Source: Laribacter sp.
Lineage (GTDB): Bacteria; Pseudomonadota; Gammaproteobacteria; Burkholderiales; Aquaspirillaceae
Direction of reading: 5' to 3'
DNA length: 37,047 nt
Assembly: GCA_018055005.1 (NCBI GenBank)
Contig: JAGPIM010000005.1
Location: 1-37,047 of the forward strand
Shown here: positions 1 to 37,047 of the stretch, piece after piece
Numbering within the stretch: position 1 is the first letter of the stretch
Layout of the letters: each line of letters begins with the position of its first letter
Program-made: the position numbers and the translations under genes
Notes under the pieces: model-generated
Database searches by the model: none
The model's input: the letters and a program-made list of their open reading frames with translations, nothing else
What the model was told of the DNA's origin: nothing

Positions 1-213
1 AGCAAATTCGTAACGATGGGCGCAGAACGCGCCACTCGGGAAAGAGAAAACCCGCGCGGGATCGGCTCAACGCGGGAGCGCGAAGTTTAGCCTGACTGCG
101 CGCCGACGGATAGGGCCAATTGCAGATACCGGCCCTGTCGCGTCCTGACGTGTCCTCTCAAACACGCCGTCAGGCTTAACCATAGCCTGGTAGCCGGCCG
201 GTTGCCGGCACCG
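1..213. other. Intergenic edge region, no gene seen
   Basis: I found no convincing coding sequence or RNA gene here. An imperfect hairpin (CCTGACG at 144-150 pairing with CGTCAGG at 168-174, extended by TGT/ACA across a bulge) lies about 40 nt downstream of the emrB-like stop codon. It has no T-run, so it is at best a weak 3'-end structure for the minus-strand operon. Confidence 0.4.
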
Positions 214-1749
214 TCAATGCCCGCCACTGGCTGCCGCAACTGATGCCGGACGCCTTGCAAACCACACGATGATCACCAGCGCAAAAAACAACAGGCCGGA
301 CACCCAGAACAGTTCATTGCCGCCGATGATGTAGCTTTGTTGCGTCACCTGCTGTGCAATCAGGGCTTTCGCGGCTTCCGGCGGCAGCCCCGCCGCTGCC
401 AGCTGATCAAGCGAAGCGCGGTAGGCCGGGTTGTACGGATCCAGATGCCCGACCAGCCCGACATGGTGCACGGCCTCGCGCCGGTCCCACATAGTGGTCA
501 CGATCGACGCGCCGATCGCACCGAACAGGGTGCGCAGGAAATTCGACAGGGCCGATGCGCTGGCGATCTGGTCCGGACGCAGCCCGGCCAGCGACAGCGC
601 CGTCAGCGGCATGAAAAAGCACGCGACCCCCAGCCCTTGGGCAAACTGCGGCCACGCCACGCCGGCAAAGTTGATGCCCGGTTCAAAGGTCCAGGCCCGC
701 CAGATGAAGCTGCCGCCAAATGCCAGAAAGCTCAGCGATGCCAGCCAGCGCAGGTCGATGCGGTGCGAAAACCGCCCGATCAGCGGCGACAGGATCACCG
801 GCAGGATGCCGACCGGCGCCGTCGCCAGCCCGGCCTGGAAGGCGGTATAGCCCAGTTGTGCCTGCAACAGCAGGGGCAGCAGCAGGATGGCACCGAAATA
901 CAGCATGTAGCCTAGGCTGATGGCGATGGTGCCGATGGTGAAGTTGCGCGAACGGAACAGGAACAGGTCGATGATCGGATGCGAATCGGTCAGTTCCCAG
1001 ATGATCAGCGCCACGATGCCGATCACCGCCACCACCGCCAGCGTGACGATCACCCACGAACCGAACCAGCCCAGGTCCTTGCCCTTGTCGAGCATGATCT
1101 GCAGGCTGCCGACGCCGACCACCAGCAGGGCCAGCCCGATCTTGTCCACCGGCAGCACGAAAGTGTCGGTCTCGCGATGGCGCAGGATCGGCCAGCCGGC
1201 CCACAGCACCAGGATGCCGATCGGCACGTTGATGAAGAAAATACCGCTCCAGTGCCAGTTGTCGGAAATCCAGCCGCCGAGGATCGGCCCGAAAATCGGT
1301 GCCACCACCACCGTCATCGCCCACAGCGCCAGCGCCAGTCCCTGCTTGTCACGCGGATAGCACGGCAGCAGCAGGCTTTGCGACAGCGGGATCAGCGGGC
1401 CGGAAATCCCGCCCTGCAACACCCGGAAGAAGATCAGCATCTCCAGCGACTGCGACAGGCCGCACAGTGCCGACGCCACGATAAAACCCAGCGCCGACAC
1501 CATGAACACCCGCACTTCGCCATAGCGGCGGGCCAGCCAGCCGGTGATCGGCACCGAAATGGCATTGGCCACGGCAAAGCTCGTCACCACCCATGTGCCC
1601 TGGTTGACCGAGGTACCGAGGTTGCCCGAAATGGTCGGAATGGCCACGTTGGCAATGGACGAATCCAGCACCATCATGAAAGTGGCCATCGCCAGCGACA
1701 CGGTGATCAGCCAGCGCTGCGCGCCCGTCAGCGGCGGATGCGACGCCAT
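214..1749 (-). CDS. emrB: DHA2-family drug efflux permease, EmrB/QacA type
   Basis: Inner-membrane proton-driven multidrug exporter of the major facilitator superfamily, 14-helix DHA2 class, expected to work with the EmrA-like adaptor and the outer-membrane factor encoded just upstream. The N-terminus carries the class motif LDSSIANVAIPTISG, followed by the MFS loop motif around GWLARRYGEVR, and the protein is hydrophobic throughout. Length (511 aa) fits EmrB. I chose the ATG at 1749, which lies 4 nt beyond the emrA-like TGA (1754-1756) behind AGGG/GAGG purines. An in-frame start at 1782 would overlap emrA and add 11 residues with no homology character. Substrate cannot be read from sequence. 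It is the last gene of a four-gene minus-strand unit. Confidence 0.93.
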   Translation of the reverse strand: MASHPPLTGAQRWLITVSLAMATFMMVLDSSIANVAIPTISGNLGTSVNQGTWVVTSFAVANAISVPITGWLARRYGEVRVFMVSALGFIVASALCGLSQSLEMLIFFRVLQGGISGPLIPLSQSLLLPCYPRDKQGLALALWAMTVVVAPIFGPILGGWISDNWHWSGIFFINVPIGILVLWAGWPILRHRETDTFVLPVDKIGLALLVVGVGSLQIMLDKGKDLGWFGSWVIVTLAVVAVIGIVALIIWELTDSHPIIDLFLFRSRNFTIGTIAISLGYMLYFGAILLLPLLLQAQLGYTAFQAGLATAPVGILPVILSPLIGRFSHRIDLRWLASLSFLAFGGSFIWRAWTFEPGINFAGVAWPQFAQGLGVACFFMPLTALSLAGLRPDQIASASALSNFLRTLFGAIGASIVTTMWDRREAVHHVGLVGHLDPYNPAYRASLDQLAAAGLPPEAAKALIAQQVTQQSYIIGGNELFWVSGLLFFALVIIVWFARRPASVAAASGGH

Positions 1750-1753
1750 CGCC

Positions 1754-2920
1754 TCAGCCCTGCCCGCCGGCATTGGCGGCAATCAGGTCCGCCACCCGGG
1801 CACTGACATCATCAAGCTCGGCGTCGTACACCCGCGTCGCCATCACCGGCTTCGCGCGCGCCACGGTGGTCAGCACCGGACCGCTGGTGTCCGTGGTATC
1901 CACCGTACTGACCATCGACAGCCCCACACGCAGCGGATGCTTTTTCAGCGGCTCCGGGTCCAGCTCGATCCGCACCGGCACCCGCTGCACCACCTTGATC
2001 CAGTTACCGGTGGCATTCTGCGGCGGCAGCAGCGAAAACGCGCTGCCGGTCCCGGCCGACAGCCCCGTCACCCGCCCGGAAAACTCCACCGACGAGCCAT
2101 AGACATCGCTGGTCAGCGTCACCGGCTGGCCGATGCGGATCTGGCTCAGCTGGGTTTCCTTGTAATTGGCCTCGACCCACACCTTCGACAGCGGCACCAC
2201 CGCCATCAGCGGCGTTCCCGGCTGGATCTGGCTGCCCACCTGCACCGTACGCCGGGCTACATAGCCGTCGACCGGCGCCACAATGGTCGTGCGCCGCCAG
2301 TTGAGCCAGGCACTCTTGTAGGCACTGATGGCGCTGGCCACCGCCGGCTGCTCGGCCAGCGGCGAACCCAGCACCTGCGCCCGCGCCGCCGCCTGCTGCT
2401 GCCGGGCGGCATTCAGCGCCGCCTCGGCACTGGCCACGGCATCGCGGGTATTGGCCAGCTCCTCGGCCGTCACCGCTTCGGTGCCGGCCAGCTTCTGCCG
2501 GCGCGCCAGGTTGCCCTGTGCCTCCTTGAGCTGTGCCGTGCGCAGCGCCACCTCGGCGGCGGCGGCATCGGCACTGAAAGTCTGTCCGCGGGTCGAGCGC
2601 ACTGCCTGCGCCAGCTGGGTGGCAGCCCGCTCCAGTGCCAGCGTGGCGTCAGTGGGGTCCAGCCGCACCACCGGCTGGCCGGCACGCACCAGGTCGGTAT
2701 TGTCGGCATCGATGGCCACCACGGTGCCGCCGGTCAGCGGCGTGATCTGCACCAGATCGCCGCCAACGTAGGCGTCGTCGGTCGACAGGTGCGTGCGGCC
2801 GTACAGCAACCAGTACAGGAGAAAAGCCACGCCGCACACGATGACCACCACCGCAAGCCAGATCAGGGCCTTCTTGCGGGTACGGGCAGGTGCCGGCGCC
2901 GGAGTATCAGCAGTATTCAT
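1754..2920 (-). CDS. emrA: HlyD/EmrA-family periplasmic adaptor subunit
   Basis: Membrane-fusion protein (388 aa) linking the EmrB-like pump to the outer-membrane channel. Visible parts are a short cytoplasmic N-terminus, one membrane helix near residues 15-40 (IWLAVVVIVCGVAFLLYWLL), the family segment STDDAYVGGDLVQITP, a first half lipoyl-like motif, a long Ala/Gln/Arg-rich alpha-helical hairpin at about residues 95-200, the second lipoyl half (APVDGYVARRTVQVGSQI), and a beta-barrel region ending in YNA-like residues. It starts 29 nt after the outer-membrane factor and ends 4 nt before emrB, so the three are almost certainly co-transcribed. The gene symbol is by family resemblance; substrate is unknown. 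Confidence 0.93.
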   Translation of the reverse strand: MNTADTPAPAPARTRKKALIWLAVVVIVCGVAFLLYWLLYGRTHLSTDDAYVGGDLVQITPLTGGTVVAIDADNTDLVRAGQPVVRLDPTDATLALERAATQLAQAVRSTRGQTFSADAAAAEVALRTAQLKEAQGNLARRQKLAGTEAVTAEELANTRDAVASAEAALNAARQQQAAARAQVLGSPLAEQPAVASAISAYKSAWLNWRRTTIVAPVDGYVARRTVQVGSQIQPGTPLMAVVPLSKVWVEANYKETQLSQIRIGQPVTLTSDVYGSSVEFSGRVTGLSAGTGSAFSLLPPQNATGNWIKVVQRVPVRIELDPEPLKKHPLRVGLSMVSTVDTTDTSGPVLTTVARAKPVMATRVYDAELDDVSARVADLIAANAGGQG

Positions 2921-2949
2921 GAACGTGTTTCCTTGTTGATCTTGTGGAT

Positions 2950-4362
2950 TCAGCGGCTCAGCGCACGGGCCGTTGCCAGCCGTGCCTGCCAGGCGGCGGC
3001 CCGGGCACTGGTTTCGCTCTGGCGGGCGGCCAGCAGTTCGGCTTCGGCGGCCAGCGCGGTTTCACGCGAGCCGATGCCGGCCCCGGCCCGTTCGCCGGCC
3101 AGCCGCAGGGCCAGCCCGGCCTCGGCTCGCGCCGCCGACGCGGCCTGCTGCACGGTCTGGCTGGCCTCGACCGCTGCATAACCGTCTGCCGCCTCGCGCG
3201 CTGCCGTGATCAGGCTGGCGGTGTAGCTGGCATTGGCCGCATCGAATTCGGCCGAGGCGGCGGCCAGCCCGGCGCGGCGGCGGCCGCCGTCAAACAGCGG
3301 CAGGTCGATCACCGGTGCCAGCCCGAACATGCGGCTGGCGCGGGTCAGTAGATCCCCCGTGCCCTGCGCTGACAGGCCGGCAAATGCCGACAGCGAAATG
3401 CTGGGATAAAACGCTGCCCGGGCGGCATGGATGTCCTCGGCGGCAGCGGTAATGGCCAGTCGCGCGGCCTCGACGTCCGGCCGTGCCGCCAGGGCGGCCA
3501 GCGTGGGTTCGGACGGCAGGACCAGGGTGGCGGGATCCGGCAGGCGGGCCGGCGTGAACCGGCGCGTGGCCTCCGGCCCCTGCCCGGTCAGCTGTGCCAG
3601 CGCGTGCCGGTTGAGTGCCACCTGTTGCCCGGCTGTCGCCAGCGCTCCGCGCTGCTGTTCGGTGGCGGCCCGCAGGACGGCCAGCGCACTGCGCGGGGCC
3701 AGTCCGGCGGACACCCGCTGCTGCAACAGCGACTGGCGGGCTTCGAACGTGGCCAGTCCGCGGGCCAGCAGCTCCTGCCGTTCGACCGATTCGGCCAGCG
3801 CCACGTACTGCATGGCCACGGCGTAAGCCAGCAGGCGCCGTACGTCGCGTTCGCGGGCAGCAGCCACGGCTACGCCGGCTTCGGCCGAACGCACCTGCGC
3901 GGCCATCTGTCCCCAGAAATCAAAGAGATAACTGAATGTCACCTCGGGCTGGTACAGCGTGTACCACTGGCCGCCGATCGGTGGCGGATAGAGGCCGTTG
4001 GCCGATTCGCGCAGCCTTTGTACCGTCAGCTGGGCATCCAGCTGCGGCAGGCGCAGTGAGCGGGCCTGCAACAGGGTCGCCCCGGCGGCGCGCACCCGGG
4101 CCGCGGCTGTCGCCAGGTCCGGGCTGTCGCTGAGTGCGCGCCGCACCAGTCCGGCCAGTCCGGGCGAGCCGAGGGCTTGCCAGGCGTCATCGGCCACCGG
4201 GCGGGCGGCGGTGGCCGATGACGCCGGCACCAGCGCCAGTGCGGCCGGATCGGGAGTACGGGTTTGCGGTTCGATACCGTGGGTGGACGCGCACCCCGCC
4301 AGCAGGGCAGAGGCGGCGACAAGCCACAGAGGGCAGGAAAGCGGGAATTTCATACGGTTCAT
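2950..4362 (-). CDS. Outer-membrane efflux lipoprotein, NodT/OprM-like (OMF)
   Basis: TolC-like outer-membrane channel subunit (470 aa) of the tripartite pump. A lipoprotein signal peptide is visible at the N-terminus, ending in the lipobox LLAGC, so Cys24 would be acylated. Two OEP repeats follow; the arrangement and length match NodT-family lipoproteins. The start codon sits only 3 nt beyond the stop codon of the HD-GYP gene and I see no Shine-Dalgarno sequence before it (the preceding bases are GCGCTGAAAA), which suggests translational coupling to the upstream gene. A second in-frame ATG at 4353 is a possible alternative start. EmrAB pumps often use such an OMF encoded in the same operon. 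Confidence 0.93.
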   Translation of the reverse strand: MNRMKFPLSCPLWLVAASALLAGCASTHGIEPQTRTPDPAALALVPASSATAARPVADDAWQALGSPGLAGLVRRALSDSPDLATAAARVRAAGATLLQARSLRLPQLDAQLTVQRLRESANGLYPPPIGGQWYTLYQPEVTFSYLFDFWGQMAAQVRSAEAGVAVAAARERDVRRLLAYAVAMQYVALAESVERQELLARGLATFEARQSLLQQRVSAGLAPRSALAVLRAATEQQRGALATAGQQVALNRHALAQLTGQGPEATRRFTPARLPDPATLVLPSEPTLAALAARPDVEAARLAITAAAEDIHAARAAFYPSISLSAFAGLSAQGTGDLLTRASRMFGLAPVIDLPLFDGGRRRAGLAAASAEFDAANASYTASLITAAREAADGYAAVEASQTVQQAASAARAEAGLALRLAGERAGAGIGSRETALAAEAELLAARQSETSARAAAWQARLATARALSR

Positions 4363-4365
4363 TTT

Positions 4366-7314
4366 TCAGCGCAGCGTGGCAGGGGTCCGGTCGCCGGGCG
4401 GGGCCAGCACGGCGGCGACGTCCACCGCATCGAGCTGGGCCGGTGCCAGATAGCGTTCGGCGTACCGGCGCCAGACGCCGCTTTCGACAAACAGGACAAA
4501 GAGATCGCGGTCCAGATGGCCGCGCTCGCACATGGCACGCATGCGCGCCAGTGCCTCGCTGACCGGCTGGCCGGTCTTGTAGGGGCGGTCGGCCGCGGTC
4601 AGCGCCTCGAATACGTCGGCAATCGCCAGCATGCGCGCCTCGACGCTCATGTCGTCCTGCATCAGGCCGCGCGGATAACCGCTGCCGTCCACGTGCTCGT
4701 GATGGCTGCCGGCGATGTCCGGCACCTGTTTCAGGTGGGGCGGAAACGGCAGCTGTCTCAGCATTTCGATGGTCTGGATGATGTGTTCATTGATCTTGTA
4801 ACGTTCCTCGGCGGTCAGCGTGCCGACACGCACGCTCAGGTTGTGAAGCTCGCCCCGGTCGTACAGCCAGTCCGGGGCTTCCATGCTGAAACCGCGCCGG
4901 CGATTGGCCGCCGTACCGTCACCGTCCGGACGCGGCACGCGATGGCCGGGCTTGTCGGCCAGCAGGGGTTCGGTGGCCGGCAGCGGACCGGCTGCGGGCA
5001 GCCGGCTCTGTTCTTCATGGCTGATGCCAAGCCGGTCGTCCAGGGTACGTTGCCAGGTCCGGGCCCCGATGCGTCGCAATCGTGCAAGGTCAGCGTCGCT
5101 TAACGGCCGCTCGCCGGTGTTGCAGGCGGCGACAAAGGCAAAGTCGGCATCCAGTGCGGCATGCCGCTCGTCACGGGTACGGCCGAGTGCCGCGGCATCT
5201 CCGCCGGCGGCCATGCCGCGCCAGTAATCAATGTCGGCGTCGCGCTTGAGCACCTCGAAGCGCGTACGGATTTCGTGGATGCGGTCGTACAGCGTTTCGA
5301 GCTTGGTGGCCTTGTCGACCACGTATTCCGGCGTGGTGACCTTGCCGCAGTCGTGCAGCCAGCCGGCGATCAGCAGCGCATCCCACTGCCCGGGCGTCAG
5401 CCGGAAGCTGGCAAACGGTCCCTGCCGGGCCTCGCAGGCGGCTTCGGCCAGCCAGCGCAGCAGCACCGGCACGCGCTGGCAGTGGCCGCCGGTGTGCGGG
5501 CTCTTGGCGTCGATGGCGCCGGCCAGCAGCCGGATCAGCGAATCGAGCAGCGCCGTCTGCGCGCTCAGGAGCTGCTGGTTGTCGATGGCGACGGCGGCCA
5601 GCCCGGCCAGGGCTTCGATAAAAGCCTGACGCTCGTGGGACAACGACTGTCCGTGCACGAACAGCAGGACCAGTACGCCGATGCTGCGCCCCTCGTGCCC
5701 CATCAGCGGTACACACAGCCGGATGGATGCTCCCTGACGTCCCAGGGCTGCGACCGATGGGGGCAGATCGTCAAAGACCGGGCTGTCCGGTTGCAGGGAC
5801 TCGATCTGCGAACGGCCGGTTTCCAGTGCCCGCGCCCGCACGTCGTGCAGGCTGCTGCGCAGGCTCAGTGCCGGCAGGATCAGCGGCTGTTCGCCGGTCA
5901 GCCCGCCGGCCGGCAACAGCTGGCGCCGGTCGGCATCCAGAAAATACAGTCCTGCCGCTGCCGCTTCGGCCGCAGCCAGCGTTTCGGCCAGCAACCGGTC
6001 ATACAGGGCGTGCGGCTCCCGCTCGCGCATCAGGGCCAGCCCGATGGCCAGAAAATGCCCGATGGTGGCCTGCATGCCGTCCATCGATTGCGCCAGCGTG
6101 TCGATCTCGCAGATGGCCGAGTGCAATGGCGGCCTCGGCGAGAAATCCAGTGCATTGATGGCACGGGCGCGGCCGGCCAGCTCCACCAGCGAGGCCGACA
6201 CCCGGCCAGCAATCCACCATGCCAGCGGCACCACCACCAGCACCAGTATCCCGGTCAGCAGCAGCGCCCTGGCGCCTTCGGCCCGGGCCGCGGCCAGCAG
6301 CTCGTCTTCCGGTACCAGCACGGCCAGCCGCAATGGCGGCTCCTGGCCGGTCTGCGGCAAGGCCCGCACCACGACCCGCCACGGTTCGCCGTCCACTTCG
6401 AGCGGATAGGCCCCGAGCGGATGTGGCCCGCGGGCCAGCGCTGCCATGGCGGCCGATCCCTGGTTGCCGAGTTCCGGCAGGGCCAGCCCGTGCCGGTCGG
6501 GCTGCTGCGGGGGCAGGCTGGATGCCAGCAGGCGCAGGCTGGTAGCGTCGTACAGCACGATTTCGCTGCGGCTGATCCGTGGCTGGTGTACCAGCCAGCG
6601 CGACAGGTCCTGCAGCGACAGGTCAGCACCGGCCACCACGCCGGGCGCGATCTCGCGGGCCACGGAGGCCCCGGCTTCTCCGGTGGTGTAGAAGCGGTAG
6701 GGCTCGGTCAGGATACGCTGGCCGGCTGCCTGGCCGGCCGTCTGGTACCAGCTGCGGGTACGCGGATCGAACGGCGGACTGTGCAGCCGCTGGCGATACA
6801 GCACCCGGCCGGCTTCGTCGAGGTAGACAAACTGCATCCAGCGCTGGCCGTCCTGCCGGTCGATGCCCTGCACCAGATAGCGACTGCCGGGCGGCGCCAT
6901 GAACAGGCGCCGGCTTTCGGGCGAATCCAGCGGACGCAGCAGGAAAAACCCGCCATCCGGATAACCGAGGTAAAGCGCCGACAGGCGCTGGTCATGCCGC
7001 AGGGCCCGGATCAGCAGCGGCAGCGATTCCAGCCGGGCGGCCAGCGAGCCGGCCGTCACCAGTGCGCTGCCGCCCAGCATCTGCAAGGTGGCATCCACCG
7101 GAGCCAGCAGGTGTTCGGTGCGGGATTCGGCTGCGCTGACCGCGTAATCGAACTGGGTAACGTGGCTGTCGATCAGCTGCCGGCTGGCACTGCGGTAGTT
7201 GAGCCACGACACGGCACCGCCCGCCACCAGCGCCAGCAGCGCCAGTACGGCAGTCAGGTAGAACTGGAAGCGCATCCGCCAGCGCGGCGGAGCCTGGGGA
7301 GGAGAAGCAGACAT
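4366..7314 (-). CDS. Membrane HD-GYP phosphodiesterase with periplasmic sensor, HAMP and GAF-like regions
   Basis: Predicted cyclic-di-GMP phosphodiesterase, 982 aa. From the N-terminus: a membrane helix (about residues 18-38), a large periplasmic segment of dCache type, a second helix (about 350-370, LLLTGILVLVVVPLAWWIAG), a HAMP-like segment, a GAF-like region (about 440-600), and an HD-GYP domain. Metal and catalytic motifs are intact: HDCGK with His654-Asp655, NEH with His844, and HHEHVDGSGYP starting at His871. Between HDCGK and His844 lie about 190 residues where canonical members have about 30, so the catalytic domain carries a large insertion. It is the promoter-proximal gene of the efflux operon. 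Catalytic activity is inferred from the motifs. Confidence 0.9.
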   Translation of the reverse strand: MSASPPQAPPRWRMRFQFYLTAVLALLALVAGGAVSWLNYRSASRQLIDSHVTQFDYAVSAAESRTEHLLAPVDATLQMLGGSALVTAGSLAARLESLPLLIRALRHDQRLSALYLGYPDGGFFLLRPLDSPESRRLFMAPPGSRYLVQGIDRQDGQRWMQFVYLDEAGRVLYRQRLHSPPFDPRTRSWYQTAGQAAGQRILTEPYRFYTTGEAGASVAREIAPGVVAGADLSLQDLSRWLVHQPRISRSEIVLYDATSLRLLASSLPPQQPDRHGLALPELGNQGSAAMAALARGPHPLGAYPLEVDGEPWRVVVRALPQTGQEPPLRLAVLVPEDELLAAARAEGARALLLTGILVLVVVPLAWWIAGRVSASLVELAGRARAINALDFSPRPPLHSAICEIDTLAQSMDGMQATIGHFLAIGLALMREREPHALYDRLLAETLAAAEAAAAGLYFLDADRRQLLPAGGLTGEQPLILPALSLRSSLHDVRARALETGRSQIESLQPDSPVFDDLPPSVAALGRQGASIRLCVPLMGHEGRSIGVLVLLFVHGQSLSHERQAFIEALAGLAAVAIDNQQLLSAQTALLDSLIRLLAGAIDAKSPHTGGHCQRVPVLLRWLAEAACEARQGPFASFRLTPGQWDALLIAGWLHDCGKVTTPEYVVDKATKLETLYDRIHEIRTRFEVLKRDADIDYWRGMAAGGDAAALGRTRDERHAALDADFAFVAACNTGERPLSDADLARLRRIGARTWQRTLDDRLGISHEEQSRLPAAGPLPATEPLLADKPGHRVPRPDGDGTAANRRRGFSMEAPDWLYDRGELHNLSVRVGTLTAEERYKINEHIIQTIEMLRQLPFPPHLKQVPDIAGSHHEHVDGSGYPRGLMQDDMSVEARMLAIADVFEALTAADRPYKTGQPVSEALARMRAMCERGHLDRDLFVLFVESGVWRRYAERYLAPAQLDAVDVAAVLAPPGDRTPATLR

Positions 7315-7337
7315 GCCTTTGTTATAGGCAGGCCGGC

Positions 7338-7367
7338 AACAAAACGGGCGTCCCGCCGGGACGCCCG
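7338..7367 (-). terminator. Intrinsic terminator of hemC
   Basis: A perfect 10-bp stem (7345-7354 with 7358-7367) with a 3-nt loop is followed on the minus strand by TTTTGTT. It lies 23 nt past the hemC stop codon and just upstream of the HD-GYP gene, so it insulates the efflux operon from hemC transcription. Confidence 0.9.
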
Positions 7368-7389
7368 CTGGTCAGTCAGGCGGCGACGC

Positions 7390-8316
7390 TCAGCCGGCAG
7401 CCTTCACGGCGTCGATCACATCGTCGGCGCCCTGGTCCAGCAGTTTCTTCGCAATCGTGCGGCCCAACGCGTCGGCGTACTCGGCCGGAGCCGTGGCTTC
7501 GGCGTGCAGCAGGGTGGTGCCGTCGGGTGTGGCCACAAAGCCACGCATGACCAGCATGTGTTCGTGCTGCTCGGCATAGCCGCCCACCGGAATCTGGCAG
7601 CTCGCCCCCAGTGCCCGGCCCATGGCCCGCTCGGCCGTGACGCAGGCGTAGGTAGCCGGGTGGTTGAGCGGCGCCAGCAGCGCCATCAGGTCGGCACGGT
7701 CGGCACGGATTTCGATGCCCAGCGCCCCCTGCCCCACGGCCGGCAGGCTGTCGGCGGTCGACAGCTCCATGCGGATGCGCTCGGCCAGCCCCATGCGCTT
7801 GAGGCCGGAGGCCGCCAGGATGATGGCGTCGTACTGGCCTTCGTCGAGCTTGCGCAACCGCGTTTGCAGGTTGCCGCGCAGCGGCTTCACCAGGAGGTGC
7901 GGATAGCGGGCGCGGACCTGGCTTTCGCGGCGCAGGCTGGCCGTACCGACCACGGCACCGGCCGGCAACTCCGAGAGGCTGGCATAGCGCGACGACACGA
8001 AGGCATCACGCGGGTCTTCGCGTTCGCAGATCGCCGCCAGCGCAAATCCCTCAGGCAGATCCATCGGCACGTCCTTGATCGAGTGCACCGCCAGGTCAGC
8101 CCGGCCTTCCTGCATAGCTAGTTCAAGCTCCTTGACGAATAGCCCTTTGCCGCCGATCTTGTTCAGGGTTTTGTCCAGAATGCGGTCGCCCTGCGTGGTG
8201 ATGCCCAGGATGCTGACCTCCAGCTCCGGATACAACGCCTGCAAACGCGCCCGGATATGCTCGGCCTGCCACATGGCAAGCGGGCTCTCGCGGCTGGCAA
8301 TGACGACTTGCTTCAT
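7390..8316 (-). CDS. hemC: Porphobilinogen deaminase (hydroxymethylbilane synthase)
   Basis: Cytoplasmic enzyme that joins four porphobilinogen molecules into hydroxymethylbilane in tetrapyrrole synthesis. The N-terminus [17 protein letters not shown], the segment [20 protein letters not shown] with the following KD, and the cofactor-site context [12 protein letters not shown] (Cys that holds the dipyrromethane) are all present. Length of 308 aa is normal. I chose the ATG at 8316, which matches the family N-terminus and has AGGAA about 11 nt upstream; a longer reading to 8358 has no family support. No hemD follows here; the gene is followed by its own terminator. It diverges from ppc. Confidence 0.97.
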
Positions 8317-8420
8317 ACCCAATATTCCTGTGTTAATTTGTTGCAATTCTAACATCATGACCGTACCGGATTTTCATTAGCCAACAGTCGACCCGGTTCA
8401 TTTTTCTAGGATACCTGAGC

Positions 8421-11144
8421 ATGACTTCCGACTTTGACAAGGATCTGCCCCTGACGCGCGATCGCATGCGCCTGACCCGGCTGCTGGCCGAGGTCGTACG
8501 CGAGCAGGTCGGCGATGCCGTCTGGCAAGAAGTCGAGCAGATCCCGCAACTGGCCTGTCACACCGAAGACCTCAGCCCGCTGCGCACGCACCTGCAACAG
8601 CTGTCACCCGTCGTCCTCGACACCCTGCTGCGTTCCAGCGGCCTGCTGGCCCAGCTGGAAAACCTCGCCGAAGACCTGCACCACAACCGCCGCCGCAAGG
8701 CGCACCGCAAGGCCGGTTCGCCGCCGCAGCCGGGCAGTCTGGCCCGTGCGCTGACCATCCTGCGCGAACACGGCATCACCGCCGATACGCTGGCCGGCCT
8801 GCTGGAATACGCCCAGATCGTGCCGGTGCTGACCGCCCACCCGACCGAAGTGCAGCGCCAGACCACGCTGGACTGCCAGCGTGCCATCCGCAAGTTCCTG
8901 CAACTGCTCGACCACCCCGATGTCGAGGCCGACGCCGAAGCGGCCCTGACAGCCAAGCTCAAGCGGGTGCTGCTGACGCTCTGGCAGACGGCCGACATCC
9001 GCCCGTTCAAGCTGACGGTCAAGGACGAAATCGAAAACGGCATCGCCTACCACCCGCTGACCTTCCTCGATGCCCTGCCGGCGCTGTATGGCCGGCTGGA
9101 AGACGACATCGCCGCCACCTTCGGCACCCGTATCGAAATTCCCAACTTTTACCGCATCGGCAGCTGGATCGGCGGTGACCGCGACGGCAACCCGTTCGTC
9201 AACGCCGACCTGCTGCGCTACGCCCTGTCGCGCCAGGCCGAAATCGCCTTTGCCCATTACGACTACGAACTCGAAGGCCTCTACCGCGAGCTGTCGCTGT
9301 CCGACCGCCGGGTGCAGGTCAGCCCGGCCGTGCAGGCACTGAGCGACCGTTCACCCGATACCGCCATCAGCCGCGAAGAAGAACCCTACCGCCGCGCCAT
9401 CGCCACCCTGCAGGCGCGGCTGGCCGCCACCGCCCGCGAGCGCGACATTCCGTTCCACTCGCGCTTTGGCCATGCCGAGGCGGCACCCTACCGCGACCGG
9501 CACGAGCTGGGCGCCGACCTGACTGCCATCGCCCGCTCGCTCGACACCCACGGCAGCACGCTGCTGGCCGGCGGCCGCCTGCGCGAACTGCGGCGGGCGG
9601 TCAGCGTGTTCGGCTTCTTCCTGATGCCGCTGGACCAGCGCCAGCATGCCGACCTCTACGGCGCCGCCGTGGCTGAACTGTTTGCCCGCGCCGGCCAGCC
9701 CGGCTACGACGCACTGGACGAAGCCGGCAAGCGCGCCTGGCTCCTCGCCGAACTGGCCCACGCCCGGCCGCTGGCCTCGCCGTTCATCGAGTATTCGCCC
9801 GGCGTGCAGCGCGAGCTGGACCTGTTTGCCGCCACCCGGGCCTTGCAGGACCGCTACGGCGAAGGCGCGCTGCCGAACCTGATCATCTCCAACTGCGCCG
9901 AGGCCAGCGACCTGCTGGAAGTGGCACTGCTGATGAAGGAAAGTGGCCTGCTGCCGCTGGAGGCCGACGGCCGCCACCGGGCACGCGCCAACATCATCCC
10001 GCTGTTCGAAACCATCGAGGACCTGGAACACGCCGACACGGTGATGCGCGAGCTGTTCGCCATCCCGCTGTACCGCGAGCTGCTGGCCAGCCGCCAGGAC
10101 GTGCAGGAAGTAATGCTGGGCTACTCCGACAGCAACAAGGATGGCGGCTACCTGATGAGCCAGTGGGCGCTCTATGCCGCCGAAAAGCGGCTGGTCGCGG
10201 TCTTTGACCTGTTTGACGTGCGCATCCGCCTGTTCCACGGCCGCGGCGGCTCGGTCGGCCGCGGCGGCGGCCCGAGCTTCGATGCCATCCTCGCGCAGCC
10301 GGCCGGCACGGTGGCCGGCCAGATCCGCATTACCGAACAGGGCGAAGTCATCGCCTCCAAGTACGCCGACCGCACCATCGGCCAGCGCAACCTCGAAGCC
10401 CTGCTGGCCGCCACGCTGGAAGCCAGCCTGGTGCCGCGGCCGTCATGCCCGACCGACGAAAGCGTATTTGGCGAACTGGCGGCCGACAGCTATCAGGCCT
10501 ATCGCCAGCTGATCGAAACCGATGGTTTCATCGACTATTTCCTGGCCGCCACGCCGATCAACGAGATCGCCAAGCTCAACATCGGTAGCCGCCCGGCCTC
10601 GCGCAAGACGCTGGCGTCGATCAGCGATCTGCGGGCGATCCCGTGGGTATTCAGCTGGATGCAGTCGCGGGTGATGCTGCCGGGCTGGTACGGCGTCGGC
10701 AGCGCCATGAGCGCCTTCCTGGCGCGCCACGGCACCACCGGCCGCGACCGGCTGGCCGCGCTGTGGCAGGAGTCGGCCTTCTTCCGCGTCGCCCTCGACA
10801 ACATGGAAATGGTGCTGGCCAAGGCCGACATGCAGATTGCGGCGGAATACGCCTCGCTGGTGCCGGACCCGGCCGTGCGCGAACGGGTATACGGCCTGAT
10901 CCGCAGCGAATTCGAGCGCACCCGCGATGCCTTCTGCGCCATCACCGGCCAGACCCGGCTGCTGGCGGGCAACCCGACCCTGGCGCGCAGCCTGGCTGCC
11001 CGCATGCCGTACTTCACCACGCTCAACCTGTTGCAGATCGACGGGCTGGCCCGCCTGCGCCAGGATCCGGACAATCCGGAGCTGCTGTACGCCATCCACC
11101 AGACCATCAACGGCCTGGCCACCGGCCTGCGCAACAGCGGCTGA
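8421..11144 (+). CDS. ppc: Phosphoenolpyruvate carboxylase
   Basis: Anaplerotic enzyme converting phosphoenolpyruvate and bicarbonate to oxaloacetate. The protein is full length for the bacterial family (907 aa). Catalytic signatures are TAHPTEVQR with His140, GYSDSNKDGG with Lys573, and FHGRGGSVGRGGGP with Arg608; the C-terminus ends in the usual ATGLRNSG. An AGGA element lies about 10 nt before the ATG. The gene is monocistronic, with a strong terminator 22 nt after the stop codon. The 104-bp gap to hemC should contain both divergent promoters, but I could not assign clear -35/-10 pairs. Confidence 0.98.
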   Translation: MTSDFDKDLPLTRDRMRLTRLLAEVVREQVGDAVWQEVEQIPQLACHTEDLSPLRTHLQQLSPVVLDTLLRSSGLLAQLENLAEDLHHNRRRKAHRKAGSPPQPGSLARALTILREHGITADTLAGLLEYAQIVPVLTAHPTEVQRQTTLDCQRAIRKFLQLLDHPDVEADAEAALTAKLKRVLLTLWQTADIRPFKLTVKDEIENGIAYHPLTFLDALPALYGRLEDDIAATFGTRIEIPNFYRIGSWIGGDRDGNPFVNADLLRYALSRQAEIAFAHYDYELEGLYRELSLSDRRVQVSPAVQALSDRSPDTAISREEEPYRRAIATLQARLAATARERDIPFHSRFGHAEAAPYRDRHELGADLTAIARSLDTHGSTLLAGGRLRELRRAVSVFGFFLMPLDQRQHADLYGAAVAELFARAGQPGYDALDEAGKRAWLLAELAHARPLASPFIEYSPGVQRELDLFAATRALQDRYGEGALPNLIISNCAEASDLLEVALLMKESGLLPLEADGRHRARANIIPLFETIEDLEHADTVMRELFAIPLYRELLASRQDVQEVMLGYSDSNKDGGYLMSQWALYAAEKRLVAVFDLFDVRIRLFHGRGGSVGRGGGPSFDAILAQPAGTVAGQIRITEQGEVIASKYADRTIGQRNLEALLAATLEASLVPRPSCPTDESVFGELAADSYQAYRQLIETDGFIDYFLAATPINEIAKLNIGSRPASRKTLASISDLRAIPWVFSWMQSRVMLPGWYGVGSAMSAFLARHGTTGRDRLAALWQESAFFRVALDNMEMVLAKADMQIAAEYASLVPDPAVRERVYGLIRSEFERTRDAFCAITGQTRLLAGNPTLARSLAARMPYFTTLNLLQIDGLARLRQDPDNPELLYAIHQTINGLATGLRNSG

Positions 11145-11165
11145 CCTTCTCCGGCTGAGGTATCC

Positions 11166-11193
11166 TGCCGCCGGTGCACCGGCGGCATTTTTC
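11166..11193 (+). terminator. Intrinsic terminator of ppc
   Basis: A perfect 22-nt palindrome (11166-11187, TGCCGCCGGTG/CACCGGCGGCA) is followed by TTTTTC on the plus strand, 22 nt past the ppc stop codon. Confidence 0.92.
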
Positions 11194-11284
11194 ATGCCAT
11201 GACGTATAAAAAGAGTCGCCGGCCAGATCGCCAGCCGCGATAATCCAATGTCATTTTTCCGATCCACCCGTCACCCGACCCGCC

Positions 11285-11923
11285 ATGAACCCGTCCACTC
11301 GCCGCAAACCCGGCCGCCAGCATGATCCACTGCTGGCCGAAGCCCGCCGCCAGCAGATTCTCGATGCCGCGGCCGACTGCTTCCGCCGGCACGGCTACCA
11401 CGGGGCCAGCATGGCGCAGATCTGCCGCACCGCCGGCATGAGCGCCGGCCACGTTTACCATTTCTTCGCCAGCAAGGATGACATCATCACCGCCATCATC
11501 AGCCGCGACCTGCAGCAGCTGTTTTCCCTGATGGCCGAAATCGCTGCCCGCCCGGAATCGCTGCACGCCGCCCTGGTCAACTCGGTCCAGCGCGGTGTCG
11601 ACGACAACCTGGAACCCACCTACAGCGCCCTGCAACTGGAAATGCTGGCCGAAGCAGCGCGCAATCCGCACGTGGCCACCATCCTGCGCGAAGCCGACGC
11701 CGCCGCCCGCCAGCACCTGCGCGAGCTGCTGCTGGGCGACCCGGCGCAGCCGGCCATTGCGCCGGAGCTGCTCGACAGCACGCTGGAAGTCATCAGTGCC
11801 CTGTTCAACGGCCTGCTGATCCGTGCCGTGCTGCATCCGGAACTCGACCGTGCAGCGCTGACCGAACAGGTGCAGCACGTCATGCGCAGCCTGCTGGCCC
11901 GCCTGAGCCTGCCGCCGCACTGA
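11285..11923 (+). CDS. TetR/AcrR-family transcriptional regulator
   Basis: Predicted dimeric DNA-binding repressor, 212 aa. After a basic N-terminal tail, residues about 20-65 form the TetR helix-turn-helix (RRQQILDAAADCFRRHG, SMAQICRTAGMSAGHVYHFF, SKDDIITAI), and the rest is an all-helical ligand-binding domain. The ATG at 11285 follows a pyrimidine-rich leader without a strong Shine-Dalgarno sequence. It lies alone between ppc and a convergent azlCD pair, so its target is not evident from context. The window's only drug pump operon is about 4 kb away and has no regulator next to it, making it a conceivable but unproven target. Confidence 0.92.
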   Translation: MNPSTRRKPGRQHDPLLAEARRQQILDAAADCFRRHGYHGASMAQICRTAGMSAGHVYHFFASKDDIITAIISRDLQQLFSLMAEIAARPESLHAALVNSVQRGVDDNLEPTYSALQLEMLAEAARNPHVATILREADAAARQHLRELLLGDPAQPAIAPELLDSTLEVISALFNGLLIRAVLHPELDRAALTEQVQHVMRSLLARLSLPPH

Positions 11924-12117
11924 GCGTGCCAGGCCTGTCTGTCCGCCAGCCAGGAAGCGGCAGGTCTGGACCGGCTCGCCTCATGTGCAGCCGGCAGCAG
12001 CGTCGCACTGCAACGGCGGCGGTCTGCCAGCCGGCAGCGCCGGCAAAGGATCCGCGCCGGCCCTTCCGCCAGCGTGGACGCGAAAGCGTGTCGGCCAGAT
12101 CCTGACTGGATGCGCGG
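11924..12117. other. Convergent intergenic region, tetR / azlD
   Basis: These 194 bp separate two converging genes. I see no hairpin followed by a T-run on either strand and no plausible small gene. Confidence 0.4.
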
Positions 12118-12459
12118 CTACAGCCCGAACACGGCCGGCAGCAGCCAGCGTGCCACTCCCACTGTCACCATGCCGGTCAGCATGGTGCCGAAGAAGTTGC
12201 GGGTGAAATAGGCCACCGCCAGCGTCGGCAGCGACGCCCACAGGAACAGGTTGTCGACGGTCAGCGCCAGTTCACCCTGCCGCAGCACGATGTCCGGCAG
12301 CAACAGGGCTGCCAGCACCGTCACCGGCACGAACGACAGCCAGCGGGCGAGAAGGGGCGGCAGCTGGCGACCGGCCAGCAGGGTGATCGGCAGCGCGCGC
12401 AGCAGCGCCGTCACCAGCGCCATGCCCAGAATGGTGATCCACAATGACGTCGAGCTCAT
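12118..12459 (-). CDS. azlD: AzlD-family branched-chain amino-acid exporter, small subunit
   Basis: Small inner-membrane protein (113 aa, about four hydrophobic helices) that pairs with AzlC/YgaZ to export branched-chain amino acids in the LIV-E family. Typical features are the N-terminal WITILGMALVTALLRALP and the central FVPVTVLAALLLPDI. The start ATG overlaps the azlC stop codon in an ATGA arrangement (12456-12459), the usual sign of translational coupling and a fixed stoichiometry. A longer in-frame reading upstream (to 12612) lies wholly inside azlC and is not credible. Substrate is inferred from the family. Confidence 0.9.
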   Translation of the reverse strand: MSSTSLWITILGMALVTALLRALPITLLAGRQLPPLLARWLSFVPVTVLAALLLPDIVLRQGELALTVDNLFLWASLPTLAVAYFTRNFFGTMLTGMVTVGVARWLLPAVFGL

Positions 12460-13181
12460 GCCTTGTCCTCGTTCCGGGTCAGCCAGGTGGCAACCGATGC
12501 ACCGATCAGGGTCGCCAGGATCACGTTCCAGCTGCCGGTGCCCAGGAGGGCAAAGCCGACCGACAGGCCGCCGGCCAGCAAGGCCACCAGCAGCCGCAGG
12601 CGCGTCAGGCACAGCGGCACCAGCAGGGCAAAGAACATGGCCGGCAAGGCAAAGTCCAGTCCCAGATGGCGCGGGTCGGCCAGCAGCGAGCCGGATACGG
12701 CACCCAGCAGCGTGCCGCCGACCCAGCCCGAGTGGGCGGTCAGGTTGACGGCAAACACCAGGGGCGCCCGCGCGGTTTCATGCCGGTGCATGGCGCTGGA
12801 GTGGACGGCAAAGATTTCATCGGTGATTTCGTAGCCGAACAGCACCTGTTGCAGGCGCGAAAAGCGCGACAGCCACGGCGCCAGCGCCGCGCACATGAAG
12901 AGGTAGCGCAGGTTGATGATCAGGTTGGTGAAGATGATCGCCCACGGTGCCGCCCCCGCACCCCACATGGCCGCAGCGATGAACTGGCCGGAGCCGGCAA
13001 ACACCAGGATCGACATCAGGACGGCAGCGTAGCCGGGTATGCCGTTCTGCACGGCCAGCACGCCAAAGGCAAAACCGAGCGGCAGGTAACCCAGCACGAT
13101 CGGAAAACCGCGCCGGATGCCGGCGCGCATGTCGTCAAAAGCAGTCGGCCCGACACCGGCCGACAAGGATGTTGCTTCCAT
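12456..13181 (-). CDS. azlC: AzlC-family branched-chain amino-acid exporter, large subunit
   Basis: Inner-membrane LIV-E family permease, 241 aa. The family signature is clear near the N-terminus (GFPIVLGYLPLGFAFGVLA) and in VFAGSGQFIAAAMWG and INLRYLFMCAALAPWL. Together with AzlD it is expected to export branched-chain amino acids. I chose the ATG at 13181, preceded by GTGGGGAT; an upstream TTG at 13214 would place the start inside a strong hairpin. A promoter-like pair at 13232-13260 and a leader hairpin at 13197-13226 lie upstream. In E. coli the homologues are Lrp-regulated, but I see no definite operator. Confidence 0.9.
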   Translation of the reverse strand: MEATSLSAGVGPTAFDDMRAGIRRGFPIVLGYLPLGFAFGVLAVQNGIPGYAAVLMSILVFAGSGQFIAAAMWGAGAAPWAIIFTNLIINLRYLFMCAALAPWLSRFSRLQQVLFGYEITDEIFAVHSSAMHRHETARAPLVFAVNLTAHSGWVGGTLLGAVSGSLLADPRHLGLDFALPAMFFALLVPLCLTRLRLLVALLAGGLSVGFALLGTGSWNVILATLIGASVATWLTRNEDKA

Positions 13182-13196
13182 GATCCCCACGTGAAC

Positions 13197-13226
13197 GACC
13201 GCCCGGACCGACAAGGCCGGGCGGTC
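13197..13226 (-). promoter_or_regulatory. Leader hairpin upstream of azlC
   Basis: A perfect 10-bp stem (GACCGCCCGG at 13197-13206 with CCGGGCGGTC at 13217-13226) and a 10-nt loop lies 15 nt upstream of the azlC start, downstream of the predicted promoter. No T-run follows on either strand, so it is not a simple terminator. It could influence mRNA stability or translation. Confidence 0.5.
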
Positions 13227-13231
13227 AAACC

Positions 13232-13260
13232 TATATGGGTAAATTGTCCTTACCTGACAA
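13232..13260 (-). promoter_or_regulatory. Candidate sigma-70 promoter of azlCD
   Basis: On the minus strand TTGTCA (13255-13260) and CATATA (13232-13237) are separated by 17 bp. Both are close to the -35 and -10 consensus, and the site is in an AT-rich patch directly upstream of the azlC leader. Confidence 0.55.
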
Positions 13261-13797
13261 CACCACCGTCAAGCCCGCCCGCAGCAGGATTGCGCCGGGC
13301 ACAGTCGCTTTTCCTACCGGTGCCGGCCCGCCCGGCGGGCAAGGGGCGACACGGCATGCCCGAAGCATGCTCCACCGGCACCAGGCCGCACGGGAGCATG
13401 CCTGCCGGTACGGCCAAACCTGACGGCCGGCTTCTGCACGGAACCGCCCGCCAGCCTGTCAGCCCGGCCCGTGCGGCACGCGCAGGAGAGACAGGTAAAC
13501 ATGTCCCCGCCGGGTCATCGCGCATTGGTCCGGTCTGCGGCCGGAATCCAGAAACCACACGCACCCGGCCGCCCAGGCAGCGCCCCGGGAGTGGCAGCAG
13601 ACGAACGTACCGGTAAGGACCCCGGACAGGCAGCCGGCTGCATCGCGGCCAGCGTGACGCCGGCGGTAGCCAGCCGGGACAGGCCGGCATGCGCCGCTGT
13701 CTGTCCGCCCGGTTTGTCCGGTGGCAGACCGGCCTCCGGAACCTGCCGGAGCGCACCGCCAAGCCCGGGCCGGTCACTGCCAGCGTGGTCGCCACCC
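13261..13797. other. 537-bp GC-rich interval without a convincing gene
   Basis: Open frames exist on both strands but their products are low-complexity mixtures of Pro, Arg, Gly and Ala with no recognisable motif, and the frames overlap one another. Small inverted repeats such as GCCCGCCCGGCGGGC (near 13327) and two GCATGC-containing segments (near 13368 and 13397) are present. It may be a decayed gene or an untranslated region; I cannot assign a function. Confidence 0.4.
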
Positions 13798-13836
13798 TGA
13801 AAAGCCGCACGCCACGCGGTCAGGCGTGGCGTGCGG
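13798..13836 (-). terminator. Intrinsic terminator of topA
   Basis: A perfect 13-bp stem (13805-13817 with 13824-13836, 6-nt loop) is followed on the minus strand by CTTTTC. It lies 23 nt past the topA stop codon. Confidence 0.85.
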
Positions 13837-13859
13837 GAAAACGGCAGGAACACAGCCGC

Positions 13860-16187
13860 TCAGTCGGCCGGCGCTTCATCCTTGCCGGCCGGCGGGGCGA
13901 TGACTTCGCTCCAGCCGCATTCCTTCTGCGGGCACACCTTTTCGGTGCCGCGGCGCTTGGTGGTCTTGATAGTCAGCACCGGCCAGCCGCACTGCGGGCA
14001 GTTTTCCGCCACCGGCGGATTCCACACCGCGTAGGTGCACTTGGGATAGGTGTTGCAGCTGTAGAACAGCTTGCCGTAGCGGCTCTTTTTCTCGACCAGA
14101 TGGCCGGTCTTGCACACCGGGCAGGTGACGCCGGTATCACGCGGCTTTTCCAGGGGCTCGATGTGCTTGCACTTGGGGTAGTTGGCGCAGCCGATGAACT
14201 TGCCGAAGCGGCCCTTCTTGATGACGAGCTGGCCGCCATCCTCCGGACACACCCGGTCTTCGATCACCACCAGTTCTTCCTGCTCGGCCGCCGCCGCAGC
14301 GGCTGCTTCTTCGGCAGTTTCGTTGAGGTTGCGGGTGTAGTCGCATTCCGGGTAGCCGGTGCAGCCGATGAAGCGGCCGCGCTTGCCGAAGCGGATGTTC
14401 AGCGGCTTGCCGCACTTGGGGCAGGCTTCGTCAAGCTGCTGGGTGGTAACTTCGGCGCGGCTGATGCCTTCCTTTTCCTCCAGCTGCTTCTTGAAGCCCT
14501 GCCAGAAGCTGTCGAGCACCGGCACCCACTGGCGCTTGCCGTTGGAGATGTCGTCAAGCTGGTCTTCCAGCCGGGCGGTGAAGTTGTAGTCGACGTACTG
14601 TTCGAAGTGCTCGGTCAGGAACTTGTTGACGATGTCACCGGTGTCGGTCGGCTCGAAGCGTTTTTTCTCCAGCGTGACGTATTCGCGGTCCTTCAGCGTC
14701 TTGATGATCGAGGCGTAGGTGGACGGGCGGCCGATGCCGTATTCCTCCAGTGCCTTGACGAGGCTGGCTTCGGAATAGCGCGGCGGCGGCTGGGTGAAGT
14801 GCTGTTCGCCGTAGAGCTTGTCAACCGGCAGTTCGTCGCCGACCTCCAGCACCGGCAGGCGGGCTTCGTCGTCATCACCGGCAGCGGCGTCGTCGCTGTC
14901 CTTGTCTTCCTGGTAGACGGCAATGAAGCCGGGGAAGGTCAGCACCTGACCACTGGCACGGAACACGCCGTCGCCGACGGTGATGTCGACGGCGGTGGTA
15001 TCGAACTTCGCCGGTGCCATCTGGCAGGCCAGCGTGCGCTTCCAGATCATGGTGTAGAGCTTGAACTGCTCGGGCGTCAGGAAGGGCTTGACCGATTCCG
15101 GGGTGCGGAAGATCGAGGTCGGCCGGATGGCTTCGTGCGCTTCCTGGGCGTTCTTCGACTTGTTCTTGTAGCTGACCGGGCTCTTGGGCAGGTAGTCGGC
15201 GTCAAAGTGTTCGCCGATGTAATAGCGGATTTCGGTCAGCGCGTCGTTGGACAGCACCACGGCGTCGGTACGCATGTAGGTGATCAGGCCGACCTGGCCC
15301 TGGCCGACATCGACCCCTTCGTAGAGCTGCTGCGCGGTGCGCATGGTGCGGTCGGTGCTCATGCCGAGCTTGCGCACGGCTTCCTGCTGCAGGGTCGAGG
15401 TGGTGAACGGTGCCGCCGGACTGCGTGACTTCTTTTTCTTTTCCACCGCCGTCACGCTGGCAGGCTTGCCCGCCAGTGCCGCCAGGATGTCGGCCTGCGC
15501 GGCTTCGGCGGGGATGTCGAACTGGTCGAGCTTGTGGCCCTGCCAGTCGGTCAGGCGGGCGGAGAATTTCTGCCGGCCCTTGTGGCTGTCGAGGTGCACC
15601 GACCAGTATTCGCGGGTTTCAAAGGCGCGGATTTCCGCCTCGCGTTCGCAGATCAGCCGCAGGGCCGGACTCTGCACCCGGCCGGCCGACAGGCCGCGGC
15701 GGATTTTCTTCCACAGGAGCGGCGAGAGCTTGAAGCCGACCAGGTAGTCGAGCGCCCGGCGGGCCTGCTGGGCATCCACCAGTTCCTGCAGGATGTGGCG
15801 CGGATGCGCCACGGCATCCAGCACGGCATTCTGGGTAATTTCGTGGAACACCACGCGCTGGACGTTCTTGTCCTTGAGCAGCTTTTTCGCTTGCAGGATC
15901 TGCAACAGGTGCCACGAGATCGCTTCGCCTTCGCGGTCCGGGTCAGTTGCGAGGTAGATATTGTCGGCCTCGCGCACCGCTGACGCGATGGCGTCAACGT
16001 GCTTGGCGTTCTTGGCGATGATCTGGTACTTCATCGCAAAGTCGTGCTCGGGATCGACAGCACCGTTCTTCGGCACCAGATCACGCACGTGCCCATAAGA
16101 GGCGAGTACCTCGAAGTCGGCCCCGAGGTATTTTTTCAGCGGTTTCGCCTTTGAGGGCGACTCAACGATCAGCAGATTGGCGGGCAT
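13860..16187 (-). CDS. topA: DNA topoisomerase I
   Basis: Type IA topoisomerase that relaxes negatively supercoiled DNA, 775 aa. The Toprim domain opens with NLLIVESPSKAKPLKKYLG and contains the acidic motif ATDPDREGEAI. The active-site tyrosine is Tyr304 in GLITYMRTDA. The C-terminal quarter holds tetracysteine zinc ribbons (CPKCGKPLNIRFGKRGRFIGC, CPEDGGQLVIKKGRFGKFIGC, CPVCKTGHLVEKKSRYGKLFYSC; each abbreviated by its start and end motifs) and a final CPQCGW...CPQKECGW pair. It is the last gene of the dprA-smg-topA run, a synteny common in beta- and gammaproteobacteria. Confidence 0.98.
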   Translation of the reverse strand: MPANLLIVESPSKAKPLKKYLGADFEVLASYGHVRDLVPKNGAVDPEHDFAMKYQIIAKNAKHVDAIASAVREADNIYLATDPDREGEAISWHLLQILQAKKLLKDKNVQRVVFHEITQNAVLDAVAHPRHILQELVDAQQARRALDYLVGFKLSPLLWKKIRRGLSAGRVQSPALRLICEREAEIRAFETREYWSVHLDSHKGRQKFSARLTDWQGHKLDQFDIPAEAAQADILAALAGKPASVTAVEKKKKSRSPAAPFTTSTLQQEAVRKLGMSTDRTMRTAQQLYEGVDVGQGQVGLITYMRTDAVVLSNDALTEIRYYIGEHFDADYLPKSPVSYKNKSKNAQEAHEAIRPTSIFRTPESVKPFLTPEQFKLYTMIWKRTLACQMAPAKFDTTAVDITVGDGVFRASGQVLTFPGFIAVYQEDKDSDDAAAGDDDEARLPVLEVGDELPVDKLYGEQHFTQPPPRYSEASLVKALEEYGIGRPSTYASIIKTLKDREYVTLEKKRFEPTDTGDIVNKFLTEHFEQYVDYNFTARLEDQLDDISNGKRQWVPVLDSFWQGFKKQLEEKEGISRAEVTTQQLDEACPKCGKPLNIRFGKRGRFIGCTGYPECDYTRNLNETAEEAAAAAAAEQEELVVIEDRVCPEDGGQLVIKKGRFGKFIGCANYPKCKHIEPLEKPRDTGVTCPVCKTGHLVEKKSRYGKLFYSCNTYPKCTYAVWNPPVAENCPQCGWPVLTIKTTKRRGTEKVCPQKECGWSEVIAPPAGKDEAPAD

Positions 16188-16318
16188 GTCGATATCACGT
16201 GATGCAGCGGGTCGGAACCCTTGTTTCTATCCGGGAGACGCGAACAAAACGCAAGCCCGGCCTGTCGAAGGGCGGCATGGTAGAGCGATGGGTGGCGCTC
16301 CACAAGGGCAGATGGCCC
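16188..16318. other. Intergenic gap smg-topA
   Basis: These 131 bp contain only a short 6-bp hairpin (AAGGGC at 16304-16309 with GCCCTT at 16315-16320) overlapping the smg stop codon, with no T-run. A topA promoter may lie here but I could not define one. Confidence 0.35.
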
Positions 16319-16774
16319 TTATTGCAACGGCATGGGCCCGTCGATCGCCACCATCAGTTCCTCGGCGATCAGCGCATCGACCTCGGCCGCGTGGCGCCAC
16401 AGCACCGCCAATACGGTCAGGCGGGCGGCATCCAGCGAGCGTTCGTCGGGCGGCACATCCATCAGCCGGTCGAGGATCTGCTCGCGCTGCACGTTGCTGA
16501 TGGCAGCGACCCGATCCAGGAACAGCACAAAATCCTGTACTTCCAGCGGCAGGCCCTCGCGCTCTTCCTGGGTCAGGATGCGCGGCAGGCGGCTCTCAGC
16601 CAGCACTTCGGGCACGGCCCCTTGCGCCAGCAATGACGACAGCCAGTCCAGCGCGTCATGGATCACGTCATCCTCGAATCCCACTGCGGCCAGCTTGCGC
16701 GCCAGGTCGTCCGGGCCGGGACAGGCCGAAAAGTCGCGATATTCCTGCACCAGAAAGGCGATGACATCAAACAT
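16319..16774 (-). CDS. smg: Smg family protein (DUF494)
   Basis: Small cytoplasmic protein of 151 aa belonging to the Smg/DUF494 family, recognised from the N-terminal MFDVIAFLVQEY, the central GFEDDVIHDALDWLSSL, and the C-terminal segment ending in DGPMPLQ. Its function is not established; in many beta- and gammaproteobacteria it sits, as here, between dprA and topA. It begins 45 nt after the dprA stop codon, consistent with one transcript. The Shine-Dalgarno sequence is weak. Confidence 0.9.
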   Translation of the reverse strand: MFDVIAFLVQEYRDFSACPGPDDLARKLAAVGFEDDVIHDALDWLSSLLAQGAVPEVLAESRLPRILTQEEREGLPLEVQDFVLFLDRVAAISNVQREQILDRLMDVPPDERSLDAARLTVLAVLWRHAAEVDALIAEELMVAIDGPMPLQ

Positions 16775-16819
16775 GAATGAACCAGAACCGGAAAGAAAAA
16801 ATGCTGCACCGTCAAATGG

Positions 16820-17971
16820 TTACAGCATGCGCTGATAACGCCCGCCCGGCAGTCCCACAACCTGTCCGGCAAGCTCGTGAGCGAGCAGCATCCCCAAAAG
16901 GGTGTCGACCGTCAAGCCCGTACGCCCGGCAAGGCTGTCCAGCGTCAGGATTTCCGTCCCCAGCGCAGCCAGTACCGCATCCTCAATGACCTGCGGCACA
17001 GCCTGCGACCGGGCCGTCACCGGCGGCGGAAGCAGCACGGGCGGCAGTTCGGACAGGATGTCCTCCAGGCACTCGGTCAGCTTGGCACCCTCCCGGATCA
17101 GGGCATGACAGCCCTTGGCCACCGGCGAGTGGATCGACCCCGGCATGGCAAACACTTCACGGCCGGCTTCCAGGGCCAGCCGGGCGGTGATCAGCGAGCC
17201 GCTTTCGAGGTCGGCCTCCACCACCAGGCATCCCAGGCTCAGTCCGGCAATCACCCGGTTGCGCCGCGGAAAATGTGCGGCCAGCGGCGGACTGCCCAGC
17301 GGCAGCTCGCTGACCAGCAGCCCCTCGACGGCCATCCGGTGTGCCAGATCACGATTGGCGGCCGGATAGATGCGGTCGATGCCGGTGCCGATGATCCCGA
17401 CGGTCCCGCCCCCGGCTGACAGGGCACCTTCGTGTGCTGCCGCGTCAATGCCGGCCGCCAGGCCACTGACCACGGTCAGCCCCGATCCGGCCAGTGCCCG
17501 GGCAAAGCGGGTGGCATCCCGCTTGCCTTGCGGTGTGGCCTGCCGGCTGCCCACCACGGCCAGCATCGGCTGTTGCAGCAGTTCTCGCCGACCGTGCAGG
17601 TACAGCAGCGGCGGCGGGTCGGTCAGCTCGGCCAGCGCCGGCGGATAGTCGGCGTCGGCCAGTGTCAGCAGGTCGCGCCCTTCGCCACGGGCCAGCCATG
17701 CCTCCACGGCCGCCTGTTCGCGCCGGGTATCGGTCTGCACGATGGCCTCGGCCAGCCTGCCCGGCACGATGCCGGTCAGCCCGGCCGTACCGGCTTGCAG
17801 CACCGCTTCGGCCGAGCCGAACGCATGCAGCAGGCGGTTGAGGCGGACCGCACCCAGGCCGGGAATGTGGGCCAGATGCAACAGGGCCGCCGGCAAGGCA
17901 GCGGCAGAACGGGAGCCTGCACGGAATCCGTCAGAGCAGGCAGCTGTCGATATAATGGTGGTTGACGGCAT
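16820..17971 (-). CDS. dprA: DNA-processing protein DprA
   Basis: Cytoplasmic single-strand DNA-binding protein that loads RecA on incoming DNA during natural transformation. An N-terminal helical region ([19 protein letters not shown]) is followed by the Rossmann-like core with [62 protein letters not shown] and [13 protein letters not shown], and a C-terminal winged-helix segment ends the protein. The ATG at 17971 gives 383 aa and has AAGGGT upstream. A longer frame reaches 18070 but would run into the def 5' region. The N-terminal 25 residues are poorly conserved, so the start is moderately certain. Confidence 0.95.
17951..17956 (+). promoter_or_regulatory. def: Candidate -10 element for def
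   Basis: A perfect TATAAT on the plus strand lies about 118 nt before the def ATG. The -35 region at the proper distance (CCGTCA at 17928-17933) is poor. The box is inside the first codons of the oppositely oriented dprA, so the two transcription units would overlap. Confidence 0.45.
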
Positions 17972-18073
17972 GGCGACCCTTGTCAAACAGCTCACGGCAC
18001 CCACATGTAAAGTGGCCAGCCGACGGCAGTGCCGCCCGCTCGCATCCCTCTGATTTACAGACATTATCACGCC

Positions 18074-18577
18074 ATGGCGCTACTCAACATCCTGCATTAC
18101 CCCGACGAACGGCTGCACACGGTAGCCAGGCCGGTCGACGTTGTCGACGACGCCCTGCGCCGTCTGATCGACGACATGGCCGAAACCATGTACGCCGCCC
18201 ACGGCATCGGGCTGGCCGCCACCCAGATCGACTATCACCGCCGGCTGGTGGTGATCGACCTGTCGGAAGAACACGACGACCTTCTGGTCTTGATCAACCC
18301 GGTCATCACCCGCAAGGCCGGCGAAACCGTGTACGAAGAAGGCTGCCTGTCGGTGCCCGGCATCTACGACAAGGTCACCCGTGCCGAAACCGTCACCGTC
18401 GAAGCCCTCGACCGGGACGGCCAGCCGTTCAGCCTCGATGCCGAAGGCCTCCTGGCCATCTGCATCCAGCACGAAATCGACCACCTCGACGGCAAGGTGT
18501 TCGTCGAACACCTGTCGCAGATGAAGCAGAGCCGCATCAAGCAGAAACTCAAGAAGCGCGAGCGCCAGAGTCTGTAA
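18074..18577 (+). CDS. def: Peptide deformylase
   Basis: Fe(II)-dependent enzyme that removes the N-formyl group from nascent proteins at the ribosome, 167 aa. All three active-site motifs are intact: [16 protein letters not shown] with the metal ligand Cys91, and HEIDH with His133, Glu134 and His137. The ATG at 18074 gives the family N-terminus [13 protein letters not shown]; an upstream ATG at 18029 would add 15 unlikely residues. It forms a pair with fmt, which adds the formyl group that Def removes, but a terminator hairpin lies between them. Confidence 0.98.
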
Positions 18578-18620
18578 CTGCTGGCTTCCTGCCCCGGAAC
18601 GGGGTGGTTCCGATTCACCA

Positions 18621-18648
18621 CGGCGGCCTTTCGGCCGCCGGCCTTTTT
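18621..18648 (+). terminator. Intrinsic terminator between def and fmt
   Basis: CGGCGGCC (18621-18628), loop TTTC, then GGCCGCCG (18633-18640), followed by GCCTTTTT (18641-18648). It has the form of a rho-independent terminator and stands only 15 nt before the fmt ATG. Confidence 0.8.
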
Positions 18649-18663
18649 GTCCACGGTGCGTCC

Positions 18664-19581
18664 ATGAAACTGATTTTTGCCGGCACTCCCGACTTTGCCG
18701 CCGCCGCCCTCACGGCCCTTGCCGCCGCCGGCCACGACATTCCGCTGGTGCTGACCCAGCCCGACCGCCCGGCCGGCCGCGGCATGAAGCTCAAGCCCTC
18801 GGCCGTCAAGGCACGGGCGCTGGAACTGGGCCTGCGGGTCGAGCAACCGCTGAGCCTGCGTAACGACGAAGCCCAGGCCATGCTGCGTGCCGTGGAGGCC
18901 GACGTGATGGTGGTCGCCGCCTACGGGCTGATCCTGCCACAAGCCGTGCTCGACCTGCCGCGACTGGGCTGCCTCAACATCCATGCCTCCATCCTGCCGC
19001 GCTGGCGCGGCGCCGCACCGATCCAGCGCGCCATTCTCGCCGGTGATGCCGAGTCCGGCGTCACCATCATGCAGATGGAAGCCGGCCTCGACACCGGACC
19101 GATGCGCCATGTCGTCACCACGCCGATCGGCGTGGACGACACCGCCGCCAGCCTGCACGACCGCCTGATGACGCTGGGTGCCAGCGCGATTGTCGACGTG
19201 CTGGCTGACCCGGATCGCTACCCGCCGGTGGTGCAGCCGGAGGCCGGCGTCACCTACGCACAGAAACTCACCAAGGAAGAAGCCGGACTCGACTGGGCCC
19301 TGCCCGCTGCCGAGCTCGACCGGCGCGTGCGCGGCTACTGCCCGGCGCCCGGCGCCTGGACCCGGCTGGGCGGCGAGACCCTGAAAGTCTGGGCCGCCAC
19401 GCCCGTCGCGGGCAGCGGCACGCCCGGCACGGTCATCGCCGCCGACCGGCACGGCCTGACCGTGACCTGCGGCGAAGGCGCACTCTGCATCACCAGCCTG
19501 CAACCCGCCGGGGGCAAGCGGCTGGAAGCCAGCGCATTTGTCGCCGGTCGCCCCGGACTTGCCGGCCAGCAACTGGGCTGA
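18664..19581 (+). CDS. fmt: Methionyl-tRNA formyltransferase
   Basis: Transfers a formyl group from 10-formyltetrahydrofolate to initiator Met-tRNA, 305 aa. The N-terminal Rossmann domain begins [15 protein letters not shown], the catalytic region is [20 protein letters not shown] with the catalytic Asn-His, followed by [16 protein letters not shown] with its Asp; a C-terminal OB-like tRNA-binding domain ends the protein. The ATG at 18664 is fixed by the family N-terminus. I see no good Shine-Dalgarno sequence (GGTGCGTCC precedes it) because a terminator hairpin occupies the leader. No rsmB follows, although def-fmt-rsmB is a common order. Confidence 0.98.
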
Positions 19582-19602
19582 ACCCGACCGCCCGTGCAGC
19601 AT

Positions 19603-19626
19603 GGATGCCGCCAACCGGCGGCATCC
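19603..19626 (+). terminator. Terminator-like hairpin after fmt, no U-tract
   Basis: GGATGCCGCC (19603-19612) pairs perfectly with GGCGGCATCC (19617-19626) across a 4-nt loop, 21 nt past the fmt stop codon. No T-run follows on either strand, so termination efficiency is uncertain. Confidence 0.45.
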
Positions 19627-19894
19627 TGCCAGTCCTTGAGGCCAGGCACACCGCTGACGGAACCAGACCGGCAACACCGGCGGGCAATACTCCGCGCAAA
19701 GCACAGGCAGGCAGGGCGACAAGACGGGCACACGAGCCGGGCAAACAGTGACCAGGCCGGATTCCGGCCAGCCCTCTGATGCCGAGGCGGCACGCCCGGC
19801 CGGCTCCAGACTCCATGGACGCAAGGTGTCTGCCGCCGGGAGCCGTGCCGGTTCTTCCCTGGATGGCCGACAGGCAAAGGGACAGGCTTGCGCA

Positions 19895-19927
19895 CCGGCA
19901 TCCGGCATCCGGCATGATCAGATCATG
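19895..19927. repeat. Three tandem 7-mers and overlapping 15-nt dyad
   Basis: CCGGCAT is repeated exactly three times (19895-19901, 19902-19908, 19909-19915) and runs into the perfect dyad CATGATCAGATCATG (19913-19927). The array is too short to assign to a known repeat family. Confidence 0.7.
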
Positions 19928-19990
19928 GCTCCGCCCACGGCGTGAATCCCGGACACACTCACCGGTACCAGCAAGCGCCAGGCTCCGGCG

Positions 19991-20749
19991 TTATTCGCGC
20001 ACGGCGCAGACGAAAAACTCGCGGTTGCCGTCGCCCCCCAGGATCGGGCTGTCGAAGTAATCACGCACGGTCAGTCCGGCTTCGGCACACAATGCACGGA
20101 TTTTCGTTTCCACCTGCGGATAAAGGCCGGCGTCGCGCACCAGTCCGCCGCGGCCAATGCCTTCGCGGCCGACTTCAAACTGTGGCTTGACCAGCGACAG
20201 CAACACACCGCCCGGCGCCAGCAACGGCAAAGCCGGCGGCAGGGCCAGCGTCAGCGAGATGAACGACACGTCGCACACGATCAGGTCGACGGATTCCTGC
20301 CCGGCAGCGGCCCGAATGGCGGCCAGATCAAGCGCACGGGCATTGATGCCTTCAAACGCCACCACCCGGGGATCATCGGCAATGCGCGGATGCAGCTGCC
20401 CGTGACCGACGTCGATGCCCACCACCCGAGCCGCACCAGCCTGCAACAGGCAGTCGGTAAAGCCGCCCGTGGACTGCCCCACGTCCAGCGCCAGCCGGCC
20501 GGACACACTGACGCCGGTCCGCGCCAGAGCGCCTTCCAGCTTGAGCGCCCCGCGCGACACGTAGCGGTCGGCCGGGTCCGGCGTGATCCCGACCGCTTCG
20601 CCGGCATCCAGCGTTTCGCTGGACTTTTTCACGGTCACGGACCGGCTGCCGCGCTCGACATGCACACGCCCGGCGGCGATCAGCCGCTGGGCAACGGTAC
20701 GGGACGGCGCAAGGCCCAGTTCAACCAGAACAACATCGGCACGCGGCAT
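19991..20749 (-). CDS. tlyA: TlyA-family rRNA 2'-O-methyltransferase
   Basis: Predicted RNA methyltransferase of the TlyA/hemolysin A family, 252 aa. An N-terminal S4 RNA-binding domain (residues about 3-60; RADVVLVELGLAPSRTVAQRLI) is followed by an FtsJ/RrmJ-like SAM-dependent domain with VGQSTGGFTDCLLQAGA (SAM motif), VVGIDVGHGQLHP and VDLIVCDVSFISLTLALP. Characterised TlyA proteins 2'-O-methylate 16S and/or 23S rRNA cytidines; the exact target here is not known. I chose the ATG at 20749, which gives the family N-terminus; a TTG at 20767 is also possible and no strong Shine-Dalgarno sequence decides. Confidence 0.93.
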   Translation of the reverse strand: MPRADVVLVELGLAPSRTVAQRLIAAGRVHVERGSRSVTVKKSSETLDAGEAVGITPDPADRYVSRGALKLEGALARTGVSVSGRLALDVGQSTGGFTDCLLQAGAARVVGIDVGHGQLHPRIADDPRVVAFEGINARALDLAAIRAAAGQESVDLIVCDVSFISLTLALPPALPLLAPGGVLLSLVKPQFEVGREGIGRGGLVRDAGLYPQVETKIRALCAEAGLTVRDYFDSPILGGDGNREFFVCAVRE

Positions 20750-20829
20750 GATGCAACCAGGGGACAACGACAGGGAGCGCGATGGTCGGTGTCCGGGCGG
20801 ACGCTGTCAACCAGGCCGCCCGGCAGGCA

Positions 20830-21057
20830 TTACTGCTCGCCGTCACGCAGCATGGCCTGGTACAGCACCTCGGCCCGCTCCAGGTCAGCCTCGCTGACGG
20901 TGACGCTGTGCTGGCACTGGCTGCACACCAGTACGCTGTCGGGTTCCAGCGAACGGAAATGGTGGGTGATTTCATGGCCGCAGACCGGGCATTCGATCAC
21001 CAGGGTGGTGTCGAGGTGCTTGTCGAGATTGAGGTCAAGATGCAGGGACTTATCCAT
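20830..21057 (-). CDS. Small zinc-ribbon protein of unknown function
   Basis: A 75-aa acidic cytoplasmic protein with two CxxC knuckles: Cys23/Cys26 in CPVCGHE and Cys45/Cys48 in CSQCQ, the spacing of a zinc ribbon. The N-terminus is a repetitive Leu/Asp/Lys stretch and the C-terminus (ADLERAEVLYQAML) is helical. The start at 21057 is supported by GAAAGGAAAG upstream; an upstream in-frame reading to 21111 lacks support. It lies 80 nt upstream of the tlyA-like gene in the same direction. No function is assigned; nucleic-acid or protein binding is only a guess from the zinc ribbon. Confidence 0.75.
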   Translation of the reverse strand: MDKSLHLDLNLDKHLDTTLVIECPVCGHEITHHFRSLEPDSVLVCSQCQHSVTVSEADLERAEVLYQAMLRDGEQ

Positions 21058-21193
21058 ATGCTTTCCTTTCTGAAATACCACCGGATGGGGGAGACCATTC
21101 AGTGTAGGCAAAGGCGTTCAGGCTGCCGGACTTGACTTGGTCTCACCCCTTCTGCCTAGATGCACTCCGTCACCGATGACCGGAATACTGTCC

Positions 21194-22258
21194 ATGCCCA
21201 GCGTCAGCGCGATCCTGATTGTCAGAAATGAAGCAGCTCGGCTTGCCCGCTGCCTTGAAAGCGTATCCGCTCACGTTGATGAAATCGTGGTGATGGACAC
21301 CGGGTCAATCGACGATACCGTCATGATTGCAGGCCGATTTGGTTGTCGGATCGGGCATTTTGCATGGAACGATGATTTTTCCGCAGCCCGTAATGCAGCA
21401 CTGTCCCTCTCTCGAACGGCCTGGAATTTCGTCATTGATGCGGATGAATGGCTTATCGATCCGGCACCTTTGCGCAAAGCAGTCCGTCATGCACCAGACT
21501 GCATGGGACTCGTATGTGTACGCAGCGACTTCGTGCTGGAAGGCCTGCCAACCCATGCCGACTGCTGGATTCCGCGCCTGCTTCCGGCGGCTGTCCGCTA
21601 TCAAGGACGGATACACGAACATCCTGCTTCGGACCTGTTGCATTTCCGTACCCAGATCGTACTGGGACATGACGGCTATCTGGAGCATCCACTCAATGCT
21701 CACAAGAAAGAACGTAATCTCCCGCTGTTGCAGGCAGCACTGGCAGCCAGCCCGGCCAACCCTTATCTGCACTACCAGATCGGCAAGGAGTTTGAGGTCC
21801 GCGACAACTTTGGCCAAGCAGCCGAACATTACGCACAGGCCCTGCCAGTCACAGGGGGATACCCTCCGTACACGGCAGACCTTGTCTGCCGTCTGCTGTT
21901 CTGCCTGAAAAAGCTCGGCCGCTTCGATCAGGCCATTCCACTGGCAGAAACCTGGCAATCGCATCTGGCCAACTCAGCCGATTTCCTGTTCGTGCTAGGC
22001 GATCTGCTGCTGGACTATGCCATCACCGTGCCGGCCGATGCTCCGGCCATCCTGCCAGCCATTGAGGCTGCCTGGCTGCGCTGCCTTAAGCTTGGCACTG
22101 TCCGCCATCATGAAAACAGCATTCCGGCCCGCGGCAGTTTTCTGGCCAGCTACAACCTGTCGGTGTTCTACGCCCACACCGGGCAGCCGGAAAAAGCCTC
22201 GCTTTATGCAGAAATGGCACAAAAACAGCGCCAGCAGATGCACCCTGGGACAGCATGA
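21194..22258 (+). CDS. Family 2 glycosyltransferase with TPR-like C-terminus
   Basis: Predicted cytoplasmic sugar transferase, 354 aa. The N-terminal GT-A domain (about residues 1-210) starts SVSAILIVRNEAARLARCL, has VVMDTGSIDDTV and the metal/nucleotide-sugar motif FVIDADEWL (DxD-type). The second half has TPR-like helices (NPYLHYQIGKEFEVRDNFGQA, CLKKLGRFDQAIPLAETW). This GT2-plus-TPR architecture occurs in enzymes glycosylating peptides, flagellin or surface polymers, but the substrate here is unknown. Base composition and codon use are visibly less GC-rich than in neighbouring genes, suggesting horizontal acquisition. The ATG at 21194 is the best family start; 21176 is an alternative. Confidence 0.88.
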   Translation: MPSVSAILIVRNEAARLARCLESVSAHVDEIVVMDTGSIDDTVMIAGRFGCRIGHFAWNDDFSAARNAALSLSRTAWNFVIDADEWLIDPAPLRKAVRHAPDCMGLVCVRSDFVLEGLPTHADCWIPRLLPAAVRYQGRIHEHPASDLLHFRTQIVLGHDGYLEHPLNAHKKERNLPLLQAALAASPANPYLHYQIGKEFEVRDNFGQAAEHYAQALPVTGGYPPYTADLVCRLLFCLKKLGRFDQAIPLAETWQSHLANSADFLFVLGDLLLDYAITVPADAPAILPAIEAAWLRCLKLGTVRHHENSIPARGSFLASYNLSVFYAHTGQPEKASLYAEMAQKQRQQMHPGTA

Positions 22259-22313
22259 ATGCATCAAAATGAGGCATAAGCAGATTGCATTGCCCCCAAC
22301 CATAAAAAAACAA

Positions 22314-22329
22314 TGGCATGAAAATTGCT
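22314..22329 (+). promoter_or_regulatory. Sigma-54 (-24/-12) promoter of the ammonium transporter
   Basis: TGGCATG-AAAA-TTGCT differs from the TGGCACG-N4-TTGCW consensus at a single position, with the invariant GG (22315-22316) and GC (22327-22328) correctly spaced. Transcription would start at about 22340. Sigma-54 dependence fits nitrogen control through NtrC, though I could not find a clear NtrC site upstream. Confidence 0.85.
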
Positions 22330-22351
22330 AAAACAGCACCATATTTTTATT

Positions 22352-23569
22352 ATGGTACCTGCCGTGACTTTTCCTGCCCCGACTTCAAGCGACGTCCTGT
22401 TCCTGCTGCTCGGCGCCATCATGATCCTGGCCATGCATGCTGGATTCGCCTTTCTGGAACTCGGCACCGTCCGCAAAAAGAACCAGGTCAACGCCCTCGT
22501 CAAGATCCTCACCGACTTTGCCGTTTCGGCGGTGGCGTATTTCACCGTCGGCTATACGCTGGCCTACGGCGTGTCGTTCTGGGCACCGGCCACGCTGCTG
22601 GCGGCCAGTCACGGTTATGAACTGGTCAAGTTCTTCTTCCTGCTCACCTTTGCCGCCGCCATTCCGGCCATCATTTCCGGCGGCATCGCCGAACGGGCCA
22701 ACCTGCGGCCGCAGACTGCCGCCACCTTCCTGCTGGTGGGACTGGTCTACCCGCTGATCGAGGGGCTGGCCTGGAACAACCACTTCGGCGTGCAGGACTG
22801 GCTGACGGCTACCTTCGGCGCTGCATTCCACGATTTTGCCGGCTCGGTAGTAGTTCACGCCTCGGGCGGCTGGATGGCGCTGGCCGCCGTGCTGCTGCTC
22901 GGCCCGCGTCGTGGCCGCTACACCCGCGAAGGCGGCATTGCCGCCCACCCGCCGTCTTCCATCCCGTTCCTGGCGCTGGGTGCCTGGATCCTGATCGTGG
23001 GCTGGTTCGGCTTCAACGTGATGAGCGCGCAGCGGCTGGAGGCGATTTCCGGGCTGGTGGCGATGAATTCGCTGATGGCCATGGTTGGCGGCACGCTGAC
23101 GGCACAATGGCTTGGCCGCAATGACCCCGGCTTCATCCACAACGGTCCGCTGGCCGGGCTGGTGGCCGTGTGCGCCGGTTCCGACGTGATGCACCCGGTC
23201 GGGGCACTGGTGGTCGGAGCGATGGCCGGCGCCCTGTTCGTCCAGCTGTTCACCCTGACGCAAAACCGCTGGAAGATCGACGACGTGCTCGGCGTCTGGC
23301 CGCTGCACGGCCTGTGCGGGGTCTGGGGCGGGCTGGCCTGCGGCATTTTCGGCCAGACGGCTCTGGGCGGACTGGGTGGGGTCAGCTTCGCCAGCCAGCT
23401 GGTGGGTACGCTGGGGCTGGTCACACTGGCGTTTGCCGGTGGACTGGCCGTATACGGCCTGCTGCACCGCTCGATGGGATTGCGCCTGGAGGACGAGGCC
23501 GAATACAACGGTGCAGACCTGTCCCTGCACCGTATCAGTGCCACACCGGAGCGCGAGACCCCGTGGTAA
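22352..23569 (+). CDS. amt: Ammonium transporter, Amt/Mep/Rh family
   Basis: Inner-membrane ammonium channel, 405 aa, about 11 hydrophobic helices. Family motifs include the first-helix segment MHAGFAFLELGTVRKKN, the central EGLAWNNHFGVQDW and DFAGSVVVHASGGWMAL (pore His of the twin-His pair), and VWPLHGLCGVWGGLACGIF (second His). It lacks a cleavable signal peptide. The ATG at 22352 is the only start that keeps helix 1 complete. A sigma-54 promoter would give a leader of only about 12 nt with no Shine-Dalgarno sequence. No glnK lies beside it, unlike many amt loci. Two hairpins without T-runs follow the stop codon. Confidence 0.96.
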   Translation: MVPAVTFPAPTSSDVLFLLLGAIMILAMHAGFAFLELGTVRKKNQVNALVKILTDFAVSAVAYFTVGYTLAYGVSFWAPATLLAASHGYELVKFFFLLTFAAAIPAIISGGIAERANLRPQTAATFLLVGLVYPLIEGLAWNNHFGVQDWLTATFGAAFHDFAGSVVVHASGGWMALAAVLLLGPRRGRYTREGGIAAHPPSSIPFLALGAWILIVGWFGFNVMSAQRLEAISGLVAMNSLMAMVGGTLTAQWLGRNDPGFIHNGPLAGLVAVCAGSDVMHPVGALVVGAMAGALFVQLFTLTQNRWKIDDVLGVWPLHGLCGVWGGLACGIFGQTALGGLGGVSFASQLVGTLGLVTLAFAGGLAVYGLLHRSMGLRLEDEAEYNGADLSLHRISATPERETPW

Positions 23570-23584
23570 TGCCCGTCGGCAGAC

Positions 23585-23615
23585 GTTCCGGCCGGCACCA
23601 GACGCCGGCCGGAAC
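23585..23615 (+). terminator. Terminator-like hairpin after amt
   Basis: GTTCCGGCCGGC (23585-23596) pairs perfectly with GCCGGCCGGAAC (23604-23615) across a 7-nt loop, 15 nt past the amt stop codon. There is no T-run. Confidence 0.5.
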
Positions 23616-23685
23616 CTGCTGAACGGCTCCGGCACAAGTTGCACGGACCGTGCAGCCTGCAAAAGCGGCAGCGACCGGCCAAGAA

Positions 23686-23728
23686 CGACAACGCCGCACG
23701 TCCCGGACAGGGAAATGCGGCGTTGTCG
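23686..23728. repeat. 13-bp inverted repeat between amt and the Rossmann-fold gene
   Basis: CGACAACGCCGCA (23686-23698) pairs perfectly with TGCGGCGTTGTCG (23716-23728). The 17-nt loop contains a second small stem (TCCC 23701-23704 with GGGA 23710-23713). No long T-run follows on either strand. It may act as a bidirectional terminator for the two convergent genes or be part of a structured RNA. Confidence 0.6.
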
Positions 23729-23794
23729 TGTGTGCAGCACCGGTCATGACACCGGCCGGAGTGCTGCGCCGGCGAGCATTCCCGGCAGGCAGGA

Positions 23795-24169
23795 TCAGGC
23801 GTATTCGAGATCGCCGTGCTTGCTGCCGACCCACTGGCCGGCCGACAGCGACAGCATCAGCAGCGCGATGCGCTCGTGCATGATGAGGGTATGGGTGTTG
23901 CTGGTGGCCTGCATGATGGCGCGCAGGTTGTCACGCACTTCGGGCACGCCGGTCACGTCGATCAGGATGTCGATCGAGGCATCGCGGGCCAGCACCTGGA
24001 ACTGCGTGGTCACGGCCACGCCGTGGCGGGTCGCCAGCTGCATGCCCGGCTGGGCCGGATCAAGGTCGGCCACGCCGACCACTTCGACAAACGGAGCATC
24101 AATCAGTTGCTGTAACAGCGGCGTGCCGGTTTCACCGGCCCCGATCATGGCAATGCGGCAGGCAGTCAT
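23795..24169 (-). CDS. Stand-alone Rossmann-fold NAD(P)-binding protein
   Basis: A 124-aa protein consisting almost entirely of one nucleotide-binding domain. The glycine motif GAGETG is at residues about 10-15, and the second strand ends VEVVGVADLDP, whose Asp favours NAD. The segment IDILIDVTGVPEVRDNL resembles the Gfo/Idh/MocA and homoserine-dehydrogenase N-terminal folds, and also the N-terminal Rossmann domains found in some sensor kinases. There is no catalytic or substrate-binding domain after it, so it may be a redox or ligand sensor module rather than an enzyme. The ATG at 24169 follows GGAAAG; function is unknown. Confidence 0.75.
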   Translation of the reverse strand: MTACRIAMIGAGETGTPLLQQLIDAPFVEVVGVADLDPAQPGMQLATRHGVAVTTQFQVLARDASIDILIDVTGVPEVRDNLRAIMQATSNTHTLIMHERIALLMLSLSAGQWVGSKHGDLEYA

Positions 24170-24314
24170 GCGTGTCTTTCCGTGGACAAAAACGCCGGCC
24201 ATTCTATTTATTTTGCATATTCAGGCATTGACCCCGGTCAAGCCGGCCGGCCGCCTCTTGCCGGCGCAGGCAGGAGGGCGCTAGCATCCGCCGTTTTTTC
24301 AGGGACTTGCCGCG

Positions 24315-25082
24315 ATGACTGCGCCCGACCTCGACCGCCGCTTTGGCGGCATGCACCGTTTGTATGGCGACGCCGAAGCCAGCCGCATCCGCCAGTCCCA
24401 TGTCTGCGTGGTCGGCATTGGCGGCGTGGGCAGCTGGGCCGTGGAAGCCCTGGCCCGCGCCGGAGTCGGCGAGCTGACGCTGATCGACCTCGACAACGTG
24501 TGCGAATCCAACGTCAACCGGCAGATCCACGCGCTGGACGGCAGTTTCGGCCTGCCCAAGGTCGAGGCAATGGCCGAGCGCGTCCGGCTGGTCAACCCGG
24601 CCTGCCGGGTCCACACCGTCGAGGATTTCATCAGCGCCGACAATGTCGCCACCCTGCTGGCCCCGCCTGTCGGGCTGGTAATCGACGCCATTGACGACCT
24701 GCGCGCCAAGGCCGCCATGGCGGCCTGGTGCCGGCGCCAGTCGCTGCCCTTGCTGGTCAGCGGGGCGGCCGGTGGCCGCATCGACCCCACCTGCATCCAG
24801 GTAGCCGACCTGGCCCGGGTCACCGGCGACCCGGTCTGCGCCCGCCTGCGCTACGAATTACGCAAGAAATACGGCTTCTCGCGCGACCCCAAGGCCCGGT
24901 TCGGCATCGAATGCGTGTTTTCCGATGAGCCGGTCCGCAAGCCGCAGGCCGGAGCCGTCTGCGAAAGCGGTGCCGCACCGCAGGGGCTGGCTTGTGCCGG
25001 CTACGGATCGGCCATGACAGTCACGGCCAGCATGGGGCTGGTGCTGGTCAGCCGGGCGCTGCTGCGGCTGAGTGCCGGCTGA
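24315..25082 (+). CDS. tcdA: tRNA threonylcarbamoyladenosine dehydratase
   Basis: E1/ThiF-like ATP-dependent enzyme (255 aa) that cyclises t6A to ct6A at position 37 of ANN-decoding tRNAs. The adenylation motif VVGIGGVGSWAVEALARAG, the ATP-site region LIDLDNVCESNVNRQIHA and GLPKVEAMAERV are typical of TcdA/CsdL/YgdL. The later segment SGAAGGRIDPTCIQVADLAR and the C-terminal GYGSAMTVTASMGL also match. In E. coli it works with the CsdA-CsdE sulfur-relay proteins, which are not encoded in this window. It is monocistronic here. The ATG at 24315 fits the family N-terminus. Confidence 0.95.
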   Translation: MTAPDLDRRFGGMHRLYGDAEASRIRQSHVCVVGIGGVGSWAVEALARAGVGELTLIDLDNVCESNVNRQIHALDGSFGLPKVEAMAERVRLVNPACRVHTVEDFISADNVATLLAPPVGLVIDAIDDLRAKAAMAAWCRRQSLPLLVSGAAGGRIDPTCIQVADLARVTGDPVCARLRYELRKKYGFSRDPKARFGIECVFSDEPVRKPQAGAVCESGAAPQGLACAGYGSAMTVTASMGLVLVSRALLRLSAG

Positions 25083-25096
25083 CCGGAACCTGCACC

Positions 25097-25122
25097 AAAA
25101 AAAACCCCGGCAGATACCGGGG
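25097..25122 (-). terminator. Strong intrinsic terminator, minus strand
   Basis: On the minus strand CCCCGG-TATCTG-CCGGGG (25105-25122) is followed by eight T residues (25097-25104). It ends either the candidate small RNA at about 25219-25097 or a long 3' UTR of the DUF302 gene. Confidence 0.9.
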
Positions 25123-25219
25123 AAATGATCCAGACACGCCAGACCGGCATGACACCGGTCGGGCCTCGACGAAAAACTGACGGGGATCAGCCATGCCAAT
25201 GCCCTGAAAGCCCTGCCGA
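25097..25219 (-). ncRNA. Candidate small RNA of about 120 nt
   Basis: A good sigma-70-like promoter (25226-25254, minus strand) is followed by about 120 nt that contain a 6-bp hairpin (25142-25160, GACCGG/CCGGTC) and end in the strong terminator at 25097-25122. No coding frame in the interval stops before the terminator. The alternative is that this stretch is the 3' UTR of the upstream DUF302 gene. Confidence 0.45.
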
Positions 25220-25225
25220 ATCCGA

Positions 25226-25254
25226 AAAATAGACATGGCAGTCATTTATTTCAA
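25226..25254 (-). promoter_or_regulatory. Candidate sigma-70 promoter of the small RNA
   Basis: Minus-strand TTGAAA (25249-25254) and TATTTT (25226-25231) with a 17-bp spacer. The site lies downstream of the DUF302 stop codon, in AT-rich sequence with no gene immediately after it. Confidence 0.5.
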
Positions 25255-25294
25255 GAAACAAACATCATTCAGTCATTTTTAACGTCAAAAAACG

Positions 25295-25729
25295 TTATTT
25301 AGCATAAAATGCTGTCGCATCCTGCACAGCCTGTTCCAGCAGATCCGTCAGCCGTTCGCGCAGACCGTCCGGTGGTGTCAGGCCGTGGCGCGCCAGAATG
25401 ACATCCGCAAAATAGTCAGCGCTGTTGTAGCTCACCCAGACCTGTCCGGCGTCGTCCTGCCACACCAGCATTTTCATCGGCAGGTCGATGGCCAGGGTCG
25501 GCGCGTGCTGCATGGGACCGGTCCCGCTGGCCGGATTGCCGAATACCAGTACGGTCCGCGGCAGCAGGCTGAGCCCGGCGGCCGCAGCCGCCCCGGCATG
25601 GTCAATCCGGGCAAATTCGCGCCAGCCATGTTGTGCCAGTGCAGCGACCAGCCGGTCCAGTGTCTGGCTGACACCCAGCGGACTGGCCACACTGACCAGC
25701 CCGGCGGCCGGGGAAGAAGAATGCGTCAT
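25295..25729 (-). CDS. DUF302 domain protein
   Basis: A 144-aa protein with a DUF302 fold: GLVSVASPLGVSQTLDRLVAAL, the central RTVLVFGNPASGTGPM, APTLAIDLPMKMLVW and VSYNSADYFADV are characteristic. The family has no firm biochemical function. I see no signal peptide at the chosen start, although some relatives are exported. The ATG at 25729 has AAAGG 7 nt upstream; the frame extends to 25813 without family support. It is divergent from the sulfate operon, and the 175 bp between them contains dyad elements that could serve both genes. The stop codon is within a small AACGT/ACGTT inverted repeat. Confidence 0.85.
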   Translation of the reverse strand: MTHSSSPAAGLVSVASPLGVSQTLDRLVAALAQHGWREFARIDHAGAAAAAGLSLLPRTVLVFGNPASGTGPMQHAPTLAIDLPMKMLVWQDDAGQVWVSYNSADYFADVILARHGLTPPDGLRERLTDLLEQAVQDATAFYAK

Positions 25730-25806
25730 GACATGCCTTTCGCGCGGGAACATCCCTCCAGCGCCAGTATAGAAAGCCGGACGGGACCTCCTGCCCCGGC
25801 CATCTA

Positions 25807-25856
25807 ATTCCAATCAGGAATAACCGAATCAATAATCGGTCTTTATGGGTATAAAG
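25807..25856 (+). promoter_or_regulatory. Putative LysR-type operator and promoter of the sulfate operon
   Basis: Three consecutive perfect dyads occur in 50 bp: ATTCC-N5-GGAAT (25807-25821, which fits a T-N11-A LysR box), ACCGA-N8-TCGGT (25823-25840) and CTTTAT-N4-ATAAAG (25841-25856). TATAAA at 25850-25855 could be the -10 element; its -35 (AATCAA) is poor, as expected for an activator-dependent promoter. CysB is the likely LysR protein by analogy only. Confidence 0.55.
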
Positions 25857-25904
25857 ACAATTGCGTAAGCTCCGTGCATTGCCATTCCGTCCGGAGTCCG
25901 TGTC

Positions 25905-26903
25905 ATGCCTGCCACCCTGCGCCACCTGTTCCTGGCCCTGTCCCTCGCCGGCCTGTCCCTGCCGGCCCTTGCCGATGCCACCCTGCTCAACGTCAGCTAT
26001 GACGTGATGCGCGACTTCTACAAGGACTACAACCCGGCATTCCAGAAGGCCTACAAGGCCAGGACCGGCGAAACCGTCACCCTGCAACAGTCGCACGGCG
26101 GCTCGTCCAAGCAGGCCATGAGTGTTGCCAGCGGCCTGCAGGCCGACGTGATCACCATGAACCAGGCACCGGACATCGATCTGTTGGCCGAGCGCGGCGG
26201 CCTCGTACCGGCCACCTGGCAAAAACGCCTGCCCGACAACGCCGCACCGTTTTCCTCGACCATGATTTTCCTCGTCCGCAAGGGCAACCCGAAGCAGATC
26301 CGCGACTGGAACGACCTGGTAAAGCCGGGCGTGCAGGTGATCATTCCCAATCCGAAGATCACCGGCAACGGCCGCTACACCTATCTCGCCGCCTGGGGCC
26401 AGGCACAGCAGGCCGGCGGGGAACCGGCCGCGCGCGCCTACGTGCAGAAACTGTTTGCCAACGTGCCGGTGCTGGACGCCGGCGGCCGGGCCGCCACCAC
26501 CACCTTCATGCAGCGCCAGATCGGTGACGTGCTGGTGACGTTCGAGAACGAGGCGGAAATGGTGGCACGCGAATTCGGTCGTGGCGGCTTTGACGTGGTT
26601 TACCCGAAAGTGTCGATCCTCGCCGAAAGCCCGGTATCGGTGGTCGACAAGGTGGTCGACAAGAAAGGCACCCGCAAGGAAGCCGAAGCCTACCTGCAAT
26701 ACCTGTGGAGTCCGGAAGGCCAGACCATCGCCGCGCAGAATTACCTGCGCCCGCGCGACAAGGCCGTGCTGGCCAAATTCAGCAGCCAGTTCCCGCCGAT
26801 CAAGACCTTTACCGTCGAAGAAACCTTTGGCAGCTGGAAGAAGGCCATGGACGCCCACTTCAAGGACGGCGGCACCTTCGACCAGATCTACGCCAAACGT
26901 TAA
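25905..26903 (+). CDS. sbp: Sulfate/thiosulfate ABC transporter, periplasmic binding protein
   Basis: Periplasmic solute receptor that delivers sulfate (or thiosulfate) to the CysTWA importer, 332 aa. A Sec signal peptide of about 22 residues ends in the ALADA cleavage region. The mature protein begins LLNVSYDVMRDFYKDYNPAF, has QQSHGGSSKQAMSVASGLQADV and NPKITGNGRYTYLAAWG, all typical of Sbp/CysP. Sequence alone does not separate Sbp from CysP. It is the first gene of a four-gene operon and is followed after 12 nt by cysT with a clear AGGAG ribosome-binding site. Confidence 0.95.
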   Translation: MPATLRHLFLALSLAGLSLPALADATLLNVSYDVMRDFYKDYNPAFQKAYKARTGETVTLQQSHGGSSKQAMSVASGLQADVITMNQAPDIDLLAERGGLVPATWQKRLPDNAAPFSSTMIFLVRKGNPKQIRDWNDLVKPGVQVIIPNPKITGNGRYTYLAAWGQAQQAGGEPAARAYVQKLFANVPVLDAGGRAATTTFMQRQIGDVLVTFENEAEMVAREFGRGGFDVVYPKVSILAESPVSVVDKVVDKKGTRKEAEAYLQYLWSPEGQTIAAQNYLRPRDKAVLAKFSSQFPPIKTFTVEETFGSWKKAMDAHFKDGGTFDQIYAKR

Positions 26904-26915
26904 GCAGGAGTCAGC

Positions 26916-27746
26916 ATGGCATTCGCGCGCCACTCCGTGCTGCCGGGCTTCGGCCTTGGCCTGGGCTACGGCCTCTTCTGGCTGTCCCTGATCGTGCTGC
27001 TGCCGCTGGCCGCGCTGGTGATGAAGCTGGGTGACCTCGGCTGGGCCGGCTTTGCCACCGCCGTATTCAATCCGCGCGTCCTGTCCGCCCTGGGCCTCTC
27101 GTTCGGCGCCTCGGCACTGGCAGCCCTCATCAACGCGGTCATGGGCTTTCTGGTGGCCTGGGTGCTGGTGCGCTACCCGTTTCCGGGCAAGCGGCTGGTG
27201 GATGCGCTGGTAGACCTGCCCTTCGCCCTGCCCACTGCCGTGGCCGGCATTGCGCTGGCCACGCTGTACGCACCCAACGGCTGGTTCGGCCAGTGGCTCG
27301 AACCCCTGGGTATCAAGGTGGCCTTCACTCCGCTGGGCATCCTCGTGGCGCTGACCTTCGTCAGCCTGCCGTTCGTGGTACGGACGGTGCAGCCGGTACT
27401 GGAAGACCTCGAAACCGAACTGGAAGAAGCCGCCTCCAGCCTCGGCGCCAGCCGCTGGCAGATTTTCCGCCACGTGCTGTTTCCGGCGCTGACGCCGGCA
27501 TTGCTGACCGGCGCCACCCTGGCATTTGCCCGCGCCAGCGGTGAGTTCGGCTCGGTGATCTTCATTGCCGGCAACCTGCCGATGGTATCGGAAATCGCTC
27601 CGCTGCTGATCATCGGCAAACTCGAGCAGTACGACTACCTCGGCGCCACCGCCATTGCCGTGGCCATGCTGGTGATCGCCTTTGTCCTGCTTTTCGTCAT
27701 CAACGGCATCCAGTGGTGGGCCAACCGCCGCCACGGTGTGCGCTAA
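26916..27746 (+). CDS. cysT: Sulfate ABC transporter permease CysT
   Basis: Inner-membrane permease subunit (276 aa, about six helices) of the sulfate/thiosulfate importer. The N-terminal [20 protein letters not shown] and central [19 protein letters not shown] are family hallmarks, and the EAA loop that docks the ATPase reads [21 protein letters not shown]. It is preceded by AGGAG at proper distance. The stop codon overlaps the TAAGGAGG that serves as the ribosome-binding site of cysW, linking the two. Confidence 0.96.
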
Positions 27747-27759
27747 GGAGGCCCCGTCC

Positions 27760-28668
27760 ATGGCTCTTGCTGCCCGCGACCGGCGTTCGGCCGCCACCAC
27801 TGAATCGCGGCCGGTACGCTGGCTGCTGACCACCATCGCCCTGGCGTTCCTGACCCTGTTCCTGCTGATCCCGCTGGTCTCGGTGTTCTGGGAGGCGTTT
27901 TCCAAGGGCTGGGAGCTGTTCGCCGCTGCCCTGACCGAGCCGGAGGCCGTCAGCGCCATCCGGCTGACCCTGCTGACCGCCGCCATTTCGGTGCCGCTGA
28001 ACGTGGTGTTCGGCGTGGCGATGGCGTGGGCGATCGCCCGCTTCGAGTTTCCCGGCAAAAGCCTCCTGACCACGCTGATCGACCTGCCGTTTTCGGTCAG
28101 CCCGGTGGTGGCCGGCCTGATGTACATGCTGCTGTTCGGCAGCGCCGGCTGGCTCGGCCCGTGGCTGGCCGACCACGACATCAAGGTGATGTTTGCCGTG
28201 CCGGGCATCGTGCTGGCCACCGTGTTCGTCACCTTCCCGTTTGTCGCCCGCGAGCTGATCCCGCTGATGCAGGCGCAGGGGGCAGACGAGGAACAGGCCG
28301 CCATCGTGCTGGGCGCTTCGGGCTGGCAGACCTTCTGGAAAGTGACGCTACCCAACATCAAGTGGGGCCTGCTCTACGGCGTGATCCTCACCAATGCGCG
28401 GGCGATGGGCGAATTCGGCGCGGTCAGCGTGGTGTCCGGCCATATCCGCGGTGAAACCAACACCATCCCGCTGCACGTGGAAATCCTTTACAACGAATAC
28501 AACTTCGTCGGTGCCTTTGCCTGCGCGGCCATCCTTGCCTTGCTGGCGCTGGTGACGCTGGTGCTGAAAACCCTCGTTGAATGGCGCGCCAGCCGCGAAC
28601 ACGCTGCCGGCCGCGACGTACCGCTCGAAGCCCGCGCCCGGCTTGCCGCCAGCGCACCGACTCCCTGA
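27760..28668 (+). CDS. cysW: Sulfate ABC transporter permease CysW
   Basis: Second permease subunit of the importer, 302 aa. It shows [20 protein letters not shown] in the first helix, [20 protein letters not shown], and the EAA loop [19 protein letters not shown], followed by [19 protein letters not shown], which is conserved in CysW. The ATG at 27760 stands behind a consensus AAGGAGG element that overlaps the cysT stop codon. An in-frame upstream reading would overlap cysT by about 65 nt and is rejected. A charged 25-residue C-terminal tail ([16 protein letters not shown]) faces the cytoplasm. Confidence 0.96.
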
Positions 28669-28682
28669 CAGGATGGCCGTCC

Positions 28683-29750
28683 ATGAGTATCGATATCCGC
28701 CATATCCGCAAAACCTTCGGTGATTTTGTCGCGCTGAACGATGTCAGCCTCGACATCGGTTCGGGCGAGCTGCTGGCCCTGCTTGGCCCGTCGGGCTGCG
28801 GCAAGACCACGCTGCTGCGCATCATTGCCGGACTGGAAGTGCCCGACAGCGGCCAGATCCTGTTTCACGGCGAGGACGCCACCGAGCGCCATGTGCGCGA
28901 GCGCCAGGTCGGTTTCGTGTTCCAGCATTACGCGCTGTTCCGCCACATGACGGTATTCGACAACGTGGCTTTCGGCCTGAACGTGCGCCCGCGCGCCAGC
29001 CGGCCGCCGAAAGAGGCGATCCGCGACAAGGTGATGCAGCTTTTGAAGCTGGTGCAGCTCGACTGGCTGGCCGACGCGTACCCGAGCCAGCTGTCGGGCG
29101 GCCAGCGCCAGCGCATTGCCCTGGCGCGCTCGCTGGCGGTGGAACCGAAGGTGCTGCTGCTCGACGAGCCGTTCGGCGCACTGGACGCCAAGGTGCGCAA
29201 GGAGCTGCGCCGCTGGCTGCGCCACCTGCACGACGAAATGCACATCACCAGCGTGTTCGTCACCCACGACCAGGAAGAGGCGCTGGAAGTGTCCGACCGG
29301 GTGGTGGTGATGAACCACGGCGCCATCGAGCAGGTCGGTGCCCCGGCGCAGATCTACGATGCGCCGGCCAGCCCGTTCGTGACCCAGTTCCTCGGTGACG
29401 TCAACCTGTTCCACGGGCGGATCGAAGCCGGCGGCGTGGCGATCGGCGATTACCGGCACCGGCTGGAAACCCCGGCCGCACAATCAGAAGGCGCAGCACA
29501 GATCTACGTGCGCCCGCACGACCTCTCGCTGTCACGCGAGGCCGGGGAGGCGCTGGCGCGCGGGGTGGTCGAGCACATCCATGCCGTCGGGCCGGTGGTG
29601 CGGGTGGAGGTACGCACCGACGACGACCGCCTGATCGACGCCGCACTGTCGCGCGAAGAATACCGCCAGCTCGGCCTGCTGCCCGGTGATGCGGTCTGGG
29701 TGCGGCCGAAGCGGCTGTCGGTGTTTGTCGACGAGGGCGCCAACATCTGA
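28683..29750 (+). CDS. cysA: Sulfate/thiosulfate import ATPase CysA
   Basis: ATP-binding subunit energising the CysTW permease, 355 aa. Walker A is [11 protein letters not shown], the Q-loop region [15 protein letters not shown], the ABC signature [15 protein letters not shown], Walker [13 protein letters not shown], and the H-loop [16 protein letters not shown]-like regulatory region occupies the C-terminal 110 residues. The ATG at 28683 lies 14 nt after cysW behind AGGA. It is the last gene of the operon; a strong hairpin at 29782-29807 follows. Confidence 0.97.
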
Positions 29751-29781
29751 GCCGGAAGCTCGCCCTGCCGCTCCGGATACG

Positions 29782-29807
29782 CCAGACCGGCCACTTGGCC
29801 GGTCTGG
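29782..29807. terminator. Hairpin between convergent cysA and endA
   Basis: CCAGACCGGCC (29782-29792) pairs perfectly with GGCCGGTCTGG (29797-29807) across a 4-nt loop. It sits midway between two converging genes and could end both transcripts, although neither side has a T-run. Confidence 0.55.
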
Positions 29808-29831
29808 TGGCGGGCATCCTCCGTGCCGCCA

Positions 29832-30689
29832 TCAACCGCACACGGCGGCCAGTTTCCCCGGATCGGTCACGAACCCGTTGCCGCTGCCCTGAATGGCCTC
29901 GATGCGCCGGTTGCGCTCGGTTTCCCATTCGTCGACCGGATATTCGCGGCTCCAGGCGCAGAACAGCTGCCGGTCCTGAGCGGACATGCGCAGGCCGTAG
30001 CGCTCGTGCATGTAGAGCTGGATGCGTGCCACACGGCCGCGGACTTCCTCGCGCGGCTGAACCCGCTTCATGCCGAAGTCGACCACCGTCCGGCACTGGC
30101 CGTACACCAGCCGGGGCTGCCGGCTCCAGGCGCTGAACGGATAGTTGCTGCGGTCGCCGTTCACTTCGCCGACCGCCGGTACCAGGTTGACCAGATCGCC
30201 TTCGGCCATGCGGAACACCGGATCGCTGGCCGCACAGTTCTTGCGCCCGCCGTCCTGCCAGCACTGGCGCTGGTGGCCCAGTGCCCATGCCGGCACAACG
30301 TGCTCCCACTCAATGCGGCTGGCCCGCTCGGCGTTCTTGCGCGGCACGAAACCGCAGCTGGCCCAGTCCACATCCTTGCCCTGATAGCGGCAGCCGCAAT
30401 AAAAATCCTCTTCCAGCCCGCGGAACACCCGTGGCAACACCTTCTTGGCGTTGGTGAAATCCCGGTGCCCCACCGCCCGGGTACCGGACACCAGCCCGGC
30501 GGCCTCCGGGTCGGTCGCCGGCGCCGCTGCCGGCTGTGCGGCGGCCTGCGCCAGGTTTTTCAGCTCCTTGACCACGGCCTGCTGGCCGGCCTTGAGTGCG
30601 GCGTCTGCCAGATCCTGCGTGGCCTGTTCGGAACACGCTCCCAATCCCAGCACCAGACCTGCGATGCTGCCCAACTGCCACCACTTCAT
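29832..30689 (-). CDS. endA: Endonuclease I family nuclease, predicted lipoprotein
   Basis: Predicted extracytoplasmic DNase of the EndA/NucM/Vvn family, 285 aa. The signal peptide ends in the lipobox LGAC (Cys19), followed by a roughly 70-residue Ala/Pro linker. The nuclease core contains FYCGCRYQGKDVDWASCGF, the catalytic SRIEWEHVVPAWALGH (metal-site His), the GDLVNLVPAVGEVNGDRSNYP segment with its Asn and the Asn-Asp-Arg-Ser-Asn cluster, and paired cysteines. Most relatives have an ordinary Sec signal; a lipobox plus spacer suggests anchoring to a membrane. It may degrade extracellular DNA; a link to dprA-dependent uptake is speculative. Confidence 0.93.
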   Translation of the reverse strand: MKWWQLGSIAGLVLGLGACSEQATQDLADAALKAGQQAVVKELKNLAQAAAQPAAAPATDPEAAGLVSGTRAVGHRDFTNAKKVLPRVFRGLEEDFYCGCRYQGKDVDWASCGFVPRKNAERASRIEWEHVVPAWALGHQRQCWQDGGRKNCAASDPVFRMAEGDLVNLVPAVGEVNGDRSNYPFSAWSRQPRLVYGQCRTVVDFGMKRVQPREEVRGRVARIQLYMHERYGLRMSAQDRQLFCAWSREYPVDEWETERNRRIEAIQGSGNGFVTDPGKLAAVCG

Positions 30690-30784
30690 GCTGCCATCAC
30701 TTCCTTGCCCGCCGGTACGCGACCGGCGGGCTGCTGCGTTTCACATAGCCGGGCGGCGGCCCGGCTTTCACGACCGGCCGCCCG
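30690..30784. repeat. Two strong hairpins between the HIT gene and endA
   Basis: GCCCGCCGG/CCGGCGGGC (30708-30716 with 30724-30732, loop 7 nt) and AGCCGGGC/GCCCGGCT (30748-30755 with 30760-30767, loop GGCG) fill most of this 95-bp gap. Neither has a clear T-run on the minus strand. They probably mark the 3' end of the HIT transcript or structure the endA leader. Confidence 0.55.
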
Positions 30785-31222
30785 TTACGCCGGCAAGCCT
30801 TGCGGTGCCGGTGGGTTGGTAGCCAGCGCCTCCCGCAGGGCGGCGGCCAGGTCTGGCCGGCCGTGAGCCACGCCGTCGCGTGCACGCGCGGCCCAGACCG
30901 GTGCCGGAAAATGTGCGTCATCGGCAAAACGCGGGATCACGTGCCAGTGCAGGTGCGGCACCACGTTGCCAAGGCTGGCCAGATTGATCTTGTCAGGCGC
31001 CAGCACCGTGCGCAGGGCCGCTTCGGTACGGAACACCCAGTCCATCAGGTAGGCCCGGTCGGCGGCGGACAGATCGGTCATTTCGCGCACGTGCCCGCGC
31101 CAGATCACACGGCAGAATGCCGGATAGTCCGGCGTGTCGGTGACCAGTACCACGCTCAGGCGGGCATCGGCAAACAGCACCGGAAACGGAGCAGGGGCGC
31201 ACAGCTCACAGGAATTTGTCAT
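30785..31222 (-). CDS. HIT-family nucleotide hydrolase
   Basis: Histidine-triad protein of 145 aa. The triad is HLHWHVIPR (His90, His92, His94), and the upstream NLASLGNVVPH is typical. Cys5 and Cys8 near the N-terminus (CELC) may bind zinc as in related HIT proteins. Substrate is probably a nucleoside phosphoramidate or dinucleotide, but this is not determinable here. The ATG at 31222 is the first in frame and lies 138 bp from the divergent membrane-protein gene. Confidence 0.92.
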   Translation of the reverse strand: MTNSCELCAPAPFPVLFADARLSVVLVTDTPDYPAFCRVIWRGHVREMTDLSAADRAYLMDWVFRTEAALRTVLAPDKINLASLGNVVPHLHWHVIPRFADDAHFPAPVWAARARDGVAHGRPDLAAALREALATNPPAPQGLPA

Positions 31223-31359
31223 GCTTTTGTTCGGAAACCGGTCAGGTTTTTCAGCTTCGGACCGGGCATTTTACGCCAGCCCATGCGGCTGGCACGGGCT
31301 CACGGTATGCTGGTGACCTCGTCCGGCAGCAAAAACCGGACACTACTGACGGGTACCGT
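31223..31359. promoter_or_regulatory. Divergent intergenic region with two hairpins
   Basis: The gap contains GCCAGCC-CATGC-GGCTGGC (31275-31293) and GTCCGG-N9-CCGGAC (around 31321-31341), the latter in the leader of the plus-strand gene. Promoters for both divergent genes should be here, but no clear -35/-10 pair could be assigned. Confidence 0.4.
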
Positions 31360-32685
31360 ATGAGTTTTGTACAGCAACTGGGGCTGATCCTGCTGCTGAT
31401 CGCCGCCAGCATGTTCTTCTCCATTTCGGAAATCGCCCTGGCCGCCGCCCGCAAGATGCGCCTGCGCCAGTGGGCTGACGAAGGCCATGTCAACGCCCGG
31501 CGGGTACTGGACTTGCAGGCCGAGCCGGGACATTTTTTCACTGTGGTGCAGATCGGCGTCAACGCCGTGGCCATCCTCGGCGGCATTGTCGGCGAGTCGG
31601 CCTTTACTCCGTATTATTCCGGCCTGATCGGGCTGGTCTACACCGGCCCGGAGCTGGCCACCATCAGCTTTGTCTGTTCGTTCGTCACCGTGACCGCGCT
31701 GTTCATCCTGATCGCTGACCTTGTACCCAAGCGGCTGGGGCTGCTGTTTCCGGAAGCGATTGCCGTGCGGGTGGTCCGGCCGATGCGGGTGTGCGTGACG
31801 CTGTGCCGGCCACTGGTATGGTTTTTCAGCGGGCTGGCCGACGCGATCTTCCGCCTGCTGAAGATTCCTACACAGCATGAAGACGCCATCACGTCCGAAG
31901 ACATCGCGGCCGTGGTGGCAGCCGGTGCCGAAGCCGGCGTGCTGGCCGCCGGCGAGCACCAGCTGATCGAGAACGTGTTCGAACTGGAAAGCCGCACGGT
32001 GGCTTCGTCAATGACCGTGCGCGAAAGCATTGTCTGGCTGCCGCTGAATGCCGACAGCGAACAGGTACGGCAGACGGTGGCCGCCAACGCCCACAGCAAG
32101 TATCTGGTCAGCGACGGTGAAATCGACCGGGTGGTCGGCTATGTCGACAGCAAGGACCTGCTGGTGCGCATGCTCAACAGCCAGTCGATTTCGCTCAAGA
32201 CCGAGCCGATGCTGCGGCAGGTGCTGCTGATTCCGGACACGCTGACGCTGTCGGAAATCCTCGCCCGTTTCAAGAGCGCCCGCGAGGATTTCGCCGTCAT
32301 CCTCAACGAGTACGCACGGGTGGTGGGCGTGATCACCCTCAACGACGTGATGAGCACGGTGATGGGCGACCTGATCAGTGCCGGCGAGGAAGAACAGATC
32401 GTGCAGCGCGACGAGCACTCGTGGCTGGTGGACGGCGTGACACCGATCGACGACGTGATGCGGGCGCTGGCCATCGACCAGTTCCCGGACGACGAGCATT
32501 ACGAAACCATCGCTGGCTTCATGATGTACATGCTGCGCAAGATTCCCAAGCGCACCGATTGTGTCAGGTTTGCCGGCTACAGCTTTGAAGTGGTCGACAT
32601 CGACAGCCACCGTATCGACCAGCTACTGGTGACGCGCCAGCCTGACGCCAACGCCATCGAAACGGAGTCCGGTCCTACTGCATGA
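31360..32685 (+). CDS. CNNM/CorC-type membrane protein (hemolysin family, DUF21-CBS-CorC)
   Basis: Inner-membrane protein of 441 aa. A DUF21/CNNM transmembrane domain (about residues 1-185; LGLILLLIAASMFFSISEIALAAARK) is followed by two CBS domains (about 200-340; SMTVRESIVWLPLN and FAVILNEYARVVGVITLND) and a C-terminal CorC_HlyC FAD-binding-like domain. Such proteins (YtfL/PaeA type) are linked to magnesium or polyamine efflux; the name hemolysin is historical. The ATG at 31360 fits the first helix. Its stop codon overlaps the start of the next gene in an ATGA arrangement (32682-32685), so membrane protein and pseudo-receiver are translationally coupled. Confidence 0.93.
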   Translation: MSFVQQLGLILLLIAASMFFSISEIALAAARKMRLRQWADEGHVNARRVLDLQAEPGHFFTVVQIGVNAVAILGGIVGESAFTPYYSGLIGLVYTGPELATISFVCSFVTVTALFILIADLVPKRLGLLFPEAIAVRVVRPMRVCVTLCRPLVWFFSGLADAIFRLLKIPTQHEDAITSEDIAAVVAAGAEAGVLAAGEHQLIENVFELESRTVASSMTVRESIVWLPLNADSEQVRQTVAANAHSKYLVSDGEIDRVVGYVDSKDLLVRMLNSQSISLKTEPMLRQVLLIPDTLTLSEILARFKSAREDFAVILNEYARVVGVITLNDVMSTVMGDLISAGEEEQIVQRDEHSWLVDGVTPIDDVMRALAIDQFPDDEHYETIAGFMMYMLRKIPKRTDCVRFAGYSFEVVDIDSHRIDQLLVTRQPDANAIETESGPTA

Positions 32686-33365
32686 AACAGCGCCTCGCTT
32701 CCTGCCGCATCCTTCTGGTGGACCGCCGGGCCTCGTCCCGCGCCGGGCTGACAGGCATCCTGACCCGGCTGGGAATTCCGGCGGCTCATCTGCTGCATGC
32801 GGAACATGGCCGCAGTGCCCTGCAACTGCTGGCAGAGCAGCCGGTTGACCTCGTCATCAGCGCCATCGATTTTGCCCCGCCCAACGGACTGGCCCTGCTG
32901 GAGCAGATCCGTCATGGTCTCTGCGCAGCACCGGCCAACCTGCCGTTTGTCTTTGTCACGGCCGACGGTTCGCCGGAACACCGGCTGCTGGCGGCCCGGC
33001 TGGGCGTTGACGGCATCATCAGCAAACCGCCTCATCCGGTGCATGTCGAGCGCAGCGTGATCCGGCTTCTGGCCACCCGGCGGGCAGCACAGCCGGCCTG
33101 TTGCCAGCTGGTCAGGCTGCCAGACGAACTGCCAGCCGGGCTCTCGCTCACCCGGCCGGTACTGGCCATGACGCCAGGTCAGCTACTGACGGCTGACCTG
33201 CGCAGCCATTCGGGTACCCTGCTGCTGCCGCGCGGCAGCATCCTCACCTCCGCCGTGATCAGCGTACTGTTGCAGTATCGCCGGCACTTCGGCGCGGAAA
33301 CCATGACCGTGTTACGCGCCACACATGCTGAAACACCGTCACCCGTACCTTCCGGCATGCCGTAG
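32682..33365 (+). CDS. Degenerate (pseudo-)receiver domain protein
   Basis: A 227-aa protein with an N-terminal CheY-like receiver (residues about 8-125) and a short C-terminal domain with L-TADL-S-SGTLLLPRGSIL character, a motif also found next to HD-GYP domains. It has no DNA-binding domain. It aligns without gaps to the protein encoded at 33423-34088. Asp14 is retained, but the second acidic residue is Arg15 and the phosphoacceptor position is Ala61 (VISAID instead of VCDVE). Thr93 and Lys115 are kept. Phosphorylation at the usual site is therefore impossible. Start fixed by the ATGA overlap with the upstream gene. Confidence 0.85.
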   Translation: MKQRLASCRILLVDRRASSRAGLTGILTRLGIPAAHLLHAEHGRSALQLLAEQPVDLVISAIDFAPPNGLALLEQIRHGLCAAPANLPFVFVTADGSPEHRLLAARLGVDGIISKPPHPVHVERSVIRLLATRRAAQPACCQLVRLPDELPAGLSLTRPVLAMTPGQLLTADLRSHSGTLLLPRGSILTSAVISVLLQYRRHFGAETMTVLRATHAETPSPVPSGMP

Positions 33366-33368
33366 CAT

Positions 33369-33420
33369 CATGGCTCCGGTCATCACATATGCTGAATGCC
33401 ATGTGATGACCGGAGCCATG
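33369..33420 (+). repeat. Perfect 20-bp inverted repeat filling the gap between receiver genes
   Basis: The left arm (33369-33388) CATGGCTCCGGTCATCACAT is the exact reverse complement of the right arm (33401-33420), with a 12-nt loop. It begins 4 nt after the stop codon of the pseudo-receiver and ends 2 nt before the ATG of the next gene. The right arm contains CCGGAG, the probable ribosome-binding site of that gene, so the RNA hairpin would mask it. Confidence 0.95.
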
Positions 33421-33422
33421 TC

Positions 33423-34088
33423 ATGTCCATCCCGCTGGCGCAAGCGCGCATCCTGATCGTCGATGACCTGCTTCTGGTCCGGACCCTGCTGGCACGGGTG
33501 CTGACCGGCATGGGCACCCAGCCTGAACGTCTGTTGCAGGCCACGGATGGCAACAGCGCCATCCGGGTGATTCATGAGCATTACATTGATGCCATCGTCT
33601 GCGATGTGGAGATGACGCCGATGAACGGGCTGGAGCTGCTGGCACACATCCGTGCCGGGCAAACGGCCACCCGCCCCAACATTCCGTTTGTCTTTCTCAG
33701 TTGCCATGATGACCCGCTGCACCGGCTGGCGGCCGAAGCCCTGCTCGCGGACGGTTTTTTGGCCAAACCGCTGCGGCCAGCGGACATCGAGGCAATGGTG
33801 TGGCGCCTGCTGAGCCACAAGCGGCCACGCAGCAATCCGCTGCACTACATGGCCCCGACATTCATGTCGCCCCCCGTGCCTGCCGGCCGATTGCCACCGG
33901 GAAAACGCACCCGTGTCGGCCGGCTGCACACCGGTGACCTGCTGACGCAGGACCTGGTTACAGCGGACGGCCGCCTGCTGCTGGCAGCCGGCCACCGGCT
34001 GACGCGGGCAATGATCACGGCCCTGCAGCATCATCACGCCCACTACGGCCTGTACTGGCTGGACGTGCAGCCGCAGGCAACCGGCTGA
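33423..34088 (+). CDS. Single-receiver response regulator with short C-terminal domain
   Basis: A 221-aa paralogue of the preceding protein. The receiver is canonical: acidic pair Asp14-Asp15 (LIVDDL), phosphoacceptor Asp61 (VCDVEM), switch Ser93 and Lys115 (AKPL). The C-terminal domain (LLTQDLVTADGRLLLAAGHRL) resembles the segment often joined to HD-GYP or HDOD outputs but carries no such domain, and there is no DNA-binding domain. It may act by protein-protein contact. An in-frame ATG at 33396 lies in the hairpin loop; the ATG at 33423 is preferred because CCGGAG (33410-33415) is correctly spaced and the residues match the paralogue start. No partner kinase is in the window. Confidence 0.88.
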   Translation: MSIPLAQARILIVDDLLLVRTLLARVLTGMGTQPERLLQATDGNSAIRVIHEHYIDAIVCDVEMTPMNGLELLAHIRAGQTATRPNIPFVFLSCHDDPLHRLAAEALLADGFLAKPLRPADIEAMVWRLLSHKRPRSNPLHYMAPTFMSPPVPAGRLPPGKRTRVGRLHTGDLLTQDLVTADGRLLLAAGHRLTRAMITALQHHHAHYGLYWLDVQPQATG

Positions 34089-34089
34089 A

Positions 34090-34218
34090 TCAGCCGGGGC
34101 CACGTCCGGTCCGGCGCAGCCAGCCGACGGCTTCCCGCGCCAGCCCGACCACGATGTAGGCCAGCAGGCCGGCGAACAGCAGCAGGAACTCCCCGGCTGT
34201 CCGCAAGGCTGTCCTCAC
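34090..34218 (-). CDS. Putative 42-aa single-span membrane protein
   Basis: An uncalled small frame starting with GTG at 34218, overlapping the cpoB stop codon (GTGA at 34215-34218). It encodes 42 residues: a short basic N-terminus (MRTALRTAGE), one hydrophobic helix at about residues 11-27 (FLLLFAGLLAYIVVGLA) and an arginine-rich tail (RREAVGW-type; Arg28, Arg35, Arg36, Arg39). Tight coupling to the last tol-pal gene, a clean single transmembrane segment and a stop codon 2 nt from the end of the convergent gene all favour a real gene. I know of no named homologue. Translation is not proven. Confidence 0.55.
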   Translation of the reverse strand: MRTALRTAGEFLLLFAGLLAYIVVGLAREAVGWLRRTGRGPG

Positions 34219-34973
34219 TTGAGGCTGGCCAGCTGCTGTTTGGCTTTCTGGGCGGCTTCGCTCTTGGGGAACTTCTTGATCAGCGCCTGCCAGGTGGCCT
34301 TGGCGCGGGCAGCGTCACCCAGGTCACGCTGGCAGCCACCGAGGTTGCGCATGGCATCCGGTACGCGCGGATGGTTGGGCGACAGCTCGATAAAGCGCTG
34401 GTAGGTGTCGATGGCCGGCTGGAACTGGCGTTCGGCGTTGTAGGCGACCCCCAGCCAGTAACGGGCTTCCGGAGCCTGGGTGGCCTGCGGGTTGGCATCG
34501 ATGAAGTTCTTGAGCGCCGGAATGGCCTTCTTGAAGTCGCGCTGGCGCAAGAGCCCCAGCGCCTGGTCATAACCGGCCTGCACCGGGTCGACAGTCGGCT
34601 GGGTCTGCGCCACGGCCGGGTTGCCGGCTGTTTCACCGGCGGCGGCCGGCGCGGCCGTCTTGCCTTCCAGCGGCATCAGGCGCTGGTCCAGGTCGTTGTA
34701 GAGGTCGTTCTGGCGGGTCTGGGTGGTTTGCAGGTTGTAGGTCAGCACCTCGACGTCGCCCTTGAGCTTGGCGGTCTCGGCCTTGAGGATTTCCACCTGC
34801 CGCAGCATTTCCAGCAGCTGCTCGTTGGAAATCTTGCTTTCGATCTGTTGCAGGCGCTGCTGCTGCTGCACGACCTGGGCGCGGGTCTGCTCCAGATCGT
34901 TGGTCGAGGCGCAGCCAGCCGCCACGAAGGCCGGCAGCGCGGCCAGGGTCAGGCGTCGGAGAATCGGATTCAT
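34215..34973 (-). CDS. cpoB: Tol-Pal system protein CpoB/YbgF
   Basis: Periplasmic coordinator of cell-wall synthesis and outer-membrane constriction during division, 252 aa. A signal peptide ends near FVAAGC; this resembles a weak lipobox (Ala rather than Leu at -3), so lipidation is uncertain. A coiled-coil region follows (about residues 28-105, rich in Gln/Leu/Glu) that trimerises in CpoB. The C-terminal half has three TPR-like repeats (YDQALGLLRQRDFKKAI, EARYWLGVAYNAERQFQPAID, PDAMRNLGGCQRDLGDAA). It is downstream of pal but separated by an intrinsic terminator at 34997-35034. Confidence 0.96.
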   Translation of the reverse strand: MNPILRRLTLAALPAFVAAGCASTNDLEQTRAQVVQQQQRLQQIESKISNEQLLEMLRQVEILKAETAKLKGDVEVLTYNLQTTQTRQNDLYNDLDQRLMPLEGKTAAPAAAGETAGNPAVAQTQPTVDPVQAGYDQALGLLRQRDFKKAIPALKNFIDANPQATQAPEARYWLGVAYNAERQFQPAIDTYQRFIELSPNHPRVPDAMRNLGGCQRDLGDAARAKATWQALIKKFPKSEAAQKAKQQLASLK

Positions 34974-34996
34974 GCGAACGGGCTTTCGGAGTCGGC

Positions 34997-35034
34997 AAAA
35001 AACAACCCGGATGTTGCCACAGCCGCATCCGGGT
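34997..35034 (-). terminator. Intrinsic terminator between pal and cpoB
   Basis: On the minus strand ACCCGGATG and CATCCGGGT (35005-35013 and 35026-35034) form a 9-bp stem with a 12-nt loop, followed by TTGTTTTTT (6 T at 34997-35002). It lies 42 nt after the pal stop codon and ends 24 nt before the cpoB start. Confidence 0.75.
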
Positions 35035-35076
35035 CGGGGAGGTACGGGTCAGCCTGAGGCCGGACCGGAACCCTGG

Positions 35077-35586
35077 TTATTCGCCGTCGTACACCACGTC
35101 GGCGCGGCGGTTTTCAGCATAGTCGGCAGCGGTGGAGCCGGTAGCACGCGGCTTTTCCTTGCCGAAGCTGACGGCTTCGAGCTGGGCTTCCGGCACGCCG
35201 AGCACGCGCATGGCCTGCTTGACCGATTCCGAACGGCGCTGGCCGAGGGCCAGGTTGTATTCGCGGCTGCCGCGGGCGTCAGTGTTGCCCTGGATCTGCA
35301 CCTTGCGGGCGGTGTTCTGCTTCAGGTACTGGGCGTGGGCTTCCACGACCGGACGGTATTCGCCCTTGACGGCCGAGCTGTCGAAGTCGAAGTACACGCT
35401 GCGCTTGGACAGGATGTTGTTCGGGTCCTTCAGCGGGTCGATATTGCCGGAGGTCATCTGGCCGGCGGTGGCGCCCTGGTTGGCACCGGCAGCGTTGGCA
35501 TTGGCATTCGGGTCGGCCGGTTTGGTGCTGGCGCAGGCAGCCAGCAGGGTAACGACGGCGAGTGCGGACAGGGATTGCTTCAACAT
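35077..35586 (-). CDS. pal: Peptidoglycan-associated lipoprotein Pal
   Basis: Outer-membrane lipoprotein that binds peptidoglycan and TolB, 169 aa. The signal peptide ends in the lipobox LLAAC (Cys18), followed by an Asn/Ala linker. The OmpA-like domain has VYFDFDSSAVKGEYRPVVEAH, the peptidoglycan-binding IQGNTDARGSREYNLALGQRR with the conserved Asp and Arg, and the C-terminal NRRADVVY. A strong AAGGAG Shine-Dalgarno sequence precedes the ATG. It is transcribed after tolB (gap 40 nt). Confidence 0.98.
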   Translation of the reverse strand: MLKQSLSALAVVTLLAACASTKPADPNANANAAGANQGATAGQMTSGNIDPLKDPNNILSKRSVYFDFDSSAVKGEYRPVVEAHAQYLKQNTARKVQIQGNTDARGSREYNLALGQRRSESVKQAMRVLGVPEAQLEAVSFGKEKPRATGSTAADYAENRRADVVYDGE

Positions 35587-35626
35587 CTTAAATCTCCTTG
35601 TTATCAGGAAGTATCAGGGGGAAAAA

Positions 35627-36919
35627 TCAGCGCGGCATCGGACCCCAGTCGGGCTCCATCACATCACCCGAAGCGCCAAGCCGGGTTTTGGTCAGGCCGT
35701 CGGCAGTCACGGTGTACAGCACGCCTCGGCCCCCCTGCTCGGAAGCGAACAGGATCATCTTGCCGTTGGGGGCAAAACTCGGTGACTCGTCGAACTGGGT
35801 GTCCGACACGTAGTTGGCTTGCGACGAGCCGAATTGCTGCACCATCACGCGGTAGCGGCCGCCTTCGCGGCGCACGAAGGCAAAGCTCTTGCCGTCAGGG
35901 CTGACTGCCGGGCTGACGTTGTAATTGCCTTCGTAGGTCAACCGGGTAGCCGGGCCGCCACTGGCCGGCATGCTGTAGATCTGCGGGCCGCCGGCACGGT
36001 CGGAGGTGAACAGGATGCGGCTGCCGTCCGGCGTGAAGGTCGGTTCGGTATCGATGCCCTGGCTCTGGGTCAGCCGGCGCGGCGCACCGCCGTCGGCACC
36101 TACGAGATAGATCTGGGTATTGCCCGACAGCGTCAGTGCCACGGCCAGCCGCGAGCCGTCCGGCGACCAGGCCGGTGCCGAGTTGGAACCCTTGAAGTTG
36201 GCCACGGCCCGACGGGCGCCGGTGGCCACGTTGTGTACGTACACTACCGGCTTTTTGGTTTCGAACGAGACATAGGCCACGCGGCTGCCGTCCGGCGACC
36301 AGACTGGTGACATCAGCGGCTCTTTCGAGCGCAGCAGGGTCTGCTCGCCGGCTCCGTCGGCATCGGCCACCCGCAACTCATAGCTGTTGCGGCCCTGCTG
36401 GGCGACATACACGATGCGCGTGCCGAAGATGCCCTTCTGGCCGGTGATGGCCTCGTAAATCATGTCGGCGATCAGGTGCGCCAGTTGCCGGCCCTGTTTG
36501 GGATCAATGGCGAAACTGCCACCGGTCAGCTGCCGTTTCTGGTTCACGTCCATCAGGGCAAAACTCACGGCCACCCGGCCGTCGGCCTGCGGCACGACCT
36601 TGCCGACCGAAATGGAGAACGCTCCGGCCGAACGCCACAGCGGATACTGGATCTGGCCGGGTTCGGACGGGTTGTTGCCGACGCTGGCCACATCGACGAA
36701 GCGGAATACGCCGGTCCGGGCGAGGTCGTTCTTGACGATCGGCGTCAGGCCGCCCGGCAGCTGGTTTTCACCGGCAAACACCGGCAAGGCAATCGGGTGC
36801 TGGCTGGTGCCGCCACCAACGATTTCGACAGTCAGCTCGGCGCGCGCCGGACCGGCGGCCAACAGCGCACACAGGGCCGGCAGCAGCACGGACTTGCACC
36901 AGAATTGCATCAGCTTCAT
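35627..36919 (-). CDS. tolB: Tol-Pal system periplasmic protein TolB
   Basis: Periplasmic beta-propeller protein (430 aa) that shuttles between TolA and Pal. A Sec signal peptide ends around GPARA (residue about 27). The N-terminal domain (TVEIVGGGTSQHPIALPVFAG) is followed by a six-bladed propeller with repeats of the form P-W-SPDGSR-AYVSFE, APAWSPDGSRLAV, EPTFTPDGSRILFTSD, SPAVSPDGKSFAFV and SPSFAPNGKMILF. It starts 2 nt after the tolA stop codon, as usual for this cluster. Confidence 0.98.
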   Translation of the reverse strand: MKLMQFWCKSVLLPALCALLAAGPARAELTVEIVGGGTSQHPIALPVFAGENQLPGGLTPIVKNDLARTGVFRFVDVASVGNNPSEPGQIQYPLWRSAGAFSISVGKVVPQADGRVAVSFALMDVNQKRQLTGGSFAIDPKQGRQLAHLIADMIYEAITGQKGIFGTRIVYVAQQGRNSYELRVADADGAGEQTLLRSKEPLMSPVWSPDGSRVAYVSFETKKPVVYVHNVATGARRAVANFKGSNSAPAWSPDGSRLAVALTLSGNTQIYLVGADGGAPRRLTQSQGIDTEPTFTPDGSRILFTSDRAGGPQIYSMPASGGPATRLTYEGNYNVSPAVSPDGKSFAFVRREGGRYRVMVQQFGSSQANYVSDTQFDESPSFAPNGKMILFASEQGGRGVLYTVTADGLTKTRLGASGDVMEPDWGPMPR

Positions 36920-36921
36920 CG

Positions 36922-37047
36922 CTACCTCGGTCGGAATTTCAGGGTCATCACCCGCACGTCGGAAAACTTCATGCCCGACAGCAGGGCAGGAAACGTCTTG
37001 GCCGCCAGCACGGCACGCTGCACGGCCTCGTCATATTGTGCATTACC
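36922..37047 (-). CDS. tolA: TolA, C-terminal fragment (cut by window edge)
   Basis: The last 41 codons of the gene are visible. The residues (GNAQYDEAVQRAVLAAKTFP and, after a short stretch, MTLKFRP) match the C-terminal domain III of TolA, which binds TolB and Pal, and the position directly upstream of tolB confirms the identity. The stop is TAG at 36922-36924. The membrane anchor and long helical domain lie outside the window. Confidence 0.88.
   Translation of the reverse strand, partial: GNAQYDEAVQRAVLAAKTFPALLSGMKFSDVRVMTLKFRPR

Follow-up and report, generated by a model that had tools for sequence, protein, structure and literature searches.

A predicted HD-GYP-type c-di-GMP phosphodiesterase gene probably heads an EmrAB-type efflux operon in Laribacter

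In Laribacter sp., a gene for a predicted cyclic di-GMP (c-di-GMP) phosphodiesterase of the HD-GYP type directly precedes the three genes of an EmrAB-type efflux pump. It appears rather probable that all four genes share one transcript behind the hemC terminator, that the outer-membrane factor (OMF) is made by reinitiation, and that the pump, which has no MarR gene of its own, follows the expression of the signalling gene. In the window, i.e. the whole stretch of DNA that was analyzed (37,047 nucleotides of contig JAGPIM010000005.1), the open reading frames (ORFs) give the (-) strand order HD-GYP gene, OMF, emrA and emrB, with the following features:

7338..7367, (-) strand: likely intrinsic terminator of hemC, in the gap that separates hemC from the HD-GYP gene (10-bp GC hairpin at 7345-7367, then TTTTGTT)
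7321..7326, (-) strand: TATAAC, a weak candidate for a -10 element, located 6 nt ahead of the ATG of the HD-GYP gene and conserved in the congener
4366..7314, (-) strand: dCache-(HAMP)-GAF-HD-GYP protein, 982 aa, the first gene of the unit; predicted c-di-GMP phosphodiesterase
2950..4362, (-) strand: NodT-family OMF, 470 aa, with an alternative in-frame ATG at 4353
1754..2920, (-) strand: emrA-type periplasmic adaptor, 388 aa, preceded by AAGGAAA
214..1749, (-) strand: emrB-type DHA2 family MFS exporter, listed among the ORFs as 214..1782 from a TTG
51..76, (-) strand: possible, weak terminator after emrB (7-bp stem, then TTTTCTCTTT)

For emrB, the ATG at 1749, located 4 nt past the emrA stop codon, seems a better start than the TTG at 1782. 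An earlier note on this DNA had described the HD-GYP gene as being followed after 3 nt by an OMF gene without a visible ribosome-binding site and then by emrA and emrB, and had proposed translational coupling at this junction. The ORFs and the pairing with the 16S rRNA tail agree with this description: the HD-GYP stop codon and the OMF ATG (4362) are 3 nt apart, and 16S-tail pairing revealed no Shine-Dalgarno match for the OMF at ATG 4362 or 4353. The 20 nt upstream of either ATG pair with at best -0.9 kcal/mol, compared to a median of -3.9 kcal/mol for 300 random upstream 20-mers of the window. The corresponding values are -5.4 kcal/mol for emrA, -7.0 kcal/mol for emrB and merely -3.2 kcal/mol for the HD-GYP gene itself, in a coarse measure in which 5% of random 20-mers reach -8.0 kcal/mol. 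The junction thus looks as one would expect under translational coupling, and both co-transcription and reinitiation are likely, judged from the sequence.

The 75-nt gap between hemC and the HD-GYP gene contains a perfect 10-bp GC hairpin that is identical in the congener and folds with -24 kcal/mol (z -1.56; 16 of 200 shuffles were equally good). It was not listed by the consensus terminator scan, by our reading because extension of the stem consumes two of the T's. As this strong hairpin and the T-tract TTTTGTT separate the four genes from hemC, these look like one transcription unit, and the HD-GYP gene probably begins it, as had been claimed for this gene beforehand. Read-through from hemC was also considered as the main source of HD-GYP transcription and is unlikely given the intervening hairpin and T-tract. 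A -35 partner was not seen for TATAAC, which the consensus scan did not list, and a sigma-70 consensus scan of 1-8500, a weak test, returned zero (-) strand sites. Behind emrB, the putative terminator stem folds with -12.9 kcal/mol (z -0.41; 66 of 200 shuffles equally good) and is likewise identical in the congener. Two (-) strand terminator-like matches of the consensus scan fall within the unit, at 3945-3925 in the OMF gene and at 6962-6948 in the HD-GYP gene; they speak against a single transcript, in a scan whose total of 5 matches is near the 4.3 expected by chance from shuffles. Rfam at gathering thresholds gave no match to known RNAs in 1-11300.

The pump proteins are readily recognized. 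The OMF matches TIGR01845 (outer_NodT) with 255 bits (cut-off 210) and is encoded together with emrA and emrB, as in EmrAB tripartite pumps. EmrA models top the match list of the adaptor and cover it near full length, yet remain below their cut-offs, with 374.6 bits for TIGR00998 (EmrA/EmrK subfamily), just below 390.8, and 469.3 bits for NF011715 (PRK15136; cut-off 563). The exporter exceeds the cut-off of TIGR00711 (efflux_EmrB; 553.7 bits, cut-off 230.2), which marks it as a DHA2-family MFS permease, and scores 749 bits with the EmrB exception model NF000391, below the cut-off of 925.

In the HD-GYP protein, Pfam identifies HD_5 (PF13487; E 4.1e-43) and GAF_2 (E 3.2e-12), in addition to a weak HAMP match of 20.3 bits, below the cut-off of 25. 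An AlphaFold2 model built from an alignment of 49 family members (mean pLDDT 83, pTM 0.53) contains a dCache domain (residues ~45-345), a helical HAMP-like linker, a GAF domain (~430-580) and then the HD-GYP domain. The dCache domain is flanked by long helices (11-81 and 336-387), within which the membrane spans presumably lie. Foldseek and VIA-align were queried with the whole 982-aa model, whose stretch from the HD motif to the third histidine was barely covered. In VIA-align, the dCache part resembles PscC (6mni; Z 19.7, rmsd 3.0, 232 aligned), the choline receptor PctD (7prq; Z 19.6, rmsd 3.2, 249 aligned), PctA (5ltx; Z 17.8, rmsd 3.3, 233 aligned) and the proline-bound 7k5n (Z 16.8, rmsd 3.2, 226 aligned), while the GAF part resembles 3ci6 (Z 17.8, rmsd 2.9, 155 aligned). 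The HD-GYP part aligns with DvhD (9rbz; Z 16.5, rmsd 3.6, 205 aligned, 24% identity), and PmGH (4mcw_A; E 2.4e-10) was the top HD-GYP match among the 50 matches listed by Foldseek. The periplasmic sensor postulated earlier is thus matched by a predicted dCache domain in both the model and the fold comparison. Since 6mni and PctD 7prq are tied, the fold does not pick a ligand class. We also considered the dCache_1AA motif, [YFWL]x4[RK]xW[YFW] x13-17 [YFW] x27-34 D (PMC11237719, as given in the accessible part of the article), with the four x of its methods section, where the results text gives three. The window's protein has F, R, W, Y, Y and D in motif order, with a final gap of 24 residues to the aspartate of a conserved G.D instead of 27-34; this gap is 24-25 in 11 of 12 relatives listed and 18 in the remaining one. 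Over 82 aligned rows, 47 fulfil the strict and 79 a relaxed form of the motif, where a later aspartate can satisfy the strict form. The ligand is possibly an amino acid or an amine.

The HD-GYP metal-ligand motif H..HD..H..HH..D, as defined in the available text of PMC8177086, is fully intact. All ligands (H611, H654-D655, H844, H871-H872 and D900), as well as K658 and the GYP triad at 879-881, are invariant across all 49 family members of the alignment. Hence the protein is likely a working enzyme, which agrees with its previous designation as a c-di-GMP hydrolase. The domain harbors a long insert between residues 658 and 844, so that the HD motif is 190 residues away from the third histidine, a spacing that is presumably far shorter in PmGH. 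The distance from HDCGK to IN.HI amounts to 185-199 residues in 41 of the 49 rows, and the IN.HI pattern was not found in the other eight. Among the other HD-GYP proteins of the order, many also give two separate matches that flank the 658-844 stretch. Four residues ahead of the first histidine lies H607, in a column occupied by Y in 43 and by H in 6 of the 49 members and in none by Glu. We take this column to correspond to E185 of PmGH, the glutamate that serves as eighth ligand in the three-metal branch. The glutamate of three-metal enzymes thus seems to be absent from the window's protein, and with H607 in its place a two-metal centre would be expected. According to the portion of PMC8177086 at hand, some HD-GYP proteins also use or prefer 3'3'-cGAMP.

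The arrangement was then compared across a set of 60 genomes, the window's own (G000) included, in which HD-GYP orthologues were sought as long matches. Such matches occur in eight genomes, near full length in G000, the congener G001, the sister genus G002, G009, G015, G032 and G059, and over residues 136-972 in G003. From the seven orthologue loci other than the window, 14-20 kb each were retrieved. The congener keeps ppc-hemC-HDGYP-OMF-emrA-emrB; at the six other loci, no match to emrA, emrB or the OMF was found at E <= 1e-5, with locus L036 (G015) ending 0.8 kb downstream and G015 having no emrA match anywhere at E <= 1e-60. Among the six genomes of the family, four carry the HD-GYP gene at E <= 1e-70 and two the full arrangement; of the four outside the genus, two have the orthologue elsewhere and two have none at this threshold. 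The conservation of gene order that the earlier note had made a touchstone therefore holds for the congener, the one other genome of the genus, and for 0 of 4 other family genomes. In 6 of 6 genomes of the family, ppc and hemC lie side by side in divergent orientation, hence the HD-GYP and pump genes were probably placed behind hemC in the Laribacter lineage.

A broader survey relied on a contig scan in which an alignment query confirmed at least 593 relatives, whereas a single-protein query confirmed none. The best 80 of these at least 593 relatives (Pseudomonas, Aeromonas, Cupriavidus, Vogesella and others) were taken as named orthologue loci, 64 of them with flanks of ~8 kb on both sides. 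Within the flanks of these best 80 of at least 593, emrA was found in none, an emrB-like gene in three and an OMF-like gene in one, all encoded on the strand that does not carry the HD-GYP match. Clustering of the ORFs around the same 80 loci gave no pump partner, with cluster representatives that include many antisense ORFs. At 24 of 78 of these loci, an ORF starts between -30 and +80 nt of the HD-GYP stop codon; many of these ORFs are probably not real genes and, judged on their first 70 residues, none of the 24 encodes a pump part, barring an ABC-transporter ATPase located 77 nt downstream at L106. A survey of neighbourhoods, as suggested along with the original claim, thus did not recover the HD-GYP/EmrAB order outside the genus, either at the six orthologue loci or at the best 80 of at least 593 named ones. 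Conversely, 13 of 18 emrA matches were examined as related pump loci, among them the second pump of the congener (L082), leaving out the window's pump in G000 and G001, the second G000 pump (C106), G032:C6 and G012:C1:1949387; at these 13 loci, no HD-GYP match was detected at E <= 1e-3. Among the genomes examined, the order of HD-GYP gene and pump is, by these sequence comparisons, restricted to this genus.

Some of the other loci show features of their own. In the sister genus, the HD-GYP gene stands alone (L034) beside aldolase-like and bioH/bioC-like genes, named by eye; at 7887-10913 of this locus, its sensor and cytosolic parts are separated by one in-frame TGA, which may be a sequencing error or reflect a split gene. 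In G003 (L039, 10913-17181), the orthologue is followed by a tight series encoding FecR-domain, OmpA-family and CHASE2 plus nucleotide-cyclase proteins, so that a c-di-GMP phosphodiesterase adjoins a class III cyclase. In Marinobacterium nitratireducens (L109), the HD-GYP gene is succeeded in tandem, 68 nt past its stop codon, by an ORF of 975 aa whose N-terminus begins similarly and which is probably a paralogue.

Ten of the 13 related pump loci have a MarR gene immediately ahead of the pump, the exceptions being L071, L078 and L080; at L074, MarR precedes emrA and no OMF match was found. The closest pump of the sister genus (EmrA 61%) also stands behind a MarR gene (L070; Pfam MarR E 2.4e-10). 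With five MarR queries, no match was obtained at E <= 1e-3 in the window or in L033. In the 100% complete genome of the congener, the sole match to the MarR of G002 at E <= 0.001 precedes the second pump (L082). G000 gave no match to this MarR, which says little for an assembly that is 87% complete in 262 contigs. Because the sister genus has the parts apart and MarR is upstream in 10 of 13 pump loci, the HD-GYP gene is, by its position, in the repressor's usual place, apparently after a lineage-specific rearrangement. A TetR-family regulator gene at 11285-11923 on the (+) strand, downstream of ppc, may encode a distant regulator of the pump.

Between G000 and G001, synonymous and nonsynonymous codon changes number 85 and 26 in the HD-GYP gene, 68 and 29 in the OMF gene, 37 and 6 in emrA, and 49 and 11 in emrB, a synonymous excess in all four genes as under purifying selection. 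Divergence at four-fold sites is uneven, with 0.19 in the sensor part and 0.05 in the middle of the HD-GYP gene, 0 of 84 in its last 151-152 codons, and 0.17 in the OMF gene after codon 25. The sensor part and the OMF gene differ from the congener by ~8%, while there is one difference in the 450 nt at 4351-4800 and none in the 300 nt at 5851-6150. The simplest reading of this mosaic would be recombination between lineages. Alternatively, the invariant 3' end of the HD-GYP gene might contain an embedded element, e.g. a promoter, although recombination seems to fit better.

Taken together, a standalone dCache-GAF-HD-GYP gene and an EmrAB-type pump operon may have come together behind the hemC terminator. 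A transcript of all four genes would start from a promoter just downstream of this terminator. The HD-GYP gene would be translated, ribosomes would reinitiate at the OMF after its stop codon, and emrA and emrB would be translated from their own sites. The pump level would then track how strongly the signalling gene is transcribed and translated, instead of responding to derepression by a local MarR. We infer catalysis as well as the ligand class, and the enzyme would act like its solitary relatives, which are predicted to bind a small periplasmic ligand and to lower c-di-GMP. For a single transcript, gene order alone is no proof, and a promoter could lie inside the HD-GYP 3' end, where the invariant last 151-152 codons could mean an embedded element; moreover, the arrangement is found in only two closely related genomes, one of them the 87% complete G000. 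As for the loss of MarR, 3 of 13 pump loci likewise have no MarR upstream, and a regulator encoded elsewhere could serve, for example, the TetR-family protein mentioned above. If the reading of one transcript with reinitiation is right, the locus chiefly offers a clear example of a repressor-less pump under the expression control of its neighbour.

Conceivably, the genes are instead accidental neighbours that act independently, with the pump promoter inside the HD-GYP 3' end, a reading that is unlikely but has an appreciable chance. Genes for c-di-GMP metabolism are numerous, with 28 GGDEF matches in one of the two genomes and 30 in the other, hence one more phosphodiesterase would be unremarkable and its location next to some pump no great rarity by chance: ~0.04-0.11 co-directional cases would be expected per genome under the assumption of 33 c-di-GMP genes, 8-20 pump operons and 3000 genes. 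The zero four-fold divergence at the HD-GYP end would fit an embedded element, yet the invariant tract is much longer than a promoter, the sigma-70 scan mentioned above is empty on the (-) strand, and the OMF, in contrast to emrA and emrB, lacks a Shine-Dalgarno match. It is more doubtful that the genes form a dedicated module, in which the dCache domain would detect a substrate of the pump or some related signal, and phosphodiesterase and pump would jointly link the biofilm or motility state to efflux, as the earlier note had suggested. This would agree with the tight junction, with the order kept in both species at mostly synonymous change, and with a dCache fold that is nearest to ligand-binding sensors among solved structures. 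In addition, the dCache-PAS-HD-GYP protein DvhD of Desulfovibrio is encoded beside a type 1 exporter and governs what is displayed by it (PMC13090378, in its available part). On the other hand, the arrangement is unseen outside the genus, both at the six orthologue loci and at the best 80 of at least 593 named loci, the enzyme family occurs pump-free in many Proteobacteria, and no HD-GYP match occurs at any of the 13 related pump loci; moreover, the HD-GYP domain of DvhD is catalytically dead and works via a protease, and the four proteins here have no Pfam protease match. There is a slim chance that MarR was swapped for the phosphodiesterase in such a way that the dCache ligand and the c-di-GMP state are translationally tied to the amount of exporter, with efflux shifting along with motility. 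If true, cells leaving the sessile state would gain or lose efflux along with motility. A single transcript for a c-di-GMP phosphodiesterase and a pump without its usual repressor would be a simple system for a link between c-di-GMP and efflux.

An HD-GYP gene heading an efflux operon was not found described in the open-licence PMC literature, as judged by titles and abstract openings. L. hongkongensis has two emrAB-tolC loci, LHK_01373-01376 with emrR and LHK_03132-03134 (PMC3125207, accessible part). The latter resembles the window in its emrB-emrA-OMF order and in that no emrR is reported in the available portions of PMC3125207 and PMC2652115. The congener G001 is likewise similar to L. hongkongensis, with two emrA matches, the second behind MarR, and its TolB is located 35.5 kb from emrA, which fits emrA LHK_03133 and tolB LHK_03172 at ~0.9 kb per gene, as far as these genes are given in the accessible text. 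The term 'HD-GYP' does not occur in the available text of PMC3125207 and PMC3135505, where no HD-GYP neighbour is described. The MarR(EmrR)-OMF-EmrA-EmrB operons of relatives share the OMF-emrA-emrB order and 44-65% identity with the emrA and emrB products of the window, but have the MarR gene directly upstream, where the window has the HD-GYP gene instead.

The enzyme, too, has known counterparts. PmGH (4mcw) carries the extra ligand E185 (PMC8177086, part of the text), whereas the window's protein has H607 four residues before its first histidine. By architecture, Bordetella PdeE (BB1564) is a comparable membrane protein with periplasmic Cache and cytosolic HD-GYP domains; in contrast to its degenerate QD-GYP site (PMC12805831, in the portion available), the window's protein has the full ligand set. 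DvhD of Desulfovibrio vulgaris shares the periplasmic dCache domain, a cytosolic sensor and the HD-GYP domain, and is encoded with a TolC-like exporter (PMC13090378, likewise in part). Its operon encodes an adhesin, a type 1 secretion system and the protease DvhG, to which no Pfam match exists among the four window proteins, and according to the same partial text DvhD is without metal ligands and binds c-di-GMP only, while the window's protein has all ligands. With these ligands present instead of a catalytically dead domain, the protein appears unlike inside-out switches of the DvhD/LapD type. Of the systems found in which an HD-GYP protein is encoded together with an exporter, DvhD is nonetheless the nearest precedent.

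Follow-up and report, generated by a model that had tools for sequence, protein, structure and literature searches.

Organization of the rec1-rec2 locus

The analyzed window, a stretch of 37,047 nucleotides from Laribacter sp., contains two adjacent receiver genes on the forward strand, designated rec1 and rec2. The open reading frame of rec1 (32682-33365) encodes a degenerate receiver with a C-terminal domain (Pfam Response_reg, 8.7e-12), and that of rec2 (33423-34088) a canonical receiver with the same C-terminal domain (Pfam Response_reg, 5e-19). The start residue of rec2 is shared by its homologues. The comparison was based on the host genome (2.76 Mb, 87% complete) and the genome of one congener. 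In the alignment, the phospho-acceptor Asp of rec1 is replaced by Ala (CD to SA), and the acidic pair lacks one Asp as well, both changes being found in the two species. The phospho-acceptor and the acidic pair are retained in rec2. With an identity of 34-37% the two genes are paralogues, which agrees with the original prediction of a pseudo-receiver followed by a canonical receiver.

The ATG of rec1 overlaps the stop codon of the upstream gene (ATGA), which presumably encodes a CNNM/CorC-type membrane protein. The genes 3′ of rec2 are located on the opposite strand, and rec2 is the last gene of its series; by inspection, we take these neighbors to resemble cpoB, pal and tolB. Because of the ATGA overlap and the terminal position of rec2, the CNNM gene, rec1 and rec2 are likely co-transcribed.

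For the receiver part of rec2, a dN/dS of 0.04 relative to the congener was determined, indicating strong purifying selection. Therefore, rec2 must be made despite the structure upstream of its start codon described below. The dN/dS of rec1 was about 0.25, showing that rec1 is constrained as well, more weakly than the rec2 receiver. The C-terminal domain of rec2 (33801-34088) has a high dN/dS of 0.69 compared to 0.04 in the receiver domain.

A tract strongly diverged from the congener was found at positions 32641-33110. The receiver half of rec1 differs at 27% of the positions (dS 0.80) and the 41 nt preceding it at 56%, whereas the flanking coding segments on either side are diverged by 2-9%. 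This pattern suggests that the tract was replaced by recombination or that the degenerate receiver is diverging fast.

Structure and conservation of the intergenic hairpin

The gap between the TAG of rec1 (33363-33365) and the ATG of rec2 (33423) is 57 nt long and is filled by a hairpin on the forward strand. The left arm (33369-33388) begins with the fourth nucleotide after the rec1 stop codon, from which it is separated by the 3 nt CAT. It is followed by a loop of 12 nt (33389-33400, ATGCTGAATGCC), identical in the congener, and by the right arm (33401-33420), which is the reverse complement of the left arm with 100% complementarity across 20 nt. Between the right arm and the rec2 start codon lie 2 nt (TC). 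The right arm includes the motif CCGGAG (33410-33415), of which GGAG (33412-33415), 7 nt upstream of the ATG, is the probable Shine-Dalgarno sequence of rec2 as judged from the sequence. Within the loop, an in-frame TGA at 33393 is followed by an in-frame ATG at 33396 without a Shine-Dalgarno sequence, and these frame features are present in both species. All of these dimensions had been predicted exactly: the perfect 20-bp arms, the 12-nt loop and the 57-nt gap, the left arm starting 4 nt after the rec1 stop codon, and CCGGAG in a right arm ending 2 nt before the ATG.

Folding of the RNA from 33340 to 33450, proposed along with the original prediction, resulted in a strong hairpin with an energy of -53.1 kcal/mol compared to -34.8 kcal/mol for shuffled sequences (z = -5.2), and none of 200 shuffles reached an equal value. 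For a window of such composition (66% G+C), the expected number of perfect 20-bp repeats with a loop of 3-30 nt is 6.6e-6. The hairpin background consisted of the window and a 400-kb sample of the congener (437 kb in all). The hairpin is the longest perfect short-loop repeat of the window, and the longest perfect short-loop arm in the 400 kb of the congener was 17 bp, which is shorter than the 20 bp found here. It was also the sole strong repeat in the 437 kb with GGAG in its 3′ arm directly before a convincing ORF start. The other long hairpins of the genus, in the window and the 400 kb of the congener, were mostly terminators of the AAAA...TTTT form with a U-tract. The rec1-rec2 hairpin is thus real and non-random.

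The hairpin is present in the one congener compared and occurs as a single copy in both the host genome and the congener. An assembly artefact was ruled out by this independent genome, which bears the hairpin with substitutions. Of the 57 gap positions, 54 are kept. Two substitutions are located in the stem, G-C to A.C at 33379 and G-C to G.U at 33416, and the congener stem is less stable (-41.9 kcal/mol). Arm covariation across relatives, suggested as a check of the pairing, was not supported, with no compensatory change among these two substitutions and a comparison of two sequences only, since no rec1-hairpin-rec2 arrangement was seen in the loci read upstream beyond the genus. The divergence of the gap was 5.3%, which is comparable to or somewhat lower than the local dS of 0.09-0.21; with just 57 sites, structural selection cannot be shown from these values.

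Among 369 genomes from the class, no full-length match to the hairpin was found and two weak partial matches were obtained. A scan of genome contigs for the arm pattern detected single arms only, in three unrelated genomes, which approximates chance expectation. A protein search of genome contigs found no relative, and a plasmid search gave no match. Outside the genus, relatives of rec2 were found mainly in a second family of the order, where homologues in 11 genomes showed 37-46% identity. An equivalent of the rec1-hairpin-rec2 arrangement was not seen in those of their loci that were read upstream in detail; part of the other-family rec2 loci are reverse-oriented and lay outside this reading. 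The pair is carried by two species only, and the searches yielded no pre-duplication relative.

Two further inverted repeats were observed in the window. A perfect 17-bp repeat at 4183-4225 lies within a coding sequence on the minus strand (2950-4362), the product of which is a probable efflux outer-membrane lipoprotein. Both arms have changed in a compensatory manner (A-T to G-C), so that the repeat is perfect in the congener also, while its loop and flanks diverge. Such a double change is what template-switch correction, or selection for pairing, would give. The second repeat (23685-23729) looks non-coding and has 20-nt arms matching at 90%. The congener has the same outer 14-bp arms, although the sequence 5′ of the repeat can hardly be aligned. 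A terminator-like element lacking a U-tract is the probable interpretation.

Predicted masking of the rec2 ribosome binding site

In the folding model, the unpaired probability of GGAG is approximately 0 in both species. The predicted cost of opening the rec2 initiation region in free RNA is 27.2 kcal/mol, and 16.7 kcal/mol in the congener. Since a hairpin of 52 nt sits in a gap of 57 nt, the Shine-Dalgarno sequence is necessarily part of the right arm. Its position is forced by the size of the hairpin, and masking is therefore no independent evidence.

For the terminating ribosome, a footprint model was used in which a ribosome on the rec1 stop codon occupies the RNA as far as +15 from the P site, this length being an assumption. 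The modelled ribosome frees about 7 of the 20 pairs, a 13-bp stem persists and the GG of GGAG is still paired. The residual opening cost amounts to 20.9 kcal/mol (11.5 kcal/mol in the congener). A ribosome terminating on rec1 had been proposed to cover and melt the left arm. The model is in line with a loosened stem base, but with about 7 of the 20 pairs freed, coverage of the whole left arm is too strong a picture. To open the stem beyond its base, a post-termination ribosome that scans or unwinds would be required. From this anatomy, independent initiation on rec2 is predicted to be strongly repressed, and coupling would be partial at best. The proposed coupling switch, by which rec2 would be made only while rec1 is translated, is plausible and finds partial support in the models: masking of the Shine-Dalgarno sequence is predicted in both species, but the opening is incomplete and no covariation accompanies it.

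Translational coupling by RNA unfolding has been reviewed for several systems, including the MS2 coat and lysis genes, E. coli rpmI-rplT and genes VII and IX of phage f1 (PMC12548453). The rec1-rec2 locus resembles these systems in the predicted burial of the downstream ribosome binding site and in the co-directional upstream neighbor. Its stop-start spacing of +57 nt is similar to the +52 nt of the coupled pair rpmI-rplT (PMC12548453). In contrast to RNA-unfolding coupling, the pairing partner of the rec2 site lies wholly past the upstream stop codon, outside rec1, and a terminating ribosome would therefore open the stem base only. In addition, the rec1-rec2 stem is perfect and very stable, and coupling is a prediction here. 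In phage f1 the coupling is lost with a stop codon well upstream of the hairpin, and coupling correlates negatively with structure immediately 3′ of the upstream gene's stop codon (PMC12548453). Whether coupling acts by RNA unfolding or by ribosome scanning is not firmly established (PMC12548453). The anatomy and the predicted effect are the same as for intercistronic hairpins that sequester a Shine-Dalgarno sequence and lower the expression of a downstream operon gene; the rec1-rec2 stem differs from these in being a perfect 20-bp stem which occupies the whole gap.

The explanation we favor, to which we give about an even chance of being correct, is a cis-acting RNA hairpin that sequesters the Shine-Dalgarno sequence and keeps the translation of rec2 low and partly coupled to that of rec1. 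The hairpin in the CNNM-rec1-rec2 transcript would bury the rec2 Shine-Dalgarno sequence and independent initiation would be very low. The output of rec2 would likewise be low and would arise mostly during rec1 translation, when ribosomes finishing rec1 would hold the stem base open and scanning or unwinding post-termination ribosomes would open the remaining stem. Both the low expression of rec2 and its dependence on rec1 translation are inferred here. Against this explanation stand the opening of only about 7 of the 20 pairs, the uncompensated stem changes, a divergence not clearly below dS, the occurrence in two species only and the two published observations given above, on phage f1 and on structure past the upstream stop codon. 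At present, the locus can be regarded as a well-formed instance of a regulatory layout that is already known. The hairpin is conserved within the genus and well placed, and it is most simply read as operon control of a known kind, in unusually clean form.

If coupling holds, the dose of the live receiver would be tied to that of its dead paralogue. The locus would also serve as a clean test case from nature for the extent to which downstream structure is opened by a terminating ribosome, because the stem is perfect, very stable and starts three nucleotides past the stop codon.

Origin and alternative functions

The left arm is probably a derived reverse-complement copy of the rec2 ribosome binding region that arose by template switching, since the right arm must hold a working ribosome binding site. 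As in hairpins generated by template switching (PMC8794818), the rec1-rec2 hairpin is a perfect reverse-complement copy at a short distance. It differs from them in that the event cannot be reconstructed, as no pre-duplication relative was found. The hairpin could be a largely neutral by-product of such an inverted duplication, tolerated as rec2 is needed only at a low level and decaying by point mutation in the congener, an explanation we consider unlikely. Perfect arms are a signature of template switching (PMC8794818), the in-gene repeat at 4183-4225 has kept its perfect pairing in the congener through changes on both arms of the kind that template-switch correction would yield, and both stem changes of the rec1-rec2 hairpin are uncompensated. 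However, the hairpin has persisted across the species split with 3 of 57 positions changed and should strongly reduce rec2 translation, which makes a wholly neutral effect unlikely.

An element of RNA processing or stability is also an unlikely explanation. RNase III would cut the duplex, or the duplex would shield the 3′ end of rec1, and the mRNA levels of rec1 and rec2 would differ. Long stems of this type are typical RNase III substrates, and the structure is a long perfect duplex without a U-tract between the genes of an apparent operon. However, none of the results obtained here indicates cleavage, the stem of the congener contains an internal mismatch, and cleavage within the right arm would strip off part of the ribosome binding site.

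A more specific form of coupling would be a stoichiometry switch in which translation of the phosphorylation-dead receiver licenses its phosphorylatable paralogue, the intergenic hairpin being opened after termination and not by elongation. We regard this as quite improbable.

A transcription terminator or attenuator of a non-canonical type, lacking a U-tract, between rec1 and rec2 is very unlikely. It would account for a strong hairpin directly past a stop codon, but rec2 starts 2 nt further on and no promoter-like site of its own was found in the scan, and the other strong repeats of the genus have A/T-rich flanks. An intrinsic terminator was rejected, since no U-tract follows either arm on either strand and the terminator scan gave no match at the site. 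Least probable of all is a DNA-level element (the operator of a dimeric protein, a recombination site or a small mobile repeat), which would fit the perfect symmetry but not the single copy in the host genome and the congener, the absence of a convincing copy in the 369 class genomes (neither partial match covering the whole hairpin), the chance-like single arms in three unrelated genomes or the 20-bp arms with a spacing of 12, which are long for an operator.

Several further candidates were tried and rejected. Dispersed or mobile repeats (REP, MITE) were dismissed on the basis of the single copy in the genome. For an RNA thermometer, no modelled melting occurred between 4 and 70 °C and the unpaired probability of the Shine-Dalgarno sequence stayed below 0.01 up to 70 °C. 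Matches to Rfam families were all below the gathering score and mostly to eukaryotic microRNA models. The genes rec1 and rec2 are in the same frame, yet the TGA in the loop provides a second in-frame stop codon in both species, which excludes simple readthrough. A bypass like that of T4 gene 60 does not fit either: CCG is the last sense codon of rec1, and the gap contains a CCG at 33410 that is not in the frame of rec2. Initiation at the loop ATG, which is in frame in both species and has no Shine-Dalgarno sequence, was rejected as well, and the homologues favor the start at 33423.
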